DNA from: Owenia fusiformis | Lineage: Eukaryota > Annelida > Polychaeta > Sabellida > Oweniidae | Direction: 5' to 3' | DNA: 64,000 nt | Assembly (NCBI GenBank): GCA_903813345.2 | Contig: CAIIXF020000005.1 | Coordinates: 21,889,375-21,953,374 of the forward strand | Part shown: piece after piece, positions 1 through 64,000 of the stretch | Layout of the letters: each line of letters starts with the position of its first letter | Position numbering within the stretch: the stretch's first letter is position 1 | Notes under the pieces: model-generated | The model's database searches: none | What the model was told of the DNA's origin: nothing | What the model saw: only the letters and a program-made list of their open reading frames with translations | Made by a program: the position numbers and the translations under genes

Positions 1-273
1 TTACACATATTAACAATCGATTATCTATAAAAATTCTGCACCAGTTTTGAGATATTGGACCTCAAAAACTGAAAAAGGTCTAATGTTGAAATTTTTCAAG
101 GTCAAATTTCACATTGCTTCAAATTGACCAAACTTTTTTTTAAAAATCATCTACAAGATGCCTGGAGTTCATATACGACCTTGTTTTTAAGATTTGATCT
201 TTGGCTGACCTTTAAATGTTCAAAAAAGCCTACGGGGCCTCCGTAAGATTGCTTGCAATCTTATACATCTAGT
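1..273 (+). mobile_element. 3' end of a Helentron/HINE-like (Helitron-related) element
   Basis: This is the tail of a repeat that recurs at 34860-34897, 39030-39066 and 40600-40880. The shared features are GGTCA-rich text, then a GGGGCCTCC block, a perfect stem-loop AAGATTGCTTGCAATCTT, and a CTAG followed by TT. A subterminal stem-loop ending in CTRR with insertion next to T is the known 3' signature of Helitron-like elements. The upstream part lies outside the window. No coding sequence is visible. The family is confident because there are four copies; the Helentron class is an inference from termini only. Confidence 0.65.
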
Positions 274-600
274 TATTATTATATCTTGGTTACTGCCATA
301 TTTGGCGAGCAATACCTCATTGGTATATTCCGTATGTTAAGTATTTTACACTCGAAGATAGAGCCAGAAACCCCTCCTTGGAGGAGCCCTGTTTTCTTTT
401 ACGTGCACAGGTACACAGACATACAGGTATACACCACAGCCTTTTTATACGAGTCGGGAACCACTCAGTCAAACACCCAGAATTACATAACGCACAAACA
501 AACTTGTCTGAACCAGGAATCGAACCCGGGGCCAAGCGATATTGGTAACCTTGACTCTCTCTGCCACTGAGCCATAGCGGGTGGACTAGCCATAGCAGGT
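274..600 (-). mobile_element. tRNA-derived SINE
   Basis: Read on the minus strand, this has a tRNA-like head with an internal RNA polymerase III promoter: A box TGGCTCAGTGG (564-574) and B box GGTTCGATTCC (516-526). A tRNA-unrelated body follows, with a GTGCACG-AAAAGA segment, and it ends in a short ATAATA-type tail near 275. The tail abuts the Helitron-like end. The head lies about 40 bp downstream of the splice donor of the dehydratase exon at 641-789, so the SINE sits in the next intron in the same orientation as the gene. Which tRNA it came from was not determined. Confidence 0.75.
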
Positions 601-640
601 GTAGCTAGCTTATGGATGGGGATTTGGGACAACTTATTAC

Positions 641-789
641 CTCCTTCTGGTTCAACCCCATACACTCTTGTGTTTCGACAGCCTGACAGTTTGATAGCAG
701 CAGCTATTCCAGCCACTAAACCTCCACCCCCACAGCAAACTAAGACCACATCTGGGTTCGGACAATCTTCAATGATCTCAAAACCAGCA
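641..789 (-). CDS. Serine racemase / threonine dehydratase family protein, glycine-loop exon
   Basis: An internal exon of 149 bp with acceptor TTTTGCAG before 789 and donor GAG|GTAATA after 641. It begins by completing a Ser codon (AG|T) begun by the exon at 15737-15867 and ends in phase 1. The translation runs from AGFEIIED to RVYGVEPEG. It contains CCGGGGLVAG, the glycine-rich loop that holds the PLP phosphate in fold-type II enzymes, and the VYGVEPEG strand that follows it in serine racemase and threonine dehydratase. There are no stops or frameshifts. The C-terminal exon(s) must lie beyond position 1. Fold and family are clear; whether the enzyme racemises or deaminates, and its substrate, cannot be told from this part. 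Confidence 0.85.
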
Positions 790-879
790 CTGCAAAACAT
801 AATGTTCTGTATTATCTTTTCTTCATATTTGCAGGCTTGATAAACGCCCATTCTGTTGGATAAAACTATTCACAAATGT

Positions 880-1013
880 ACATCTTCCAAATATTAAGAA
901 AATCTACAAGTATTCAAGCTATCTTTTGGACAGACGGACTGACTGATGGACTGACTGATGGATGGACGGAGGGCTTCAGTATATCCCTAACAAACTTTTG
1001 TTTGTCGGGAAAA
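880..1013 (+). repeat. 3' end of a pearl-like element: (ACTG/ATGG) microsatellite plus hairpin
   Basis: A degenerate GACGGACTGACTGATGGACTG stretch is followed by TATATCCC and a hairpin, ACAAAC-TTT-TGTTTGT, closed by CCC/GGG. This layout of tetranucleotide tract plus terminal hairpin is the same as at 14160-14217, 54360-54471 and 60770-60842. It is a truncated tail with no clear core repeat upstream. Confidence 0.5.
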
Positions 1014-1541
1014 CAAGGGTTCAACATGGCTGTAACAGTGTAGCAAGGTTATAGCTGGGAGGAATATCTTATCATGATAATTCCAGCAAACATATGGGGA
1101 TGGGGTGCGTTGGACATTGAACTCTTTAGATGTTAGAGACCTTATTATATACCATATACTGACACCTTGTTGAAGTGTGTCCAACTTTTTTACACATACA
1201 TGTAACAATTAACAACAGGTCAGATTAAAATTATCATTTCACCAATTTCACATGCAAATGAGCTAATTTACACCTAAGTTTACACTTAGTTTACACTTTA
1301 GTATACATCCAATTTACATCAAGAACACACTCTGATTGGTCAGTTAGTTCACATACATACAGTAGTTCACCCAATCCTTAATTGGCGAAATGCTAACTGC
1401 TTATTGCAGGGGGAGAGAATGCAAAGATATTCTTAATTTTGAAGCACTGTGATCAGAGAATATTATTTATGAAGATACAGGGGGTCCAAGGCGTGACAAA
1501 GTGCAAAAAATTGCAAAAACAAAAAATCCTATGTTGTCTGT
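1014..1541. other. No gene recognised
   Basis: AT-rich intronic DNA. The only structure seen is a run of TTTACACTTAG-like phrases at about 1265-1310. No exon with splice sites was found. Confidence 0.5.
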
Positions 1542-1680
1542 GTCTATGTCAATAATCTGCAAAAGGCTAATAAGCCCATATAAAGCAGATATATAATTAA
1601 ACAGTGATAGAATTTGAATATAATATAATTTTAAACCTTAACATTTAAAAATAGATCTATGGTTTGCAACTCATTTTAAA
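1542..1680 (-). mobile_element. 5'-truncated CR1-type LINE copy (3' UTR only)
   Basis: The reverse complement matches the 3' UTR of the intact LINE at 50043-50181 almost base for base, including AACCATAGATCTATTTTT and the final GATTATTGACATAGAC. Both copies stop at the same GACATAGAC, so this is the true 3' end of the family. Only the last ~140 bp survive, the usual result of incomplete target-primed reverse transcription. Confidence 0.85.
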
Positions 1681-1853
1681 ATTGAAAGGAACCTTCCCGG
1701 TTGGCCCCTGTACCCCCCTAGGAAGTCCCTTTATGTTGAAATACCCTGGGGCAACTGTCTACGTCATAGTTGCGCATGCGCACCATCCATTTTTCACTAG
1801 GTGAAATGCTTATTTTAAAGCTGATAAGCAGGGTGGCAAGGGAGGGCTTTTGA

Positions 1854-3009
1854 TGTAATGACATAATAGAGAGATTTCGCACATACCTAAAATACAACTT
1901 ATAACGTATACTTATACTTATAAGAAAACGTACAAGGTGTTTCATAATGTGGACTTTTCGTCAGGAAAGATCTTCTCGGACTGTAATAAATAAAGGTCAA
2001 AAGGATGCCATTTGTACTTTCTTGAATTGTAGCATGTTTAGTTGATCCAAATGTGTTTGTCTAGAATAAAATAGACTCATATATAGTACATACATATAGA
2101 CCCATCTCTTCTCAAATTGACTTTTTGGAGATGCTCGTTATGAAACACCCTGTATGTCATTTGTTGAGCTACTGAATGGGTCGTTCCCAGAAATTGCTAG
2201 AACCTACTGGTTTGATTGGTGTTTCAAATTGATGGTTAAAGGGTGACGCATATCGTTTAGCAAATCGAACGCTCGTTTCTGGTGTTGCTCACCGTTTAGT
2301 ATAAAAGGCCCGATCCCGGAATAATACTCAAGGGTTCAGAGGTTCGAGGTCGTTGTGTCAACACCTCTAACTGTTATATAGCATAAGTATATTATAGATC
2401 GTCACACATTTATAAAATGGTGATTTTTATTTTGACAAATCAATTCCACATTTATGGGTGAAGTTTCAGGATCTTCTATTTGTGTATAATAAGGAAAAAT
2501 TGGCATCTAAATTTCCCCATAACGTAATAGCACACAGCTTGGAATATGAAATATCCTACAAATGAAACAAAGCAAGACAAACCGGTTTCTAATACAAGGA
2601 TTTATATTGGCTGTTGTTCATGTAATGACTCACTTTAAAGGATCATGACTCACTTTAAAGGATCGTGTTTATAATACACTACAACTACTAAGACAGGGAA
2701 GCAAGCATTTAATTAAAATGTGCATAATCTACACGTGCAGATGACTGTGCATTCACAGTCTCTGGTTGATGGAGCTTTTCTATATCGGGAATAGTTATGT
2801 TCCATGAAGTACAATTTAAGATTGATTTTAGTAAATATAATAGTTCGACATGACCCTTTAAACTATACCTATACGTATAAGTTGAATTTTCACTTATGTG
2901 CGAAATCTCTCTAATAGGTAAGTATTATTAACTTATAAAAACCAAAATTACATAAAATTTGGGGATTTTACTACGTAAATTAATATCACTTACCAATTAT
3001 GTCATTACA
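1854..3009. mobile_element. Non-autonomous DNA transposon with inverted ends
   Basis: The 14-bp termini TGTAATGACATAAT (1854-1867) and ATTATGTCATTACA (2996-3009) are exact inverted copies. Further in, AGAGAGATTTCGCACAT at about 1868-1884 is mirrored by ATGTGCGAAATCTCTC at about 2896-2912, and an ACTTATA-rich block is also mirrored. No transposase is visible. A smaller MITE is nested inside at 1934-2155, and a 21-bp direct duplication containing TGACTCA occurs at 2624-2666. Confidence 0.6.
1934..2155. mobile_element. Short mariner-type MITE
   Basis: The ends are CAAGGTGTTTCATAA and TTATGAAACACCCTG, each flanked by TA, as expected for Tc1/mariner TA target duplication. About 220 bp, no coding capacity. 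It sits within the larger inverted-end element at 1854-3009. Confidence 0.65.
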
Positions 3010-3337
3010 ATATGCTGAATCCCACCAGAGCAGGTGGAGGGATATTAGCTTAGAAAATATAAAATACTCTATAAACAGCATTAACTGACTGGAATTCGTA
3101 CTTGAATCACTATCCTTACCATTACCATAGGATATTAAGTTAAACAATTTTCCAAGGCAAAACTAAAAGTAACAAGTGAAAATAATTTATCCAAGCACAC
3201 TCCTTTGTTATTCATATCTTAATTATTGATAACAAATAATTGGAGATGAATAACAAATAAAACACACTGTGAACAATATCACACCCTTGAACAGAAGATA
3301 AAGAAGTGTTATTACAGGAAAGTTATTATATTATAGT

Positions 3338-4213
3338 AATTCTCCCTTTCGCGATTCGCTCTTTGAATCAGAACGTTCGCAAATATGTACTGAAAAAGCA
3401 CTCAAAAAGGACAAAATTTGATTGGTTTATATTTTCTCACTATGCATTTCGTGTAGCAATTTGCGTGACCCGAAAGTTCTAAATCAAACTAATTACGCAA
3501 TTTTGTTTTACACCCGCACGCTAAATAAAAGAATGACAACATCGGAAGTATTCTTCTTTGTCATTGCTTTAATAGTCTGTATACCAAGTTTAATCAATTA
3601 AAGATTGTACAATGAACAACAAAATTCGGAAACGAGTACTATAGATTTGCTTTCGGACCACTAAACAGAGTGACCTAGATAATAGCGACGCTTCTTCTTT
3701 GGTCTACTGCTCAGTTATTTGTTGGTTTTCAACGTAACTCTATGATGTAATTTGATGATGAATACTTGTATTCCGTTGTTGCATCGATGATGCAGTTTGT
3801 AGTGAGGTAAGATTGGCATGAAAGTATTGAAAGTCGAATGGAATTGTTTTTTCCAATATGGCGACTAGTCAACTGATCATGTGACCTTCTCTTCCGGAAT
3901 ATTTTCTCACTTTTCAATCATCGTTTTTCACCACGCTATGAATCAATACAATGAAAAAATAGCTGTTATATGAAGATTAATAAAAGATCAATCGTTTCTA
4001 ATAATTTTTTCTGTACCCTCGTACGGGAATATGAACGAATAGATCGTTTGAAAAATAGGTGTTAAAATCCCCATGTTAAACCTATGAGGGAAAACAAGGA
4101 AGTATAAATTTGTTCCTCCTCGAACTGCATCATGGGAAATATTTTGACCTTATAAGGAAAGATTTTCGCGTCTCCTCTTTTGAAGAGGGAACAGCGATTT
4201 CGAGAATTGTGTT
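3338..4213 (+). mobile_element. ~880-bp repeat unit, copy 1
   Basis: This matches 12437-13316 over its whole length with only scattered differences. Both copies begin AATTCTCCCTTTCGCGATTC and end GATTTCGAGAATT. The ends are imperfect inverted repeats (AATTCTC with TCGC and CTCTT at matching spacing), so it is probably a non-autonomous DNA transposon. Its right ~310 bp are also present, inverted, at 9350-9654. No coding sequence was recognised. Confidence 0.65.
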
Positions 4214-4228
4214 GAAAAATGTGGGGTC

Positions 4229-4276
4229 AACCCAGTTGTCCGAAACCCAGTTGTCCGAAACCCAGTTCTCCGAAAA
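4229..4276 (+). repeat. Short tandem ACCCAGTTGTCCGAA repeat
   Basis: Three 14-15-bp units of ACCCAGTTSTCCGAA. The same motif recurs at 5905-5995, 7585-7675 and 9232-9330, in mirrored orientation between the arms of the foldback structure. Confidence 0.75.
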
Positions 4277-5232
4277 TTAGGGGATCTTTTCTAAAAAATA
4301 CAATTTCTTAAAACGAATCTTGTCGCAACCTCTGCGAATCACAACAGCATAACATTTGAATCACGTTGACATCATTGCAAAATTAGGCTAAATATGCTAA
4401 GTCAAGACGTTAATTATCTAATGTTTAGCCCACGAAAATTCATGGGTAACTTGAGAACTACAAAATACAACCAAATACTTTTCGAACGTACAATCATAGC
4501 ACTATTTCTCACCTAACGTCTTCATGTTTTAGGAACATATTTTAAACGCATGATAGCCAAATATATCAAGATACTATATCTGCCTAAATGAAGTTATCTA
4601 GTGTTGACAAAGTTTTGAAACATATTTTATCCAGATCCATCAGAAATTAACTTATCCAATAAATAACTTTACTAGTTCTAGTATCTTGCATGACTCGTTC
4701 ATAAGAATTTTTTAATTCTACCTCGTTCCCAATATGTCCTAAGACAGACAAGAAATTGAAGTCACACCCGTTTGTTTTATACGTATACGCAGTTTCTCTG
4801 ATTATTGTCAAACAAATACATTTCAGTAGAAGAACATAAAAAACAAATGCCTGAAACGAATGCCGAAAAATAAATCCCAAGTGATTAAGTTTAGAATGTT
4901 TTGTTCTCATTTACGATTTGATAAGAGACCGAGACTAAAAAATTAAATGCGAGGAAATTTTGACAACGTAATATGTATACTGTTTTATTCTTAGAGTTCT
5001 ATGCGATAACTTATTTTATCTGTTTCAAAATGTTTCATTTTATTTTGCCTATATAAAAGAGAAGAAGATAAGATAAACTGTTCCGTAATATTTATTGTGT
5101 TTTAATAACCTTTTTTAGAATCACAATGTAAAATAAATCTCCCATTCCTGCCATTCTGGTAACGCCATGCAATGGATGCAATTCAAAGTGAGAGAGAGAT
5201 CTATGAACATCAGGATGCGTCCATGCCATTAA

Positions 5233-5823
5233 CAGGCCTGTCAACTTGGGAACACCTAACATGAGTGACTTGGAAATGTTGAACACCTCCCCTCAAAATG
5301 TGGACACCTTGGTCCAAATTTGAACACCTTGATCCAAATTTTGAACACCTTGGTTTAAATTTTATTACATCTTGCCAAATTTTGAACACCTCAAATTTTT
5401 CGCGCTCCCATTTTCCCAAATGGCCACCTTAACATTTACCCAGAATGCCAAAAAACTAATCAGTTCTAAACTTTCATAGGTAGAAACATCCCTGAGAATT
5501 TCAAATGAATCACTCAAACAGTTTGCCTGGAAACCTGTAGGCGGGGGTAGGTACGAAACATTTTGAACGGAATGCGTGACATATACGTAATTCGCGTGAA
5601 AAGTCCGAACGAAATGCGTACATTTTTTTCCGCCGTTCGTATTTTTGCTGTGTAGACGATCTTTTTTAGAAATTTTTCTACAGAAATATTTTTGCTTGAC
5701 AATTACCAGGTAAAATGCGTATTTGCGTGACATTTTCTGTCACGCAAAAATAACTGGCGTGACTTCAAATTCTTCAGCAAATGCGTGACAAATACGCAAA
5801 TTGCGGGACAGTTGACAGGCCTG
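5233..5823 (+). mobile_element. CAGGCCTG-ended MITE, copy 1, with target duplication
   Basis: The termini are CAGGCCTGTCAACT and AGTTGACAGGCCTG, flanked by the 6-bp duplication CATTAA (5227-5232 and 5824-5829). The other arm of the foldback (around 7745-7765) preserves the uninterrupted target, proving insertion. The body has TGAACACCTTG-type short repeats and a GCGTGACA-rich half. Unlike copies 2 and 3 it has about 130 bp of the nearby 163-bp satellite (5412-5540) where the others have a homopolymer tract. Confidence 0.9.
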
Positions 5824-5904
5824 CATTAATTTGGCCAAATACATGGCATGAAACTGACGTAAGCTTAAGTACGTTCCCCCTTTCTCTGGTAAATTATGAC
5901 TATA

Positions 5905-5995
5905 TTTTTCGGACAACTGGGTTTCGGAGAATTGGGTTTCGGACAACTGGGTTTCAGAGAACTGGGTTTCGGACAACTGGGTTTCGGAGAACTGG
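5905..5995 (-). repeat. Tandem ACCCAGTTGTCCGAA repeat
   Basis: About six units of the 14-15-bp motif, alternating GTTGTCC and GTTCTCC. They are inverted relative to the matching array at 7585-7675. Confidence 0.8.
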
Positions 5996-6239
5996 GGTGT
6001 ACCCGAAAAATGTACTACGTAATTTTGCACACATCAGGGATAACTGGTAGGGGGATTTCAACCTATGCTTGGATCAGGGATATGGGAATTTTAAGTATAT
6101 TGATGTATAAATGGTGTCCAAATGCAAAATAGAGGTTGTAGATACTTTGTAGCTGCTGGAAGAGGCGCTAGAACGAACTCAGCTATTCGATGACGTCATA
6201 ACCATGATAGTGAGTTCGAGACGTGTGAGCTCCTTGTGT

Positions 6240-7290
6240 TTATTCATTCATAGGTAGAAACATCCCTAAAAATTCGAAATGAATCCATCAAACGGTTTGG
6301 CTGGAAACCTGTAGACAAGCCTTCACAGACAAGATTTTAGGATGGAAAATCCAAAATGGCTGTCTAAACATTTATCCAGAATGTCAAAAACCTAATCAGT
6401 TCTAAAGTTTCAGAGGTAGAAACATCCCTGAGAATTTCAAACAAATGAATCCCTCAAACGGTTTGGCTGGAAACCTGTAGACAAGCCTTGACAGACAAGA
6501 TTTTGGGACGGAAAATCCCAAATGGCCACCTTAACATTTACCCAGAATGCCAAAAAACTAATCAGTTCTAAACTTTCATAGGTAGAAACATCCCTGAGAA
6601 TTTCAAATGAATCACTCAAACAGTTTGCCTGGAAACCTGTAGACAAGCCTTGACAGACAAGATTTTAGGACGGAAAATCCAAAATGGCTGCCTTAACATT
6701 TACCCAGAATGCCAAAAAACTAATCAGTTCTAAACTTTCATAGGTAGAAACATCCCTGAGAATTTCATATGAATCCTTCAAACGGTTTGGCTGGAAACCT
6801 GTAGACAAGCCTTGACAGACAAGATTTTAGGACGGAAATCCAAATTGGTCACTTTAACATTTACCCAGAATGCCAAAAAACGAATCAGTTCTAAACTTTC
6901 ATAGGTAGAAATATCCCTGAGAATTTCAAATGAATCCCTCAAACGGTTTGGCTGGAAACCTATAGACAAGCCTTGACAAGATTTTAGGACGGAAAATCCA
7001 AAATGGCCGCCTTAACATTTACCCAGAATACTGAAAAACTAATCAGTTCTAAACTTTCATAGGTAGAAACATCTCTGAGAATTTCAAATGAATCCCTCAA
7101 ACGGTTTGGCTAGAAACCTGTAGACAAGCCTAATTGACTGACAAGATTTTAGGACGGAAAATCCCAAATGGCCGCCTTAACATTTACCCAGAATGCCAAA
7201 AAACTAATCAGTTCTAAACTTTCATAGGTAGAAACATCCCTGAGAATTTCAAATGAATCCCTCAAACGGTTTGGCTGGAAACCTGTAGAC
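6240..7290. repeat. ~163-bp satellite array A, about 6.5 units
   Basis: The phrase AGGTAGAAACATCCCTGAG recurs at about 6250, 6415, 6580, 6740, 6902, 7062 and 7228, a period of roughly 160-166 bp. Units also share ACAAGATTTTAGGACGG and TTAACATTTACCCAGAATG. The array fills the loop of the foldback structure. A diverged array of the same family lies at 55380-56405. Short open frames here are repeat artefacts. Confidence 0.9.
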
Positions 7291-8064
7291 AAGATTATTC
7301 GGGACGCCCTACCCACCCAGAAAACTGATTACAATATAGTACCTTAGGATGCGATAAAAACTTTCCACCTTTTATTGGTAGAATAGTGAACTATAAGACT
7401 TCTAAACTTACTTAAACAGTTTTGTTCGCAGCAATGAAGTGGTTGCCTTCGAAGTCTTTCAAAGACACTTCCTTTATGTAAAATGAATATACTTAAAATT
7501 CCCATATCCCTGATCCAAGCATAGGTTGAAATCCCCCTACCAGTTATCCCTGATGTGTGCAAAATTAGTACATTTTTCGGGTACACCCCAGTTCTCCGAA
7601 ACCCAGTTGTCTGAAACCCAGTTCTCCGAAACCCAGTTGTCCGAAACCCAATTCTCCGAAACCCAGTTGTTCGAAAAATATAGTCATAATTTACCAGAGA
7701 AAGGGGGAACGTACTTAAGCTTACGTCAGTTTCATGCCATGTATTTGGCCAAATTAATGGCATGGACGCATCCTGATGTTCATAGATCTCTCTCTCACTT
7801 TGAATTGCATCCATTGCATGGCGTTACCAGAATGGCAGGAACGGGAGATTTATTTTACATTGTGATTCTAAAAAAGGTTATTAAAACACAATAAATATTA
7901 CGGAACAGTTTATCTTATCTTCTTCAATCTCTTTTATATAGGCAAAATAAAATGAAACATTTTGAAACAGATAAAATAAGTTATCGCATAGAACTCTAAG
8001 AATAAAACAGTATACATATTACGTTGTCAAAATTTCCTCGCATTTAATTTCTTAGTCTCGGTCT

Positions 8065-8268
8065 CAGGCCTGTCAACTTGGGAACACCTAACATGAGTGA
8101 CTTGGAAATGTTGAACACCTCCCCTCAAAATGTGGACACCTTGGTCCAAATCTGAACACCTTGATCCAAATTTTGAACACCTTGGTTTACATTTTATTAC
8201 ATCTTGCCAAATTTTGAACACCTCAAATTTTTCGCGTTCGCTACGCTCGCGTTTCAAACATCCATCAA

Positions 8269-8302
<34 letters not shown>

Positions 8303-8577
8303 AGGTACGAAAAATTTCTAACGGAATGCGTGACATATACGTAATTCGCGGGAAAAGTCCGAACGAAATACGTACATTTTTTTCCGCCGTTCGTATTTTT
8401 GCTGTGTAGACGATCTTTTTTAGACATTTTTCTACAGAAATATTTTTGCTTGACAATTACCAGGTAAAATGCGTATTTGCGTGACATTTTCTGTCACGCA
8501 AAAATAACTGGCGTGACTTCAAATTCTTCAGCAAATGCGTGACAAATACGCAAATTGCGGGACAGTTGACAGGCCTG
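8065..8577 (+). mobile_element. CAGGCCTG-ended MITE, copy 2
   Basis: 513 bp with the same termini as copy 1, flanked by the 6-bp duplication CGGTCT (8059-8064 and 8578-8583). The left arm at about 4925-4940 preserves the empty site. It contains a run of 32 G at 8270-8301, where copy 3 has 23 C on the opposite strand. Confidence 0.92.
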
Positions 8578-9987
8578 CGGTCTCTTATCAAATCGTAAAT
8601 GAGAACTAAACATTCTAAACTTAATCACTTGGGATTTATTTTTCGTCATTCGTTTCAGGCATTTGTTTTTTATGTTCTTCTCCTGAAATGTATTTGTTTG
8701 ACAATAATCAGAGAAACTGCGTATACGTATAAAACAAACGGGTGTGACTTCAATTTCTTGTCTGTCTGAGGACGTATTGGGAACGAGGTAGAATTAAAAA
8801 ATTCTTATGAACGAGTCATGCAAGATACTAGAACTAGTAAAGTTATTTATTGGATAAGTTAATTTCTGATGGATCTGGATAAAATATGTTTCAAAACTTT
8901 GTCAACACTAGATAACTTCATTTAGGCAGATATAGTATCTTGATATATTTGGCTATCATGCGTTTAAAATATTCCTAAAACATGAAGACGTTAGGTGAGA
9001 AATAGTGCTATGATTATACGTTCGAAAAGTATTTGGTTGTATTTTGTAGTTCTCAAGTTACCCATGAATTTTCGTGGGCTAAACATTAGATAATTAACGT
9101 CTTGACTTAGCATATTTAGCCTAATTTTGCAATGATGTCAACGTGATTCAAATGTTATGCTGTCGTGATTCGCAGAGGTTGCGACAAGATTCGTTTTAAG
9201 AAATTGTATTTTTTAGATAAGATCCCCTAATTTTCGGAGAACTGGGTTTCGGACAACTGGGTTTTGGAAAACTGGGTTTTGGAGAATTGGGTTTCGGACA
9301 ACTGGGTTTCGGACAACTGGGTTGACCCCACATTTTTCAACACAATTCTCGAAATCGCTGTTCCCTCTTCAAAAGAGGAGACGCGAAAATCTTTCCTTAT
9401 AAGGTCAAAATATTTCCCATGATGCAGTTCGAGGAGGAACAAATTTATACTTCCTTGTTTTCCCTCATAGGTTTAACATGGGGATTTTAACACCTATTTT
9501 TCAAACAATATATTCGTTCATATTCCCGTACGAGGGTACAGAAAAAATTATTAGAAACGATTGATCTTTTATTAATCTTCATATAACAGCTATTTTTTTC
9601 ATTGTATTGATTCATAGCGTGGTGAAAACGATGATTGAAAAGTGAGAAAATATTCGCATCACAGGTTTTTCCAATGAGGGACCTATTAAATGTATTACTG
9701 TGCTATTTGTAATAGATGTTCTTGTTTCTTGCTCTTTAGGGAAAAGTAGTATTTTTTCTAATGTGCAGCATTATGTGTGATAAATATGTAAAAATAACCC
9801 ATAACATTGGTGAAGCCAGTTGGGTGATATCACCCACCTACAAAATAAAGAATTATTCTGCAAAGGATTGGTATCGATTTGGTTAACTTATTGAAAGCAG
9901 TCATCAAAAAATTCTGAAAATTTACACATCGTCAATTTAATGGTCATCTTTTAAATGGTAACAATATGATTTGAAAAAAATAAAGGC

Positions 9988-10492
9988 TTTGTATAAAAAA
10001 CCTCATACCCACCTACCCACCTACATGGGACATATTATATATTATATAATAATACAGTCATTAAAGGGTTTAATTTTAAAGATTTTTAAATCTCAAAATA
10101 GCGCTAATTATTAACATTTTTACAATTCCGGCTTTATTTTATGACTAGACGGATGACAGATCCATAAATAAAGTCACATGGGTGCATTGTAATGTGTAAT
10201 GACCCGAGGGCGCCCCAAGGGAATAACTAACTAACAACCGTGAACATAGGTCCAACAAGCAAGGTAAAGAAATTGAAAGAAAGTGTGCTAAATTCGATGA
10301 CCCAAGTGGGAATCGAACCCAGCTGGGTTGTAGTAGCAACTTGCTATCAAGGGTCGTTACAAATGCATCTATAAATCATAATAAACTAAGATTTTATAAA
10401 CTAAGATCTTTAAAATTGAACCCTTCAAAGACTGTATCATGTCCAACGTTCGTGGGTAGGTGGGTATGAGGTAGGAGTTTTTTATACAAAAC
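9988..10492. mobile_element. Nested MITE with CTCATACCCACCTACCCAC ends
   Basis: TTTGTATAAAAAAC then CTCATACCCACCTACCCAC at the left (about 9993-10024) is mirrored by GTGGGTAGGTGGGTATGAG and GTTTTTTATACAAA at the right (about 10452-10490). Two sister copies of the host MITE lack this segment. A tRNA-SINE is nested inside, making the nest three deep. Confidence 0.75.
10140..10350 (-). mobile_element. tRNA-derived SINE (second family)
   Basis: Read on the minus strand, a tRNA-like head with B box GGTTCGATTCC (10309-10319) and a possible acceptor stem pair GACCC/GGGTC is followed by a GGGGCGCCCTCGGGTCATTA body. It lies inside the nested MITE. The body differs from the SINE at 274-600. No convincing A box was found. 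Confidence 0.5.
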
Positions 10493-11010
10493 CAAAAATA
10501 TATACTTTTCTCTTTATTGATTTAGAAAACACATCAGACACTTCTTTTGTTCTTTGCATCATATGTTCGGAATGAAATGAACCAAACCTGATTGGAACAA
10601 AATGACATAAACACAACGTGTTTAATATTGTAATTGTACAAAGGAAAGTTTGGTTGATTTAAAAAAAATTATTGAAATAAAAGGTTTATCTAAATGTGAT
10701 GAACAAAATTTCCTTTGTATAACTATAATATTGAGAGGTCTAAGAAAATGTTGTAAATGTTATTTTGTTCCAACAAGGTCCAGAAAGATATTTTATTTCA
10801 TTCTCAAGAGTTGGTAGAAAGAAACAAAAAAAGGTTCCACTAAAAAACATAAAAACAGTTATATAAAATATATAAATAATTCTTGCATTAAATTGTTGTC
10901 AATCAGTCAACATTACATTAAGAACTGTTTTTACAGAATGTTTTCAATAATTGGTTTAAGAGAAAACTATTGTTGAATTCAATTCACCATATCGATACCA
11001 ATCCTTTGTT

Positions 11011-11508
11011 GAAAAAACATTGACAAATTACACTTTTAAATGTGAATAGAACGAGCTTTGACGGGGGTTTGGGAGGGGGACTTTTCTCCTCCAAGAAAAT
11101 TAATGAGATTGTATTTAAAGCGTTCTGCGGCGTTTTTTAGAGCGTCAGGCATTTAGAGACCCGGTTTTTATTGACTACCTAAACGTTACACTAATAGTCC
11201 ATTTTCTCCACTTGGTCACTCTTAGATTGAGCCAAGTATTGGGTGATTGGAGGCAGTTTTGATCAATTTTGCAAAAAGTTAATTTTATTCTCATCTGTCT
11301 CAACAAAACAGGAATATCCCAGAATTAATTTGACATACTTCTCTTATGCAAACTATAGCATTGATTGGCCAAGGGTTCATCTATGATCCTGGGAAATGAC
11401 CTCTTCTGGACGTAAAGTGTGGGAACATCTGATATGACCAGTTCCCATGCCACTGTGTCACATTTCTGGAATGATGTACACTTTCCTCCAAAAGAAACAA
11501 TTGTAGTA
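11011..11508. other. No gene recognised
   Basis: Intronic DNA between two transposons. No exon or repeat structure could be assigned. Confidence 0.4.
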
Positions 11509-11600
11509 CAGTAAAACCTGTATATCTGAACACTTGGCTTATCCGAACACCCGGTCCCTTTTTTCCTCCAATTGACTCAAATGTTAAAAAACCTTGAAAT

Positions 11601-12249
11601 CACCCTATGCAGACAGAGCCTGTGGGAAATATTGGGTGCGGCGCAAATGAGCGGAGGGTGCGGAGCTAACGGTCATTTTTGAATTTAAAATTGGGATATT
11701 TCTGAAACTAAGCCGTTTTAGGACTTCAAATATACCAAGATATGTGTCTTTGACACCAAATATCAATAAAATTGTGAAAATAGTAGTGCAATTCATTCTA
11801 TAGCGACGCAGTATGCCTTTAACATTTCCCAGACCTATATATTTTGAGACTATCCTTTTAATATTGCGTCCCCAGCATTCATAAAAAATGGTGTTCAAGA
11901 TACACTACACACTACACAAGATGCAAAAATAATTTGTATAGATAGTGTACCTTGAATACCATTTTTTATGAATGCTGCGGACTCAGTATTAAAAGGATAA
12001 TTTCAAAATATATAGGTCTGGGAAAGGTTTAAGGCACACTGCGTCGCTATAGAATGAATTGCGCTACTATTTTCACAATTGTATTGATATTTGGTGTCAA
12101 ATACACATATCTTGGTATATTTGAAGTCCCAAAACGGCTTAGTTTCAGAAATATCCCAAATTTAAATTCAAAAATGACCGTTAGCTCCGCACCCTCCGCT
12201 CATTTGCTCCGCACCCAATATTTCCCACAGGCTCTGTCTGCATAGGGTG
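11601..12249. mobile_element. 649-bp foldback MITE with 5-bp target duplication
   Basis: The left arm (11601 to about 11905) and right arm (about 11943-12249) are near-perfect inverted copies of ~305 bp around a loop of under 40 bp. The ends are CACCCTATGCAGACAGAGCC and its inverse, flanked by GAAAT on both sides (11596-11600 and 12250-12254). Open frames on both strands (11605-11898 minus, 12054-12245 plus) are the two arms read in opposite directions and encode similar peptides for that reason only. Confidence 0.9.
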
Positions 12250-12436
12250 GAAATGACACCTCCCAATTTGAAAAGTGAACAGACATTTTTGAAAAATTAA
12301 CCTATCTAATCTGAACACTTTTCATAAAATATCACATGTTCCATACAAAATTGCTCAAATATTTGAAAAAACCTTGATGATCTCACTCATGGTGGGGCTT
12401 TCTAAGATGACTAAATTCATTTGAATCGGATTTTCA

Positions 12437-13316
12437 TGTCACTGTAATTCTCCCTTTCGCGATTCGCTCTTTGAATCAGAACGTTCGCAAATATGTTCTG
12501 AAAAAGGACTCAAAAAGGACAAAATTTGATTGGTCAATATTTTCTCCCTATGCATTCCGCGTAGCTATTTGCGTGACCCGAAAGTTCTAAATAAAACTAT
12601 TTACGCAATTTAGTTTTTACACCCGCACGCTAAATAAAACAATGACAACATCGGAAGTATTCTTCTTTGTCATTGCTTTAATAGTTAGTATACCGAGTTT
12701 AATCGATAAAAGATTGTACAATTAACAACAAAATTCGGAAACGAGTACTATAGCTTTGCTTTCGAACCACTGAACAGAGTGACCTAGATAATAGCGACGC
12801 TTCTTCTTTGGTCTACTGCTCAGTTATGTGTTGGTTTTCAACGTAACTCTATGATGTAATTTGAAGATGAATACTTTTATTCAGTTGTTGCATCGATGTT
12901 GCAGTTTGTTGTGCGGTAAGATTGGCATGAAAGTATTGAAAGTCGAATGAAATTGTTTTTCCAATATGGCGACTAGTCAACTGATCATGTGACCTTCTCT
13001 TCCGGAATATTTTCTCACTTTTCAATCATCGTTTTCACCACGCTATGACTCAATACAATAAAAAAATAGCTGTTATATTAAGATTAATAAGAGATCAATC
13101 GTTTCTAATAATTTTTTCTGTACCCCGTACGGGGATATGAACGAATATATCGTTTGAAAAATAGGTGTGAAAATCCCCATGTTAAACCTATGAGGGAAAA
13201 CAAGGAAGTATAAATTTGTTCCTCCGCGAACTGCATCATGGGAAATATTTTGACCTTATAAGGAAAGATTTTCGCGTCTCCTCTTTTGAAGAGGGAACAG
13301 CGATTTCGAGAATTCC
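12437..13316 (+). mobile_element. ~880-bp repeat unit, copy 2
   Basis: The full-length partner of 3338-4213, in the same orientation and with the same two ends. Here it stands alone inside the Tigger-like element, showing that the unit moves independently of the foldback structure. Confidence 0.8.
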
Positions 13317-13512
13317 ATAAAGCTATGTAGTCAAAAGAACTATAAATATTTATTGAAAATTTGTTCCTATTTCTTCAAAATCCAAAATCTTGTAAATGCA
13401 AAACCTCAAAATGAGAACACCTCCTCATCCTAATGCTTTTAGCTGGTCTCTCGGATTAGACAGGTCTTACTGTAGGTACAATCCCCTCTAAAAGTTAATG
13501 AAAAAACTAGAA

Positions 13513-14217
13513 AAACAGCAACTCCACGGAGTAGCAAATCCCACCGAACAAAACATATTATGCTTATTATAGCTAGTGTAAATGTTGAAATGTTTGTGCA
13601 CTTTGTGATAGAAGCATGAAATTTGGCACAAAGTTAGTTTATACCATTGTGAACTAGGCATCATCATATAAAATTTGAACCAAATCTGTTCACTGGTATT
13701 TGAGTTATCAAAGATTATGTTTTTACGAAAAAATTGCCGCCATTTTGAAATTAAGCGGCCATCTTGAAAATTTTTTGTCGAACATAGCTACTTTGTCCCT
13801 AAGCATCATCATATAAAATTTGAACCAAATCCGTTCACTGGTATTTTAGTTATCAAAGATTACATATTTTTATGAAAAATGGCCGCCATTTTGAAATTAA
13901 GCGGCCATCTTGAAAATCTCTTTTTGAGCAAAACTCCTTTGTCCTTTGGCATCAGCATATAAAATTTGAACCAAATCCGTCAACTTGTGTTATCAACGAT
14001 TACTTTTTTTACGAAAAATGGTGGCCATTTTGAATTGAGCGGCCATATTGAAAATTCCTTTTCGAGCAGAGGTCCTACACTCATAAGGCATTAGCCTATA
14101 AAATTTGAACCAAATCCGTATACCGGTATTGGAGTTATTGCCGGACACACAGATGAACGGACAAACTGACGGACGGATGGCTTCTCTATATCCCCTCGAA
14201 CTTCGTTCGGTGGGATA
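13513..14217 (+). mobile_element. pearl-like (HINE-type) element with tandem core
   Basis: The 5' part has ATCCCACCGAAC and the 3' end has GTTCGGTGGGAT, an inverted pair. Between them are about four diverged ~130-bp core units built on ATGGCCGCCATTTTGAAATT and AAATTTGAACCAAATCCGT. Then comes a short ACGG/ACTG tract (14152-14178) and a terminal hairpin CGAACTTCGTTCG. This order (5' end, core repeats, tetranucleotide tract, hairpin) is the published layout of bivalve pearl elements. No coding sequence. Confidence 0.7.
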
Positions 14218-14595
14218 ATCACTGGCTGGGAATTGGTGTTTGCTTACACACAGGTGTTCAATAGAGTAGACTCATGTGTTCACTGGGCACAGATCTTCAC
14301 TAAAGAGGTGTTCATTTAGACAGTTTTACCGTACTGAAATCACTGGCTGGGAATTGGTGTTCATTTTACACAGGTGTTCAAGAGAGTAGACGCATGTGTT
14401 CACAGGGCACAGATCTTCACTAAAGAGCCTAAAGAGGTGTTCATTATGATATTTTTACTGTACTGAAATCACTGGCTGGGAATCGGTGTTCACTATACAC
14501 AGGTGTTCAATAGAGTAGACTCATGTGTTCACTGGGCACAGATCTTCACTTAGGAGGTGTTCATTTAGACAGTTTTACCGTACTGAAATCAATCG
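14218..14595. repeat. ~121-bp tandem repeat, three units plus a partial one
   Basis: Units start at 14218, 14339, 14468 and (partial) 14588 with ATCACTGGCTGGGAATTGG. Each ends in GACAGTTTTACCGTACTGAA; reversed, this resembles a pogo/Tigger terminus (CAGTACGGTAAAACTGTC). The array therefore seems to be a multiplied transposon end. Confidence 0.85.
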
Positions 14596-15355
14596 CTGGG
14601 AATTCACTATATATAAAATTGAAATGTATGTATCATGCCACCCCTGCAAAATAATTGACTAGCCCACTTGGTCTCTTGGATCCACTTGCAAAATATATAT
14701 AACCTTTAAAATCAAATCCATGGCAAAATTGTAATGACTGAAATCTTTGTATGTGTTCTTCTTCGTCTTCTTCGCGGACCTCATAGACACTTCCGGTTGT
14801 ATAATCGGTGAGTTTATCAATAAAAAAATCTGGTATCTGCTTAAATATGGTATGTAAATTTGTGTTGATTGTTAAATTACAAAATAGGTTGAATAAAAAA
14901 TATGTCAAAGTCGTTTGATCTCGTCCCAGAAGCTATATTTTGTCATTTCTGTCCAAGAACTCCTTTAAGGCTCTCCAGCAAAATTGGCAATCAAAATGCT
15001 AAAGAGCCTTAAAATTTAGGGCTCTTTAGCTGAAATGCTAAAGAACCTTAAAATTTAAGGCTCTTTAGCCAAATGGGTTACCAAAGTGCTAAAGAGCCTT
15101 AAATTTTAGGCTTTCCAGCCACGGCCTTGAATGTTTGTTTATGGGAACACTAGGTGGGGAAATATTTTTCTTAATTGGAAACTCCCATGATGCACTACGA
15201 GTATTTAATGGCGATGGGTCAGAATTGATGTTCATTATAGCTTTCAACTCATCACTTTAAGGCACTGGTGATCCACTCGATTACCCTGGTTACCGATTCT
15301 GTTGTCTTCTGAGTTATTTTTGCAAACATGAACATTTCTAAAACATATGATACTC
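14596..15355. repeat. Intronic DNA with a GCTAAAGAGCC inverted/tandem cluster
   Basis: GCTAAAGAGCCTTAAAATTT and its reverse GGCTCTTTAGC alternate three times between about 14955 and 15115, able to form hairpins. The rest of the interval holds nothing recognisable. Confidence 0.55.
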
Positions 15356-15540
15356 TGCCCTGTCAACCCTCACGCATTTGCTGGAAAAATAGAAATCATG
15401 CATCTATTTAGCGTGTATGATCAAATAGCACGCAAATCACGCATTTTGATATCTTTAAAATCGTTTTGGTCTTTGCATGCGATTGCCGTTTATGTCACGC
15501 ATTTTGTATAAAATATGTGTATATATCACCCCTTCTTGGA
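15356..15540 (+). mobile_element. Fragment of a MITE related to the CAGGCCTG family
   Basis: It begins CTGCCCTGTCAACCCTCACGC, and its GCGTGA-rich body matches 22280-22580 in the opposite orientation. The structure (TGTCAAC end followed by repeated CACGCA phrases) parallels one half of the CAGGCCTG-ended MITEs. It ends about 200 bp before the exon at 15737-15867. Confidence 0.55.
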
Positions 15541-15736
15541 AAAGTCAGATGTGTGTTAATTGGAGTGTGCGCATCTATTATAGAGAATACGGTAAATATT
15601 TGGTCACTTGACATCTTGATTTCTTTTCTAAAAATATATATGTACCTCAATCTGAGAAGGGAGGGAATGTTAAAATCTTTGAATGACCTTAATGAGATGA
15701 TATGTCTGACTGTTGATTTTATAATAATATGCCCAC

Positions 15737-15867
15737 CTGCCATGTCCCGCAATAAGCTTGACATCATCAAAGGAATGGAACAGATGCATGCCCTCCTCAG
15801 ATACATGCTGGTCAACCTTGGGCTGAAGTTCTGCTGATGGAAGTCTTTCTACATCTGTGCCAAAACT
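15737..15867 (-). CDS. Serine racemase / threonine dehydratase family protein, middle exon
   Basis: An internal exon of 131 bp with acceptor ATATTGCAG before 15867 and donor CAG|GTGGGC after 15737. It starts in phase 0, matching the phase-0 end of the exon at 44283-44479. It ends two bases into a Ser codon completed at 789. The translation runs SFGTDVERLPSAELQPK to DVKLIAGHG. In serine racemase this segment links the Asn loop to the glycine loop: YGA-like start, a variable helix, then a conserved pro/asp-rich turn before IAGxG. All are recognisable here. The flanking introns are about 28.4 kb and 14.9 kb. Overlapping plus-strand frames have no support. Confidence 0.85.
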
Positions 15868-16139
15868 CTGCAATATAGAGATAAACAATAAGCACTATAT
15901 CCAATCATTGAGGAATAAAGATGTCTCCAGCTACATGCTAATCAACTTTGGGAGAGACCTCAGATCAGTTTACAATTGTTTCTTAGTACCTACTGTAAGC
16001 TTGAGATCATACATGTGAATTTTCCCCTTTGGTGTTTTTTCTTTGGACCTCCAAAATGCTTGTTTATTCCCCTTGCATAATACAATATTCAGATGGGGTC
16101 ACCCCATTGGTCAAGATTCATAATGGTCCGAATCTGCTA

Positions 16140-16446
16140 AATATCAATGGGGGTCATTTTTTCGTAAAAACATAATCTTTGATAACTCAGATACCAGGTT
16201 TGGTTCAAATTTTATATGATAATGCCAAGAGACAAAGTAGATTTGTTCAAGAAAGGCAAGAAAGGATTTTCAAGATGGTAGCTAAATTTCAAAATGGCCA
16301 TCATTTTTCATAAAAAATTAAATCTTTGATAACTCAAATACTAGTTGACGGATTTGGTTCAAATTGTATATGCTGATGCCTAGGGACAAGGGAGCTATCC
16401 TGGAAAAGAGATTTTCAAAATGGCTGCTAAATATCAAAATGCCTTC
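16140..16446. repeat. Truncated pearl-like core repeats
   Basis: Two diverged units carrying ATCTTTGATAACTC, TTTGGTTCAAATT and AAAATGGCCATCATTTT match the core of the element at 13513-14217. No terminal hairpin or tetranucleotide tract remains. Confidence 0.55.
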
Positions 16447-16890
16447 ACTTCATTAAATGCATTGGTCTTTGCGCTTCACCCATTCTTCGTTTTGAGCCCT
16501 AAAGCCACAAAGGAATTTAGTGCGCCACCTTAAGCGAGCTCTACAAAAGAAATGGCCTGAAATTACACCCTTCTCTGAGCTATTTCACCAAGACAATGCC
16601 CCATGTCAATGAGCAAATATGGTTCAGGATACCATCCAAGATACCCTACAGATGGAGATTTTAGATCAGGCTGCATACTTGCCTGATGAGGCTGTATTGG
16701 ACTTTGGGGTGTTCAGGAAAGATGAACTAAGATGTTCGTTATGCAAGCATGACCGAGCTCACTGCAGCTGTGCAGAGTGCAATGCTCACTAAATTCCCTT
16801 GTGGCTAAGGGCTCAATACGAAGAATGGGTGAAGCGCCAGGAACTATGCATCCAGTATAAAGAGAATATTTTGAGCATTTAATGAAGTGA
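16447..16890 (+). pseudogene. Dead mariner transposase fragment within inverted arms
   Basis: Around 16590 the forward strand encodes HQDNAPC, the segment around the second catalytic Asp of mariner-type DDE/D transposases, followed at once by a stop (TGA at about 16610). Further on, AQYEEWVKRQELCIQYKENI and a stop resemble a mariner C-terminus. The left ~60 bp (16447-16530) are an inverted, internally deleted copy of the right ~100 bp (about 16790-16886), so the remnant folds back on itself. It has stops and shifts and no DNA-binding half. It cannot be active. Confidence 0.65.
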
Positions 16891-17313
16891 CATGCCTGTT
16901 AGGAACTTCAATTTAAAAATACAATGTTTTATGAAGTGTATCTCTATAATGAATTCATCACATTTTTCATTGTGTTCACATGATAACTGAATCTGAATAA
17001 TTAATTTACTGATTTGATAAAGAATGTCTACAAGTATAAATCTGAAAGTTAATGCTAATTAACAGAAGTATTAGAGCTTAGGTGGACAAAATACATATAG
17101 ACTCAATTAATTTATGTTTATCTGGTAATATATTCCAATCTCAACAAAACATATCAGTATTATAATCCAATTATACATTAACAACTTTGCTACTAATGTT
17201 CTAATATTTGGATCATATCTTTTATGCAGTTTTGTTGAACAATTTTATGTAGTTTTGTTGAATGATCTAGATGTGCTTGGCTGCTGCAATGAAACACATG
17301 CCAAAACTGAGAG
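16891..17313. other. No gene recognised
   Basis: AT-rich intronic DNA without assignable repeats or exons. Confidence 0.4.
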
Positions 17314-17451
17314 GGGTTTGTAGAAAATACCGGGTACTGGATAGTAAATCTTACTCTATTTTCAATAGTTCGTGTGTTGGTATGTGAATTGTTTTGATTA
17401 TGATTTAAATGGAGGATTTACTACCTGGTACCCAGTATTTTCTACAAACCC
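17314..17451. mobile_element. Palindromic MITE
   Basis: GGGTTTGTAGAAAATACCGG at 17314 is mirrored by a TACCCAGTATTTTCTACAAACCC arm ending at 17451, with a ~40-bp spacer. The size of ~138 bp and the perfect ends suggest a miniature foldback element. Confidence 0.65.
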
Positions 17452-17532
17452 AAACTTAGAGAAATCATTCATTTATATGCATCGTGGATTATATCAGTAT
17501 CATTAATTTTTTATATGATGGAACACTAATTA

Positions 17533-18015
17533 CAGGCCTGTCAACTGTCCCGCAATTTGCGTATTTGTCACGCATTTGCTGAAGAATTTGAAGTCACGCC
17601 AGTTATTTTTGCGTGACAGAAAATGTCACGCAAATACGCATTTTACCTGGTAATTGTCAAGCAAAAATATTTCTGTAGAAAATTTTCTAAAAAAGATCGT
17701 ATACACAGCAAAAATACGAACGTCGGGAAAAAAACGTACGCATTTCGTTCGTACTTTTCACGCGAATTACGTATATGTCACGCATTCCGTTCGAAATTTT
17801 TCGTACCTACCCCCCCCCCCCCCCCCCCCCCCGTTGATGGATGTTTGAAACGCGAGGGTAGCGAGCGCGAAAAATTTGAGGTGTTCAAATTTATCAAGGT
17901 GTTCAAAAATTTGGATCAAGGTGTTCAGATTTGGACCAAGGTGTCCACATTTTGATGGGAGGTGTTCAACATTTCCAAGTCACTCATGTTAGGTGTTCCC
18001 AAGTTGACAGGCCTG
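17533..18015 (-). mobile_element. CAGGCCTG-ended MITE, copy 3 (opposite orientation)
   Basis: 483 bp with both CAGGCCTG termini, flanked by CTAATTA on each side (17526-17532 and 18016-18022). The content is the reverse complement of the copy at 8065-8577, including the homopolymer, here 23 C at 17810-17832. The apparent 7-bp duplication versus 6 bp in the other copies may come from chance identity at the edge. Confidence 0.9.
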
Positions 18016-18089
18016 CTAATTATTACAGAATTAGAAACCATCATCACCCAAGAAAAAAAAAATTCTAATTTAGACCTACTTTAGACCTA

Positions 18090-18290
18090 GTACCGCTCTA
18101 ATGCCGCTCATATCCTTCCGACTAGCCGGTACTAGAGTTATATTGCATCGGTGTTAAATCTGTTAATACTGACTAGTCGGTACTAGAGTTATATTACAGC
18201 GGTGTTAACTTATATTTAATCTTGTTGATACAGACTGAGCGGTATAAGAGCGGTATTACGTTATAAAAAATTAGGACATCTATACTAGAT
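18090..18290. repeat. CGGTACTAGAG-type low-order repeats
   Basis: Repeated phrases CGGTACTAGAGTTATATT and AGCGGTATTA occur here, at 19690-19890 and at 22130-22180. They appear to belong to one dispersed, slowly diverging element whose ends were not found. Confidence 0.5.
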
Positions 18291-18602
18291 GGGCAAATCT
18301 TCTTTTCTTTGTGAATTTATCAAGGCCAAATTTTAATTCTATTCATTATACATACAGTCAAAGTCGTCAAGCATAAATGTGTTGTGTATGACCAATTATA
18401 CCATGCAGTAAAAATATAAGGTATTTTATAAAAATGTAAATACTGCTGGAGGCCTAGAGGGTCCTTCAATAACTGTGAGCCTTCTTGCCTTCAGGACAAT
18501 TCTGAATGGGTAAAATTACCAGTGATGGAACATAATAATTGCTTATATATCATCTTACATACCCAGGGCCAACCTAAAATGAACAATTTGCGTGATATTT
18601 CC

Positions 18603-18905
18603 AGAAATTGTGGTACTTTTACGGGAGATTTTCCAAAATCTGGTAGTTTTTTATGGGAGGGTTTTTAAAAAAATTGGTAGTTTTTGTGGTAGATTTTTAA
18701 AAATCGGGAGTTTTTTAGGTAAATTTTGAAACAACTGGAGTTTTTATGGTGAAATAAAATGGTACTTTTTTTAAAAAAAGTGGATTATCTCCAGTTTTTT
18801 TCTAATAAAAGCAATAGTTTTTGCGGTAAATTCTGCAAAAAGTGGTAGTTTTGCGGGAGATTTTTGACAAAATCTGTAGTTTTTGCGAGAGAATTTTGAA
18901 AAAAC
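18603..18905 (+). repeat. ~31-bp minisatellite
   Basis: About nine diverged units of the form GGTAGTTTTTGCGGGAGATT followed by an A-run. No coding meaning; the 66-codon minus-strand open frame through it is a repeat by-product. Confidence 0.7.
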
Positions 18906-19159
18906 TTTGGACTTTGCATGTGAATTAATTAATACATGTAATAGGCCAGAACCAGATTTGGTCTTGAGCACTTCAGTACTACATCACTAAATAACAAACA
19001 GTCATTTGGAGCTTTTAGGTGTTCTATAGTTAGAGCTACTGCATGTCTGTTGACATACATCATATCATTATATTAATTTTGATCAGAAGGCAAAAGGCTA
19101 ATAAAAACAGAAGCATCGTCATAAGATCTGTGTTTAGCTGTATTTAAATATGATATTGA

Positions 19160-19668
19160 TTATTCCCATTATTCCCATTTCGCCCCTTCCCACTTCGCCC
19201 CTTCCCATTTTGCCTCTCATTTATTCCCATTTTGCCCCTTTCCCAATACGCCCTTTTCCCATCTCGCCCCTTCCCATTTTATTTCACCCCTTTCCCATGT
19301 CCCATATCGCCCCTTTCCCTTATCGCCCCTTCCCATTTTGGCCCTTCCCATGTCGCCCCTTCCCATTTCGCCCATTCCCATTTTAGATCAATAACAGGTT
19401 TTATTCAAATATTATTCAATTATTCAGGGGCAAAATGGGAAGGGGCAAAATGGGAATAAATGAGGGGCGAAATGGGAAAGAGGACAATTGGGAAGGGGTG
19501 AAGGGGGAATGATAGGAGGTTGTGATATCTCACGAAATGGGAAGGGGGCTGAATGGGACAGGGGCAAAATGGATTGATGGAAGACTGGCAAAATGGGTAA
19601 GGGGCAATTTGGGAAAGGGGCGAAATGGGAAGGGAAAAAAGTGGGAAGGGGCGAAATGGGAAGATATC
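19160..19668. repeat. Inverted minisatellite pair (CCCCTTCCCATTTCG)n
   Basis: The left arm (19160-19385) is a pyrimidine-rich array of CCCCTTCCCATTTCG-like units. The right arm (19428-19668) is the complementary purine-rich array of GGGGCAAAATGGGAA-like units, separated by ~40 bp. The low-complexity Pro/Phe/Ser-rich peptides in several frames are artefacts. Confidence 0.9.
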
Positions 19669-19689
19669 GGATTTCATCTGTATTTAATC

Positions 19690-19895
19690 AGTATTGGAGC
19701 TGTACTAGAGCGGTATTAAATATCCCTGTCCAATACCGATGCATCGGTATTTGATCGGTACTTGATCGGTACTTGATCGGTATTGGAGTTTCACTAAAGC
19801 CATATTAAATAGCATAGTCCTATACCGGTGCATCGTTATTAGAGCTATATAAGATCGGTACTAGGTCGGTATTTGGTCGGTATTTGGTTAAAGCT
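19690..19895. repeat. CGGTACTTGATCGGTATT repeats
   Basis: CGGTACTTGATCGGTACTTG and GTCGGTATTTGGTCGGTATT repeats of ~12-14 bp continue the pattern of 18090-18290 on the far side of the inverted minisatellite. This suggests that the minisatellite expanded inside one element. Confidence 0.55.
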
Positions 19896-22125
19896 GATTG
19901 GCTGACAGGACTTCTAAATTAGCTCATTTGCATGATAAAGGGGACATGCCATTAAGAGGCCAGTCTCTGACTTAGTCATTTTTTCAAAAGTGTGAAAATA
20001 AAAAAACTCATGAAAAGTTCTTAAAATATTCTGAATAAGAAGTTGAATATATATATTTAATGATGGCACAAGCAAAAGTCTGAAAATTAACATGAAATGA
20101 GGGGTTTTGACAGATGCAAAAGATGGTAGATTTGTGATGAAGAAATAGAGGTTTTTGCAGTAACAACACAATTACCTCGAAGTTATCGGTTACGAGAGGC
20201 TGAGGACTAAAACTTGACATAATTTTCAATCTCAGATTAACAGTAGTATCTAACTTAAGCTGGACAGCCACTCAATATGCATATGGAGCCCATAAGATAC
20301 ATTTTTCTCAATTGAAGTCACTGTTTCTGTTTTTAGCTTCAGAGGATAGGAGGTACATGAACATGCTAAGTTTACCTAGATCACAAGCCTTACCACAAAT
20401 ATAAAGTACATAGGAATAGAGTTGATATGTGTGAGAACCTTAAACTTTCCATTTTATTGGGGATGGGACTTGTGATTCATGTGTATTTCTAACTTCTTCA
20501 CATGTGCATGGATCTAAAATTGTGGCAGCCATCTTGGATTTGTCATATATGTGGACATGGTTTTGGTTGGGCTGAATTTGTTTCAAAATAACATTTCTTG
20601 TATACCTTCGATAAGTGAAATAGGCATTTGAAATTAAATACAGATAGTATACTTGACATTTAATGCAGAAAACAGTAATACAATTCATTCTTACATAATA
20701 AGTGAGTCCAGACAAAAAGTTGTTATTGTGTTAGTTTAACTGGGCATAAATTTCACTCATTGGCCTTGGTTTTCTTAAATGGCTTGGATAAAATGTTGTT
20801 CTATTTATTGAGAAATGGAGTATAGTTCAATATACAAGTTCACATTCATTCCATCCTCTTGTAGAAATGAATCTCATTTTATTTTATCTCAAATATAGAA
20901 CACAAAAATATAATAAAAAACAAGTTTCTATGAATTGCAAAAGTTAGCTTCCATGTCATGACTGAGTTTGAGTTCCGCTTCTAGAGAAAAAAGATATTCC
21001 CTCTGAAAATATCGTATTGACCATTACTATACGCTCCATATTTAATCCTCTCTGCAAATAACATTGATATACAGTATACGTAATATGACATCGAGGATCT
21101 GGGGTGAGGGTAATGTGAGACATGAGTTGCTACTTTTTGAATCTCATATTCAATATTCTTTCTTTAAACGCTCATATTTAATATTTTTGGAGTGGTTATT
21201 CAATTATTTACCTATTTGTTATTCTGTTTATCCCATAGTTGAGCTCTGTTCCGCTCTGTTAGGTAACATGAAAACATATTTATGATATTTTGCAAATGCA
21301 TGGAAAAAGTGATATCTGTGGAATACGGAAAATATTTCACAGATATCACCTTTTGCCAGGGATTTGAAAACTACCACCAATATGATATGTTTTGTTACAT
21401 AGTGATTTCAAGACATCACAGGGATGAATGAATGAATGAATGAATGTTGTTATGATATGTTTTGTTTAGTTTTACAGATGAACTATGGGATAAATAGAAC
21501 ATCCTATGAATTTTCGTGATATCGTGTTAATCCGCTCATTGATATCAATATCTGCTCTAATTCGCTATGCTAACTTGGCAAGATATTGATATCATCTCGG
21601 GGATAGAGATGAAATCATTTAAAATCATATGATATCCTATACATATCCTTCACTGTGCCACGACTTTCTCATATGTTTATATTTTGGCACAGACCATCAT
21701 TTCTTTTCCTTGAATTCATACTTTTGTTCCTCGTTTTAGAAATGAGAGGAAATCTTTGATTTTCCTTGTATTTAAGTTGTATTTAAGTTAAATGTTGCCC
21801 TGTGATATTGATAAAAGTCAATAGTAATCCATTACAGTCACAGTCGAAATGTACCCATTGCTAGCCCAGAACCTACCAAAATAGCATTTGCATTTTGCCA
21901 ATATTGCCCTATGTGCTTTTCCAATGAAATAGTTTTAATCGTATCTTTTCTTCAGTATTTCATATATTACATTTTAATGTGTGAATATCAAAGGTCAAAA
22001 TTAGCTGAAATTGTATTTTTATGAGGCAGGAATGATTTTTCTTCAATATGGTATGCATTATTATCAGATATCTTTGGGGGCTAAAAAGGGCCCTTAATGA
22101 CACCCGTCCTTTTAGAAGGATTTCA
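19896..22125. other. No gene recognised
   Basis: AT-rich intronic DNA. It includes a short (GAAT)n microsatellite at about 21424-21447. Several open frames of 60-106 codons show no domain, no splice context and biased composition, so none is called. Confidence 0.5.
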
Positions 22126-22279
22126 TCAGTTTTAGTTCGGTATTAGACAACTACATTAGGTCGGTATAAGGTCGGCATTTAATATGCAACGTCCATTGGA
22201 TTTTTTCACTTGGGCATGCTTGTCAACACGAGAAACCATTCATGAGAAGGAAATCCCATGTCTGATTTATGTCTGCTGG

Positions 22280-22582
22280 CGACTGCTGACTAGGTTTAAA
22301 TATTTTCGAAAGAAATGTGTGATATATACACATATTTTGTACCAAATGCGTGACATAAACGGCAATCGCGTGCAAAGACCGAACACAATGCGTTCGCTTT
22401 TTTTCGCCGTTTGGTTTTTTACAGAGTCGGTATTTCACAAAAAACGATTTTTAAAAATATCAACAAAATGCGTGATTTGCGTGATATTTGATCATACATG
22501 CTAAATTAATGCGTGATTTCTATTTTTCCAGCAAATGCGTGACAATCACGCCTAATGCGTGAGGGTTGACAGGGCAGCTATA
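22280..22582 (-). mobile_element. MITE fragment related to 15356-15540
   Basis: It ends GCGTGAGGGTTGACAGGGCAG, the reverse of the start at 15356. It carries repeated ATGCGTGA phrases and a CAAACGGCGAAAAA-like segment related to the CAGGCCTG MITEs. No coding sequence; the 106-codon frame is through the repeat. Confidence 0.55.
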
Positions 22583-22649
22583 ATAATATATCAGTCAATG
22601 CTAATAAGGAAACAAAAAGCTATACTCTCTAAAAATCCTAAAAATCGGG

Positions 22650-22885
22650 AACAGTAGTACCAGTTTCAGTATACAGGTTTCACTGGACAATTTACCAAAA
22701 AAAACAGGTTTCACTGTATATTTTACAAGAAAAGCATGGAGTTTGATTACATTTTGTAGAAAGCATCCTGGGGAAAGCATGAACTCCAATCAACTAATTG
22801 CAATCAACTCCATGCATGTCTGGTAAAATATACAGTGAAACCTGCTTTTCTGGTAATTTGTCCAGCGAAACCTGAATACTCAAAC
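22650..22885. mobile_element. Small foldback repeat with CAGGTTTCACTG arms
   Basis: The left half carries ACAGGTTTCACTGTATATTT and GCATGGAGTTTGATT. The right half carries the inverse, CAACTCCATGCATG then AAATATACAGTGAAACCTG. Spacing fits a ~235-bp hairpin element. Confidence 0.65.
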
Positions 22886-22887
22886 AT

Positions 22888-23370
22888 GAACTACAGTGTA
22901 CTATCAAACAGAAATGGCTGGCAATTTTTACAAACGAAATATAGCAAACATCATTCTATAACACCCATAAGAAAGGCCACCATTTCAAAATGGTTGATCA
23001 CTAGCCAAGTTGTCATCAGAAGAAGTAATATGCTTTTAAGTATAGCCACATATAAAATTCTTAAAAAATGGCCAATGGTGGCCATTTTTCAAAATGGCCA
23101 CTTACTACCCAAAATGTCATAAGACAGTATGCAATCTTTACTAGTATTCACATATCAAATATGAACAAAATCGCTCTATTACTTTTTGAGTTATAATAAA
23201 AAATGCAAAATAACACACATAAAAATGGTGGCCATTTTTCAAAATGGCTGACTACTCCCCGAAGTTTTATTAGACAATGTGCCAAGGGTAGAGGGTAGAG
23301 TATTCACATATCAAATATGAACAAAAGCACTCCAACTACTTTTCGAGTTATAGTAAAACACTTGGTAAAA
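22888..23370 (+). mobile_element. Pearl-like element, 3'-truncated
   Basis: The start, ACAGAAATGGCTGGCAATTT, matches the element at 52840. Core units follow with ATGGTGGCCATTTTTCAAAA, ATTCACATATCAAATATGAA and AAATCGCTC. There is no tetranucleotide tract or hairpin at the right. Confidence 0.6.
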
Positions 23371-23639
23371 AAGTAAAAATAATATAGAATAAAATGTTTA
23401 ATATACTGCTAAATAAGTTGCATTAAGAGAGAATCGTAGAGAATATTTTTTCCTGTATAATAGGCAGTTATTTCTTTTATTATAACGGAAAAAAATATAA
23501 TACGTATTTTTAAGAATTATTTTTGATTTAATAATATTATTCGTGTATTATTTAAAGGGAACAACATATAATGCCAAATAATATAGAATAATATTCCTGT
23601 CAGGAGCAAATAATATGTTGGCATTTGCAATCAAAAACC

Positions 23640-26300
23640 TATTATACGCAGTTATTTTTGAGCCGTTAATCCCTAATTATTCAATTCCTATGAAATGAGT
23701 TTCATTCATACTGATAATTAATCTGTTTGTTAGGGTTGATGGATTAATCTCTACAGCTGATGGCTCCTAATTCCACAAAAATAATTTGCAAAATAAGTTT
23801 TTACATACATATTTGATTGTATAATGTCCCTCATGTTATGATTAACATTGTGTTAAATTTTTGATTCAATCAATTAATTCATTGTAAAGTTAATTTTTTA
23901 ATTTTTAATTAATTTGTTTTCCTCACATTTTAATCCATTGTTTCTCTGTCATTTAAATTGATCCCCTCTTACCCATGTACAAACAACCACCTGTATTCAC
24001 TTTGCCAACCGGAAAAACAGTCATGACAGGGAACTGCTCAATATTCAATAAACACATTACGCATTTTATACAGACCCGTAGCTGAGGACCCCCTCCCCGT
24101 GGCCAACAATTCTGTCAAAATCATGTAGTTTTTCACCATTCACATACATGTATTCATGACATTCCAGAGCAATATAATAAGTCAAACTTTAATCCCTAAT
24201 TATTCAATTTCCATGATTTGAGTTTTGTTCACAATGATAAATAATCTGTTTGTTTGAGTTAATGGATTAATTTCCACAGCCAATGGTTCTAATTTCAACT
24301 GAAAAATAAATTGCAAATTAAGTTTTTCATATTAATTTGATTGTATAATGTTCCTTATGTTATGATTAACATTGTGTTAAAATTTGGATTTAATTGATTG
24401 ACTCAACGGAAAATTAATTTTTAATCAATGGGTTTCCTCACATTTTTACTCACATTTTGCTCCGATTTCTTCTGGCAAATCGATGATAATAAATAAGAAA
24501 GGTACATTAGGTTAACTGATACAAGTGGTGTTAAGCCATGCTAAAACAAAATTAAAACGTGTATTCTCTCACATTTCACAATTCATGCGTTTTCTGTTAT
24601 CCATATATCTGAGATATAAACTGGGGATATAAACAACAGATTAGTCCATGATGTAATACATTTGGTTCTTCTACAATTGGACCATTTAAAGCTGGTTTTA
24701 ATTAATTTATTGTTTTCCATTTTCAAATGTATATTCAGTATGTTTAGTTGTTTGATAATGAAAATAAAGAAGCGGGAAATAAAGAAACATTTTATATTTA
24801 TTCCTAATGTTTCATCTGACATAGCGATGATTACGCTTTGAGCAAATTGGTGCATGGTAGAACAAACTGATGTAAATAACATGTTCACATACAGTACATG
24901 TATGTCAGAGCAATATGATAAGTAAAATTTTAATCCCCAATTATTCAATTGTGTTTTGTTAACACTGAAAGCTAATCCGTTTGTTGGAGGCGATGGATTA
25001 ATTTCCTACAGCCAACAATTCTAAGTTCCACAAAAAATAATTTAAAAACCAAGTTTTTCATATTTATTTGATTCTATGATGTCCCTTATGTTATGATTAA
25101 CATTGTGTTAAAATTTGGATTAAATTGATTGACTCAACGGAAAGTTAATTTTTAATCAATGGGTTTCCTCACATTTTTACTCCATTGTTTCTCTGCCATA
25201 TAAAGTTAACAACAAACAACATTTAAGCGCCACTCTTACACAGGCACAAACAACCACCCGTATTCACTCTGCCAGCCACAAAAATCCCCTCCCCTTGGCC
25301 AACAATTCTTTCAAAATCATGAAGATTTTCACCATTCACATACATGTACATGTATTGATGACAGAGCAATATAAGTAATACTTTAATCTCTAAGTTTTTT
25401 CAATTTCTATGAAATGAGTTTTGTTCACTGATAACTAATCCGATTGTTAGAGTTAATCCGTTAGTTAGAGTGAATGGATTAATATCTAGAGCCGATTGTA
25501 ACATGTTCACATACAGTACATGTATGTCAGAGCAATATGATAAGTAATATTTTAATCCCCAATTATTCAATTGTGTTTTGTTAACACTGAAAGCTAATCC
25601 GTTTGTTGGAGGCGATGGATTAATTTCCTACAGCCAACAATTCTAAGTTCCACAAAAAATAATTTAAAAACCAAGTTTTTCATATTTATTTGATTCTATG
25701 ATGTCCCTTATGTTATGATTAACATTGTGTTAAAATTTGGATTAAATTGATTGACTCAACGGAAAGTTAATTTTTAATCAATGGGTTTCCTCACATTTTT
25801 ACTCCATTGTTTCTCTGCCATATAAAGTTAACAACAAACAACATTTAAGCGCCACTCTTACACAGGCACAAACAACCACCCGTATTCACTCTGCCAGCCA
25901 CAAAAATCCCCTCCCCTTGGCCAACAATTCTTTCAAAATCATGAAGATTTTCACCATTCACATACATGTACATGTATTGATGACAGAGCAATATAAGTAA
26001 TACTTTAATCTCTAAGTTTTTTCAATTTCTATGAAATGAGTTTTGTTCACTGATAACTAATCCGATTGTTAGAGTTAATCCGTTAGTTAGAGTGAATGGA
26101 TTAATATCTAGAGCCGATTGTTTTATTTTCCACAAAAATAATAATTTGCAAATTAAGTTTTTCATATTTGTTTTATTGTATAAAATCCTTCTTTCTATGA
26201 TTAACATTGTGTTAAAATTTGGATTGAATCGATTAACTCATTGGAAAGTTAATTATTTGATTTTTAATTGATGACTTTTGCACATTTTTACTCCATTGTT
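23640..26300 (+). repeat. ~600-bp diverged tandem repeat region
   Basis: Segments beginning near 23690, 24180, 24930 and 25550 share TCCCTAATTATTCAATT, ATGATTAACATTGTGTTAAA, GGATTAATTTCC and CTCACATTTTTACTCCATTG. The oldest units are clearly diverged and the newest pair (24877-26120) is nearly identical. No coding sequence. Confidence 0.75.
24877..26120 (+). repeat. Recent 622-bp tandem duplication
   Basis: 24877-25498 and 25499-26120 read the same throughout, apart from isolated differences such as AAGTAAAATT versus AAGTAATATT. The junction carries the shared phrase GCCGATTGT. It is a direct duplication inside the older ~600-bp array. Confidence 0.9.
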
Positions 26301-26740
26301 AACATCAATTTAAAACAAGTTAAATTTCTTTCTTCTAAACATTTATTTGTAAATATTTTTCAAATAGAAATAGAACAGTCAAAATAAAATATGTGTGACA
26401 TGTGTAAGTAATAGAGATGAGAAGGCCAGTAGAACGGTTAATCCTATTAACTGCCATGCTGTGCATTCTTTGTTTTGTTTGGTTAAGTAATTAACCAGAT
26501 GGATTGTACAACAAGTTGGACGAGAATAATCGAGTATAATATTTTTTAGAACCCAAATAATACAATATAATTTGATATATTCTGCTTAGATTGGAAAATA
26601 CTAGAAAATAATATTTTTTAGAATAGAAAAAAATCTAAATAGACTGCAATCATCAGTTTGGATTGATAAATATGACCAAATAATATTTTAGAAAGACAGA
26701 ATAAATATAAATTGGCGCAAATAATTCTAAAAAAAGAATA
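26301..26740. other. AT-rich DNA, no gene recognised
   Basis: Composition is strongly biased to AATAATATTTT-type phrases up to the poly(A)-like tail of the LINE. Nothing else was seen. Confidence 0.5.
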
Positions 26741-26902
26741 TTTTTTTATTTTTATTTATTTATTTAGACACTACACTATTTGTAACAGTGGCACTCTCAA
26801 TGGGTGCGTCTATACTCAAAAATTAAAACTTTATATACATGGCTTAAAGAAACTTAACTAAAATCACTTTAAAAACATTCATTATGCATTAAAAATATAA
26901 AA

Positions 26903-29900
26903 TCAGAAGATGTTCTTCAGTAATATTTTATTTAATCTATCTACCGTGACGCTTATATCATGTCCACCTAAAATCCTGGCCTCATCGCCTATTATCCATT
27001 TTAATTTATCGCTTGTTTCTGACTCAAGGTATACTTCTAAAACTGGACTAGGGACTTGATTTTTCATTTCCAAATAAAACTTGTTTCTCGCAGTTTCATA
27101 AGAGGGGCATTCAAAAAGTCTGTGCTCCAGGGTTTCGATTTTATCTGGGCACTCTTCGCAGTAGGGTGAAATGGGTGGGTTTAGATTTTTCCATTTGGAT
27201 TTCTCTGAGTTTAGATTAAACTTACCAGCACGTGCTAAAAATTTTATGCGTGACAACTGGAAGTCATAATCATTATAAAGGTATGTTGCTCTTCCCTTTT
27301 TTGGGATCAGATTAAGTTGATGGTATTTGTTGAGACTACTTTTTTCCAAAATACCCTCATTTATGTACTTTTTTGAGAGATCTAATATCTGTTTATGGTA
27401 ACTGTACGAAATATTTTCGGCAGTTTCAGAGATACCGCTTAATTGCATCAGTTTGAGGGTAGCATCAATATGTTTAACATAGTTCCAGTGGTTCCCTTTG
27501 CCCATTTCAAACCTTTTCTCCATGCAAGCTAATAGTCTTGCATTAAGTGAAGTTGGTTTTTTAGATTTGATATAAATATAGTACTCAACTTGTCTTTTTA
27601 AAACCGTATATTTCATGGGGGTCCAACCCAAATCAGACACAATGGCTTCGTATGCTGGTGTTCCTTTAATATCAAATATAGCACGGCCTGCATTATATTG
27701 CATTGACTTAAGGCGCGTTTCATAAGATTTATTGTCCGAAGCCCATATAGCACATGAGTGAAGGACACTGGATAAGAGTTTACTTTTATAAAGTTGGTTT
27801 CCAAAGTCAATTCGTTTAACATTCATATGTCTATTTAATGTGTATTTGATATATCCATTAAGCTTTTTTGCTTTTAGGGCTGTTTCATTCATGTGGTCAT
27901 TGTCTCTAAGGTTTTTGTGGAAAATATAACCTAAATATTTGTAGGAATGCACTTCACTCAGTTTCAAGTCTCCAAATGACCATTCTTTTGTCTTGTCTGT
28001 TTTCTTCCCAATAACCATAACTTTCGATTTTTTCTGACTAAAGTTAAAGCCCCATTTGACTGCGAATTCATTAACAATTTTGAGCATGGCATTCAGTTCA
28101 TTTTCAGTGTTAGCAAAGAGGACAATGTCATCTGCAAACATGAGTGTTGGGATAAGTTGTTCTTCAAATTTTATACCCACTTTTGCATTTATCAGCTGGT
28201 CATATAGATCAGTCATTATGATGGAGAACAGAGTTGTTGATAAGACACAACCCTGTTTAACTCCATATGGTTGAGTGAACCAATCTGTTTCATTTCCGTT
28301 TCCGAAGGCAACTTTAGTCTTATTATCATGATACATTTGCCGTAATAGTCTCCACAACTTACCTCTAACTCCTTTTTTCCAAAGTGCCAAAAACATCCGG
28401 TCGCGGTCGATTACATCATACACTTTTGAAATGTCTAAAAATGCCAGGTATGTGCTTTTTCGTTCACTTTTTCTAAGACTGCATAAAGCTTTCATCGTAA
28501 ATATGTTATTTTCTAATCTTAGACCTTTTCGAAACGCCCCTTGAATTTCTCCAAAAATATTTTCTTCTTCGCAGAAAGAGGTAAGTTGGACATTTACAAT
28601 TGAACAAAATAGCTTGTATACATTTGAGGTCACTGTAATACCTCTGTAATTATCTTGGATATTTTGATCTCCACTTTTATGAACTGGTTTAGAACACCCT
28701 CCTTCCACTGTACTGGGAATTTTTCAAAGTCCTTGCACTGGGTAAAAATATCGAAAAGTGTTTCAGAAATTGCCTGGCCGCCATATTTTAAAAATTCGTT
28801 TGGAATTAAATCTGTACCCATGGCTTTGCCATTGGTCAACTTCTTAATGTGTGTTGCAAGGCATTCCCTGTCAAAATATACTTGATCAATTATGCTTTTC
28901 GTAGGGTCCACTGTGTCTGTAAGATTCATTTCCATATGTTTAAGGTCTTTGGAAAAATCATTGACAGAGGAATGTTTATTGCGATTTTTATTACCGGCCT
29001 TTGCCCAATATTCCCTAATAATAGCAGAGACTTGTTTGGGGTCATCGATAATGATATCTGGGTACTTTGGGTGAGCAATTCTAATAGGGGCATTACTTTT
29101 TTGATTAAACATATTTAAGGTGTTCCAGTATGATTTGGAGCTTGAAGATTTATTGCTTGCATTCTTAGTAATAACCTTAATGTGATTTTCAATCATTTTC
29201 CTTTTAATGTATAATGTAACTTTTTCTTTTCTTTCTAAATAAATGTTCCAAATGTCTTGAAAAGCCTCGAGATCTGTGATTCCCGATGCTCTCCAAAACC
29301 TGCAAAATTTGTTAGCTTCTTTGCGATTTTTGATTAGTTGCTTCAGTTCATTGTCCCAAAATGATCGCAGTTTATGGGAAATAGTCTTGTGACCTATTAC
29401 CTCATTTGCTACATCTAATATTATTTCACGCCAATTAAGCCACATTTCATCCAGGGATTTAAAACTTGATGATTTCCAATTGCTTAATCTAAAAGATAGT
29501 TTTTCCTCAAATAACTTCCAGTCAGAATCATTATCTATTTTCCAGATTTTGGGACTTTCTCGGTTGTCTGGGAAAGGTCCAGATATATTAAGTGCTTTTG
29601 CAGCCTGAATATTAAAGTATGATATAAGCATACAGTGGTCGCTACCGATTGAAAAGTTCCCGGCTTCGTCAATTATCATATTATCAAAACAATGATTGAA
29701 TTTATCATTAATGAGTATATAGTCAATGGTAGAAACAAGGTTATTCCTAAACCAAGTATACTTCCCCTTACATCTAGGGGATAAATTCAAAACATTAAGG
29801 TTAGAAACTTCAATTAGTAACTCTAACAGATTCCCATTTGGACTAGGCCTCTTTTCATTTCTAAATTCTCTAAGTCTACCATTAAAATCACCCATTACAC

Positions 29901-30471
29901 AAATTAGGTCACCCATGGACTCCAAAGTTGCTACATTTGATATTAATTCTTCTGTTAACTGATCTGCCTTATCATTACTGGTTCCATCGTTGGGGTAGTA
30001 TGCTATGCAAAGTGCAAGGTTTTTATCACCTACCTTAGTGCGAATCCAATACCGTTCAAAATCATCGGTTTTTGAATTAAGGAGGTTGTCATTGGTCACC
30101 TTAATGTCAGTATTAGAGGTTAAAATACCGATACCTCCCCCTTGGCGTCCTAACCTTGGTTTACTATGTAACGTGTGGTTAGAAAACGTTGCTGATAGAG
30201 AGGAGTTAGACGTTAGGAAGGTTTCGCTCATACCCATAATGTGAACTTTATTGTTATCAAGGAACCTTTTAAGTTCTTGCTGTTTGGCAAGACCGAGGTG
30301 TTGTACATTATTAAATACTAGGGTAAGGTTGTTGATATGCACATTATTTTTGTGTTTCCGTGATCTTCTGTGTCTACCACGATTTGGGCGCATGTTTGGG
30401 CTTGGTCTCTTCGACTTACATGTATCATTACTGTTATAAGACTTGGAGACTGGTTCAGGTGGTGAGGCCAT
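26903..30471 (-). pseudogene. LINE ORF2: APE endonuclease and reverse transcriptase, one frameshift
   Basis: The ORF starts at ATG 30471 and stops at TGA 26903-26905. The first part (30471 to about 28690) carries the APE endonuclease: FNNVQHLG near the start, GMSETFL (catalytic Glu), GDFNGRLREF and SIGSDHCML. It then runs into the fingers of the reverse transcriptase (NGKAMGTDLIPNEFLK). A one-base loss in an A-run near 28690 shifts the frame. The second part continues in another frame with DNYRGITVTSNVYK, SKVYDVIDRDR, GVKQGCVLS and the catalytic box MFADDIVLF. It ends with the zinc motif CEEC-x8-H-x4-C typical of LINE C-termini. About 1,190 codons in all, near the usual length. Apart from the shift, all key residues seen are present, so the loss is recent. 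Confidence 0.9.
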
Positions 30472-30510
30472 GGATTTTACATTGGATATGGCACACTCAT
30501 TGCCGTGATT

Positions 30511-32070
30511 TTAGCTTAGCACTGAAAACCTGTTAAAAGATTCATAGTTTGGTCCATTAAAAGGGTAAGAGTTTTTATGTTGTAGTAAACTTTGTGGTTT
30601 AACCCTGGGATAATTGTCTGTTTTGCTACCATTCATGTTAGAGTCTGATTGTTGTAGGGGTCTTGGACACAGGGATTGCTTGTGCCCCAGTTCTTTACAT
30701 AGATGGCACCGGACAGTTGCAGGGTGCCAACATGTTGTAACTAGATGTCCTGGTTCACCACATTTTTTGCACTTAATTGTATTGTTTATTGCATTGTTAT
30801 TGTGGGTAGTAGGTTTGTAGGCGTTATGTTGCTTTGCTTTGCTAGTGTTTATGTAACCATTTGATGTAGGTCTACGATTGTTCCAGGGGCGGGTTGTATG
30901 CTGTGGTGGATGCTGGGGGGTGTTGTTGGCGTCAGAGTCATATGGGCTGGGTGGTGTCTTTTGTGTGGATTGCTGTGGTCTTTGGGTTGTGCGCTTGGGT
31001 GGGGCTCGCTTGTTTTTAGGTAATGTTATGTCAGATGCCTTTGTTGAAATGTTCAGGTTCTTCAGAAGTCGGTTAGTTCCAGAATCAGATAGGTGTAGGT
31101 GGTCAGCAGCCAGAAAGCCATCATTGATGGACCCATCCTGAAGTTTGAAGATTTTGTCATTGTCGATGAATGTGATTTTCTCATCGGAGCAATGGCAGAG
31201 TAAGAATCCATTTAGTTGTTCAATTTTGCTTTGGGCATCTGAGTCGTCCATTCTAGGTGTAACACTTGAAACGATGATGTCTTTTGAGCGCTGCTTTGCA
31301 CCTGCCAAGAGTAATTTGTAGTCCTCACATATAAGGTTGACATCATTACCTCAGGCGCAATCATTGCTTCCGACTTGCAGGTAAATTGTGTTGTAGTTAG
31401 TGTCACCAGATGAAAGTGTTTTATGAACATCTGAAATAGTTCCACCACGCAAGCATTTTACTTCAGTGTTAACAAGCTTGGTTGAGTCTACATCACGCAC
31501 TATGGAAGAGCCAATAAGGAGAGAGGGGAGGGTATTGTTTGGCATTGTACTAGCATTGCTCAGTTGTTTTCTAAGTGCAGCATTTTCTCGATGTAATTCC
31601 TCCTTATCTGCTGTTATCCTAGCGAGTTGTTTAACTAAATCTTCATTAGTTTTTTGCATGTTATTAAGGTTCTTGACACTTTCATTCAGGTCCCTCACCA
31701 TATTCATAACTGTCAGTAAGTCAATAGGATGTGAGGATGTGGGATCTTGGGGTTTGTTAGCCCCTTGCGACGCTTGAGCAGTCTTACGTGGGCGGCCTCT
31801 GCGTGGTTTAGATATCACAGTGCTAGGGCGTGCAGGTTGAGATCTAGCCAGTCTGCGTTTGCTGCGCCGCCGTGTGGGTACACCACTAGCTTGGGGTGGT
31901 TCGTTTGTTGAATTGGTAGGTGTATGTGTAGGTGGTGATACACCTGATTGTCCAGTGTTTGATTGTGCTGGTACTTGAAGGTTTACAGTCTGTGAATTGG
32001 CAGGGCTTGCATCACCTGTTTGTGATTGCGTTTCTGGTATACTAGTAGTAGGGGTACTTTGGCTGCTCAT
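30511..32070 (-). pseudogene. LINE ORF1: SGNH esterase with CCHC zinc knuckles, in-frame TGA
   Basis: A frame of 520 codons from ATG 32070 to TAA 30511, broken once by TGA at 31353-31351. In order: a Ser/Thr/Pro-rich N-terminus; an AT-hook-like KPRRGRPRKT; a predicted coiled coil (LARITADKEELHRENAAL); and an SGNH hydrolase with LIGSSIVRD (block I), LQVGSND (block III) and ADHLHLSDSG (block V, D-x-x-H). Then comes a Pro/Asn/Gln-rich linker and two zinc knuckles, CKKCGEPGHLVTTC and CHLCKELGHKQSLC. Esterase-type ORF1 proteins are known in CR1 and related LINEs, where they are thought to aid RNP/membrane steps. The TGA falls just after block III, separating the two halves of the active site. Confidence 0.88.
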
Positions 32071-32165
32071 AATTGTGGAAAAGCTTCCATCTAATGAGTC
32101 ATTAGTAATTAAGTCTTGTGTGAATCCAGGTGGTATTATACCGGGAATAAAACATTCTGCTACAT

Positions 32166-32399
32166 TTTCTTATTGAGATAATCGGATTTGGTAAATGTTT
32201 ATATGTACAAATAATATATTTGGATCTCACTTATTTCTAATTATATTATATTAATCTCTATATAATGTAGTATATTATGCTGATTATATTTTTTTCCTTC
32301 ATAATATAATATAATAATTACAATACTGAATGGAAATACTGTATTATTACGCATCTTTTTACACAAATATCCGAAAATAAAACATCTTTTTATATATTA
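32166..32399. other. AT-rich DNA, no gene recognised
   Basis: TATTATATTA-type low-complexity text between the LINE 5' region and the next repeat. Confidence 0.4.
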
Positions 32400-33260
32400 T
32401 TTTATCGATTTCACCAAGTGAAACATGTAAAAATGACAGCCATTTTTTAAAATAGCCACCTATAAAGCGAAGTGTCATGAGACAGTGTGCAAGGCTCACG
32501 AGTATTCACATATCAAATATGAACAAAATCGCTTCACTACTTTTCAAGTTATAGTAAAAAAAAGTAAAAAAATGGTGACCATTTTGAAAAATGGCGGCCT
32601 ACTACCCAAAGTGTCATTAGACAGTGTGCCATGCTTATAGTATTCACATATAAAATATGAACAAAATCGCTCTACTACTTTTTGAGTTATAGTAAAAAAT
32701 GTAAAATAACACACGCAAAAATGGCGGCCATTTTTCAAAATGGCCACCTACTACCCAAAATGTCATTAGACATTGTGCAATGCTTAAAGTATTCACAAAT
32801 ATGAACAAAATTGCTCCACTACTTCTCAGGTTACAGCAAAAATCGTAAAATGACTTGCAAAGGCAGCCATTTTTCAAGATGGCTGCCATGTATTTCTTTT
32901 ATATTTACATTTCTAGCTTAATCAATGTCCTATATAACTTTTTTACATTTAAAACATATTGCTATTACAGTTTTATATGCAATACCTAAATTACTGTTAG
33001 TAAAATCGGCACTAAAATGGCCGCCATTTTAAAATGGCCATTTTAAAGTGGCCATTTTGAAAATTGGTTTTCGAGCAGAACTTCTACTCCCATTGGGTAT
33101 ATGTGTACAAAATATGAACAAAATCGGGCAAATGGTATTTGAGTTATTGCCCAGATGAATGGACGGACAAACAGACGTATGTACGTACATATGTACGTAC
33201 ATATGTACGTACATATGTACATACGTATGTACGTACGTACGGACTGACGTCTTGTAATAC
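32400..33260 (+). mobile_element. Pearl-like element with core repeats and (ACGT)n tract
   Basis: Four or five ~140-bp units have AAAATGGCGGCCATTTTTCA, ATTCACATATAAAATATGAA and TTGAGTTATAGTAAAA. They are followed by a GGACGGACAAACAG stretch and a long (TACG/TACATATG) tract at 33176-33242. The terminal hairpin seen in sister copies is replaced or lost after 33250. Confidence 0.65.
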
Positions 33261-33407
33261 ATATATACACTGTCCCACATGATTTGTTAAAGAGCAACTG
33301 AAGCATACAATCTTTCCACAAAGATAAATTCAGACCAACATTTGGATATCTACATGATGTAGGTAGATTATAATTGATTTTATTTATTTGTCATATCCAG
33401 TATTTAA

Positions 33408-34897
33408 TTAGGAGCCCCCAACGGGGGGCCTCCTATTAATTTTATAGATATTATTAGGAGGCCCTCCTGAAAGGGCCTCCTATAGCTTTTGTAGCTTTTC
33501 TTTATTTATTCTTTATTTTTATTATTCTTCCAAAGCATTTTTCTCCTACTTCCAACTAGCTTTCAACTACCTACTATATGATCCTACTAGTAACCTTGGC
33601 TGGAATAGGGGGGAAAATATTTTTTATCTAGGTCAAGGTCAAAGGTCAAAATCTAGGTCAAATCTAAGTTTTTTTTCAAGTTTCTCAAGTTTGTCCTTAT
33701 ACTTCATTATTTCTTGCGATGAATTAAACTGAAACTACATTTAAGTTTTCTCTACAAATTGTTCACTATATGTCAGCATTAAATTTTTACAGTTTTTGAG
33801 ATATTTGACGCCAAAAAACGGTCAAAAAAGGTCATTTTTCAACTTGCTTCAATCTGACCAATTTTTTTTTTGAAAATCATCTACAAATTCTCAGGAGTCC
33901 GAATCTGACCTCAGATTTGACCTTTGACCTTTAGTTGACCTTCAGTGACCTTCGAAAGGTCAGAAAAGTTGATTTTTCAAATTGAGTCTTTGGATTCAAA
34001 TTTAGGTCAGTCTAATTACAAAAAGCCTACTGAGGTCTAAAAAAGTAAAAATTTCAAGGTCAAAGGTCAAGGTCATCAAATTAGGTCACAAACTGTGCTA
34101 TCTAAGTTTCTCATAGTTCAAGACTACAAATTAATATTTTTAATTGAAAGTCAAGATGTACATTCCTCTGAGGGTTCTACACATATTAGTCATTGACTAT
34201 TTATTAAAATTTTGTCCCAGTTTTGAGATATAAGAGCTCAAAAACTGAAAAAGGTCAATTTTTTAAAGTTTATAAGGTCAAATTTTAACTTGCTTCAAAT
34301 TTAGCCAACTTTTTTTGAAAAATCATCTACAACTTCTCAGGAGTTCATATTTAACCTTAGATTTGACATTTGACCTTTAGTTGACCTTCAGTGACCTTCG
34401 AAAGGTCAGAAAAGTTGATTTTTCAAATTGAGTTTTTGGATTCAAATTGAGGGTAAGCCTAATCATAAAAGACCCACTGAGCTCTAAAACAGTAAAATTT
34501 TCAAGGTCAAGAGTCACGGTTATCAAATTAGGTCAAAGGTCAAAATCTAGGTCAAATCTGTATTTTTTTCAAGTTTCTCAACTTTGTCCTTATACTTCAT
34601 TATTTCTTGCGATGAATTAAACTGAAACTACATTTTAGTATTTTCTACAAATTGTTCACTAGATGTCAGCATTAAATTTTTACCGTTTTTGTGATATTTG
34701 ACGTCGAAAAACGGTCAAAAAAGGTCATTTTTCAACTTGCTTCAATCTGACCAATTTTTTTTTTAAAAATCATCTACAAGTTCTCAGGAGTTCACATCTG
34801 ACTTCAGATTTGATATTTGTCCTTTAGTTGACCTTCAAATTGTCAAAAATGCCTAAGAGGGCCTCCATGAGATTGCTTGCAATCTTAAAAGTCTAGT
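33408..34897 (+). mobile_element. Helentron/HINE-like element 1
   Basis: The 5' end has a hairpin, TAGGAGCCCC-AACG-GGGGGCCTCCTA, with a second similar hairpin at 33451-33483. The body is dense in AGGTCAAAGGTCA. The 3' end has GGGCCTCC, stem-loop AGATTGCTTGCAATCT (34863-34885) and CTAG|TT. The GGCCTCC block near both ends recalls the paired terminal/subterminal repeats of Helentrons. No Rep/helicase coding is present, so it is non-autonomous. Confidence 0.7.
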
Positions 34898-34988
34898 TCT
34901 TTATTTATTTATTTATTTATTAGGAGGCCCCATCGGGGGGCCTCCTATCAATTTTGTAGATATTATTCTTTATTCTTTATTATTATTA

Positions 34989-37267
34989 GACTCCAGATGA
35001 AAATCTGGAGTCTATTGCTTTTGCCAGTTTTCCTATTATTCTTTCTTTCTTTCTTCTTCTTTCCGAACACTTTTTCTCAGCAACTACAAGAACTTACTTA
35101 AATCTGCTAACATAGTCAACTAGGTAATGAAACCTAGTTTCTGGGAAATTAGGTCAAATGTTTATCTAGGTCAAAGGTCAAGAACTAGGTCAAATCGTGG
35201 GTTTTCACTATTTTACAAGTTTTCTCAGTCGTCCTTCGGTATTTTTGCTCCGGGTTTTTTTCATCATGTTCCTTAGAAAAAAAGCTAATTCCGTAAGGCA
35301 AATCGTTTTTTGATTACTCTTACCGATTTTGAGAAATGACGTCCGAAAAGTAGGTCAGAGCATAAAAAGTTCTCCAAATTCAACGTGTGAATTATCAAAT
35401 AAGTGTAGAATTATCTCAGGAATCCGAATCTGCAAACAAAATTTCGATCCGACTACCGGTCCAGAAGTTATAGCATTTTGAAATCTCAAAATCGCTAAAT
35501 TTGGTGCCCCATGTTAAGTCAATGGGGAAAAAGACTTCTTCGAAGTGTAAAATACGAGATATAGACTGAGTACAGCTTAACATAATGAAAGCCTATAAAA
35601 GAAGGGGACCTCGAAGGCTATCTAGCTTTAAAATTTGGACAGCAAAATGCCTAGGTCAAAATCTAGGTCAAATTTATAGCATTTTCTTATTTTTACGATT
35701 CTGACACTACACTTAAATAATTTGCTTCAAAATTTTGTATACAGGTAGCAAAGAGTGTGATTATAGTGATAGCCTTTTGCCGTCAGAAAGTATTTTGACC
35801 CACTTTTGAGATATGGTGTCCGAAATGTAGGTCAAACTAAAAAGTTAACCAAATTTAACACATGAGCTATGAAATAAGTGTAGAATTTTCTCAGGAATCT
35901 GAATCTGCAAATCAAATTCCGATCCGACATCCGGTTCGAAAGTTATGGCGTTTTGAAAATTTTGAGAAAAATCGATCTGTTGAAATCCTGATAGAAAGTC
36001 AAGGAAAAAAGATTTTTTTGAAGTGTAAAATACGAGATATAGATTGAGTACAGCTTAAGATAATGAATTCCTATAAAAGAAGGGGACCTCAAAAGCTACC
36101 TAGTTTCAATATTTGGACACCAAAATGCCTAGGTCAAAATCTAGGTCAAATTCATAGTTTTTCCTTATTTTTGCGATTCTGGCACTACACTTTTAGGATT
36201 TGCTTCAAAATTTTGTATACAGGTAGCAAAGAGTGGGCTAATAGTGTAAGCCTTTTGCCGTCAAAGAGTATTTTGACCCACTTTTGAGATATGGTGTCCG
36301 AAAAGTAGGTCAAAATAAAATATTCTCCAAATTTTACATATGAGTTATGAATTAAGAGTAGAATTTTCTCAGGAATCCGAATCTGCAAACCAAATTTCGA
36401 TCCGACTTCCGGTTCCAAAGTTATGGCGCGTCCAAAAAGTAGGTCAAAATAAAAATTCGCCAAATTTAACGTATGAGTTATGAATAAGGGGTAGAATTTT
36501 GTCAGGAATCCGAATCTTTAAATCAAATTTCGATCCGACTTCCGGTTTGAAAGTTATGGCGTTTTGAAATTTCGAGAAAAATCGATCTGATGTTATCCTG
36601 ATAGAAAGTCAAGGAAAAAAGATTTTTTTGAAGTGTAAAATACGAGATATAGATTGAGTACAGCTTAAGATAATGAATTCCTATAAAAGAAGGGGACCTC
36701 AAAAGCTACCTAGTTTCAATATTTGGACACCAAAATGCCTAGGTCAAAATCTAGGTCAAATTCATAGTTTTTCCTTATTTTTGCGATTCTGGCACTACAC
36801 TTTTAGGATTTGCTTCAAAATTTTGTATACAGGTAGCAAACAGTGTGCTTATAGTGTTAGCCTTTTGCCGTCAGAGAGTATTTTGACCCACTTTTGAGAT
36901 ATGGTGTCCGTAAAGTAGGTCAAAATAAAATGAGTTATGAATTAAGGGTAGAATTTTCTCAGGAATCCAAATCTGCAAACCAAATTTCAATCTGACTTCC
37001 GGTCAAAAATTCCTACTTACCTACCTACTTACCTACTCGGCTACCTACTCAGCTACCTACTCAGCTACCTACTCAGCTACTTACTCCGCTACCTACTCAG
37101 CTACTTACTCAGCTACCTGCTCAGCTGCTTACTCAGCTACCTACTCAGCTACTTACTCAATTACTTAATCATCTACTTACTCAGCTTCCTACTCAGTTAC
37201 TTACTCAGTTCTTTACTCAAGTAAATCAATCTGGAGTCTTAAATTGAACTTTGTTCAATTTACAAAT
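34989..37267 (+). mobile_element. GACTCCAG-family Helentron-like element, nested
   Basis: It opens with a perfect hairpin, AGACTCCAGAT-GAAA-ATCTGGAGTCT. It closes with ATCTGGAGTCTT, a second hairpin AAATTGAACTTTGTTCAATTT (37234-37254) and CTAG|TT. The terminal motif thus recurs subterminally at the 3' end, as described for Helentrons. Inside are direct repeats, including a ~186-bp block at 36061-36246 repeated at 36671-36856 (610-bp step), and a CTACCTACTCAG array. Fragments of the same family in reverse orientation occur at 50351-52796, 55004-55310 and 63300-64000. The small open frames in the duplicated block are identical for that reason and are not genes. Confidence 0.7.
37012..37222 (+). 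repeat. CTACCTACTCAG 12-bp tandem array
   Basis: About 17 units of CTACYTACTCAG with small changes, close to the 3' end of the GACTCCAG element. The reverse-orientation copy at 63440-63540 has a different array (CATCCAGAATAAGCC units) in the same place. Confidence 0.85.
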
Positions 37268-39066
37268 CTAGTTATTATTTATTCTTCCTCCCTCTTTTTC
37301 TCCTACTTCTAGCTAGGTCTGAGTTAACTCTTATATGCTCCTACTAGGAACCTTGGCTGAACTTGGCGGGAAAGGAATTTTTATCTAGGTCAATGTCAAA
37401 GGTCAAAATCTAGGTCAACTCTAAGTTTTTTTCAAGTTTCTCAAATCCTGACACTACACTTCAATATTTTTGGCTGAATTTTTGCACACAGATAGATATT
37501 AGTATTCTATTAGTCTTAGCCTTTTGCCGTCTAGAGAAATTTTGCCTAGATTTTGAGATATTAAAGGTCAAAAAAAGGTCAAAAAAGGTCTTTTTTCAAC
37601 TTGCTTCAAATTGACCAAATTCTTTTTAAAAACTCATCTACAAGTTCTCAGAATTCCAAATCTGACCTTACTTTTGACCTTTGACCTTTGGTTGACCTTC
37701 AGTGACCTCCGAAAGGTCAAAAAGTTGATTTTTCAAATCGATTTTCTGGATTCAAATTTAGGTATATTTATTCACAAAAGACCTTCTGAGGTCTAAAAAA
37801 GTAAAATTTGCAAGGTCAAAGGTCAAGGTCATCAAACGAAATCACAAACTGTGTTTTCTAAGTTTCTCAAAATTGGAGACTACAAATCAATTTTTTTTAC
37901 TGAAAGTCAGAATATGTATTCCTCTAAAAGTTCTACACATATTAGCAATTGACAATTTATTAAAATTTTGCTCCAGTTTTGAGATATTAGAACTCAAAAA
38001 CTGAAAAAAGGTCAAATTTCGAAATTTTTCAAGGTCAAATTTCAACTTGCTCTAAATTGACCAAACTTTTTTTTAAAATGCATCTACAAGATCTCAGGAA
38101 CTCAAATCTGACCTTAGTTTTGACCTATGACCTTTACTTGACCTTCAGTGACCTTCGAAAGGTCAAAAAAGTTGATTTTTCAAATCGATTTTCTGGATTC
38201 AAATTAAAGTTTATTCAACCAGAAAAGATATATTGAGGTCTAAAAAAGTAAAATTTTTAAGGTCAAAGGTCAAGGTCATCAAACAAGATCACAAACTGTG
38301 TTTTCTAAGTTTCTCAGATTTCGTCCTCATACTTAACTATTTCTTGCGATGAATTAAAATGTACCTAGATATAAGCATTCTCTACAAATTGCTCACTATA
38401 TGTACGCGTTAATTTTTTACCGTTTTTGAGATATTTGACGTCAAAAATCGGCAAAAATCAGTCATTTTTCAACTTGCTTCAAATGAACCAGATTTTTTTT
38501 TTAAAAATCATCTACAAGATCTCAGGAACTCAAATATGTCCTTACTTTTGACCTCCGACCTTTGGTTGACCGTCGGTGACCTTCGAAAGGTAAAAAAAGT
38601 TGTTTTTTCGAATTGATTTTCTGGATTCAAATTTAGGTATATTTGATCACAAAGGACCCACTGAGGTCTAAAAAAGTAAAATTTGCAAGGTCAAAGGTCA
38701 AGGTCATCAAACTAAATCACAAACTGTGTTTTCTAAGTTTCTCAAAATTGGAGACTACAAATCAATTTTTTTTACTGAAAGTCAGAATATATATTCCTCT
38801 AAAGGTTCTACACATATTAGCAATTGATTATCTATTAAAATTTGGCTCCAGTTTTGAGATATTATAGCTCAAAAACTGAAAAAAGGTCAAATTTCAGAAT
38901 TTTTCAAGGTCAAATTTCAACTTGCATTAATTCGACCAAATCTTTTTAAAAATCATCTACAAGTTGTCTGGAGTTCATATATGATCTTAAATTTGATATT
39001 TAACCTTTGACCTTCTAATTGGCAATGCCTACAGGGCCTCCGTAAGATTGCTTGCAATCTTCTAGT

Positions 39067-40880
39067 TCTTCCTAAACCTTTTTCTCCTACTTCCAACTAC
39101 CTTTCAACTATCTATTATATGCACCTACTAGGGACCTTGGCTGAACTTGGCGGGAAAGGAATTTTTATCTAGGTCAAGGTCAAAGGTCAAAATCTAGGTC
39201 AAATCTAAGTTTTTTTCAAGTTTCTCAAATCCTGACACTACACTTCAATATTTTTGGCTGAATTTTTGCATACAGATAGATATTAGTATTCTATTAGTCT
39301 TAGCCTTTTGCCGTCTACAGAAATTTTGCCTAGATTTTGAGATATTGAAGGTCAAAAAAAGGTCAAAAAAGGTCTTTTTTCAACTTGCTTCAAATTGACC
39401 AAATTCTTTTTTTAAACTCATCTACAAGTTCTCAGGATTCCAAATCTGACCTTACTTTTGACCTTTGACCTTTAGTTGACCTTCAGTGACCTCCGAAATG
39501 TCAAAAAATTGATTTTTCAAATCGATTTTCTGGATTCAAATTTAGGTATATTTATTCACAAAAGACCTTCTGAGGTCTAAAAAAGTAAAATTTGCAAGGT
39601 CAAAGGTCAAGGTCATCAAATGAAATCACAAACTGTGTTTTCTAAGTTTCTCAAAATTGGAGACTACAAATCAATTTTTTTACTGAAAGTCAGAATATAT
39701 ATTCCTCTACAGGTTCTACACATATTAGCAATTGACTATTTATTAAAATTTTGCTCCAGTTTTGAGATATTAGAACTCAAAAACTGAGGAAAGGTCAAAT
39801 TTCGAAATTTTTCAAGGTAAAATTTCAACTTGCTCTAAATTGACCAAACTTTTTTTTAAAAAGCATCTACAAGATCTCAGGAACTCAAATCTGACCTTAG
39901 TTTTGACCTATGACCTTTAGTTGACCTTCAGTGACCTCCGAAAGGTCAAAAAAGTTGATTTTTCAAATTGATTTTCTGGATTTGAATTTAGGTATATTTG
40001 ATCACAAAAGACCCATTGAGGTCTAAAAAAGTAAAATTTGCAAGGTCAAAGGTCAAGGTCATCAAACGAAATCACAAAATGTGTTTTCTAAGTTTCTCAA
40101 AATTGGAGACTACAAATCAATTTTTTTTACTGAAAGACAGAATATATATTCCTCTAAAGGTTCTTCACATATTAGCAATTGACTATTTACTAAAATTTTG
40201 CTCCAGTTTTGAGATATTAGAACTCAAAAACTGAAAAAAGGTCAAATTTCGAAATTTTTCAAGGTCAAATTTCAACCTGCTCTAAATTGACCAATTTCTT
40301 TTTTTAAAAGCATCTACAAGATCTCAGAAACTCAAATCTGACCTTAGTTTTGATCTATGACCTTTATTTTGACCTTGAGTGACCTTCGAAATGTCAAAAA
40401 GTTGATTTTTCAAATTGATTTTCTGGATTCAAATTTAGGTTTATTCAATCAGAAAAGAGATACTGAGGTCTAAAAAAGTAAAATTTTCAAGGTCAAGGTC
40501 ATCAAACAAGATCACAAACTGTGTTTTCTAAGTTTCTCAAAGTTTGTGACTACAAATCAATATTTTTGAACTAAAGTCAGGATATATATTCCTCTCAAGG
40601 TTTTACACATATTAACAATTGATTAGCTATTAAAATTCTGCCCCAGTTTTGAGATATTGGACCTCAAAAACTGAAAAAGGTCTAATGTTGAAATTTTTCA
40701 AGGTAAAATTTAACATTGCTTCAAATTGACCAAACTTTTTTTTTAAAATCATCTACAAGATGCCTGGAGTTGATATATGACCTTGTTTTAAGATTTGACC
40801 TTTGGCTGACCTTTAAATGTTCAAAAAAGCCTACGGGGCCTCCGTAAGATTGCTTGCAATCTTCTTATACATCTAGTTTA
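39067..40880 (+). mobile_element. Helentron/HINE-like element 3, head-to-tail with element 2
   Basis: It follows directly on the CTAG of element 2 with TTCTTCCTAAACC and matches 37275 onward closely. It lacks the AGGAGGCCC hairpin at its 5' end. It ends with GGGGCCTCCGTAAGATTGCT, the inverted stem-loop (40848-40863) and CTAG (40873-40876). Tandem placement suggests repeated insertion at the CTAG|TT end or rolling-circle multimers. Confidence 0.7.
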
Positions 40881-43118
40881 TTATAGGTTTAAACCCATAT
40901 TAATATTGAAGTCATATTTGGTAAGTTAAAATCCAGTATATATTAATTATAGGAAATACCCATATTAATATTTAAGTCATGATTGGTAAGATAAAAATCC
41001 ACATAAGATATAAAAGCAGGTTCCTCGGGCTTGCGACTGGGCATAGGTGGGTTTAACGTTTTAGTCCATGGAAACACTCCAATAAGACATAACTGGACTG
41101 AACTATATTAACAAGTCCATGAACGCTTCAGTATACGGTGTATTTTTATAGTTAGCATTTTTCATTTGTTTTCCATTTTTATAGTTAACATTTTTATTTA
41201 TTTCATTTTTTATTTTTCTATTCATATATCTATACCATTTACTCAGTATATTAAACTATTCAAAAAAATCATATGTCTATTTATTTTATTTAAAAAAATT
41301 ATGTTTAACCTCTTTAGGGTATGGGATTAATGGACTATTTAGACTATACACCATGTGTATAAACCGGAAAAATTTTGTATAGTTTAAAGTCATTTTCGGA
41401 CCACTTACCAAAATACTCTAACTCAGCCACATCAATATTGGTACACAAAGTCAATAAAAGGTGAAAGTGCAAACCACAAAGGGAATTAAGCATGCAAAGA
41501 GGAAAAGAGGAAAACGAGGAAAAGCATGAAAAGCAAGTAGAGCATTAAAAGTCCAAACTATCTATTCACTCCAAACAACCAACACCAGGGAAATAAAGTA
41601 TGAGAAGGGTCTCTGTGATTGTGTCGTTAAACATTCAGAGGAAATGAAAAAATCTTTTGGAAGGAATGTACACTTAAAATATTACATAAAAATGTAATAT
41701 TCATATTAGTATTTAAACTGTTTATGATACTGATATATCCCCGTTTCGATATTATGATGGGGCGTTTAGCCTTGCCCAAGTCGGTATTTTTTTACTTATC
41801 TGATCTTGAATTATTACCGCCTTGTACAATCCAATCATTACATCTCCACTGTTATTACGCTGAAATATTCAACGGTTTCGAGATTTTCATAATACCTGCC
41901 CTATCAGGGGTATCGCGAAACCTTAATGATTGACAGATATCTCGTGGACACGATGTGTGACTTCAGGCTGAATGACCAATCAAAACGTTATCAGGTTGAA
42001 CTGCATAAACAAAACAGACTTCCCATCTACGATTTGAAATTCAATGATCTGATCGAGTGTTTCTTTAGAGTTAGAATATATTATGTAATTAAATGTACAT
42101 TGGAAGGTAAGAGTTAATATAAATTAAATCATGCGATTCAATGTTGATTTAAAACTGATTTCGCGATGAAAATGCACGAAGACCTATAGATATACAGGTA
42201 TATGTAGTGGCTAGCGGGTCATCTTGTCGATCGGTGATTGAATCTCAGCCTACATGTTCAGCGATCGTTTCAACGTTTATTGTTGAAATCTTCTCACCTT
42301 TCGTTATCCGATCGATGCTCCGATATATTTTAGCAACTTTGTATCCTAGGTTTTCTAATATAATTAAAAAAATAAAATCGTTGATGGGATGATATTATAA
42401 TGCAGATACCTGAACAAGATATGTCATGACCAAAAATCATGGAGAACCAGTATTCCATGGTTAATACCATGGACAATTCCATTGGTTTTTTCCATGGAAT
42501 AACGGTAAATACCATGGAAAATTTCATGGTTTTTCATGGTTACTTCCATAAAGTACTCATAATTTTCATGGAAATCCATGGGAAGCATGTTTTTTTCTTG
42601 AGAGAGTCATATACACTGACAATTAATTTCCTGTCATAACAATAACAAAGCACAAAGTACCAATATCATGCCTGAAAATAAAAATTGGCCCTCGCCTTCT
42701 GTTTTACCAGTCCCTAAAGAGTAAAGGCTGTGAAACCCACAATGCTCCTTTCCTCGAACACCTTACTAATCAGTTTTAGATTTTCATAATAAAAAGAAAA
42801 TCCCTGACATTTTTATATCAATTCATCCAGCTATTTTTCTTGAAAATGTTTAGACAAGAAAAGTGAGATGCTGATGCCATTTACTGCACCATTATTTTAT
42901 TAAGATTAAAATTGATAAAAGTTATACAATTCATTTACAACTCATCATTATAAATATTTCTCAAAGGATGTTAAAAAGTGACAAAGAAAGGGCCTCATCT
43001 ACCCGGGCATCTACCTCATTCTGGCGGTGCTACAGATCATCAAAACAATACTGTACTCCTGGTAAATTTTGACGCTATAAAATTTCTAAATTTTTTAAAA
43101 TTGCAATTTCGTGGCTAT
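40881..43118. other. Intronic DNA, no gene recognised
   Basis: A ~75-bp direct duplication around CCCATATTAATATT at 40895-41010, and a cluster of CCATGG-containing phrases at 42438-42580, are the only structures. Open frames of about 60-70 codons have no domain or splice support. Confidence 0.45.
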
Positions 43119-43164
43119 TTAATTTCGCGGATTTGAGTTGATGATATTTTGCGGATTGCACACT

Positions 43165-43345
43165 AGTTGAATCAATGCGTATCTGGCTATTTTTGCCCGT
43201 TCAGAATCCGAATATTTGTATTTCCCACGTTTAGGGCATTTATTTGAATATTCTTGAATGGCCTTTTCAACTTCAATTTGTAGGATATCATTGTCATCAA
43301 CAGTTCTTGCCTTTGTCGGCCTAATAAGCCAATTAAAAATGACAA
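43165..43345 (-). pseudogene. Possible DNA-transposon protein fragment
   Basis: About 60 residues, open on the minus strand, read PTKARTVDDNDILQIEVEKA and then PKRGKYKYSDSERAKIARYA. The latter resembles the RKRGKY-x-DxxRAxIGRYA helix-turn-helix-like segment often found in invertebrate transposon-derived proteins. No start, stop or splice site frames it. The left end of a MITE lies at its N-terminal side. I cannot name the family with certainty. Confidence 0.4.
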
Positions 43346-44060
43346 AGGATGGGTATCGATATGGCGAACTTTTTGAACACACGTTTCTCCTAAACAAGTC
43401 ATCCAAAATTTTACACATTGTCAATTTAATGGTCATCTTTTGAATGCTAACAATATAATTTGAAATAGATTTTTATACTTTTCTCTATATTGTTTTAGAA
43501 AACACATCAAACACTTCTTTAGTTCTTGGTATCATTTGTTCAGAAAGAAATGAAACATCTATCCGAACCTCATTGGAACAAAATGACATAAACACAACAT
43601 GTTTATGTCTCTCAATATTGTAATTATATAAAGGAAAGTTTGGTTGATTTTAAAAAAGGATCTTGTTAATGAAATTAAAGGGTTATCTTAGTTTTTATCT
43701 ATTTTGGGGGTTTTTGTTTTAATTTTTTGAATACTTTTTGTTCAATCAACCAAAATTTCCTTTGTACAACTATAATATTGGGAAGTCTAAGAAAATGTTG
43801 TATATGCTATTTTGTTCAAACAAGCTTCGGAAAGATGTTTTATTTCATTCTAATAAAAATGCTAAAAAGGAACAAAAAACAATAGCACTAAAAGGCAAAA
43901 AACGTTAACAAAAACAGTTATATAAAATATATATAAATTATTTCGCATTAAATTCACGGTTGTCAATCAGTCGACCATGTTTTTTACAGAATGTTTTCAA
44001 TAATTGGTTTAAGAGAAAAACATTGTTGAATTCAGTTCTCCATATTGATACCAATCCTTT
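43343..44060. mobile_element. CAAAGGATTGGTATCGAT-ended MITE, copy B
   Basis: Terminal repeats CAAAGGATGGGTATCGATAT and ATTGATACCAATCCTTT surround ~680 bp matching 9864-11010 without its insert. This is the uninterrupted reference for the nest at 9.9-11 kb. It ends about 220 bp from the exon at 44283-44479. Confidence 0.75.
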
Positions 44061-44282
44061 CGCGACGATAAATGTTCGCGATTTTACTACATTCGTGAAC
44101 AAAGCGAAATTAAATTGCATGCGGACAATACCCGGAGTACAGTATGCAACAATTACTATAGAGCTGGCACGTAATGTTGAAACTGACATGTACTGGAGAA
44201 ACAATTCTATCAAATGCAACTGTTGTCAAATCTTTCCAAATCATCAACAAAAACTATTAAGCCTTGTTTCAGCTCAGTATAC

Positions 44283-44479
44283 CTTAATCAGTTCTGACCT
44301 ATTTAATGGAGCTGTCTCAGGCATCACACAAAGACCTTTCTGGCCAATCAACTGCATCACATATGCAAATGCTTTCCCATAATTTCCTGCAGACATCGTC
44401 ACAATTGTTTTTCTATTTTCTTCAACAGATGATGGCAGGTGTTTTATCTGGTTAGCAATCCCTCTTACTTTGAATGAAC
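44283..44479 (-). CDS. Serine racemase / threonine dehydratase family protein, PLP-lysine exon
   Basis: An internal exon of 197 bp with acceptor ATACTTTCAG before 44479 and donor AAG|GTATAC after 44283. It completes a Gly codon and encodes SFKVRG, where the Lys is the one that binds pyridoxal phosphate in this family (GSFKxRG), and MSAGNYGKAFAYVMQ, the Asn loop that contacts the cofactor. It ends NRSELIK in phase 0. Family members usually read S-x-GNHGQA or AGNHAQG; here the loop is SAGNYGKA, with Tyr for His and Lys for Gln. The exon spacing and phases fit the exons at 15737 and 641. The N-terminal exon(s) should lie at higher coordinates but were not found. Confidence 0.85.
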
Positions 44480-44580
44480 CTGAAAGTATACAGAGATGTA
44501 TCCTGTAACCAAGATGCCTGTGGGGAAAATACTGTAGACAGATCCCTCTTTTAAAATGCAGTGAAACTATCACAAAGGTT

Positions 44581-44707
44581 ATAAGCAATTTTCACATTAA
44601 ATTGTTGTCATTCCGTGACCATACATGCAGGATATTGATTGTTTTCGATAATTTGTTTAAGAGAAAAAGCAATGTTGAATTAAGTTCACCATATTACTTC
44701 CAATCCT
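44581..44707. mobile_element. 3' fragment of the CAAAGGATTGGTATC MITE
   Basis: It matches the last ~125 bp of the copy at 9864-11010 (CATTAAATTGTTGTCA, TTGTTTAAGAGAAAA, CCAATCCTTTC). It lies about 100 bp from the exon at 44283-44479 on its acceptor side. Confidence 0.7.
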
Positions 44708-45521
44708 TTCTAATATAAGTGTGACCCTAAAATATCACCAAATATTACAAAATCACAAACTCAAAATGCAGGGTTACAGATCACCAAGTGCCAGCATGAA
44801 TGAGAACCAAGGTGCTACATTTGTAAGGAGAACGGGCAAGTGGGCAAGGGATGCAGCCCCACATCAAATGTGGATTCCTTCAGGGGCAAACATTTGAAGG
44901 GAATATGCATCAATGGGGCTACACATGGAGGAGCCTTTTCTGTATAGGCAAAGTTTAAGCTGATCGAATGTCAACTTTAGCCACAGACCCATGTCCCAAG
45001 TTCATTGGGCAGATTAGTCAATAAACATGAGCATGGCATACCTTAATGGCACACTGGACCACATTTGTCATTATACATCAAAATCTTTTTTATCCATTAA
45101 TCCGCAAACTGATATTTTAACTGCTAGCTTCAAAACTTTTACACAACTATGATATATCAATGATTCAAGAGTTTATACTGTAGAAATACTGTTTTAAAAT
45201 TCATATTAAGCAATAAAGATTGAACTGCAATGGGAGACAGTACTTGTAAAAATGGCATTACAACTGTTGTTGTTCAGATCTGGCCCATTTGGTTTGAGTG
45301 TAAATTTAGCTGTTTTAAAATTCACTACATATATCGAATAAATATCACATATTTTCCTTCATTAATATTTTCAAACATGTTTTTTAAGATTCAAAATCAA
45401 TAGGTTTTGGATGTTTTCAATAAAATTTATCTTTAAAGATTTTTGGAGCAAATTTTAAAAGTATGCTATTAAACCTACTGAATTTTTCGCCATCTGACAG
45501 TCCTGAAGGCAATTAAGGGGA
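44708..45521. other. No gene recognised
   Basis: Intronic or intergenic DNA with no assigned repeat. Confidence 0.4.
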
Positions 45522-46112
45522 GAGGATGGGTATCAATATTGTGAACTTTTTGAACACACGTTTCTCTTAAACCAGTCAAAGACCAGTAAAATTTATGAAA
45601 ATTTTACACATTGTCAATTTAATGGTCATCATTTGAATGGTTACAATATAATTTGAAATAAATATATATACTTTTCTCTATATTGTTTTAGAAAACACAT
45701 CAGACACTTCTTTTGTTCTTGGTTTCATATGTTCGGAATGAAATGAAACATCTATCCGAACGTCATTGGAACTGACATAAACACAACGTGTTTAGGTCTC
45801 TCAATTTAGTTATTTTACAAAGGAAAGTTTGGTTGATTCTAAAAAAGTATCTTGTTCATGAAATAAAAGGTTTATCTTAATTTTTATCTATTTTGGTGGT
45901 TTTTGTTTTAATTTTTTGAATACTTTTTGTTAATCAACCAAAATTTCATTTGTACAACTATTATATTGGGAAGTCTAAAAAATGTTGTATATGCCATTTT
46001 GTTCCAACAAGCTTTGGAAAGATACTTTATTTCATTCCCAAGAATTGGTAAAAAGTAACAAAAAACAATTGCACTAAAAACAAAAAATGTTAAAAAATGT
46101 TAACAAAAACAG
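45522..46112. mobile_element. CAAAGGATTGGTATC MITE, copy C, 3'-truncated
   Basis: It starts GGATGGGTATCAATATTG, then follows the same body as copy B. It is cut off at the start of the GATGG/GGATAG microsatellite at 46116. Confidence 0.7.
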
Positions 46113-46115
46113 AAA

Positions 46116-46250
46116 AAAGATGGATGGATGGATGGATGAAATAGGAAGGAGGGACAGGATGGAATAAGATAGAATGATAGGATAGAATAGCAAAGAAGGA
46201 TAGGATAGAATAGGAAAGGATAGGAAGGATAGATAGGAAGGAAGGAAATT
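46116..46250 (+). repeat. GGATAGGATAGAATAGGAAGG microsatellite
   Basis: A purine-rich array that starts with (GGAT)n and continues as GGATAGAATAGGAAG units. Two more arrays of the same kind lie at 50183-50350 and 63538-63780. Confidence 0.85.
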
Positions 46251-46501
46251 ACGAAAATTAAATCATAATTACATCGATTACCTGCGCAATTCTAATTTAT
46301 TCTCGATAAAGCCTCCAGATTTTAATAACTTACATACTTACTTCTAATAATCAACGACATTTAAATTATAGCAGGACCCCCTTTTGGGGATAAATCAGTT
46401 TTAATTTTCGTATTTTTCAAAATTCGGTTTTCGCGGTATTTTTCATATTTTTGCGCGAATTTTCTTATTTTCAGCTAACGGGTTCTACCTACCTCTTCGT
46501 C

Positions 46502-49500
46502 ATGGGTTTCCAAGGATATGGATTGCTCCTTCTCTGCTTTGTTTTCGCAGTCCAGTCATTTTTCTGTGATCATGGAAACCACTTACCTTCAACAGAGTCG
46601 TACACACAGTTGATGCAACTGCGACGTTTCCATAAGATTGTTGGCTCTCGTGGAATCCTTCACAAGAAATCTTCCACACCACTGCTCTTCCTATGTCTTA
46701 TTCTTAGTGGTGACATCCACCCAAACCCAGGTCCTGTTAAATTTCCCTGCGGTATGTGCCACAAAGCAGTTGCCAAGAATCATCGCGCCCTTGAATGCGA
46801 TGAATGCGGCACATGGGTACACATCAAATGTGGCAATGTTTCCCCTGCTGAGTACAATGTTTTTCTTGACGCGGGCAGTTTCACCTGGATCTGTCCTGGA
46901 TGTGCCCTACCTAATTTTTCCAACAGCTTCTTCAATGACTCCACTCTTTCTCATTCCTCGGTAACAAACTCCTTCAGCGCTCTCTCTGATCTTGACAATT
47001 CGTCATCATCATCTGATTCTACCGAATCAGAACCACCGAGGCTGACTGCACGAAAGAGGCGAAACCAGGTTCGCCTCATGTCTATCAACTTCCGCAGTCT
47101 AATTAGTCATGAGAAGCAACTACACCTTCAACAACTAATTGAAACTCACAAGCCAGATGTCATCATAGGCTGTGAGACTCACCTGGACAACACCATCGAC
47201 AGTAAATGGATATTCGGTCAAGACTACCTTAGCCCACCTCCATACAGGAAAGACCGAAAGAAAGGTGCTGGCGGTGTCCTTATCGCAGTCAAAAGTGGCT
47301 TCATATCAGTCGAATATGAAGCGACAGCTGATTGCGAAATCATATGGTCCAAAGCATCTCTATCAAATGGGGACATACTGTTTGGATCCTTCTATCGTCA
47401 ACCAAACAACGATACTGGTGCTTTGGACTCGCTCCAAACATCCCTCGATAAACTTTATGCTAATGGTAATACACATATGAAAAACATCTTCCTATGTGGA
47501 GACTTCAACTTACCAGACATCGATTGGGAGAAAGGAACTATAAGGCCTAATTCTCAATATTCTAATGATCTTAATGAGAAGATGATTACAATAACTGATG
47601 ATCATGGCCTAACCCAACTAGTCAAGGAACCAACTAGACAAAATAACATCCTTGACTTAGTATTCACTACATGCCCAAACCTCGCAGAAAGAATCTCGGT
47701 GGTTCCGGGCATGAGTGATCACGAGGCAGTCCTATGTGATATAAACCTAAAAATGAAAATTCAGAAAAAGAAGCCTCGTAAGGTCCACATATACAAGCGG
47801 GCAGAATGGACTGGACTTAAAGAGACTCTACGATCTAAATTCAGCGAGTTCAAAGAGAACTGTGAAAGTAGATCAGTTGAAGACAACTGGTCCTCCTTCA
47901 AATCTACATTAATATCGTCAATCAATGAGCATATTCCAAGTAAAACTCTAAGCGGGAAATTCAAAGTACCCTGGATTACCACCAGGATACTGAGAATGAT
48001 CCGACAGAAACAAAGACGATATAATGTTGCCAAACGTTCAAATGAACCTCATCATTGGCATAAATACAAATCACTACGGAAATTAATCCATAGTGAAATT
48101 CGTAAAGAACATCAGCGCTACATCAACGATCTGCTTGACATTGATGAAAGCGAAATCATAAATGAGAATGTTCAGCACAAAGGCATTACCAAACGCTTCT
48201 GGAGCTACATAAAGTCTAAACGCAAAGATGCATCAGGTATCAGCGTGCTGCGTAACAAAGATGGCGAAGAAATAACAGACGCCGCCCAGAAAGCAAACAT
48301 CCTCAATGACCAATACAATTCTGTATTCACAGATGAGGATGCCACTCTACCGACAATGGTACCTAGTCAAATTCCTGAAATGCCAAATATCAAAATTTCG
48401 ACAAAAGGAATTCACAAATTGCTAACTGGCCTAAATCCATCAAAAGCCACTGGACCCGATCTTATTCCGACTAGGGTCCTGAAGGAATGCAGTGACAGCA
48501 TATCACCATTCCTTCAAATAATTTTTCAACAGTCTATCGATGAAGGCTTAGTGCCTATGGACTGGAAACATGCCAATGTTACTGCTATCTACAAAAAGGG
48601 ACGAAGAGATGAGGCTGTGAATTACAGGCCTGTATCTCTGACGTCAGTTCCATGTAAAATAATGGAATATATTATATTCCATCATGTTATGGCCCACTTT
48701 GACCTCTATGAAATTCTAGTAAAATTCCAACATGGATTCAGGTCAAAGCACTCATGTGAAACACAACTTGTCAATACAATAGAGAATATAGCTCGGGCCC
48801 TCGACAACAATAAACAAACAGACATGTTGGTATTAGACTTTTCCAAAGCGTTTGACACGGTGGCTCACGAACGCCTCTTGCTCAAACTCGACTATTATGG
48901 AATTCGCAATAATAACTTGAACTGGTTCAGATCCTGGCTTGTGGGAAGATCACAACAGGTAGTGCTCGATGGTGAATCAAGTTCAAAAACTCCAGTAAAA
49001 TCAGGAGTTCCTCAAGGAACAGTTCTTGGACCACTCTGTTTCCTTGTTTATATCAATGATATGGGCAATAACCTATCATCCTCAGCCAGTCTTAAGCTTT
49101 TTGCCGACGACAGCCTTTTATTCATGACAGTCGAAAGCAAGCAAGATGCATTAACACTACAGGAGAATCTTGATAAACTGGTCTCCTGGGCATCAACATG
49201 GCAAATGAAATTCCATCCATCAAAATGCTATGTGCTAAATATTCACAAAGGTAAATCCCCTATCATGCACAATTACACCATGCTAGGGGAAAACCTTAAG
49301 TCGGTAACACACATCCCATACCTAGGAATTGACATCACAAATAACTTACGCTGGACTACACATATTCAAACTATTGTATCCAAAGCCAATAAGGTGCTTG
49401 GATTTCTCAGGCGCAACCTCCATCAATGCCCTGAAAAAGTGAAGGCTCAGGCGTATAAGTCACTAGTCCGGCCTAATTTAGAGTATGCCAGCTCGGCATG

Positions 49501-49921
49501 GGATCCGTACCGACAAAAAGATATTGATATGTTGGAACAGGTACAGAGAAGAGCAGCCAGGTTTGTAACCAAATGTCACTCAAGGGAACCAGGCTGCGTC
49601 ACCAAAGCTCTTCAAGACCTACAGTGGGAGCCACTGAAGGAGCGTCGAGAGGCTGCTAGAGTTTTCCTTTTCTACAAAGGAAAGCAGAACCTAGCAGCCA
49701 TCGACGTGCCTCCATACTTCCGCCAACAGATCAATACCAACACTAGGTTGTATCATCCTTCTAAGTTCATACAACCATCAGCTAGAACGGATGCATACAA
49801 ATTTAGCTATTTCCCTAGGACAATAGCTAAATGGAACACTCTACCTGGTGACATCTTAGACTGTGACAGTCTAAGTAGTTTTAAATCATCATACTATGCC
49901 TATGTCAATAACTGCAATTAA
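46502..49921 (+). CDS. CR1-type LINE polyprotein: 2A-like peptide, PHD finger, APE endonuclease, reverse transcriptase
   Basis: An open frame of 1,139 residues from ATG 46502 to TAA, with no stop or shift. Residues 7-22 and 60-69 are hydrophobic. Residues 70-78 are GDIHPNPGP, a 2A-like ribosome-skipping motif. A PHD finger follows (C83, C86, C99, C102, H107, C110, C131, C134), then a Ser-rich linker. The APE endonuclease is at about 190-416 (N196, E225, GDFN 333-336, SDH 405-407). The reverse transcriptase has YRPVSLTS, LDFSKAFDTV near 779, SGVPQGTVLGP and FADD at 867-870, then the CR1-type thumb (YLGIDITNNLRW, PNLEYASSAWDP). All catalytic residues are present. The frame is open further upstream (to 46451), but no earlier ATG was found. 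A separate ORF1 was not seen. Confidence 0.92.
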   Translation: MGFQGYGLLLLCFVFAVQSFFCDHGNHLPSTESYTQLMQLRRFHKIVGSRGILHKKSSTPLLFLCLILSGDIHPNPGPVKFPCGMCHKAVAKNHRALECDECGTWVHIKCGNVSPAEYNVFLDAGSFTWICPGCALPNFSNSFFNDSTLSHSSVTNSFSALSDLDNSSSSSDSTESEPPRLTARKRRNQVRLMSINFRSLISHEKQLHLQQLIETHKPDVIIGCETHLDNTIDSKWIFGQDYLSPPPYRKDRKKGAGGVLIAVKSGFISVEYEATADCEIIWSKASLSNGDILFGSFYRQPNNDTGALDSLQTSLDKLYANGNTHMKNIFLCGDFNLPDIDWEKGTIRPNSQYSNDLNEKMITITDDHGLTQLVKEPTRQNNILDLVFTTCPNLAERISVVPGMSDHEAVLCDINLKMKIQKKKPRKVHIYKRAEWTGLKETLRSKFSEFKENCESRSVEDNWSSFKSTLISSINEHIPSKTLSGKFKVPWITTRILRMIRQKQRRYNVAKRSNEPHHWHKYKSLRKLIHSEIRKEHQRYINDLLDIDESEIINENVQHKGITKRFWSYIKSKRKDASGISVLRNKDGEEITDAAQKANILNDQYNSVFTDEDATLPTMVPSQIPEMPNIKISTKGIHKLLTGLNPSKATGPDLIPTRVLKECSDSISPFLQIIFQQSIDEGLVPMDWKHANVTAIYKKGRRDEAVNYRPVSLTSVPCKIMEYIIFHHVMAHFDLYEILVKFQHGFRSKHSCETQLVNTIENIARALDNNKQTDMLVLDFSKAFDTVAHERLLLKLDYYGIRNNNLNWFRSWLVGRSQQVVLDGESSSKTPVKSGVPQGTVLGPLCFLVYINDMGNNLSSSASLKLFADDSLLFMTVESKQDALTLQENLDKLVSWASTWQMKFHPSKCYVLNIHKGKSPIMHNYTMLGENLKSVTHIPYLGIDITNNLRWTTHIQTIVSKANKVLGFLRRNLHQCPEKVKAQAYKSLVRPNLEYASSAWDPYRQKDIDMLEQVQRRAARFVTKCHSREPGCVTKALQDLQWEPLKERREAARVFLFYKGKQNLAAIDVPPYFRQQINTNTRLYHPSKFIQPSARTDAYKFSYFPRTIAKWNTLPGDILDCDSLSSFKSSYYAYVNNCN
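46709..46735 (+). other. 2A-like ribosome-skipping motif
   Basis: This encodes GDIHPNPGP just after a hydrophobic LLFLCLIL stretch. The consensus is D-V/I-E-x-N-P-G-P, with chain release between the last Gly and Pro. 2A-like motifs are established in APE-type LINEs of marine invertebrates, some of which double as signal sequences. Here the consensus Glu is His, so activity may be reduced. If active, it would release a 77-residue hydrophobic leader from the PHD/endonuclease/RT protein. Confidence 0.75.
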
Positions 49922-50181
49922 ATAGGTGTGTTTTTAATATAGATCTATGTTTTAATGTAAAGGGTCCCCAGTGCACAGCAACAAGCCTGCACTACTGGTA
50001 AAGAGGGGTGATGTCAACGCGGTTAGCCTGACAGTCTCCCCAGGTAAAATGAGTTGTAAACCATAGATCTATTTTTAAATGTTAAGGTTTTAAATTATAT
50101 TCTATTCAAATTCTATCACTGTTAAATTATATATCTGCTTTATATGGGCTTATTAGCCTTTTGCGGATTATTGACATAGAC
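49922..50181 (+). mobile_element. CR1-type LINE 3' UTR
   Basis: The 260 bp after the stop contain AAGGGTCCCCAGTGCACAGC and the block shared with 1542-1680, ending GATTATTGACATAGAC. A second copy ending at the same base defines the 3' terminus. There is no poly(A). Confidence 0.85.
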
Positions 50182-50182
50182 A

Positions 50183-50350
50183 AAGGGATGGGATAGGACA
50201 GGAAGGATAGGATAGAATAGGCAGGAACGATAGGATAGAATAGGAAAGAAGGATGGAATAGAATAGGAAGAAAGGATAGGAAGGATAGGAAGGAAGATTC
50301 AAAGGAAAGACAGATAGGAAGGAAATGATAGGATCAGATAGGAAGGATGG
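50183..50350 (+). repeat. GGATAGGATAGAATAGGAAGG microsatellite
   Basis: A purine-rich array joined directly to the LINE 3' end and followed by a GACTCCAG-family fragment. The array at 63538-63780 is followed by the same sequence, so array and fragment belong to one element. Confidence 0.85.
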
Positions 50351-50696
50351 ATGAATTTTTCAATATTTTCTTCTCACTTGACTTTCTATCAGGATACTAT
50401 CCGATTGATTTTTCTCGACATTTCAAAATGCCATATAATTTGAAGTTGGATCGAAATTTGGTTTGCAGATTCAGATTACTGAGAAAATTCTATCCTTCAT
50501 TCATAACTCATACGTTAAATTTGGAGAACTTTTTATTTTGACCTACTTTTTGGACACCATATCTCAAAAGTGGGTCAAAATACTTTCTGACGACAAAGGG
50601 CTAACACTATTAGCACACTCTTGGCTACATGTATACATAATTTCGAAGAATATAATTAAGTGCAGTGTCAGAATTGCAAAAATAAGGAAAAACTTT

Positions 50697-51090
50697 AAAG
50701 GACGATTCTCGGTTTGGAGAATGAAGTTCATCAATCTAAATGAGCATTATCCCTGCTGCAGACAAATTTGATTTTTTTACATAATATAGATTTGAATGTC
50801 TTCTTTTGAATAGTCATAATTTAATTTGGGTAATATTTCTAGATTTTTCGCAACAAAATATTAGCGCAGTACACTGATGAACTTCTTTCCCCAAATCGGG
50901 ACTTGTATTTTATTGAATCGGTCTAATTGAGCGTTTTCCCTGCTTCAGACCAATTTGTTATTTTTACATCTTGTAGATTTAACTGTCCTCTTTTGAATAT
51001 TCATAATTTAATTTGGGTAATATTTCTATATTTTTCATGAAAAAAATTATTAGCCCAGAAGACTGTTCTCCAAACCGAGAATCGTCCTTT
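50697..51090. mobile_element. 394-bp MITE with 25-bp terminal inverted repeats
   Basis: The ends AAAGGACGATTCTCGGTTTG and CAAACCGAGAATCGTCCTTT are perfectly inverted. The inside is a ~190-bp direct duplication (CTGCTGCAGACAAATTTG / CTGCTTCAGACCAATTTG, then TTTAATTTGGGTAATATTTC in both). Confidence 0.85.
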
Positions 51091-51248
51091 GACCTAGTCA
51101 TTTTTGTGTCCAAATTTTGAAGCTAGATGGCTATGGCTTTTGAGGTCCCATTCTTTTAAAAGCTTTCATTTGAATAAGCTGAACTCTATATTTTATATAG
51201 TCAATATAGATATAGTCTATATCTCGTATTTTACACTTCAAAAAAATT

Positions 51249-52720
51249 AGTACCGTGGGTACTGGGCTCACATGGTGTTGTTCAAAAGTGAAAATAAAAA
51301 AGACGGGTATAATTTTTTGCAGATTTTTTGTGACAAAATTATTTCATACAACTACTCTTTACAAAGACATGGCTTTTTACAACACAGGACACCTCAACTT
51401 CTTTGTAAAGCTAGGAAATGGGCCAAAAGTGAATTTCCCGAGACAAAAATGGTTGCCATTTTGAAAATAGGCGAGATTTTGAAGCAGGAGTCACAGTTTT
51501 TTTTTCTTTATTGATGTTGAACAAAAATATTTTAAATCGGGAATCCTATCTACAGAGGATTTAAAAAGTGTTGACAGAGGTTTAAAACTTGCCACTATTT
51601 TGGACTGACTGAGAGACAGATGGACGAATCAATATTAACTAAAATGGCTGAAAATAAAAAAACGGATATAATATTTTGCCGATTTTTTGTAACAAAATTA
51701 TTTAATACAACTACTCTTTACAGTGACATGGCTTTTTACAATGCAGGACAGCTGAAATTATTTGTAAAGCTTGGAAATGGGCCAAAAGTGAATTTCGCGG
51801 GACAAGAATGGCGACCATTTTGAAAATAGGCGAGCTTTTGAACCAAAAGTCATAGGAGAGTTTTTTGGATTGATGTTGAACAAAATTAACTTAAAACAGG
51901 AATCCTATCGACAGAGGGTTTAAGGCAAATGGTCCAAAAGTGGATTTTGCAAGACAGATGGACAAATCAATGTTAACTAAAATGGCTGAAAATAAAAAAA
52001 TGGATATAATTTTTTGCTGATTTTTCGTAACAAAATTATTTCATACATCTACTCTTTACATTGACATGGATTTTTACAATGTAGGACACTTGAAATTATT
52101 TGTAAAGCTAGGAAATAGGTCAAAAGTGAATTTCGGGAGACAAAAATGGCGGCCATTTTGAAAATAGGCGAACTTTTGAGCCAGGAGTCATAGGGGAGTT
52201 TTCTGTATTGATGTTGAACAGAAATAACTTAAAACAGGAATCCTATCGACAGAGGTTTTAAAACGTGCTACTGTTGTTGACGGAAAAGTGGATTTCGCAA
52301 GACAGATGGACAAATCAATGTTAACTAAAATGGCTGAAAATAAAAAAATGGATATAATTTTTCGCTGATTTTTTGTAACAAAATTATGTCATATATCTAC
52401 TCTTTACATTGACATGGATTTTTACAATGTAGGACACCTGAAATTATTTGTAAAGCTAGGAAATGGGTCAAAAGTGAATTTCGCGAGACAAAAATGGGGG
52501 CCATTTTGAAAATAGGCGAGCTTTTGAACCAGGAGTCATAGGGGACTTTTCTGTATTGATGTTGAACAGAAATAACTTAAAACAGGAATCCTATCGACAG
52601 AGGTTTTAAAACGTGCCACTATTGTTGACGGACAGACAGACGGACGGACGGATGGACAGACAGACAGACAGACAGACCGACAAGCGAGCGATTGCAAAAG
52701 CTCACCATGTGAGCTAAAAT
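51249..52720 (+). mobile_element. Element with four ~340-bp core repeats, (ACGG)n tract and hairpin
   Basis: The left end has GGCTCACATGGTG; the right end has the inverse inside a hairpin, GCTCACCATGTGAGC (52699-52713). Core units start near 51290, 51641, 51977 and 52328 with AAAATGGCTGAAAATAAAAA and include TGGATTTTTACAATGTAGGA. A (GACGGACAGACA)n tract lies at 52628-52680. The architecture equals that of the pearl-like elements but with a longer and unrelated core. Confidence 0.8.
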
Positions 52721-52796
52721 ACTTTTTTCCCATTGACTTTACATGGGGCACAAAATTTAGCGATTTTTGAACTTTCAAAACGCAACCAGAACAACG

Positions 52797-54472
52797 GCAA
52801 CGCCAAAGCGTAGCGAATCCCATCGAACAGAAATGGCTGGCATTTTTACAAACAAAATATATAGCCTAGCAAATATCATAAAATAAAACCCATAAGAAAG
52901 GCCACCATTCGAAATCGCTCCACTACTTTTCAAGTTATAGTAAAAAACGTAAAAATGGTGGCCATTTTTCAAAATGGCTGCCTACTACCCAAAGTGTCAT
53001 TAGACAGGGTGAAATGCTTATAGTATTCACATATAAAATATGAACAAAATCGCTCTACTGCATTTTGAGTTATAGTAAAAAATGTAAAAAAATTACACAC
53101 GTAAAAATGCCAGCCTAATACCCAAAATGTCATTAGACATTGGGCCATGCTTAAAGTATTCACATACTAAATATGAACAAAATCGCTTCACTCCTTTTCA
53201 AGTTACAGCAAAAATCGTAAAATGACATGCAACTACTACCTACATACCAAATATGAACAAAATCGCTCCACTACTTTTTGACTTACAGTAAAAAATGTTA
53301 AACCAGAACAACGGCAACGCCAAAGCGTAGCGAATCCCATCGAACAGCCATGGATGGAATTTTTACAAACAAAGTATATAGCAAAAATGGCAGGCATTTT
53401 TCAAAATGGCCGCCTTCTACCAAAAGTGTCATTAGACCATTTGCCATACTTATAGTATTCACATACCAAATATGAACAAAATCACTCCACTACTTTTCGA
53501 GTTGTAGTAAAATACGTTAAAATGGCGGCCATTTTCAATGGCCGCCATTTTAACAAATACATTAGACAAATACATTAGACAAATACATTAGACAGTGTAC
53601 CATGCTTACAGTATTCACATACCAAATATGAACAAAATCGCTTCACTACTTTTCGAATTATTATAAAATACATTAAAATGGCGGCCATTTTTCAAAAATT
53701 TTTTCAAAATGGCCACCTTCTACTTAAAGTGTCATAGGATAGTGTGTCATGCTTTTAGTATTCATATACCAAATATGAACAAAATCGCTCCACTACTTTT
53801 TGAGTTATAGTAAAATACGTTAAAATGGCGGTCATTTTGAAAAATGGCCACCTTCTACCAAAAGTGTCATTAGACAGTGTGCCATCCTTATAGTATTCAC
53901 ATACCAAATATGAACAAAATTGCTTCACTACTTTTCGAGTAATAGTAAAATAGGTTAAAATGGCAGCCATTTTTCAAAATGGTGGCCATTTTTTAAAATG
54001 GCCACCTTCTACCAAAAGTGTCTTCAGACAGTGTGCAATGTATATAGTATTCACATACCAAATATGAACAAAATCGCTCCACTACTTTTCGAGGCCGCCA
54101 TTTTTCAAGATGGCTGCCATGTGATTCTTTAATATCTACATTTCTAGCTTTATTAATGTCCTATATAATTTTTTTACATCTAAAACATATTGCTTTTACA
54201 GTTTTATATATTGCACCTAAATTACTGTAAATTCAGCACTAAAATGGCCGCCATTTTGAAATGAGCGGCCATTTTGAAAATCGGCTTTCGAGCAGAACTT
54301 CTATTCCCATAAGGTATATGTGTACAAAATATGAACAAAATCGGGCCAACGGTATTTGAGTTATTGCCCGGACGGATGGACGTACGTACGGACGGACGGA
54401 CGGACGTACATACGGACGGACGGACCGACGGAGGCGTTCCCTATATCCCTCCGAACTTCGTTCGATGGGATA
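52797..54472 (+). mobile_element. Pearl-like element with many ~140-bp core units
   Basis: The 5' end has ACGGCAACGCCAAAGCGTAG and ATCCCATCGAAC (52798-52838), repeated at 53306-53345. The 3' end has GTTCGATGGGAT. About nine core units carry AAAATGGCGGCCATTTT, AGTATTCACATACCAAATAT and GAACAAAATCGCTCCACTAC. A (GGACGTAC/GGACGG)n tract (54370-54428) and hairpin CCGAACTTCGTTCGA follow. The two 5' ends show that one element is inserted in or recombined with another. The many small open frames are repeat artefacts. Confidence 0.8.
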
Positions 54473-54993
54473 ATAACACACATAAAAATGGCGGCTATTT
54501 TTCAAAATGGCCGCCTACTACCAAAAATGTCATTAGACATTGTGCCATGCTTTAAGTATTCACATACCAAATATGAACAAAATCGCTCCTCTACTTTTCA
54601 AGTTACAGCAAAAATCGTAAAATGATGTGCAAAGGCGGCCATTTTTCAAGATGGCTGCCGTGTATTTCTTCTTTATTTACATTTCTAGCTTACTCAATGT
54701 CCTATATATCTTTCTTACATTTAAAACATATTGATATTACAGTTTTATATGAAGTCCCTTAATTACTGTAAAATCGGCACTAAAATGGCCGCCATTTTAA
54801 ATGAGTGGCCATTTTGGAAATCAGTTTTCGAGCAGAACTTCTACTCCCATTGGGTATATGTGTACAAAATATGAACAAAATCGGGCCAACGGTATTTGAG
54901 TTATTGCCTGGACGGATGGACGGACAGACGTACGTACGTACGTACGGACGGACGGAGGCGTTCCCTATATCCCTCCGAACTTCGTTCGATGGG
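54473..54993 (+). mobile_element. Second pearl-like 3' half in tandem
   Basis: This repeats the last ~520 bp of the preceding element (core units, GGACGGACAGACGTACG tract at 54910-54955, hairpin at 54968-54993), joined directly to its end. It is a tandem 3' duplication rather than a new 5' end. Confidence 0.75.
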
Positions 54994-55003
54994 ATAATAA
55001 CTT

Positions 55004-55310
55004 CCAAACCGGAAGTCAGATCGAAATTTGGTTTGCAGATTTTGATTCCTGAGAAAATTCTTACTTGATTCATAATTCATACATTAAATTTTGAGAATTT
55101 TTTATTTTGACCTACTTTCCGGACACCATATCTCAAAAGTGGGTCAAAATACTTTCTGACAGCAAAAGGCTAACACCATTAGCACACTCTTGGCTACATA
55201 TATACACAATTTCGAAGAATATAATTAAAGTGTAAGAATCGCAAAAATAAGGAAAAACTATGAATTTGACCTAGATTTTGACCTAGGCATTTTGGTGTCC
55301 AAATTTTTAA
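55004..55310 (-). mobile_element. GACTCCAG-family fragment
   Basis: The reverse complement of part of 34989-37267 (ACCGGAAGTCAGATCGAAAT, TTTGACCTACTTTCCGGACA, CCTAGGCATTTTGGTGTCCA). Confidence 0.75.
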
Positions 55311-55379
55311 CAAGAATAGAGATGTGTACAAAATGTCCCCACCAATGGCAGATCCCGTCAAATGGTTATCCTGAAAATG

Positions 55380-56405
55380 AGTAGACAAGATTTTGCCAAC
55401 ACAATTTGAGGACGGAAAATCCAAAATGGCCACCTTAAAATTTACCCAGAATGCCAAAAATTTACTCAGTTCTAGATTTTCATACTAAGAACCACCCTTA
55501 AAAATTTGAAATTGATCCGTCACATAGTTAACCAGAAAACATGTAAACAAGACTTTACAGACAAGATTTTAGGATGGAAAATCCAAAATGGCTGCCTTGA
55601 CATTTACCCAGAATGTCAAAAAACAAATCTGTTTCTAGATTTTCATAGTAAGAATCATCCCTGAAAATATGAAATTGATCTACCAAAAAATTCACCTGAA
55701 AATGCGTAGACAAGACTTTACAGACAAGATTTTAGGACAGAAAATCCAAAATGGCTGCCTTGACATTTACGCAGAATGCTAAAAAACTAGTCAGATGTAG
55801 ATTTTCATACTAAGAATCATCCCTGAAAATTTGAAATTGATCTACCAAACGGTTCACCTAAAAACGCGTTGACAAGACTTTACAGGCAAGATTTTAAGAC
55901 AGAAAATCCAAAATGGCTGCCTTGACATTTATCCAGAATGCCAAAAACTAATCACATCTAGATTTTCATACTAAATATCATCCCTGAAAATTTGAAATTG
56001 ATCTACAGAACGGTTCACCTGGAAATGCGTAGACAAGACTTAACAGACAAGATTTTAGGATGGAAAATCCAAAATGGCTACCTTGACATTTACCCAGAAT
56101 GCTAAAAAACTAATCAGTTCTAGATTTTCATACTAAGAATCATCCCTGAAAATTTGAAATTGATCTACTAAACAGTTTACCTGAAAACGCGTAGACAAGA
56201 CTTTACAGACAAGATTTTAGGATGGAAAATCCAAAATGGCTGCCTTGACATTACCCAGAATGCCAAAAAAACTAATCAGATCTAGATTTCTATACTAAAA
56301 ATCATCCCTGAAAATTTGAAATTAATCCACCAAACGGTTCACCTGAAATCGCGCAGACAAGACTTCACAGACAAGATTTTAGGACAGAAAAATCCAAAAT
56401 GGCCG
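55380..56405. repeat. ~165-bp satellite array B, about six units
   Basis: GACAAGATTTTAGGAYRGAA recurs at about 55560, 55725, 55890, 56048, 56210 and 56370. Units share AAATCCAAAATGGCTGCCTT and GACATTTACCCAGAATG. The period and core phrases equal those of array A at 6240-7290, about 49 kb away, but the units have diverged (TTGACATTTA and CATACTAAGAATCATCC here). Confidence 0.9.
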
Positions 56406-57570
56406 ATAATTGTTTTAGTTGTCTTTATTTAACAAATTCATATACAATAATACAAAAGTATTTGCCAAGCGCCAATGGCATTACTGGTTAGCATTTATTA
56501 TTTCATCTTTAGTAAAATATCATTCATAAAATAAAAACATAGATGTATGTGCTTTAATTGCATTATTTATCCTGGAGGTTGCCATCATCAGTGAGGGCAA
56601 TAAAATGTTAAGTGTTGAGACTGATGATATTTGCTCATCACATGTACACAGTCAACGAATCTGACAAACTTATCATACTACATTCTGTAGATACAAAAGT
56701 GTTCCTTTTTCTCTTGAAATATTCTACTCAGGTCAAACAACAGAAATTGATGGATGTGGGTCATGGGAACAATCAACAAGATTTCTTCTATACATGCCAT
56801 TGCAGCTTGTCAAGGATCTTAACAGCGTGAGGCACTTTCATAATCTCATGCTTCTACAGGCTGTGACTCAACAAGTGCTTGGAAATCATTGGAATTAACA
56901 TTGACCCGAGTGAACAAATGTAGCATTTTGTCTGCTTGATGTATGGTCGCAAAGACCAAACTGACAGAAATAAACAAAAATATAAACTATTTCAACAATA
57001 CCCAAAATAAGTGACATGGAAACTCGTTGAAGGGAAAATAGAGCCAGATCAACCAATTCTACCTCATGATCTCATAGACATATAGTCAGAAAAGATTGCA
57101 ACTGATGCTTAGAGAGAAGTAGACATTGAAAGATCTATTAATGAAGGTTTTATAGCAAATGATCTACATGTATAAGATGTATAACACCAAGTGACATCAG
57201 CTCATAATTTGCTATGTCCCCCCCCATGCAAAATGTGATAGCTGATTCTGCATATTCTTATTATGATAAGCAAGTAAAATCCATTAAATGTCGCAGATGA
57301 AATATCTATTGATTTAACATTATCAGCCATACTCAAAATAAGTTTTCTTAAATGTTTTTATACTAAATCTTCCCAATTTGATGAAAAGTTTATGTGCCCA
57401 TAATGTCTCAGGGTGTGTCTTAGAATTTTAATAAATGTGTACTTTTTTAACAAATGATTTCTACCCACATTGACCCACATTGATGAACTTTTAATAATGG
57501 TATGACATAATACATCATTTGAATTAAAATATTATCAAACATTACTCTGATAGTATAGGAGCAAAGGTCA
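56406..57570. other. No gene recognised
   Basis: AT-rich DNA with weak peptide-like open frames (for example 56612-56830) lacking domain, splice or start support. Confidence 0.4.
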
Positions 57571-60017
57571 TTCCGTGTCCTTTTTAGAGGTGAGCTAAAC
57601 GACATACATTTTCATGAACTATAGGTGATACTTACCAAGCAAATATGCCACGCCCACTTTTCGGAGCTATTTTCAATGTTTGGCCCCTAACTTTGTCATT
57701 ATTGCTCATACTTAGATGAAATTTGCACCAAATGAAAGGTAATAGATAGAGCAATCAAAAAATGTATAAAATATACAAATATAATGATTTGCATATCAAC
57801 TATGATGTCATAACTGTTTGTTCTTATGTATTTTATTTCAATCATAATGTATAAATCTTGGGAATTATTGTCTTTAAAATGGTCAGTATAATGCTTTTAA
57901 CAAGTTTAGTTTATTTCTTTTAGTTGAGTTTATTAGTTTATTTCATCCATACACATAAAAATTGAATAAATATAATGAAAGTGTTCAATTCACACTGTTG
58001 CTTTGGTGACAGCATGTAACAAAACTATCTGCTGTAAACCAGAATTCTTTAGGAAATGTTACATTTTGACCAGTTAACTGACATGTATTCTTTTTCAAAT
58101 TTGGTGACAGAAAATAATCCAATAACCATAGTTATTAAATTTGGATTGTGTTATAGTATGATGTCATAATGTCAATTTTAATCAGGGGCGCAGCCAGCTT
58201 TCAGTCAGAAGGGGGCCTGTGATTGTGGCAGAGGCAACTCAAAAGTATTTAGAAGATAGGTTTTAAATTTTACAAAAATGATGCAACTTCCTTCAAAATT
58301 TAGCAAAAAGCTTCAAGTCGAAAGTCTTCTATTATCTAAGGGTTTTATTTTTATTGGTTATGAGAGGGTAGGTGAACCCACCACCCCCCCCCCCCTAAGC
58401 ACTTCCAATCTTATATGATGTTGCTATGGTAACCATTAGGTGAATATGCTAGGTGAATCAGACAATACATGAATAATGTAGACTGACATACTAAGTACCT
58501 GTTATGGTATCATAGCTTGACAAACATTTTACATAACATGAAATGTAATAATAAATTTCACAAATCCCCTGGATTTAATTGACAATTTCTCAAAGATAAA
58601 TTTTACAGTTTTACAAAGCACAAATCTATCGCAGGTGAAAAATACCAGGAGAAGAGTACCTGTTATGGTATCATAGCTGCTTTTTGTGATTATCTCTTGA
58701 AATAAGGTAAAATTGTCCAAAATGATTCCAAATTGGAACCTTGTCCTTTGACATTCACAATAAAATGAGGTCAAAGCTGAAAACTACGATTGATTCCATT
58801 TCTTTGCAAGTATGAAGTGTGGAAGCCCCTGATTTCAGATATGCTTTTGGTTTAGAAATCCGACATCCGACCATTCTGTTCAAAATTGGTACAGCTGTGT
58901 CTATATGACCTAAAAAGATGAAATAGCCTAATTTTTATATGCAAATTGACGTTGAACATGTTATTCAGATTTCAAAACCATTAGCAGCTATTAATGCCAC
59001 AATGGGTATGCCAGTCAGTCAATCTACATAATTTATTCATTGTCTGATTGTTTAGCTTCAATTTGGTGAATTGTAAAATTCAAAACAAATCTTAAAAACA
59101 CTTTTGGGTTACTTATGCCACAATCGCAATTCCCCTCTCCTGACTGAAAGCTGGCTACACCCCTGATTAATAATTGCCATTATGACATCATAATATAACA
59201 CAATCCAAATTAGATAATTTTCTATCATCATTAGGTTATTTTCTACCATCAAATTTTAGAAGGAATACATGTCAGTCAACTGGTCAAAATGTAACATTTC
59301 CCAAAGAATTATTTTTATAGCAGATAGTTTTGCAACATACTGTTACCATAGCAACAGCTTGAATTGGATATTTTCATTACATTTTTTCAGTTTTTTAAGA
59401 CCATACATGTATGCATGAAATAAACTAATAAACTGAACGAAAAGAAATAAACTAATTAACTACTTAAAAGCATTACTGACCATTTTAAAGACAATAATTT
59501 CCCAGATTTATATATCATGGTTGAAATAAAATATGCAAGAACAAACGGTTATGACATCATAATTAATATGCAAATTACCTTATTTGCATATTTTATAAAC
59601 TGTTTGATTGTTCTTTTTATTCCCTTTTATTTGGTACAAATTTTACCTAAATCTGAACAATATTGACGAAGATAGGGACCAAACACTGTAAAGAGCCCCT
59701 AAAAGTGGGTGTGGAATATTTACTTTGTTACCATAGCAACGCTGTTACGGATTCAGAATTGCCAACTTAATATTTCCTGATTGCATTATCTTTTACCTTC
59801 CATTTGGTGTAAATTCCATCAAAATCTGAGCAATAATGGCGGAAATAGAGGCTAAACACTGAAAAGAGCATCTAAAAGAGGGCGTGGCATATTTACTTGG
59901 TTACCATAGCAACGCCGTCGCGGAATCAGAATTGCCAACATCATTTTTCTTGATCAGTATCACTTCTAGTTCATGAAAACATATGTCGCTTAGCTCACCT
60001 CTAAAAAGGACACGGAA
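57571..60017. mobile_element. 2.45-kb foldback element
   Basis: The left arm starts TTCCGTGTCCTTTTTAGAGG (57571) and the right arm ends with its inverse (60017). Mirrored landmarks include TTACCAAGCAAATATGCCAC / the GTGGCATATTTACTTGGTTA inverse, and CAGCCAGCTTTCAGTCAG / CTGACTGAAAGCTGGCT. The left arm runs to about 58245 and the right arm from about 59095. The right arm is longer because it holds a ~180-bp direct duplication (ACCATAGCAACGC segments near 59735 and 59905). The 850-bp loop has no coding sequence. Confidence 0.85.
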
Positions 60018-60439
60018 CCTCTTACTTGGACTTTTTCTCCCACACTATGAATAAGTTTCCTAAAATGTTTCATGGCGATTCCTCCCAATTTTATGAAAAT
60101 ATTAAGTGTTTTGTCTCAGGGGATGTCTTCGATTTTTACAAAAATGTGTACTTTTTTAACATATGATCTCCGTTACCATAAAAACCAGTAAACCAACTTT
60201 GATGAAACTTGTCATTATGGTAGAACATGATGAGTAGATGATGTAACCTGTAAATATCAAGATGACTGGTTGTGTATTCTAGGAATTATACATGGCTTTC
60301 CCGGTACCCCCTTAAAGGGGTATAAGGGGTATAAATCTGCATATTTCAAAAATGCTGATAACTAGATGCCAATATTTCCAGAATCAATGTAGAATCATAA
60401 ACCACAATAACCTACATAAAAGGAAATTTGCAATTTTTC

Positions 60440-60842
60440 GAAACCACCTTTACACCACACTCATCAAGTAATTTGAGTTATCAAATATTATGTTTTTTTT
60501 CACGAAAAATTTGAAAGTTCTTTCTCAAACAGAGAGCCTTATCAATAGTTTCCCTAGGCATCAGCATAAAAAATTTGAACTTAATCCGCTCACTGATATT
60601 TGAGTTATCAAAGATTACACTTTTTACAAAAAATGGTGGCCATTTTGAATTAAGCAGCCATATTGAAAATTCCTTCTCCGGCAGAGGTAATACACCCTTA
60701 AGGCATAAGCCTATAAAATTTGAATCAAAACTGTCCACCATTATTTGATTTATCATCTGGACAAACCAACAGACAGACGAACGTAGGGATAGATGGACGA
60801 CTTCTTCATATCCCTACGAACTTTGTTCGTTGAGATAATAAG
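60440..60842 (+). mobile_element. Pearl-like element, 5'-truncated
   Basis: Two core units (TTTGAGTTATCAAAGATTAC, AAAATGGTGGCCATTTTGAA), an ACAGACAGACGAACGTAGGG tract and a decayed hairpin CGAACTTTGTTCG followed by GAGATAATAA. It matches the 3' half of 13513-14217. Confidence 0.7.
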
Positions 60843-61157
60843 CTGAATGTAGTTCCTATAAAAGGTAATGCTAAAATGACTTCAACTAGAAGCTGGCAAA
60901 TTCTGATTACAATTAACAATAAAGTAAGATACATTGCTGGTTCCTTGTAAGGAGTATATGAAGCACATTTATTTCAATAGAAGCTAGATATTAAAAACAA
61001 TAAGAGAGTTCCTTAATTGATTAAAATGTGAAATAGTAAGACTTATCATGCTAGACAGTGAAGGATTTCCCCACGGCAAGGAACAGCTTAGTAGAATTCA
61101 TTCACTTTAAACCTGACAGAATTGATTTTCACCATGTAGGATAGCCAGAAATTTAAG
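60843..61157 (+). promoter_or_regulatory. Upstream region of the PAN-domain gene
   Basis: 315 bp between a transposon and the ATG at 61158. No clear TATA box at a usable distance or other site could be named. It is listed only because the 5' UTR and perhaps the promoter must lie here or in an upstream exon. Confidence 0.25.
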
Positions 61158-61487
61158 ATGCTACAAAATATGATGTTGGACATTTGGAAAAGTTTTCTTG
61201 TTATATGGATACTCTATATACACATTATAACTATTTTTGGTAATAATCTGGATGAAGCTGAATTTCACTGTGTGGAAAAAAACAAAATTCTTACAGCCTC
61301 TGAAACAAACTTATTCTATGTCAGAAGTAAAATCCACTGTGCAAAAAAATGTTTGAGTGACATAAACTGTATTGGATTTAACTTGGACACAACAAATAAT
61401 ATAAAGGACAAGACATGTACTTTAGTTCTTAGTCTACCATTGAAGAACATATGGGAAACACAAATGGGACATTCTTTCTATGGGAAG
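61158..61487 (+). CDS. Secreted or membrane protein with PAN/apple-like domain, first coding exon
   Basis: ATG at 61158 to donor GGGAAG|GTAATT after 61487; 110 codons ending in phase 0. Residues 1-28 are a signal peptide or anchor, with hydrophobic core FLVIWILYIHIITIFG. It is followed by EFHC (Cys about 37), then KIHCAKKCLSDINCIGFNLD and DKTCTLV. The C-x3-C-x5-C grouping, the aromatic-x-D strand after it and a last Cys are the pattern of PAN/apple domains, which are extracellular protein or carbohydrate binding modules. Without the splice the frame stops 13 bp on. Downstream exons were not found before 64000. It is transcribed opposite to the dehydratase gene. Its full domain make-up is unknown. 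Confidence 0.7.
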
Positions 61488-62528
61488 GTAATTGTCAAAT
61501 GAAGTTTATTTTATAAATATTTGTATATTGGTGTTATAACCATTTGTTCTTGAAGGGTTTAAGGTTTTAAATAATAATTTGATATACTTGTTGTCTTATG
61601 TTAAATTAAACTATTGATTAATACATTAAAATATGTCTCTCTTCTCAAAATAAAAACCATCACTGCTTTCTACTACGTCTAGACTGAAAAATATTGAATC
61701 AAGATGTTGTAACATGATGATGAAATTGTTGATTTGCATGTGTCATGACAATGTAAATTCTATACCCCAATAAAACTTTTTGCTCAACCCTTAAAACAAT
61801 TTTGGTAGCGGGGCTATCTATAGCAGTTGGCAATTAGGATAAATGTCCATGTTATTACCCAGTTTGAAGTATTATATTAACATTATTAGGGTCTATTCCT
61901 AAATGCGTAATGACGATGCAAAACTTCTGCAATTACCTTTAAAATTCAAAGTTTGTTAAACATCAATGTCTCCATGGCGCCATGTAGAGTTGGCTGGGAG
62001 GTAACATTTCACAGAAAATCTACCTTTGTTGAATATCATTTCATATAATCAATGGAGGTTTCCGGCTATTCTTGTTACAAAGTTTAACAAAATCAAAATG
62101 TCTATCTGAAATTTTTTGAATAATCAATGATTATTTGAGACTACAGCTTATTAGTTTCGTGTGAAAATCAAAAGATCCACAATTATTCAACTCCATATTA
62201 TCTAAGAGCATCAGGCTTGCCAATACAAAGTAGGCTATTATATTTAATGAATCGAACATAAATGCGCCTTATCTTGACCCAAGCCCATAGAATGTAAATT
62301 TATGCGTAGGGACACCAAATTGGCCATGCTTCACGCAAGAACTGCAGCCATGAACAAGCTTGAGGATGGCACACGCTTGCCTTTCAATATGTCGAGAATT
62401 TGAGCCCAGGAAACCGCGATATACAGGGCGTCCACAAAAAAAGTATACCCAACTTTAAAGCCAGGATACCAGAATTCTGAGCAATTTTTTAACAATTTAA
62501 AGGCTTGAGTATAAGGCATAGTTTATTC
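61488..62528. other. Intron, no further exon recognised
   Basis: AT-rich. A single mariner-like end phrase, ACAGGGCGTCCACAAAAAAA, lies at 62425 without a partner. Confidence 0.4.
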
Positions 62529-63300
62529 TCCATCAAATAGTACCTAGATCATTATGTAGCTGCCATGGATGACTGAGCAATCAAGACTTTTATGAAAGGT
62601 GGTAAATTCAGCACTGTACCAAGTTGGCATTCAAGTAGGATTGACACAATGAATTTTTTTTTGTGTTCAAAACATTATTAATGTTCAAATTCAAACTTGT
62701 TCCATGTTCTTCAACCTTTTTGCATTATTTTTCATAACTTTTTATTGCTACCTCCCTCGCAGGAATCGGATCCCAAGAGAATCTTGAACAGCAATGAAAC
62801 TTCTACTTGATGATATGCAGCCTTGAAGTCAATGATATCCCCCATTGAAGTCAATACACCCTTGCTGAAATCCTCATTTTCTAAGAAGAACTCAAGTTGA
62901 TTGAGTCTCAACAAGTAGATTTATGTTGGACAGTATTGCTAGAATCCATTTTCAATAGTAAGAATAGGGGTTCTTAAACAGTATACTGGACTTGCTTTTT
63001 GTTGGCTCTACTGCTCAGGTGTCAGTTGAACCATGTTTGCAGGCCTATTTTAGAGTAAGTAAGATTTTTGCCAAATCTTTTTTTCATAAGACAACTACTC
63101 AGCCCCCAGTCCAGTTCATTATGAAAGTCCTGTCATCTAACATAATATAACAGAAAAAGAATAGTAAGCCAATTACTCATCGATTGCCACACAGGAAGAT
63201 AACTTGGCACAGTGCTAAATTTACCACCTATCAGAATGGTCATGATTGCTCAGTCATACATGACAGTTACATAATGATCTAGGTACCATTTGATGGAGGA
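62529..63300. mobile_element. Foldback element with ~100-bp arms
   Basis: CTCCATCAAATAGTACCTAG to GTGGTAAATTCAGCACTG (62529-62632) is mirrored by GTGCTAAATTTACCACC to CCATTTGATGGAG (about 63205-63298). The ~570-bp interior has no gene. Confidence 0.75.
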
Positions 63301-63437
63301 CAAGTAAGGCTTTTTGCTGTCAAGTTCAGCCAAGGTCCCTAGTATTAGTATGTAGGAGTTCGTTAAAAGCTGGTTGGAAGTAGGAGAAAAGGTGTGGGGA
63401 AGAATAAAGAATAACTAGACTTTGGAAATTGAACAAT
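63300..63437 (-). mobile_element. Helentron-like end fragments, reverse orientation
   Basis: 63300-63415 is the reverse of the 5' region of the HINE-like elements (TCTCCTACTTCCAACCAGC, GGACCTTGGCTGAACTTG). 63415-63457 is the reverse of the GACTCCAG element's 3' end: CTAG, hairpin AAATTGTTCAATTT and ATCTGGAGTCT. Together they show the GACTCCAG element inserted in a HINE-like element, the same nesting as at 34918-37270 but in another copy. Confidence 0.65.
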
Positions 63438-63457
63438 TTCAGACTCCAGATCTAGAC

Positions 63458-63540
63458 TTTTTAAGCCCAGTCATCCAGAATAAGCCGAGTCTTCCAGAAT
63501 AAGCTGAGTCATCCAGAATAAGCCCAGTCATCCAGAAAAA
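63458..63540. repeat. CATCCAGAATAAGCCCAGT tandem repeat
   Basis: Four units of ~20 bp within the GACTCCAG-family fragment, at the place where the copy at 37012 has a 12-bp array. Confidence 0.85.
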
Positions 63541-63780
63541 GATGGATGGGTGGATTGAATAGGAAGGAAAAATAGGATAGAATAGGAAATAAGGATAGGA
63601 TAGGATAGAATAAGAAGGAAGGATAGGATAGGTTATGAAGGATAGGAAGCTAGAAGGGATAGGAAAGAATAGGAAAGAAGGATAGGATAGGATAGAATAG
63701 GAAGGAAGGATAGGATAGGAAGGAAGGGTAGATAGACAGGAAGGATAGGATAGGAAGGATGGATGGAAGGATAGATGGAT
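63541..63780 (+). repeat. GGATAGGATAGAATAGGAAGG microsatellite
   Basis: A long purine-rich array, the third in the window, followed directly by GACTCCAG-family sequence as at 50350. Confidence 0.85.
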
Positions 63781-64000
63781 TTTTCAACATTTTCTTCGCT
63801 ACTCTTGACTTTCTATCAGGATACCATCAGATCGATTTTTCTCGAAATTTCAAAACGCCATAACTTTCGAACCGGAACTCGGATCGAAATTTGGTTTCTT
63901 AATTCATAACTCATATGCTAAAGGAGAACTTTTTATTTTGACCTACTTTCTGGACTTTTCTTTCAGACAGGATAGGAAGGAAGGATGGATGTTTTTTTCT
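63781..64000 (-). mobile_element. GACTCCAG-family fragment continuing past the window
   Basis: The reverse complement of the 34989-37267 family (TTGACTTTCTATCAGGATAC, AAAACGCCATAACTTTCGAA, TTTTGACCTACTTTCTGGAC). It ends in another GGATAGGAAGG stretch at the window edge. Confidence 0.75.

Follow-up and report, generated by a model that had tools for sequence, protein, structure and literature searches.

2A-like motifs reportedly occur in CR1, L2, Rex1 and related APE-type LINEs, where Odon et al. in 2013 are said to have tied them to a single ORF; a survey by Rao in 2025 is said to cover both eukaryotic and viral 2As. Single-ORF LINEs with a PHD finger have been classified as type IIIA, which comprises CR1 subgroup 6 and L2 subgroup 4 (PMC4120745). 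In sea-urchin NLRs, the 26-aa N-terminal 2A is itself a predicted signal in 12 of 14 sequences, and dual targeting was demonstrated for SpNLR2A6 (PMC4981915). Some upstream regions, when translocated into the ER, inhibit the 2A reaction (PMC2978324). The 2A core has been widened to (D/G/C/N)(V/I)ExNPGP, and His at position 14 (p14) was noted among RNA viruses as an over-represented variant, though a rarer one (PMC12846837; PNAS 2026). Here, we describe a LINE with His at p14 in a 64,000-nucleotide stretch of the Owenia fusiformis genome (contig CAIIXF020000005.1, positions 21,889,375 to 21,953,374, forward strand; hereafter the window).

An open LINE frame within a minisatellite

Translation of the window confirmed the uninterrupted 1,139-codon frame that the original prediction had reported (Table 1). 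No stop lies inside it, and the closest in-frame stop upstream is at 46391. Pfam matches and hydrophobicity peaks also bore out the predicted order of hydrophobic leader, GDIHPNPGP, PHD finger, endonuclease, and reverse transcriptase (RT). The second hydrophobic peak continues straight into the 2A core, and the predicted skip site is G77/P78 (46732/46733). The PHD finger has C4HC3 ligands (C83, C86, C99, C102, H107, C110, C131, and C134), and its best matches among solved structures are the Pygopus and MLL1 PHD fingers. The endonuclease was matched by Exo_endo_phos (aa 205-389) and Exo_endo_phos_2 (aa 292-410); each Pfam call, including PHD and RVT_1, exceeds its curated cut-off. An APE-like endonuclease is thus followed by an RT within one protein. 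An AlphaFold model built from 17 aligned sequences (mean pLDDT 76.8, pTM 0.59) is confident for the endonuclease and RT, and the leader is almost entirely below pLDDT 50. Its best PDB matches are to human LINE-1 ORF2p (E 3.1e-43); with an rmsd of 17 over 1,010 columns, the domains match but their arrangement is uncertain.

Table 1. Window coordinates of the element, its parts, and its surroundings
Feature	Position	Strand	Basis or detail
Minisatellite left half, unit about GGATAGAATAGGAAGGAAGGATA	46112..46249	.	Tandem-repeat rows within 46112-46247
5' UTR	46250..46501	+	Inferred from the minisatellite edge alone
Single ORF, 1,139 aa plus stop	46502..49921	+	Start context GTCATGG
N-terminal hydrophobic segment, aa 7-17, GLLLLCFVFAV, signal-peptide-like	46520..46552	+	KD 3.01; shuffle p 0.0024
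Leucine-rich upstream part of 2A, aa 60-70, PLLFLCLILSG	46679..46711	+	Hydrophobicity peak
2A-like core GDIHPNPGP, aa 70-78, His at p14	46709..46735	+	Translated sequence
PHD finger, aa 83-134	46748..46903	+	Pfam E 1.2e-06
APE-type endonuclease, about aa 190-414	47069..47743	+	Pfam, alignment, and model
RT core, aa 698-943	48593..49330	+	RVT_1 E 2.2e-33; VPQG 836, FADD 867
3' UTR, ends near GACATAGACA	49922..50185	+	3' edge set by sister copy
Minisatellite right half	50186..50353	.	Tandem-repeat rows and self-alignment
Sister copy of the element 3' end, 5'-truncated	1538..1678	-	135/141 identical (95.7%)
Empty-site proxy, a paralogue of the target repeat without an insertion	63535..63955	+	Joined flanks span the junction

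The element extends from about 46250 to 50185 and interrupts a 23-bp minisatellite. The left half of the minisatellite aligns with 50186-50296 and 63535-63776 within the window. When the flanks were joined, they aligned with the uninterrupted paralogue across the junction (472 columns, 76.5%); to the left this alignment is minisatellite throughout, and non-satellite sequence comes from the right flank only. AAGG flanks the element on both sides by eye, a candidate target-site duplication that could also stem from the target repeat, which is itself AAGG-rich. The truncated sister copy, the one such copy within the window, shares the 3' end of the element and defines it near 50185. Since this copy sits outside the minisatellite, the latter is not a strict target, as judged from the two insertions seen. 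No poly(A) was found at the element 3' end, and a 3'-terminal hairpin was predicted at 50133-50168 (z -2.40; 3 of 200 shuffles fold equally well). The absence of ATG from the 5' UTR was considered as proof of the start and rejected, for 0.84 ATG are expected and 37% of shuffles also have none.

The original prediction held that every locatable endonuclease and polymerase residue was kept and that the family may have been active recently. The window protein retains 48 of 49 near-invariant endonuclease-RT columns and differs only by F605Y; a column was counted as near-invariant when at most one of 26 aligned relatives deviates, with L005, L029, and L042 left out. Under random substitution, a stop becomes 95% likely once divergence reaches about 2% (1.9-2.3% with kappa of 1-3), so the open frame indicates that the insertion is young or the frame is still under selection. 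Together with the 95.7% identity of the sister copy, these sequence comparisons support a fairly recent insertion; the open frame is not evidence of present mobility.

By its sequence, the element is a coding-intact APE-type non-LTR retrotransposon, full-length or nearly so. Its RT reads DFSKAFDTVAH and LFADDS, and the RTs of two relatives, L034 and L024, read DLSAAFDTIDH; the RT clade signatures agree with a CR1/L2-group element. The endonuclease-RT tree, built with unlabelled relatives, likewise agrees with the joint CR1/L2 group. With its single ORF and N-terminal PHD, the element has the type IIIA layout, and by these signatures and the tree it is a known type of single-ORF, PHD- and 2A-bearing LINE of the CR1/L2 group.

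Other features were seen in the window. A second, different LINE at 26903-32070 (-) has CCHC-bearing ORF1 pieces, an endonuclease, and an RT; these parts lie in different overlapping frames, so it is apparently broken. A frame at 483-851 (-) matches PALP (pyridoxal-phosphate enzyme) and is probably a host-gene exon. A 348-bp tandem repeat occupies 51614-52632 in three copies with 91% matches.

The His-bearing 2A-like motif and its relatives

As the original prediction had noted, His stands in place of the consensus Glu. DIHPNPGP therefore falls outside the canonical core D(V/I)ExNPGP, and this difference at p14 was counted against an active 2A. The sequence CLILSG-DIHPNPGP has p14=H with the rest canonical and an upstream tract of a described class, as in the rare variants; it retains G at p11, D at p12, I at p13, NPGP, and the leucine-rich tract. 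Across all six reading frames, the window has one further NPGP, at 523(+); it reads NQESNPGP, has Gln at p13, and follows no leucine-rich stretch. According to PMC12846837, a natural viral example with p14=H was >95% active in reticulocyte lysate; hence, His alone is no argument against skipping, and the substitution need not mean loss. L-rich upstream motifs also proved active in vitro in that paper; its motifs 2 and 6 accompany p12 D, p11 G, and p15 S. The window tract resembles this LLLLSG-like class and matches at p11 and p12, but has P rather than S at p15. The same source cautions that rare 2A variants may require a more restrictive flanking context, which may apply to the window as well. 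In the literature searched, GDIHPNPGP had no match and HPNPGP was matched in mycovirus work only.

Relatives were collected by a degenerate RT-motif scan of genome contigs, which gave 42 stretches under bacterial or archaeal titles. The majority code for LINE-type proteins related to that of the window and are presumably contaminating DNA from eukaryotic hosts. A 2A-like motif was found in 12 of the 42 loci, by a pattern that left p14 and p15 free and fixed p12 as D/G/C/N and p13 as V/I/L/M/T, so that other deviants would be missed. Nine of these motifs lie within an RT-bearing ORF near its N-terminus, and seven of the nine (L006, L017, L019, L023, L028, L035, and L037) share one assembly, that of a Bathymodiolus brooksi gill symbiont. 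A thirteenth locus, L086, was found by a leader-2A-PHD profile and, being a biased draw, was kept outside the 12/42 count. Over 14 motifs (window, L086, and the 12 loci), the p14 residue is Glu in 10 cases, His in three (window, L006, and L035), and Ser in one (L023).

The closest full-length relative, L019/L046, comes from the Bathymodiolus brooksi symbiont assembly and is probably of mussel origin. It is 43% identical over query 79-1129 and has the same leader-2A-PHD-endonuclease-RT order, but its 2A core, SDTETNPGP, carries Thr at p13 together with Glu at p14, and it has two tandem PHD fingers. In L046 (G001 C157), the tandem pair sits between the 2A and the endonuclease. The leader-2A-PHD order is common to the window, L046/L019, L006, and L023, and in the window, L046, L006, and L023 the PHD starts only a few residues past the skip site. 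In the window's own endonuclease-RT clade, L015/L062 showed no 2A in the available sequence, their frame opening just upstream of the endonuclease.

The endonuclease-RT tree held the window and 29 of 36 RT-bearing frames; L014, L018, L020, L022, L026, L032, and L045 were left out because they were too short or had no match. The window, L006, and L035 fall on separate, well-supported branches. A label test on the 10 rows with 2A, ignoring the other 20, gave three changes for His (shuffled mean 2.8; 500 of 500 shuffles as low or lower); because three is the maximum for three rows, the test says no more than that the His rows are unclustered. His may have originated three times, or it may have swapped with Glu in a different sequence of changes. 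As His turns up in three LINE branches, searches limited to D(V/I)ExNPGP may overlook real LINE 2As.

Several candidate observations were set aside. A link between I13 and a non-Glu p14 (Fisher p 0.07, 14 motifs) is not claimed, nor is swapping of a leader-PHD module among lineages, as PHD identities fail to discriminate. The D(V/I/M)HPNPGP match L003, an 84-aa frame on a 360-kb viral contig, was judged a chance match to a pattern that demanded His and was excluded from the tallies. Among viral contigs, a pattern search gave 36 matching stretches with no relatives by tblastn, and the RT-motif pattern gave two loci with little similarity.

A different arrangement was seen in five LINEs from Candidatus Poribacteria records, presumed to be sponge DNA (L008, L013, L038, L043, and L044). 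In all five, an upstream ORF and an endonuclease-RT ORF are in-frame with a single TGA between them; the next triplet is CTC in L008 and CTA in the other four. Met is absent from the roughly 40 codons inspected past the TGA, a stretch in which endonuclease motifs are already present. UGA-CUA is a readthrough context, and by sequence this TGA looks like a site of programmed UGA readthrough. In L038, a 2A also precedes the PHD. A search for TGA-split LINEs in 145 genomes recovered only these five places. For readthrough in such LINEs, nothing specific was found among the literature matches listed, and the terms are absent from PMC2881922.

Hydrophobic segments in the leaders

Leaders were compared in 10 RT-bearing ORFs with a 2A (the window and nine loci), each taken from the first Met of its frame and tested over the first 30 residues. 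The N-terminal hydrophobic segment exceeded shuffles of its own leader in six of 10 at uncorrected p <0.05: the window (0.0024), L019 (0.039), L006 (0.016), L023 (0.024), L009 (0.0014), and L034 (0.014). After correction for 10 tests, p <0.05 was kept by the window and L009 only. The leaders of L017, L028, L035, and L037, which form one tree branch, had no such segment beyond shuffles (p 0.40-0.87). These four share a leader start, MGN....R..IG.F, and no PHD was found after their 2A. For L028/L037, pN/pS was 0.44 in the leader (66 codons) and 0.24 in the rest; for L006/L023, it was 0.67 (83 codons) and 0.44. With synonymous sites near saturation, these ratios lend weak support to the leader being translated and constrained.

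The original prediction had likened the leader plus 2A to a dual signal-sequence and skipping element described for some LINEs. Its ingredients, a hydrophobic N-terminus and a 2A, are present. The likeness fails in that PMC4981915, in the parts consulted, describes NLRs rather than LINEs and the 2A itself is the signal there; in the window, some 50 residues separate aa 7-17 from aa 70-78, so that one stretch does not serve both roles. We tentatively raise, as a doubtful generalization, that the leader of some 2A LINEs is modular, composed of an N-terminal ER signal, a spacer, and a 2A whose Glu has repeatedly turned to His, the signal taking the translating mRNA to the ER. If so, skipping would free the replicase at the ER, with the leader passing into the membrane or the lumen, and the modular leader would place the retrotransposon RNP at the ER co-translationally.

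Expected products, alternatives, and known systems

We consider it probable that the locus is a coding-intact single-ORF LINE of the CR1/L2 group in which 2A skipping yields a 77-aa leader, bound for the ER, and a 1,062-aa replicase, and which inserts by TPRT. Translation from 46502 would make the leader, and on most ribosomes the StopGo/2A would block the peptide bond at G77/P78. Each such ribosome would then resume to make the replicase, with Pro first and almost directly the PHD, followed by the endonuclease and RT. By analogy with its family, the replicase would use TPRT, copying the RNA from its hairpin-bearing 3' end at a nicked target. The first hydrophobic segment of the leader would probably direct to the ER both the released leader and the minority of fusion protein left by incomplete skipping. 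Relatives and published work point to an active window 2A; ER targeting of the leader and histone reading by the PHD are more speculative and may apply. The predicted yield of a leader and a separate replication protein from one ORF is plausible and finds support in the sequence. Weighing against the overall reading are the non-Glu p14, the L015/L062 frame without a 2A, the four leaders of one clade that lack the N-terminal segment, and the origin in a single assembly of seven of the nine relatives with 2A and RT in one ORF.

It is unlikely that the His-variant 2A is weak or inactive in the host, in which case the product would be a 1,139-aa fusion and the leader a mere N-terminal extension. 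In the cryo-EM structure of F2A, Glu14 is stacked on A3640, E14Q retained 56% or 26% activity in earlier studies (PMC12846837), and some motif-bearing 2A-like sequences are inactive (PMC11512398). Against these stand the high activity of p14=H in its natural viral context, the other 2A residues and L-rich tract kept by the window, and the recurrence of His in separate LINE branches. A decayed or assembly-chimeric relic, open by chance, is very improbable: only a single full-length copy was seen, but 1,139 codons lack a stop, the near-invariant columns are almost all retained, and the repeat is broken at both element ends.

A further reading, which overlaps the one we favour and strikes us as possible but rather doubtful, is that incomplete skipping splits the replicase between the cytosol or nucleus and the secretory route, as in sea-urchin NLRs. 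The segment beyond shuffles in six leaders, the SpNLR2A6 precedent (PMC4981915), and the inhibition of 2A separation by translocation with some upstream contexts (PMC2978324) speak for it, and partial skipping with partial ER entry by the window leader is conceivable. In the window, however, the segment and the 2A are separate modules, what a LINE would gain from a secreted replicase is not obvious, and four of the 10 leaders lack the segment.

The element offers an intact natural test case for the activity of a His-14 2A within a LINE. The same construct would also test whether a signal-like leader before a 2A directs the site of replicase synthesis.

Compared with 2A LINEs of the type that Odon et al. 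reportedly described, the window differs in p14 His and in a hydrophobic segment apart from the 2A. CR1 subgroup 6 and L2 subgroup 4 resemble it in having apparently one ORF with an N-terminal PHD, then an APE endonuclease and RT; unlike the window, they come, in the passages of PMC4120745 that describe them, with mention of neither 2A nor leader, the comparison being one of descriptions. Sea-urchin NLRs share with the window a hydrophobic N-terminus and a 2A preceding a larger protein, but they are immune-receptor genes in which a single stretch of 26 aa serves as signal and 2A alike (PMC4981915).
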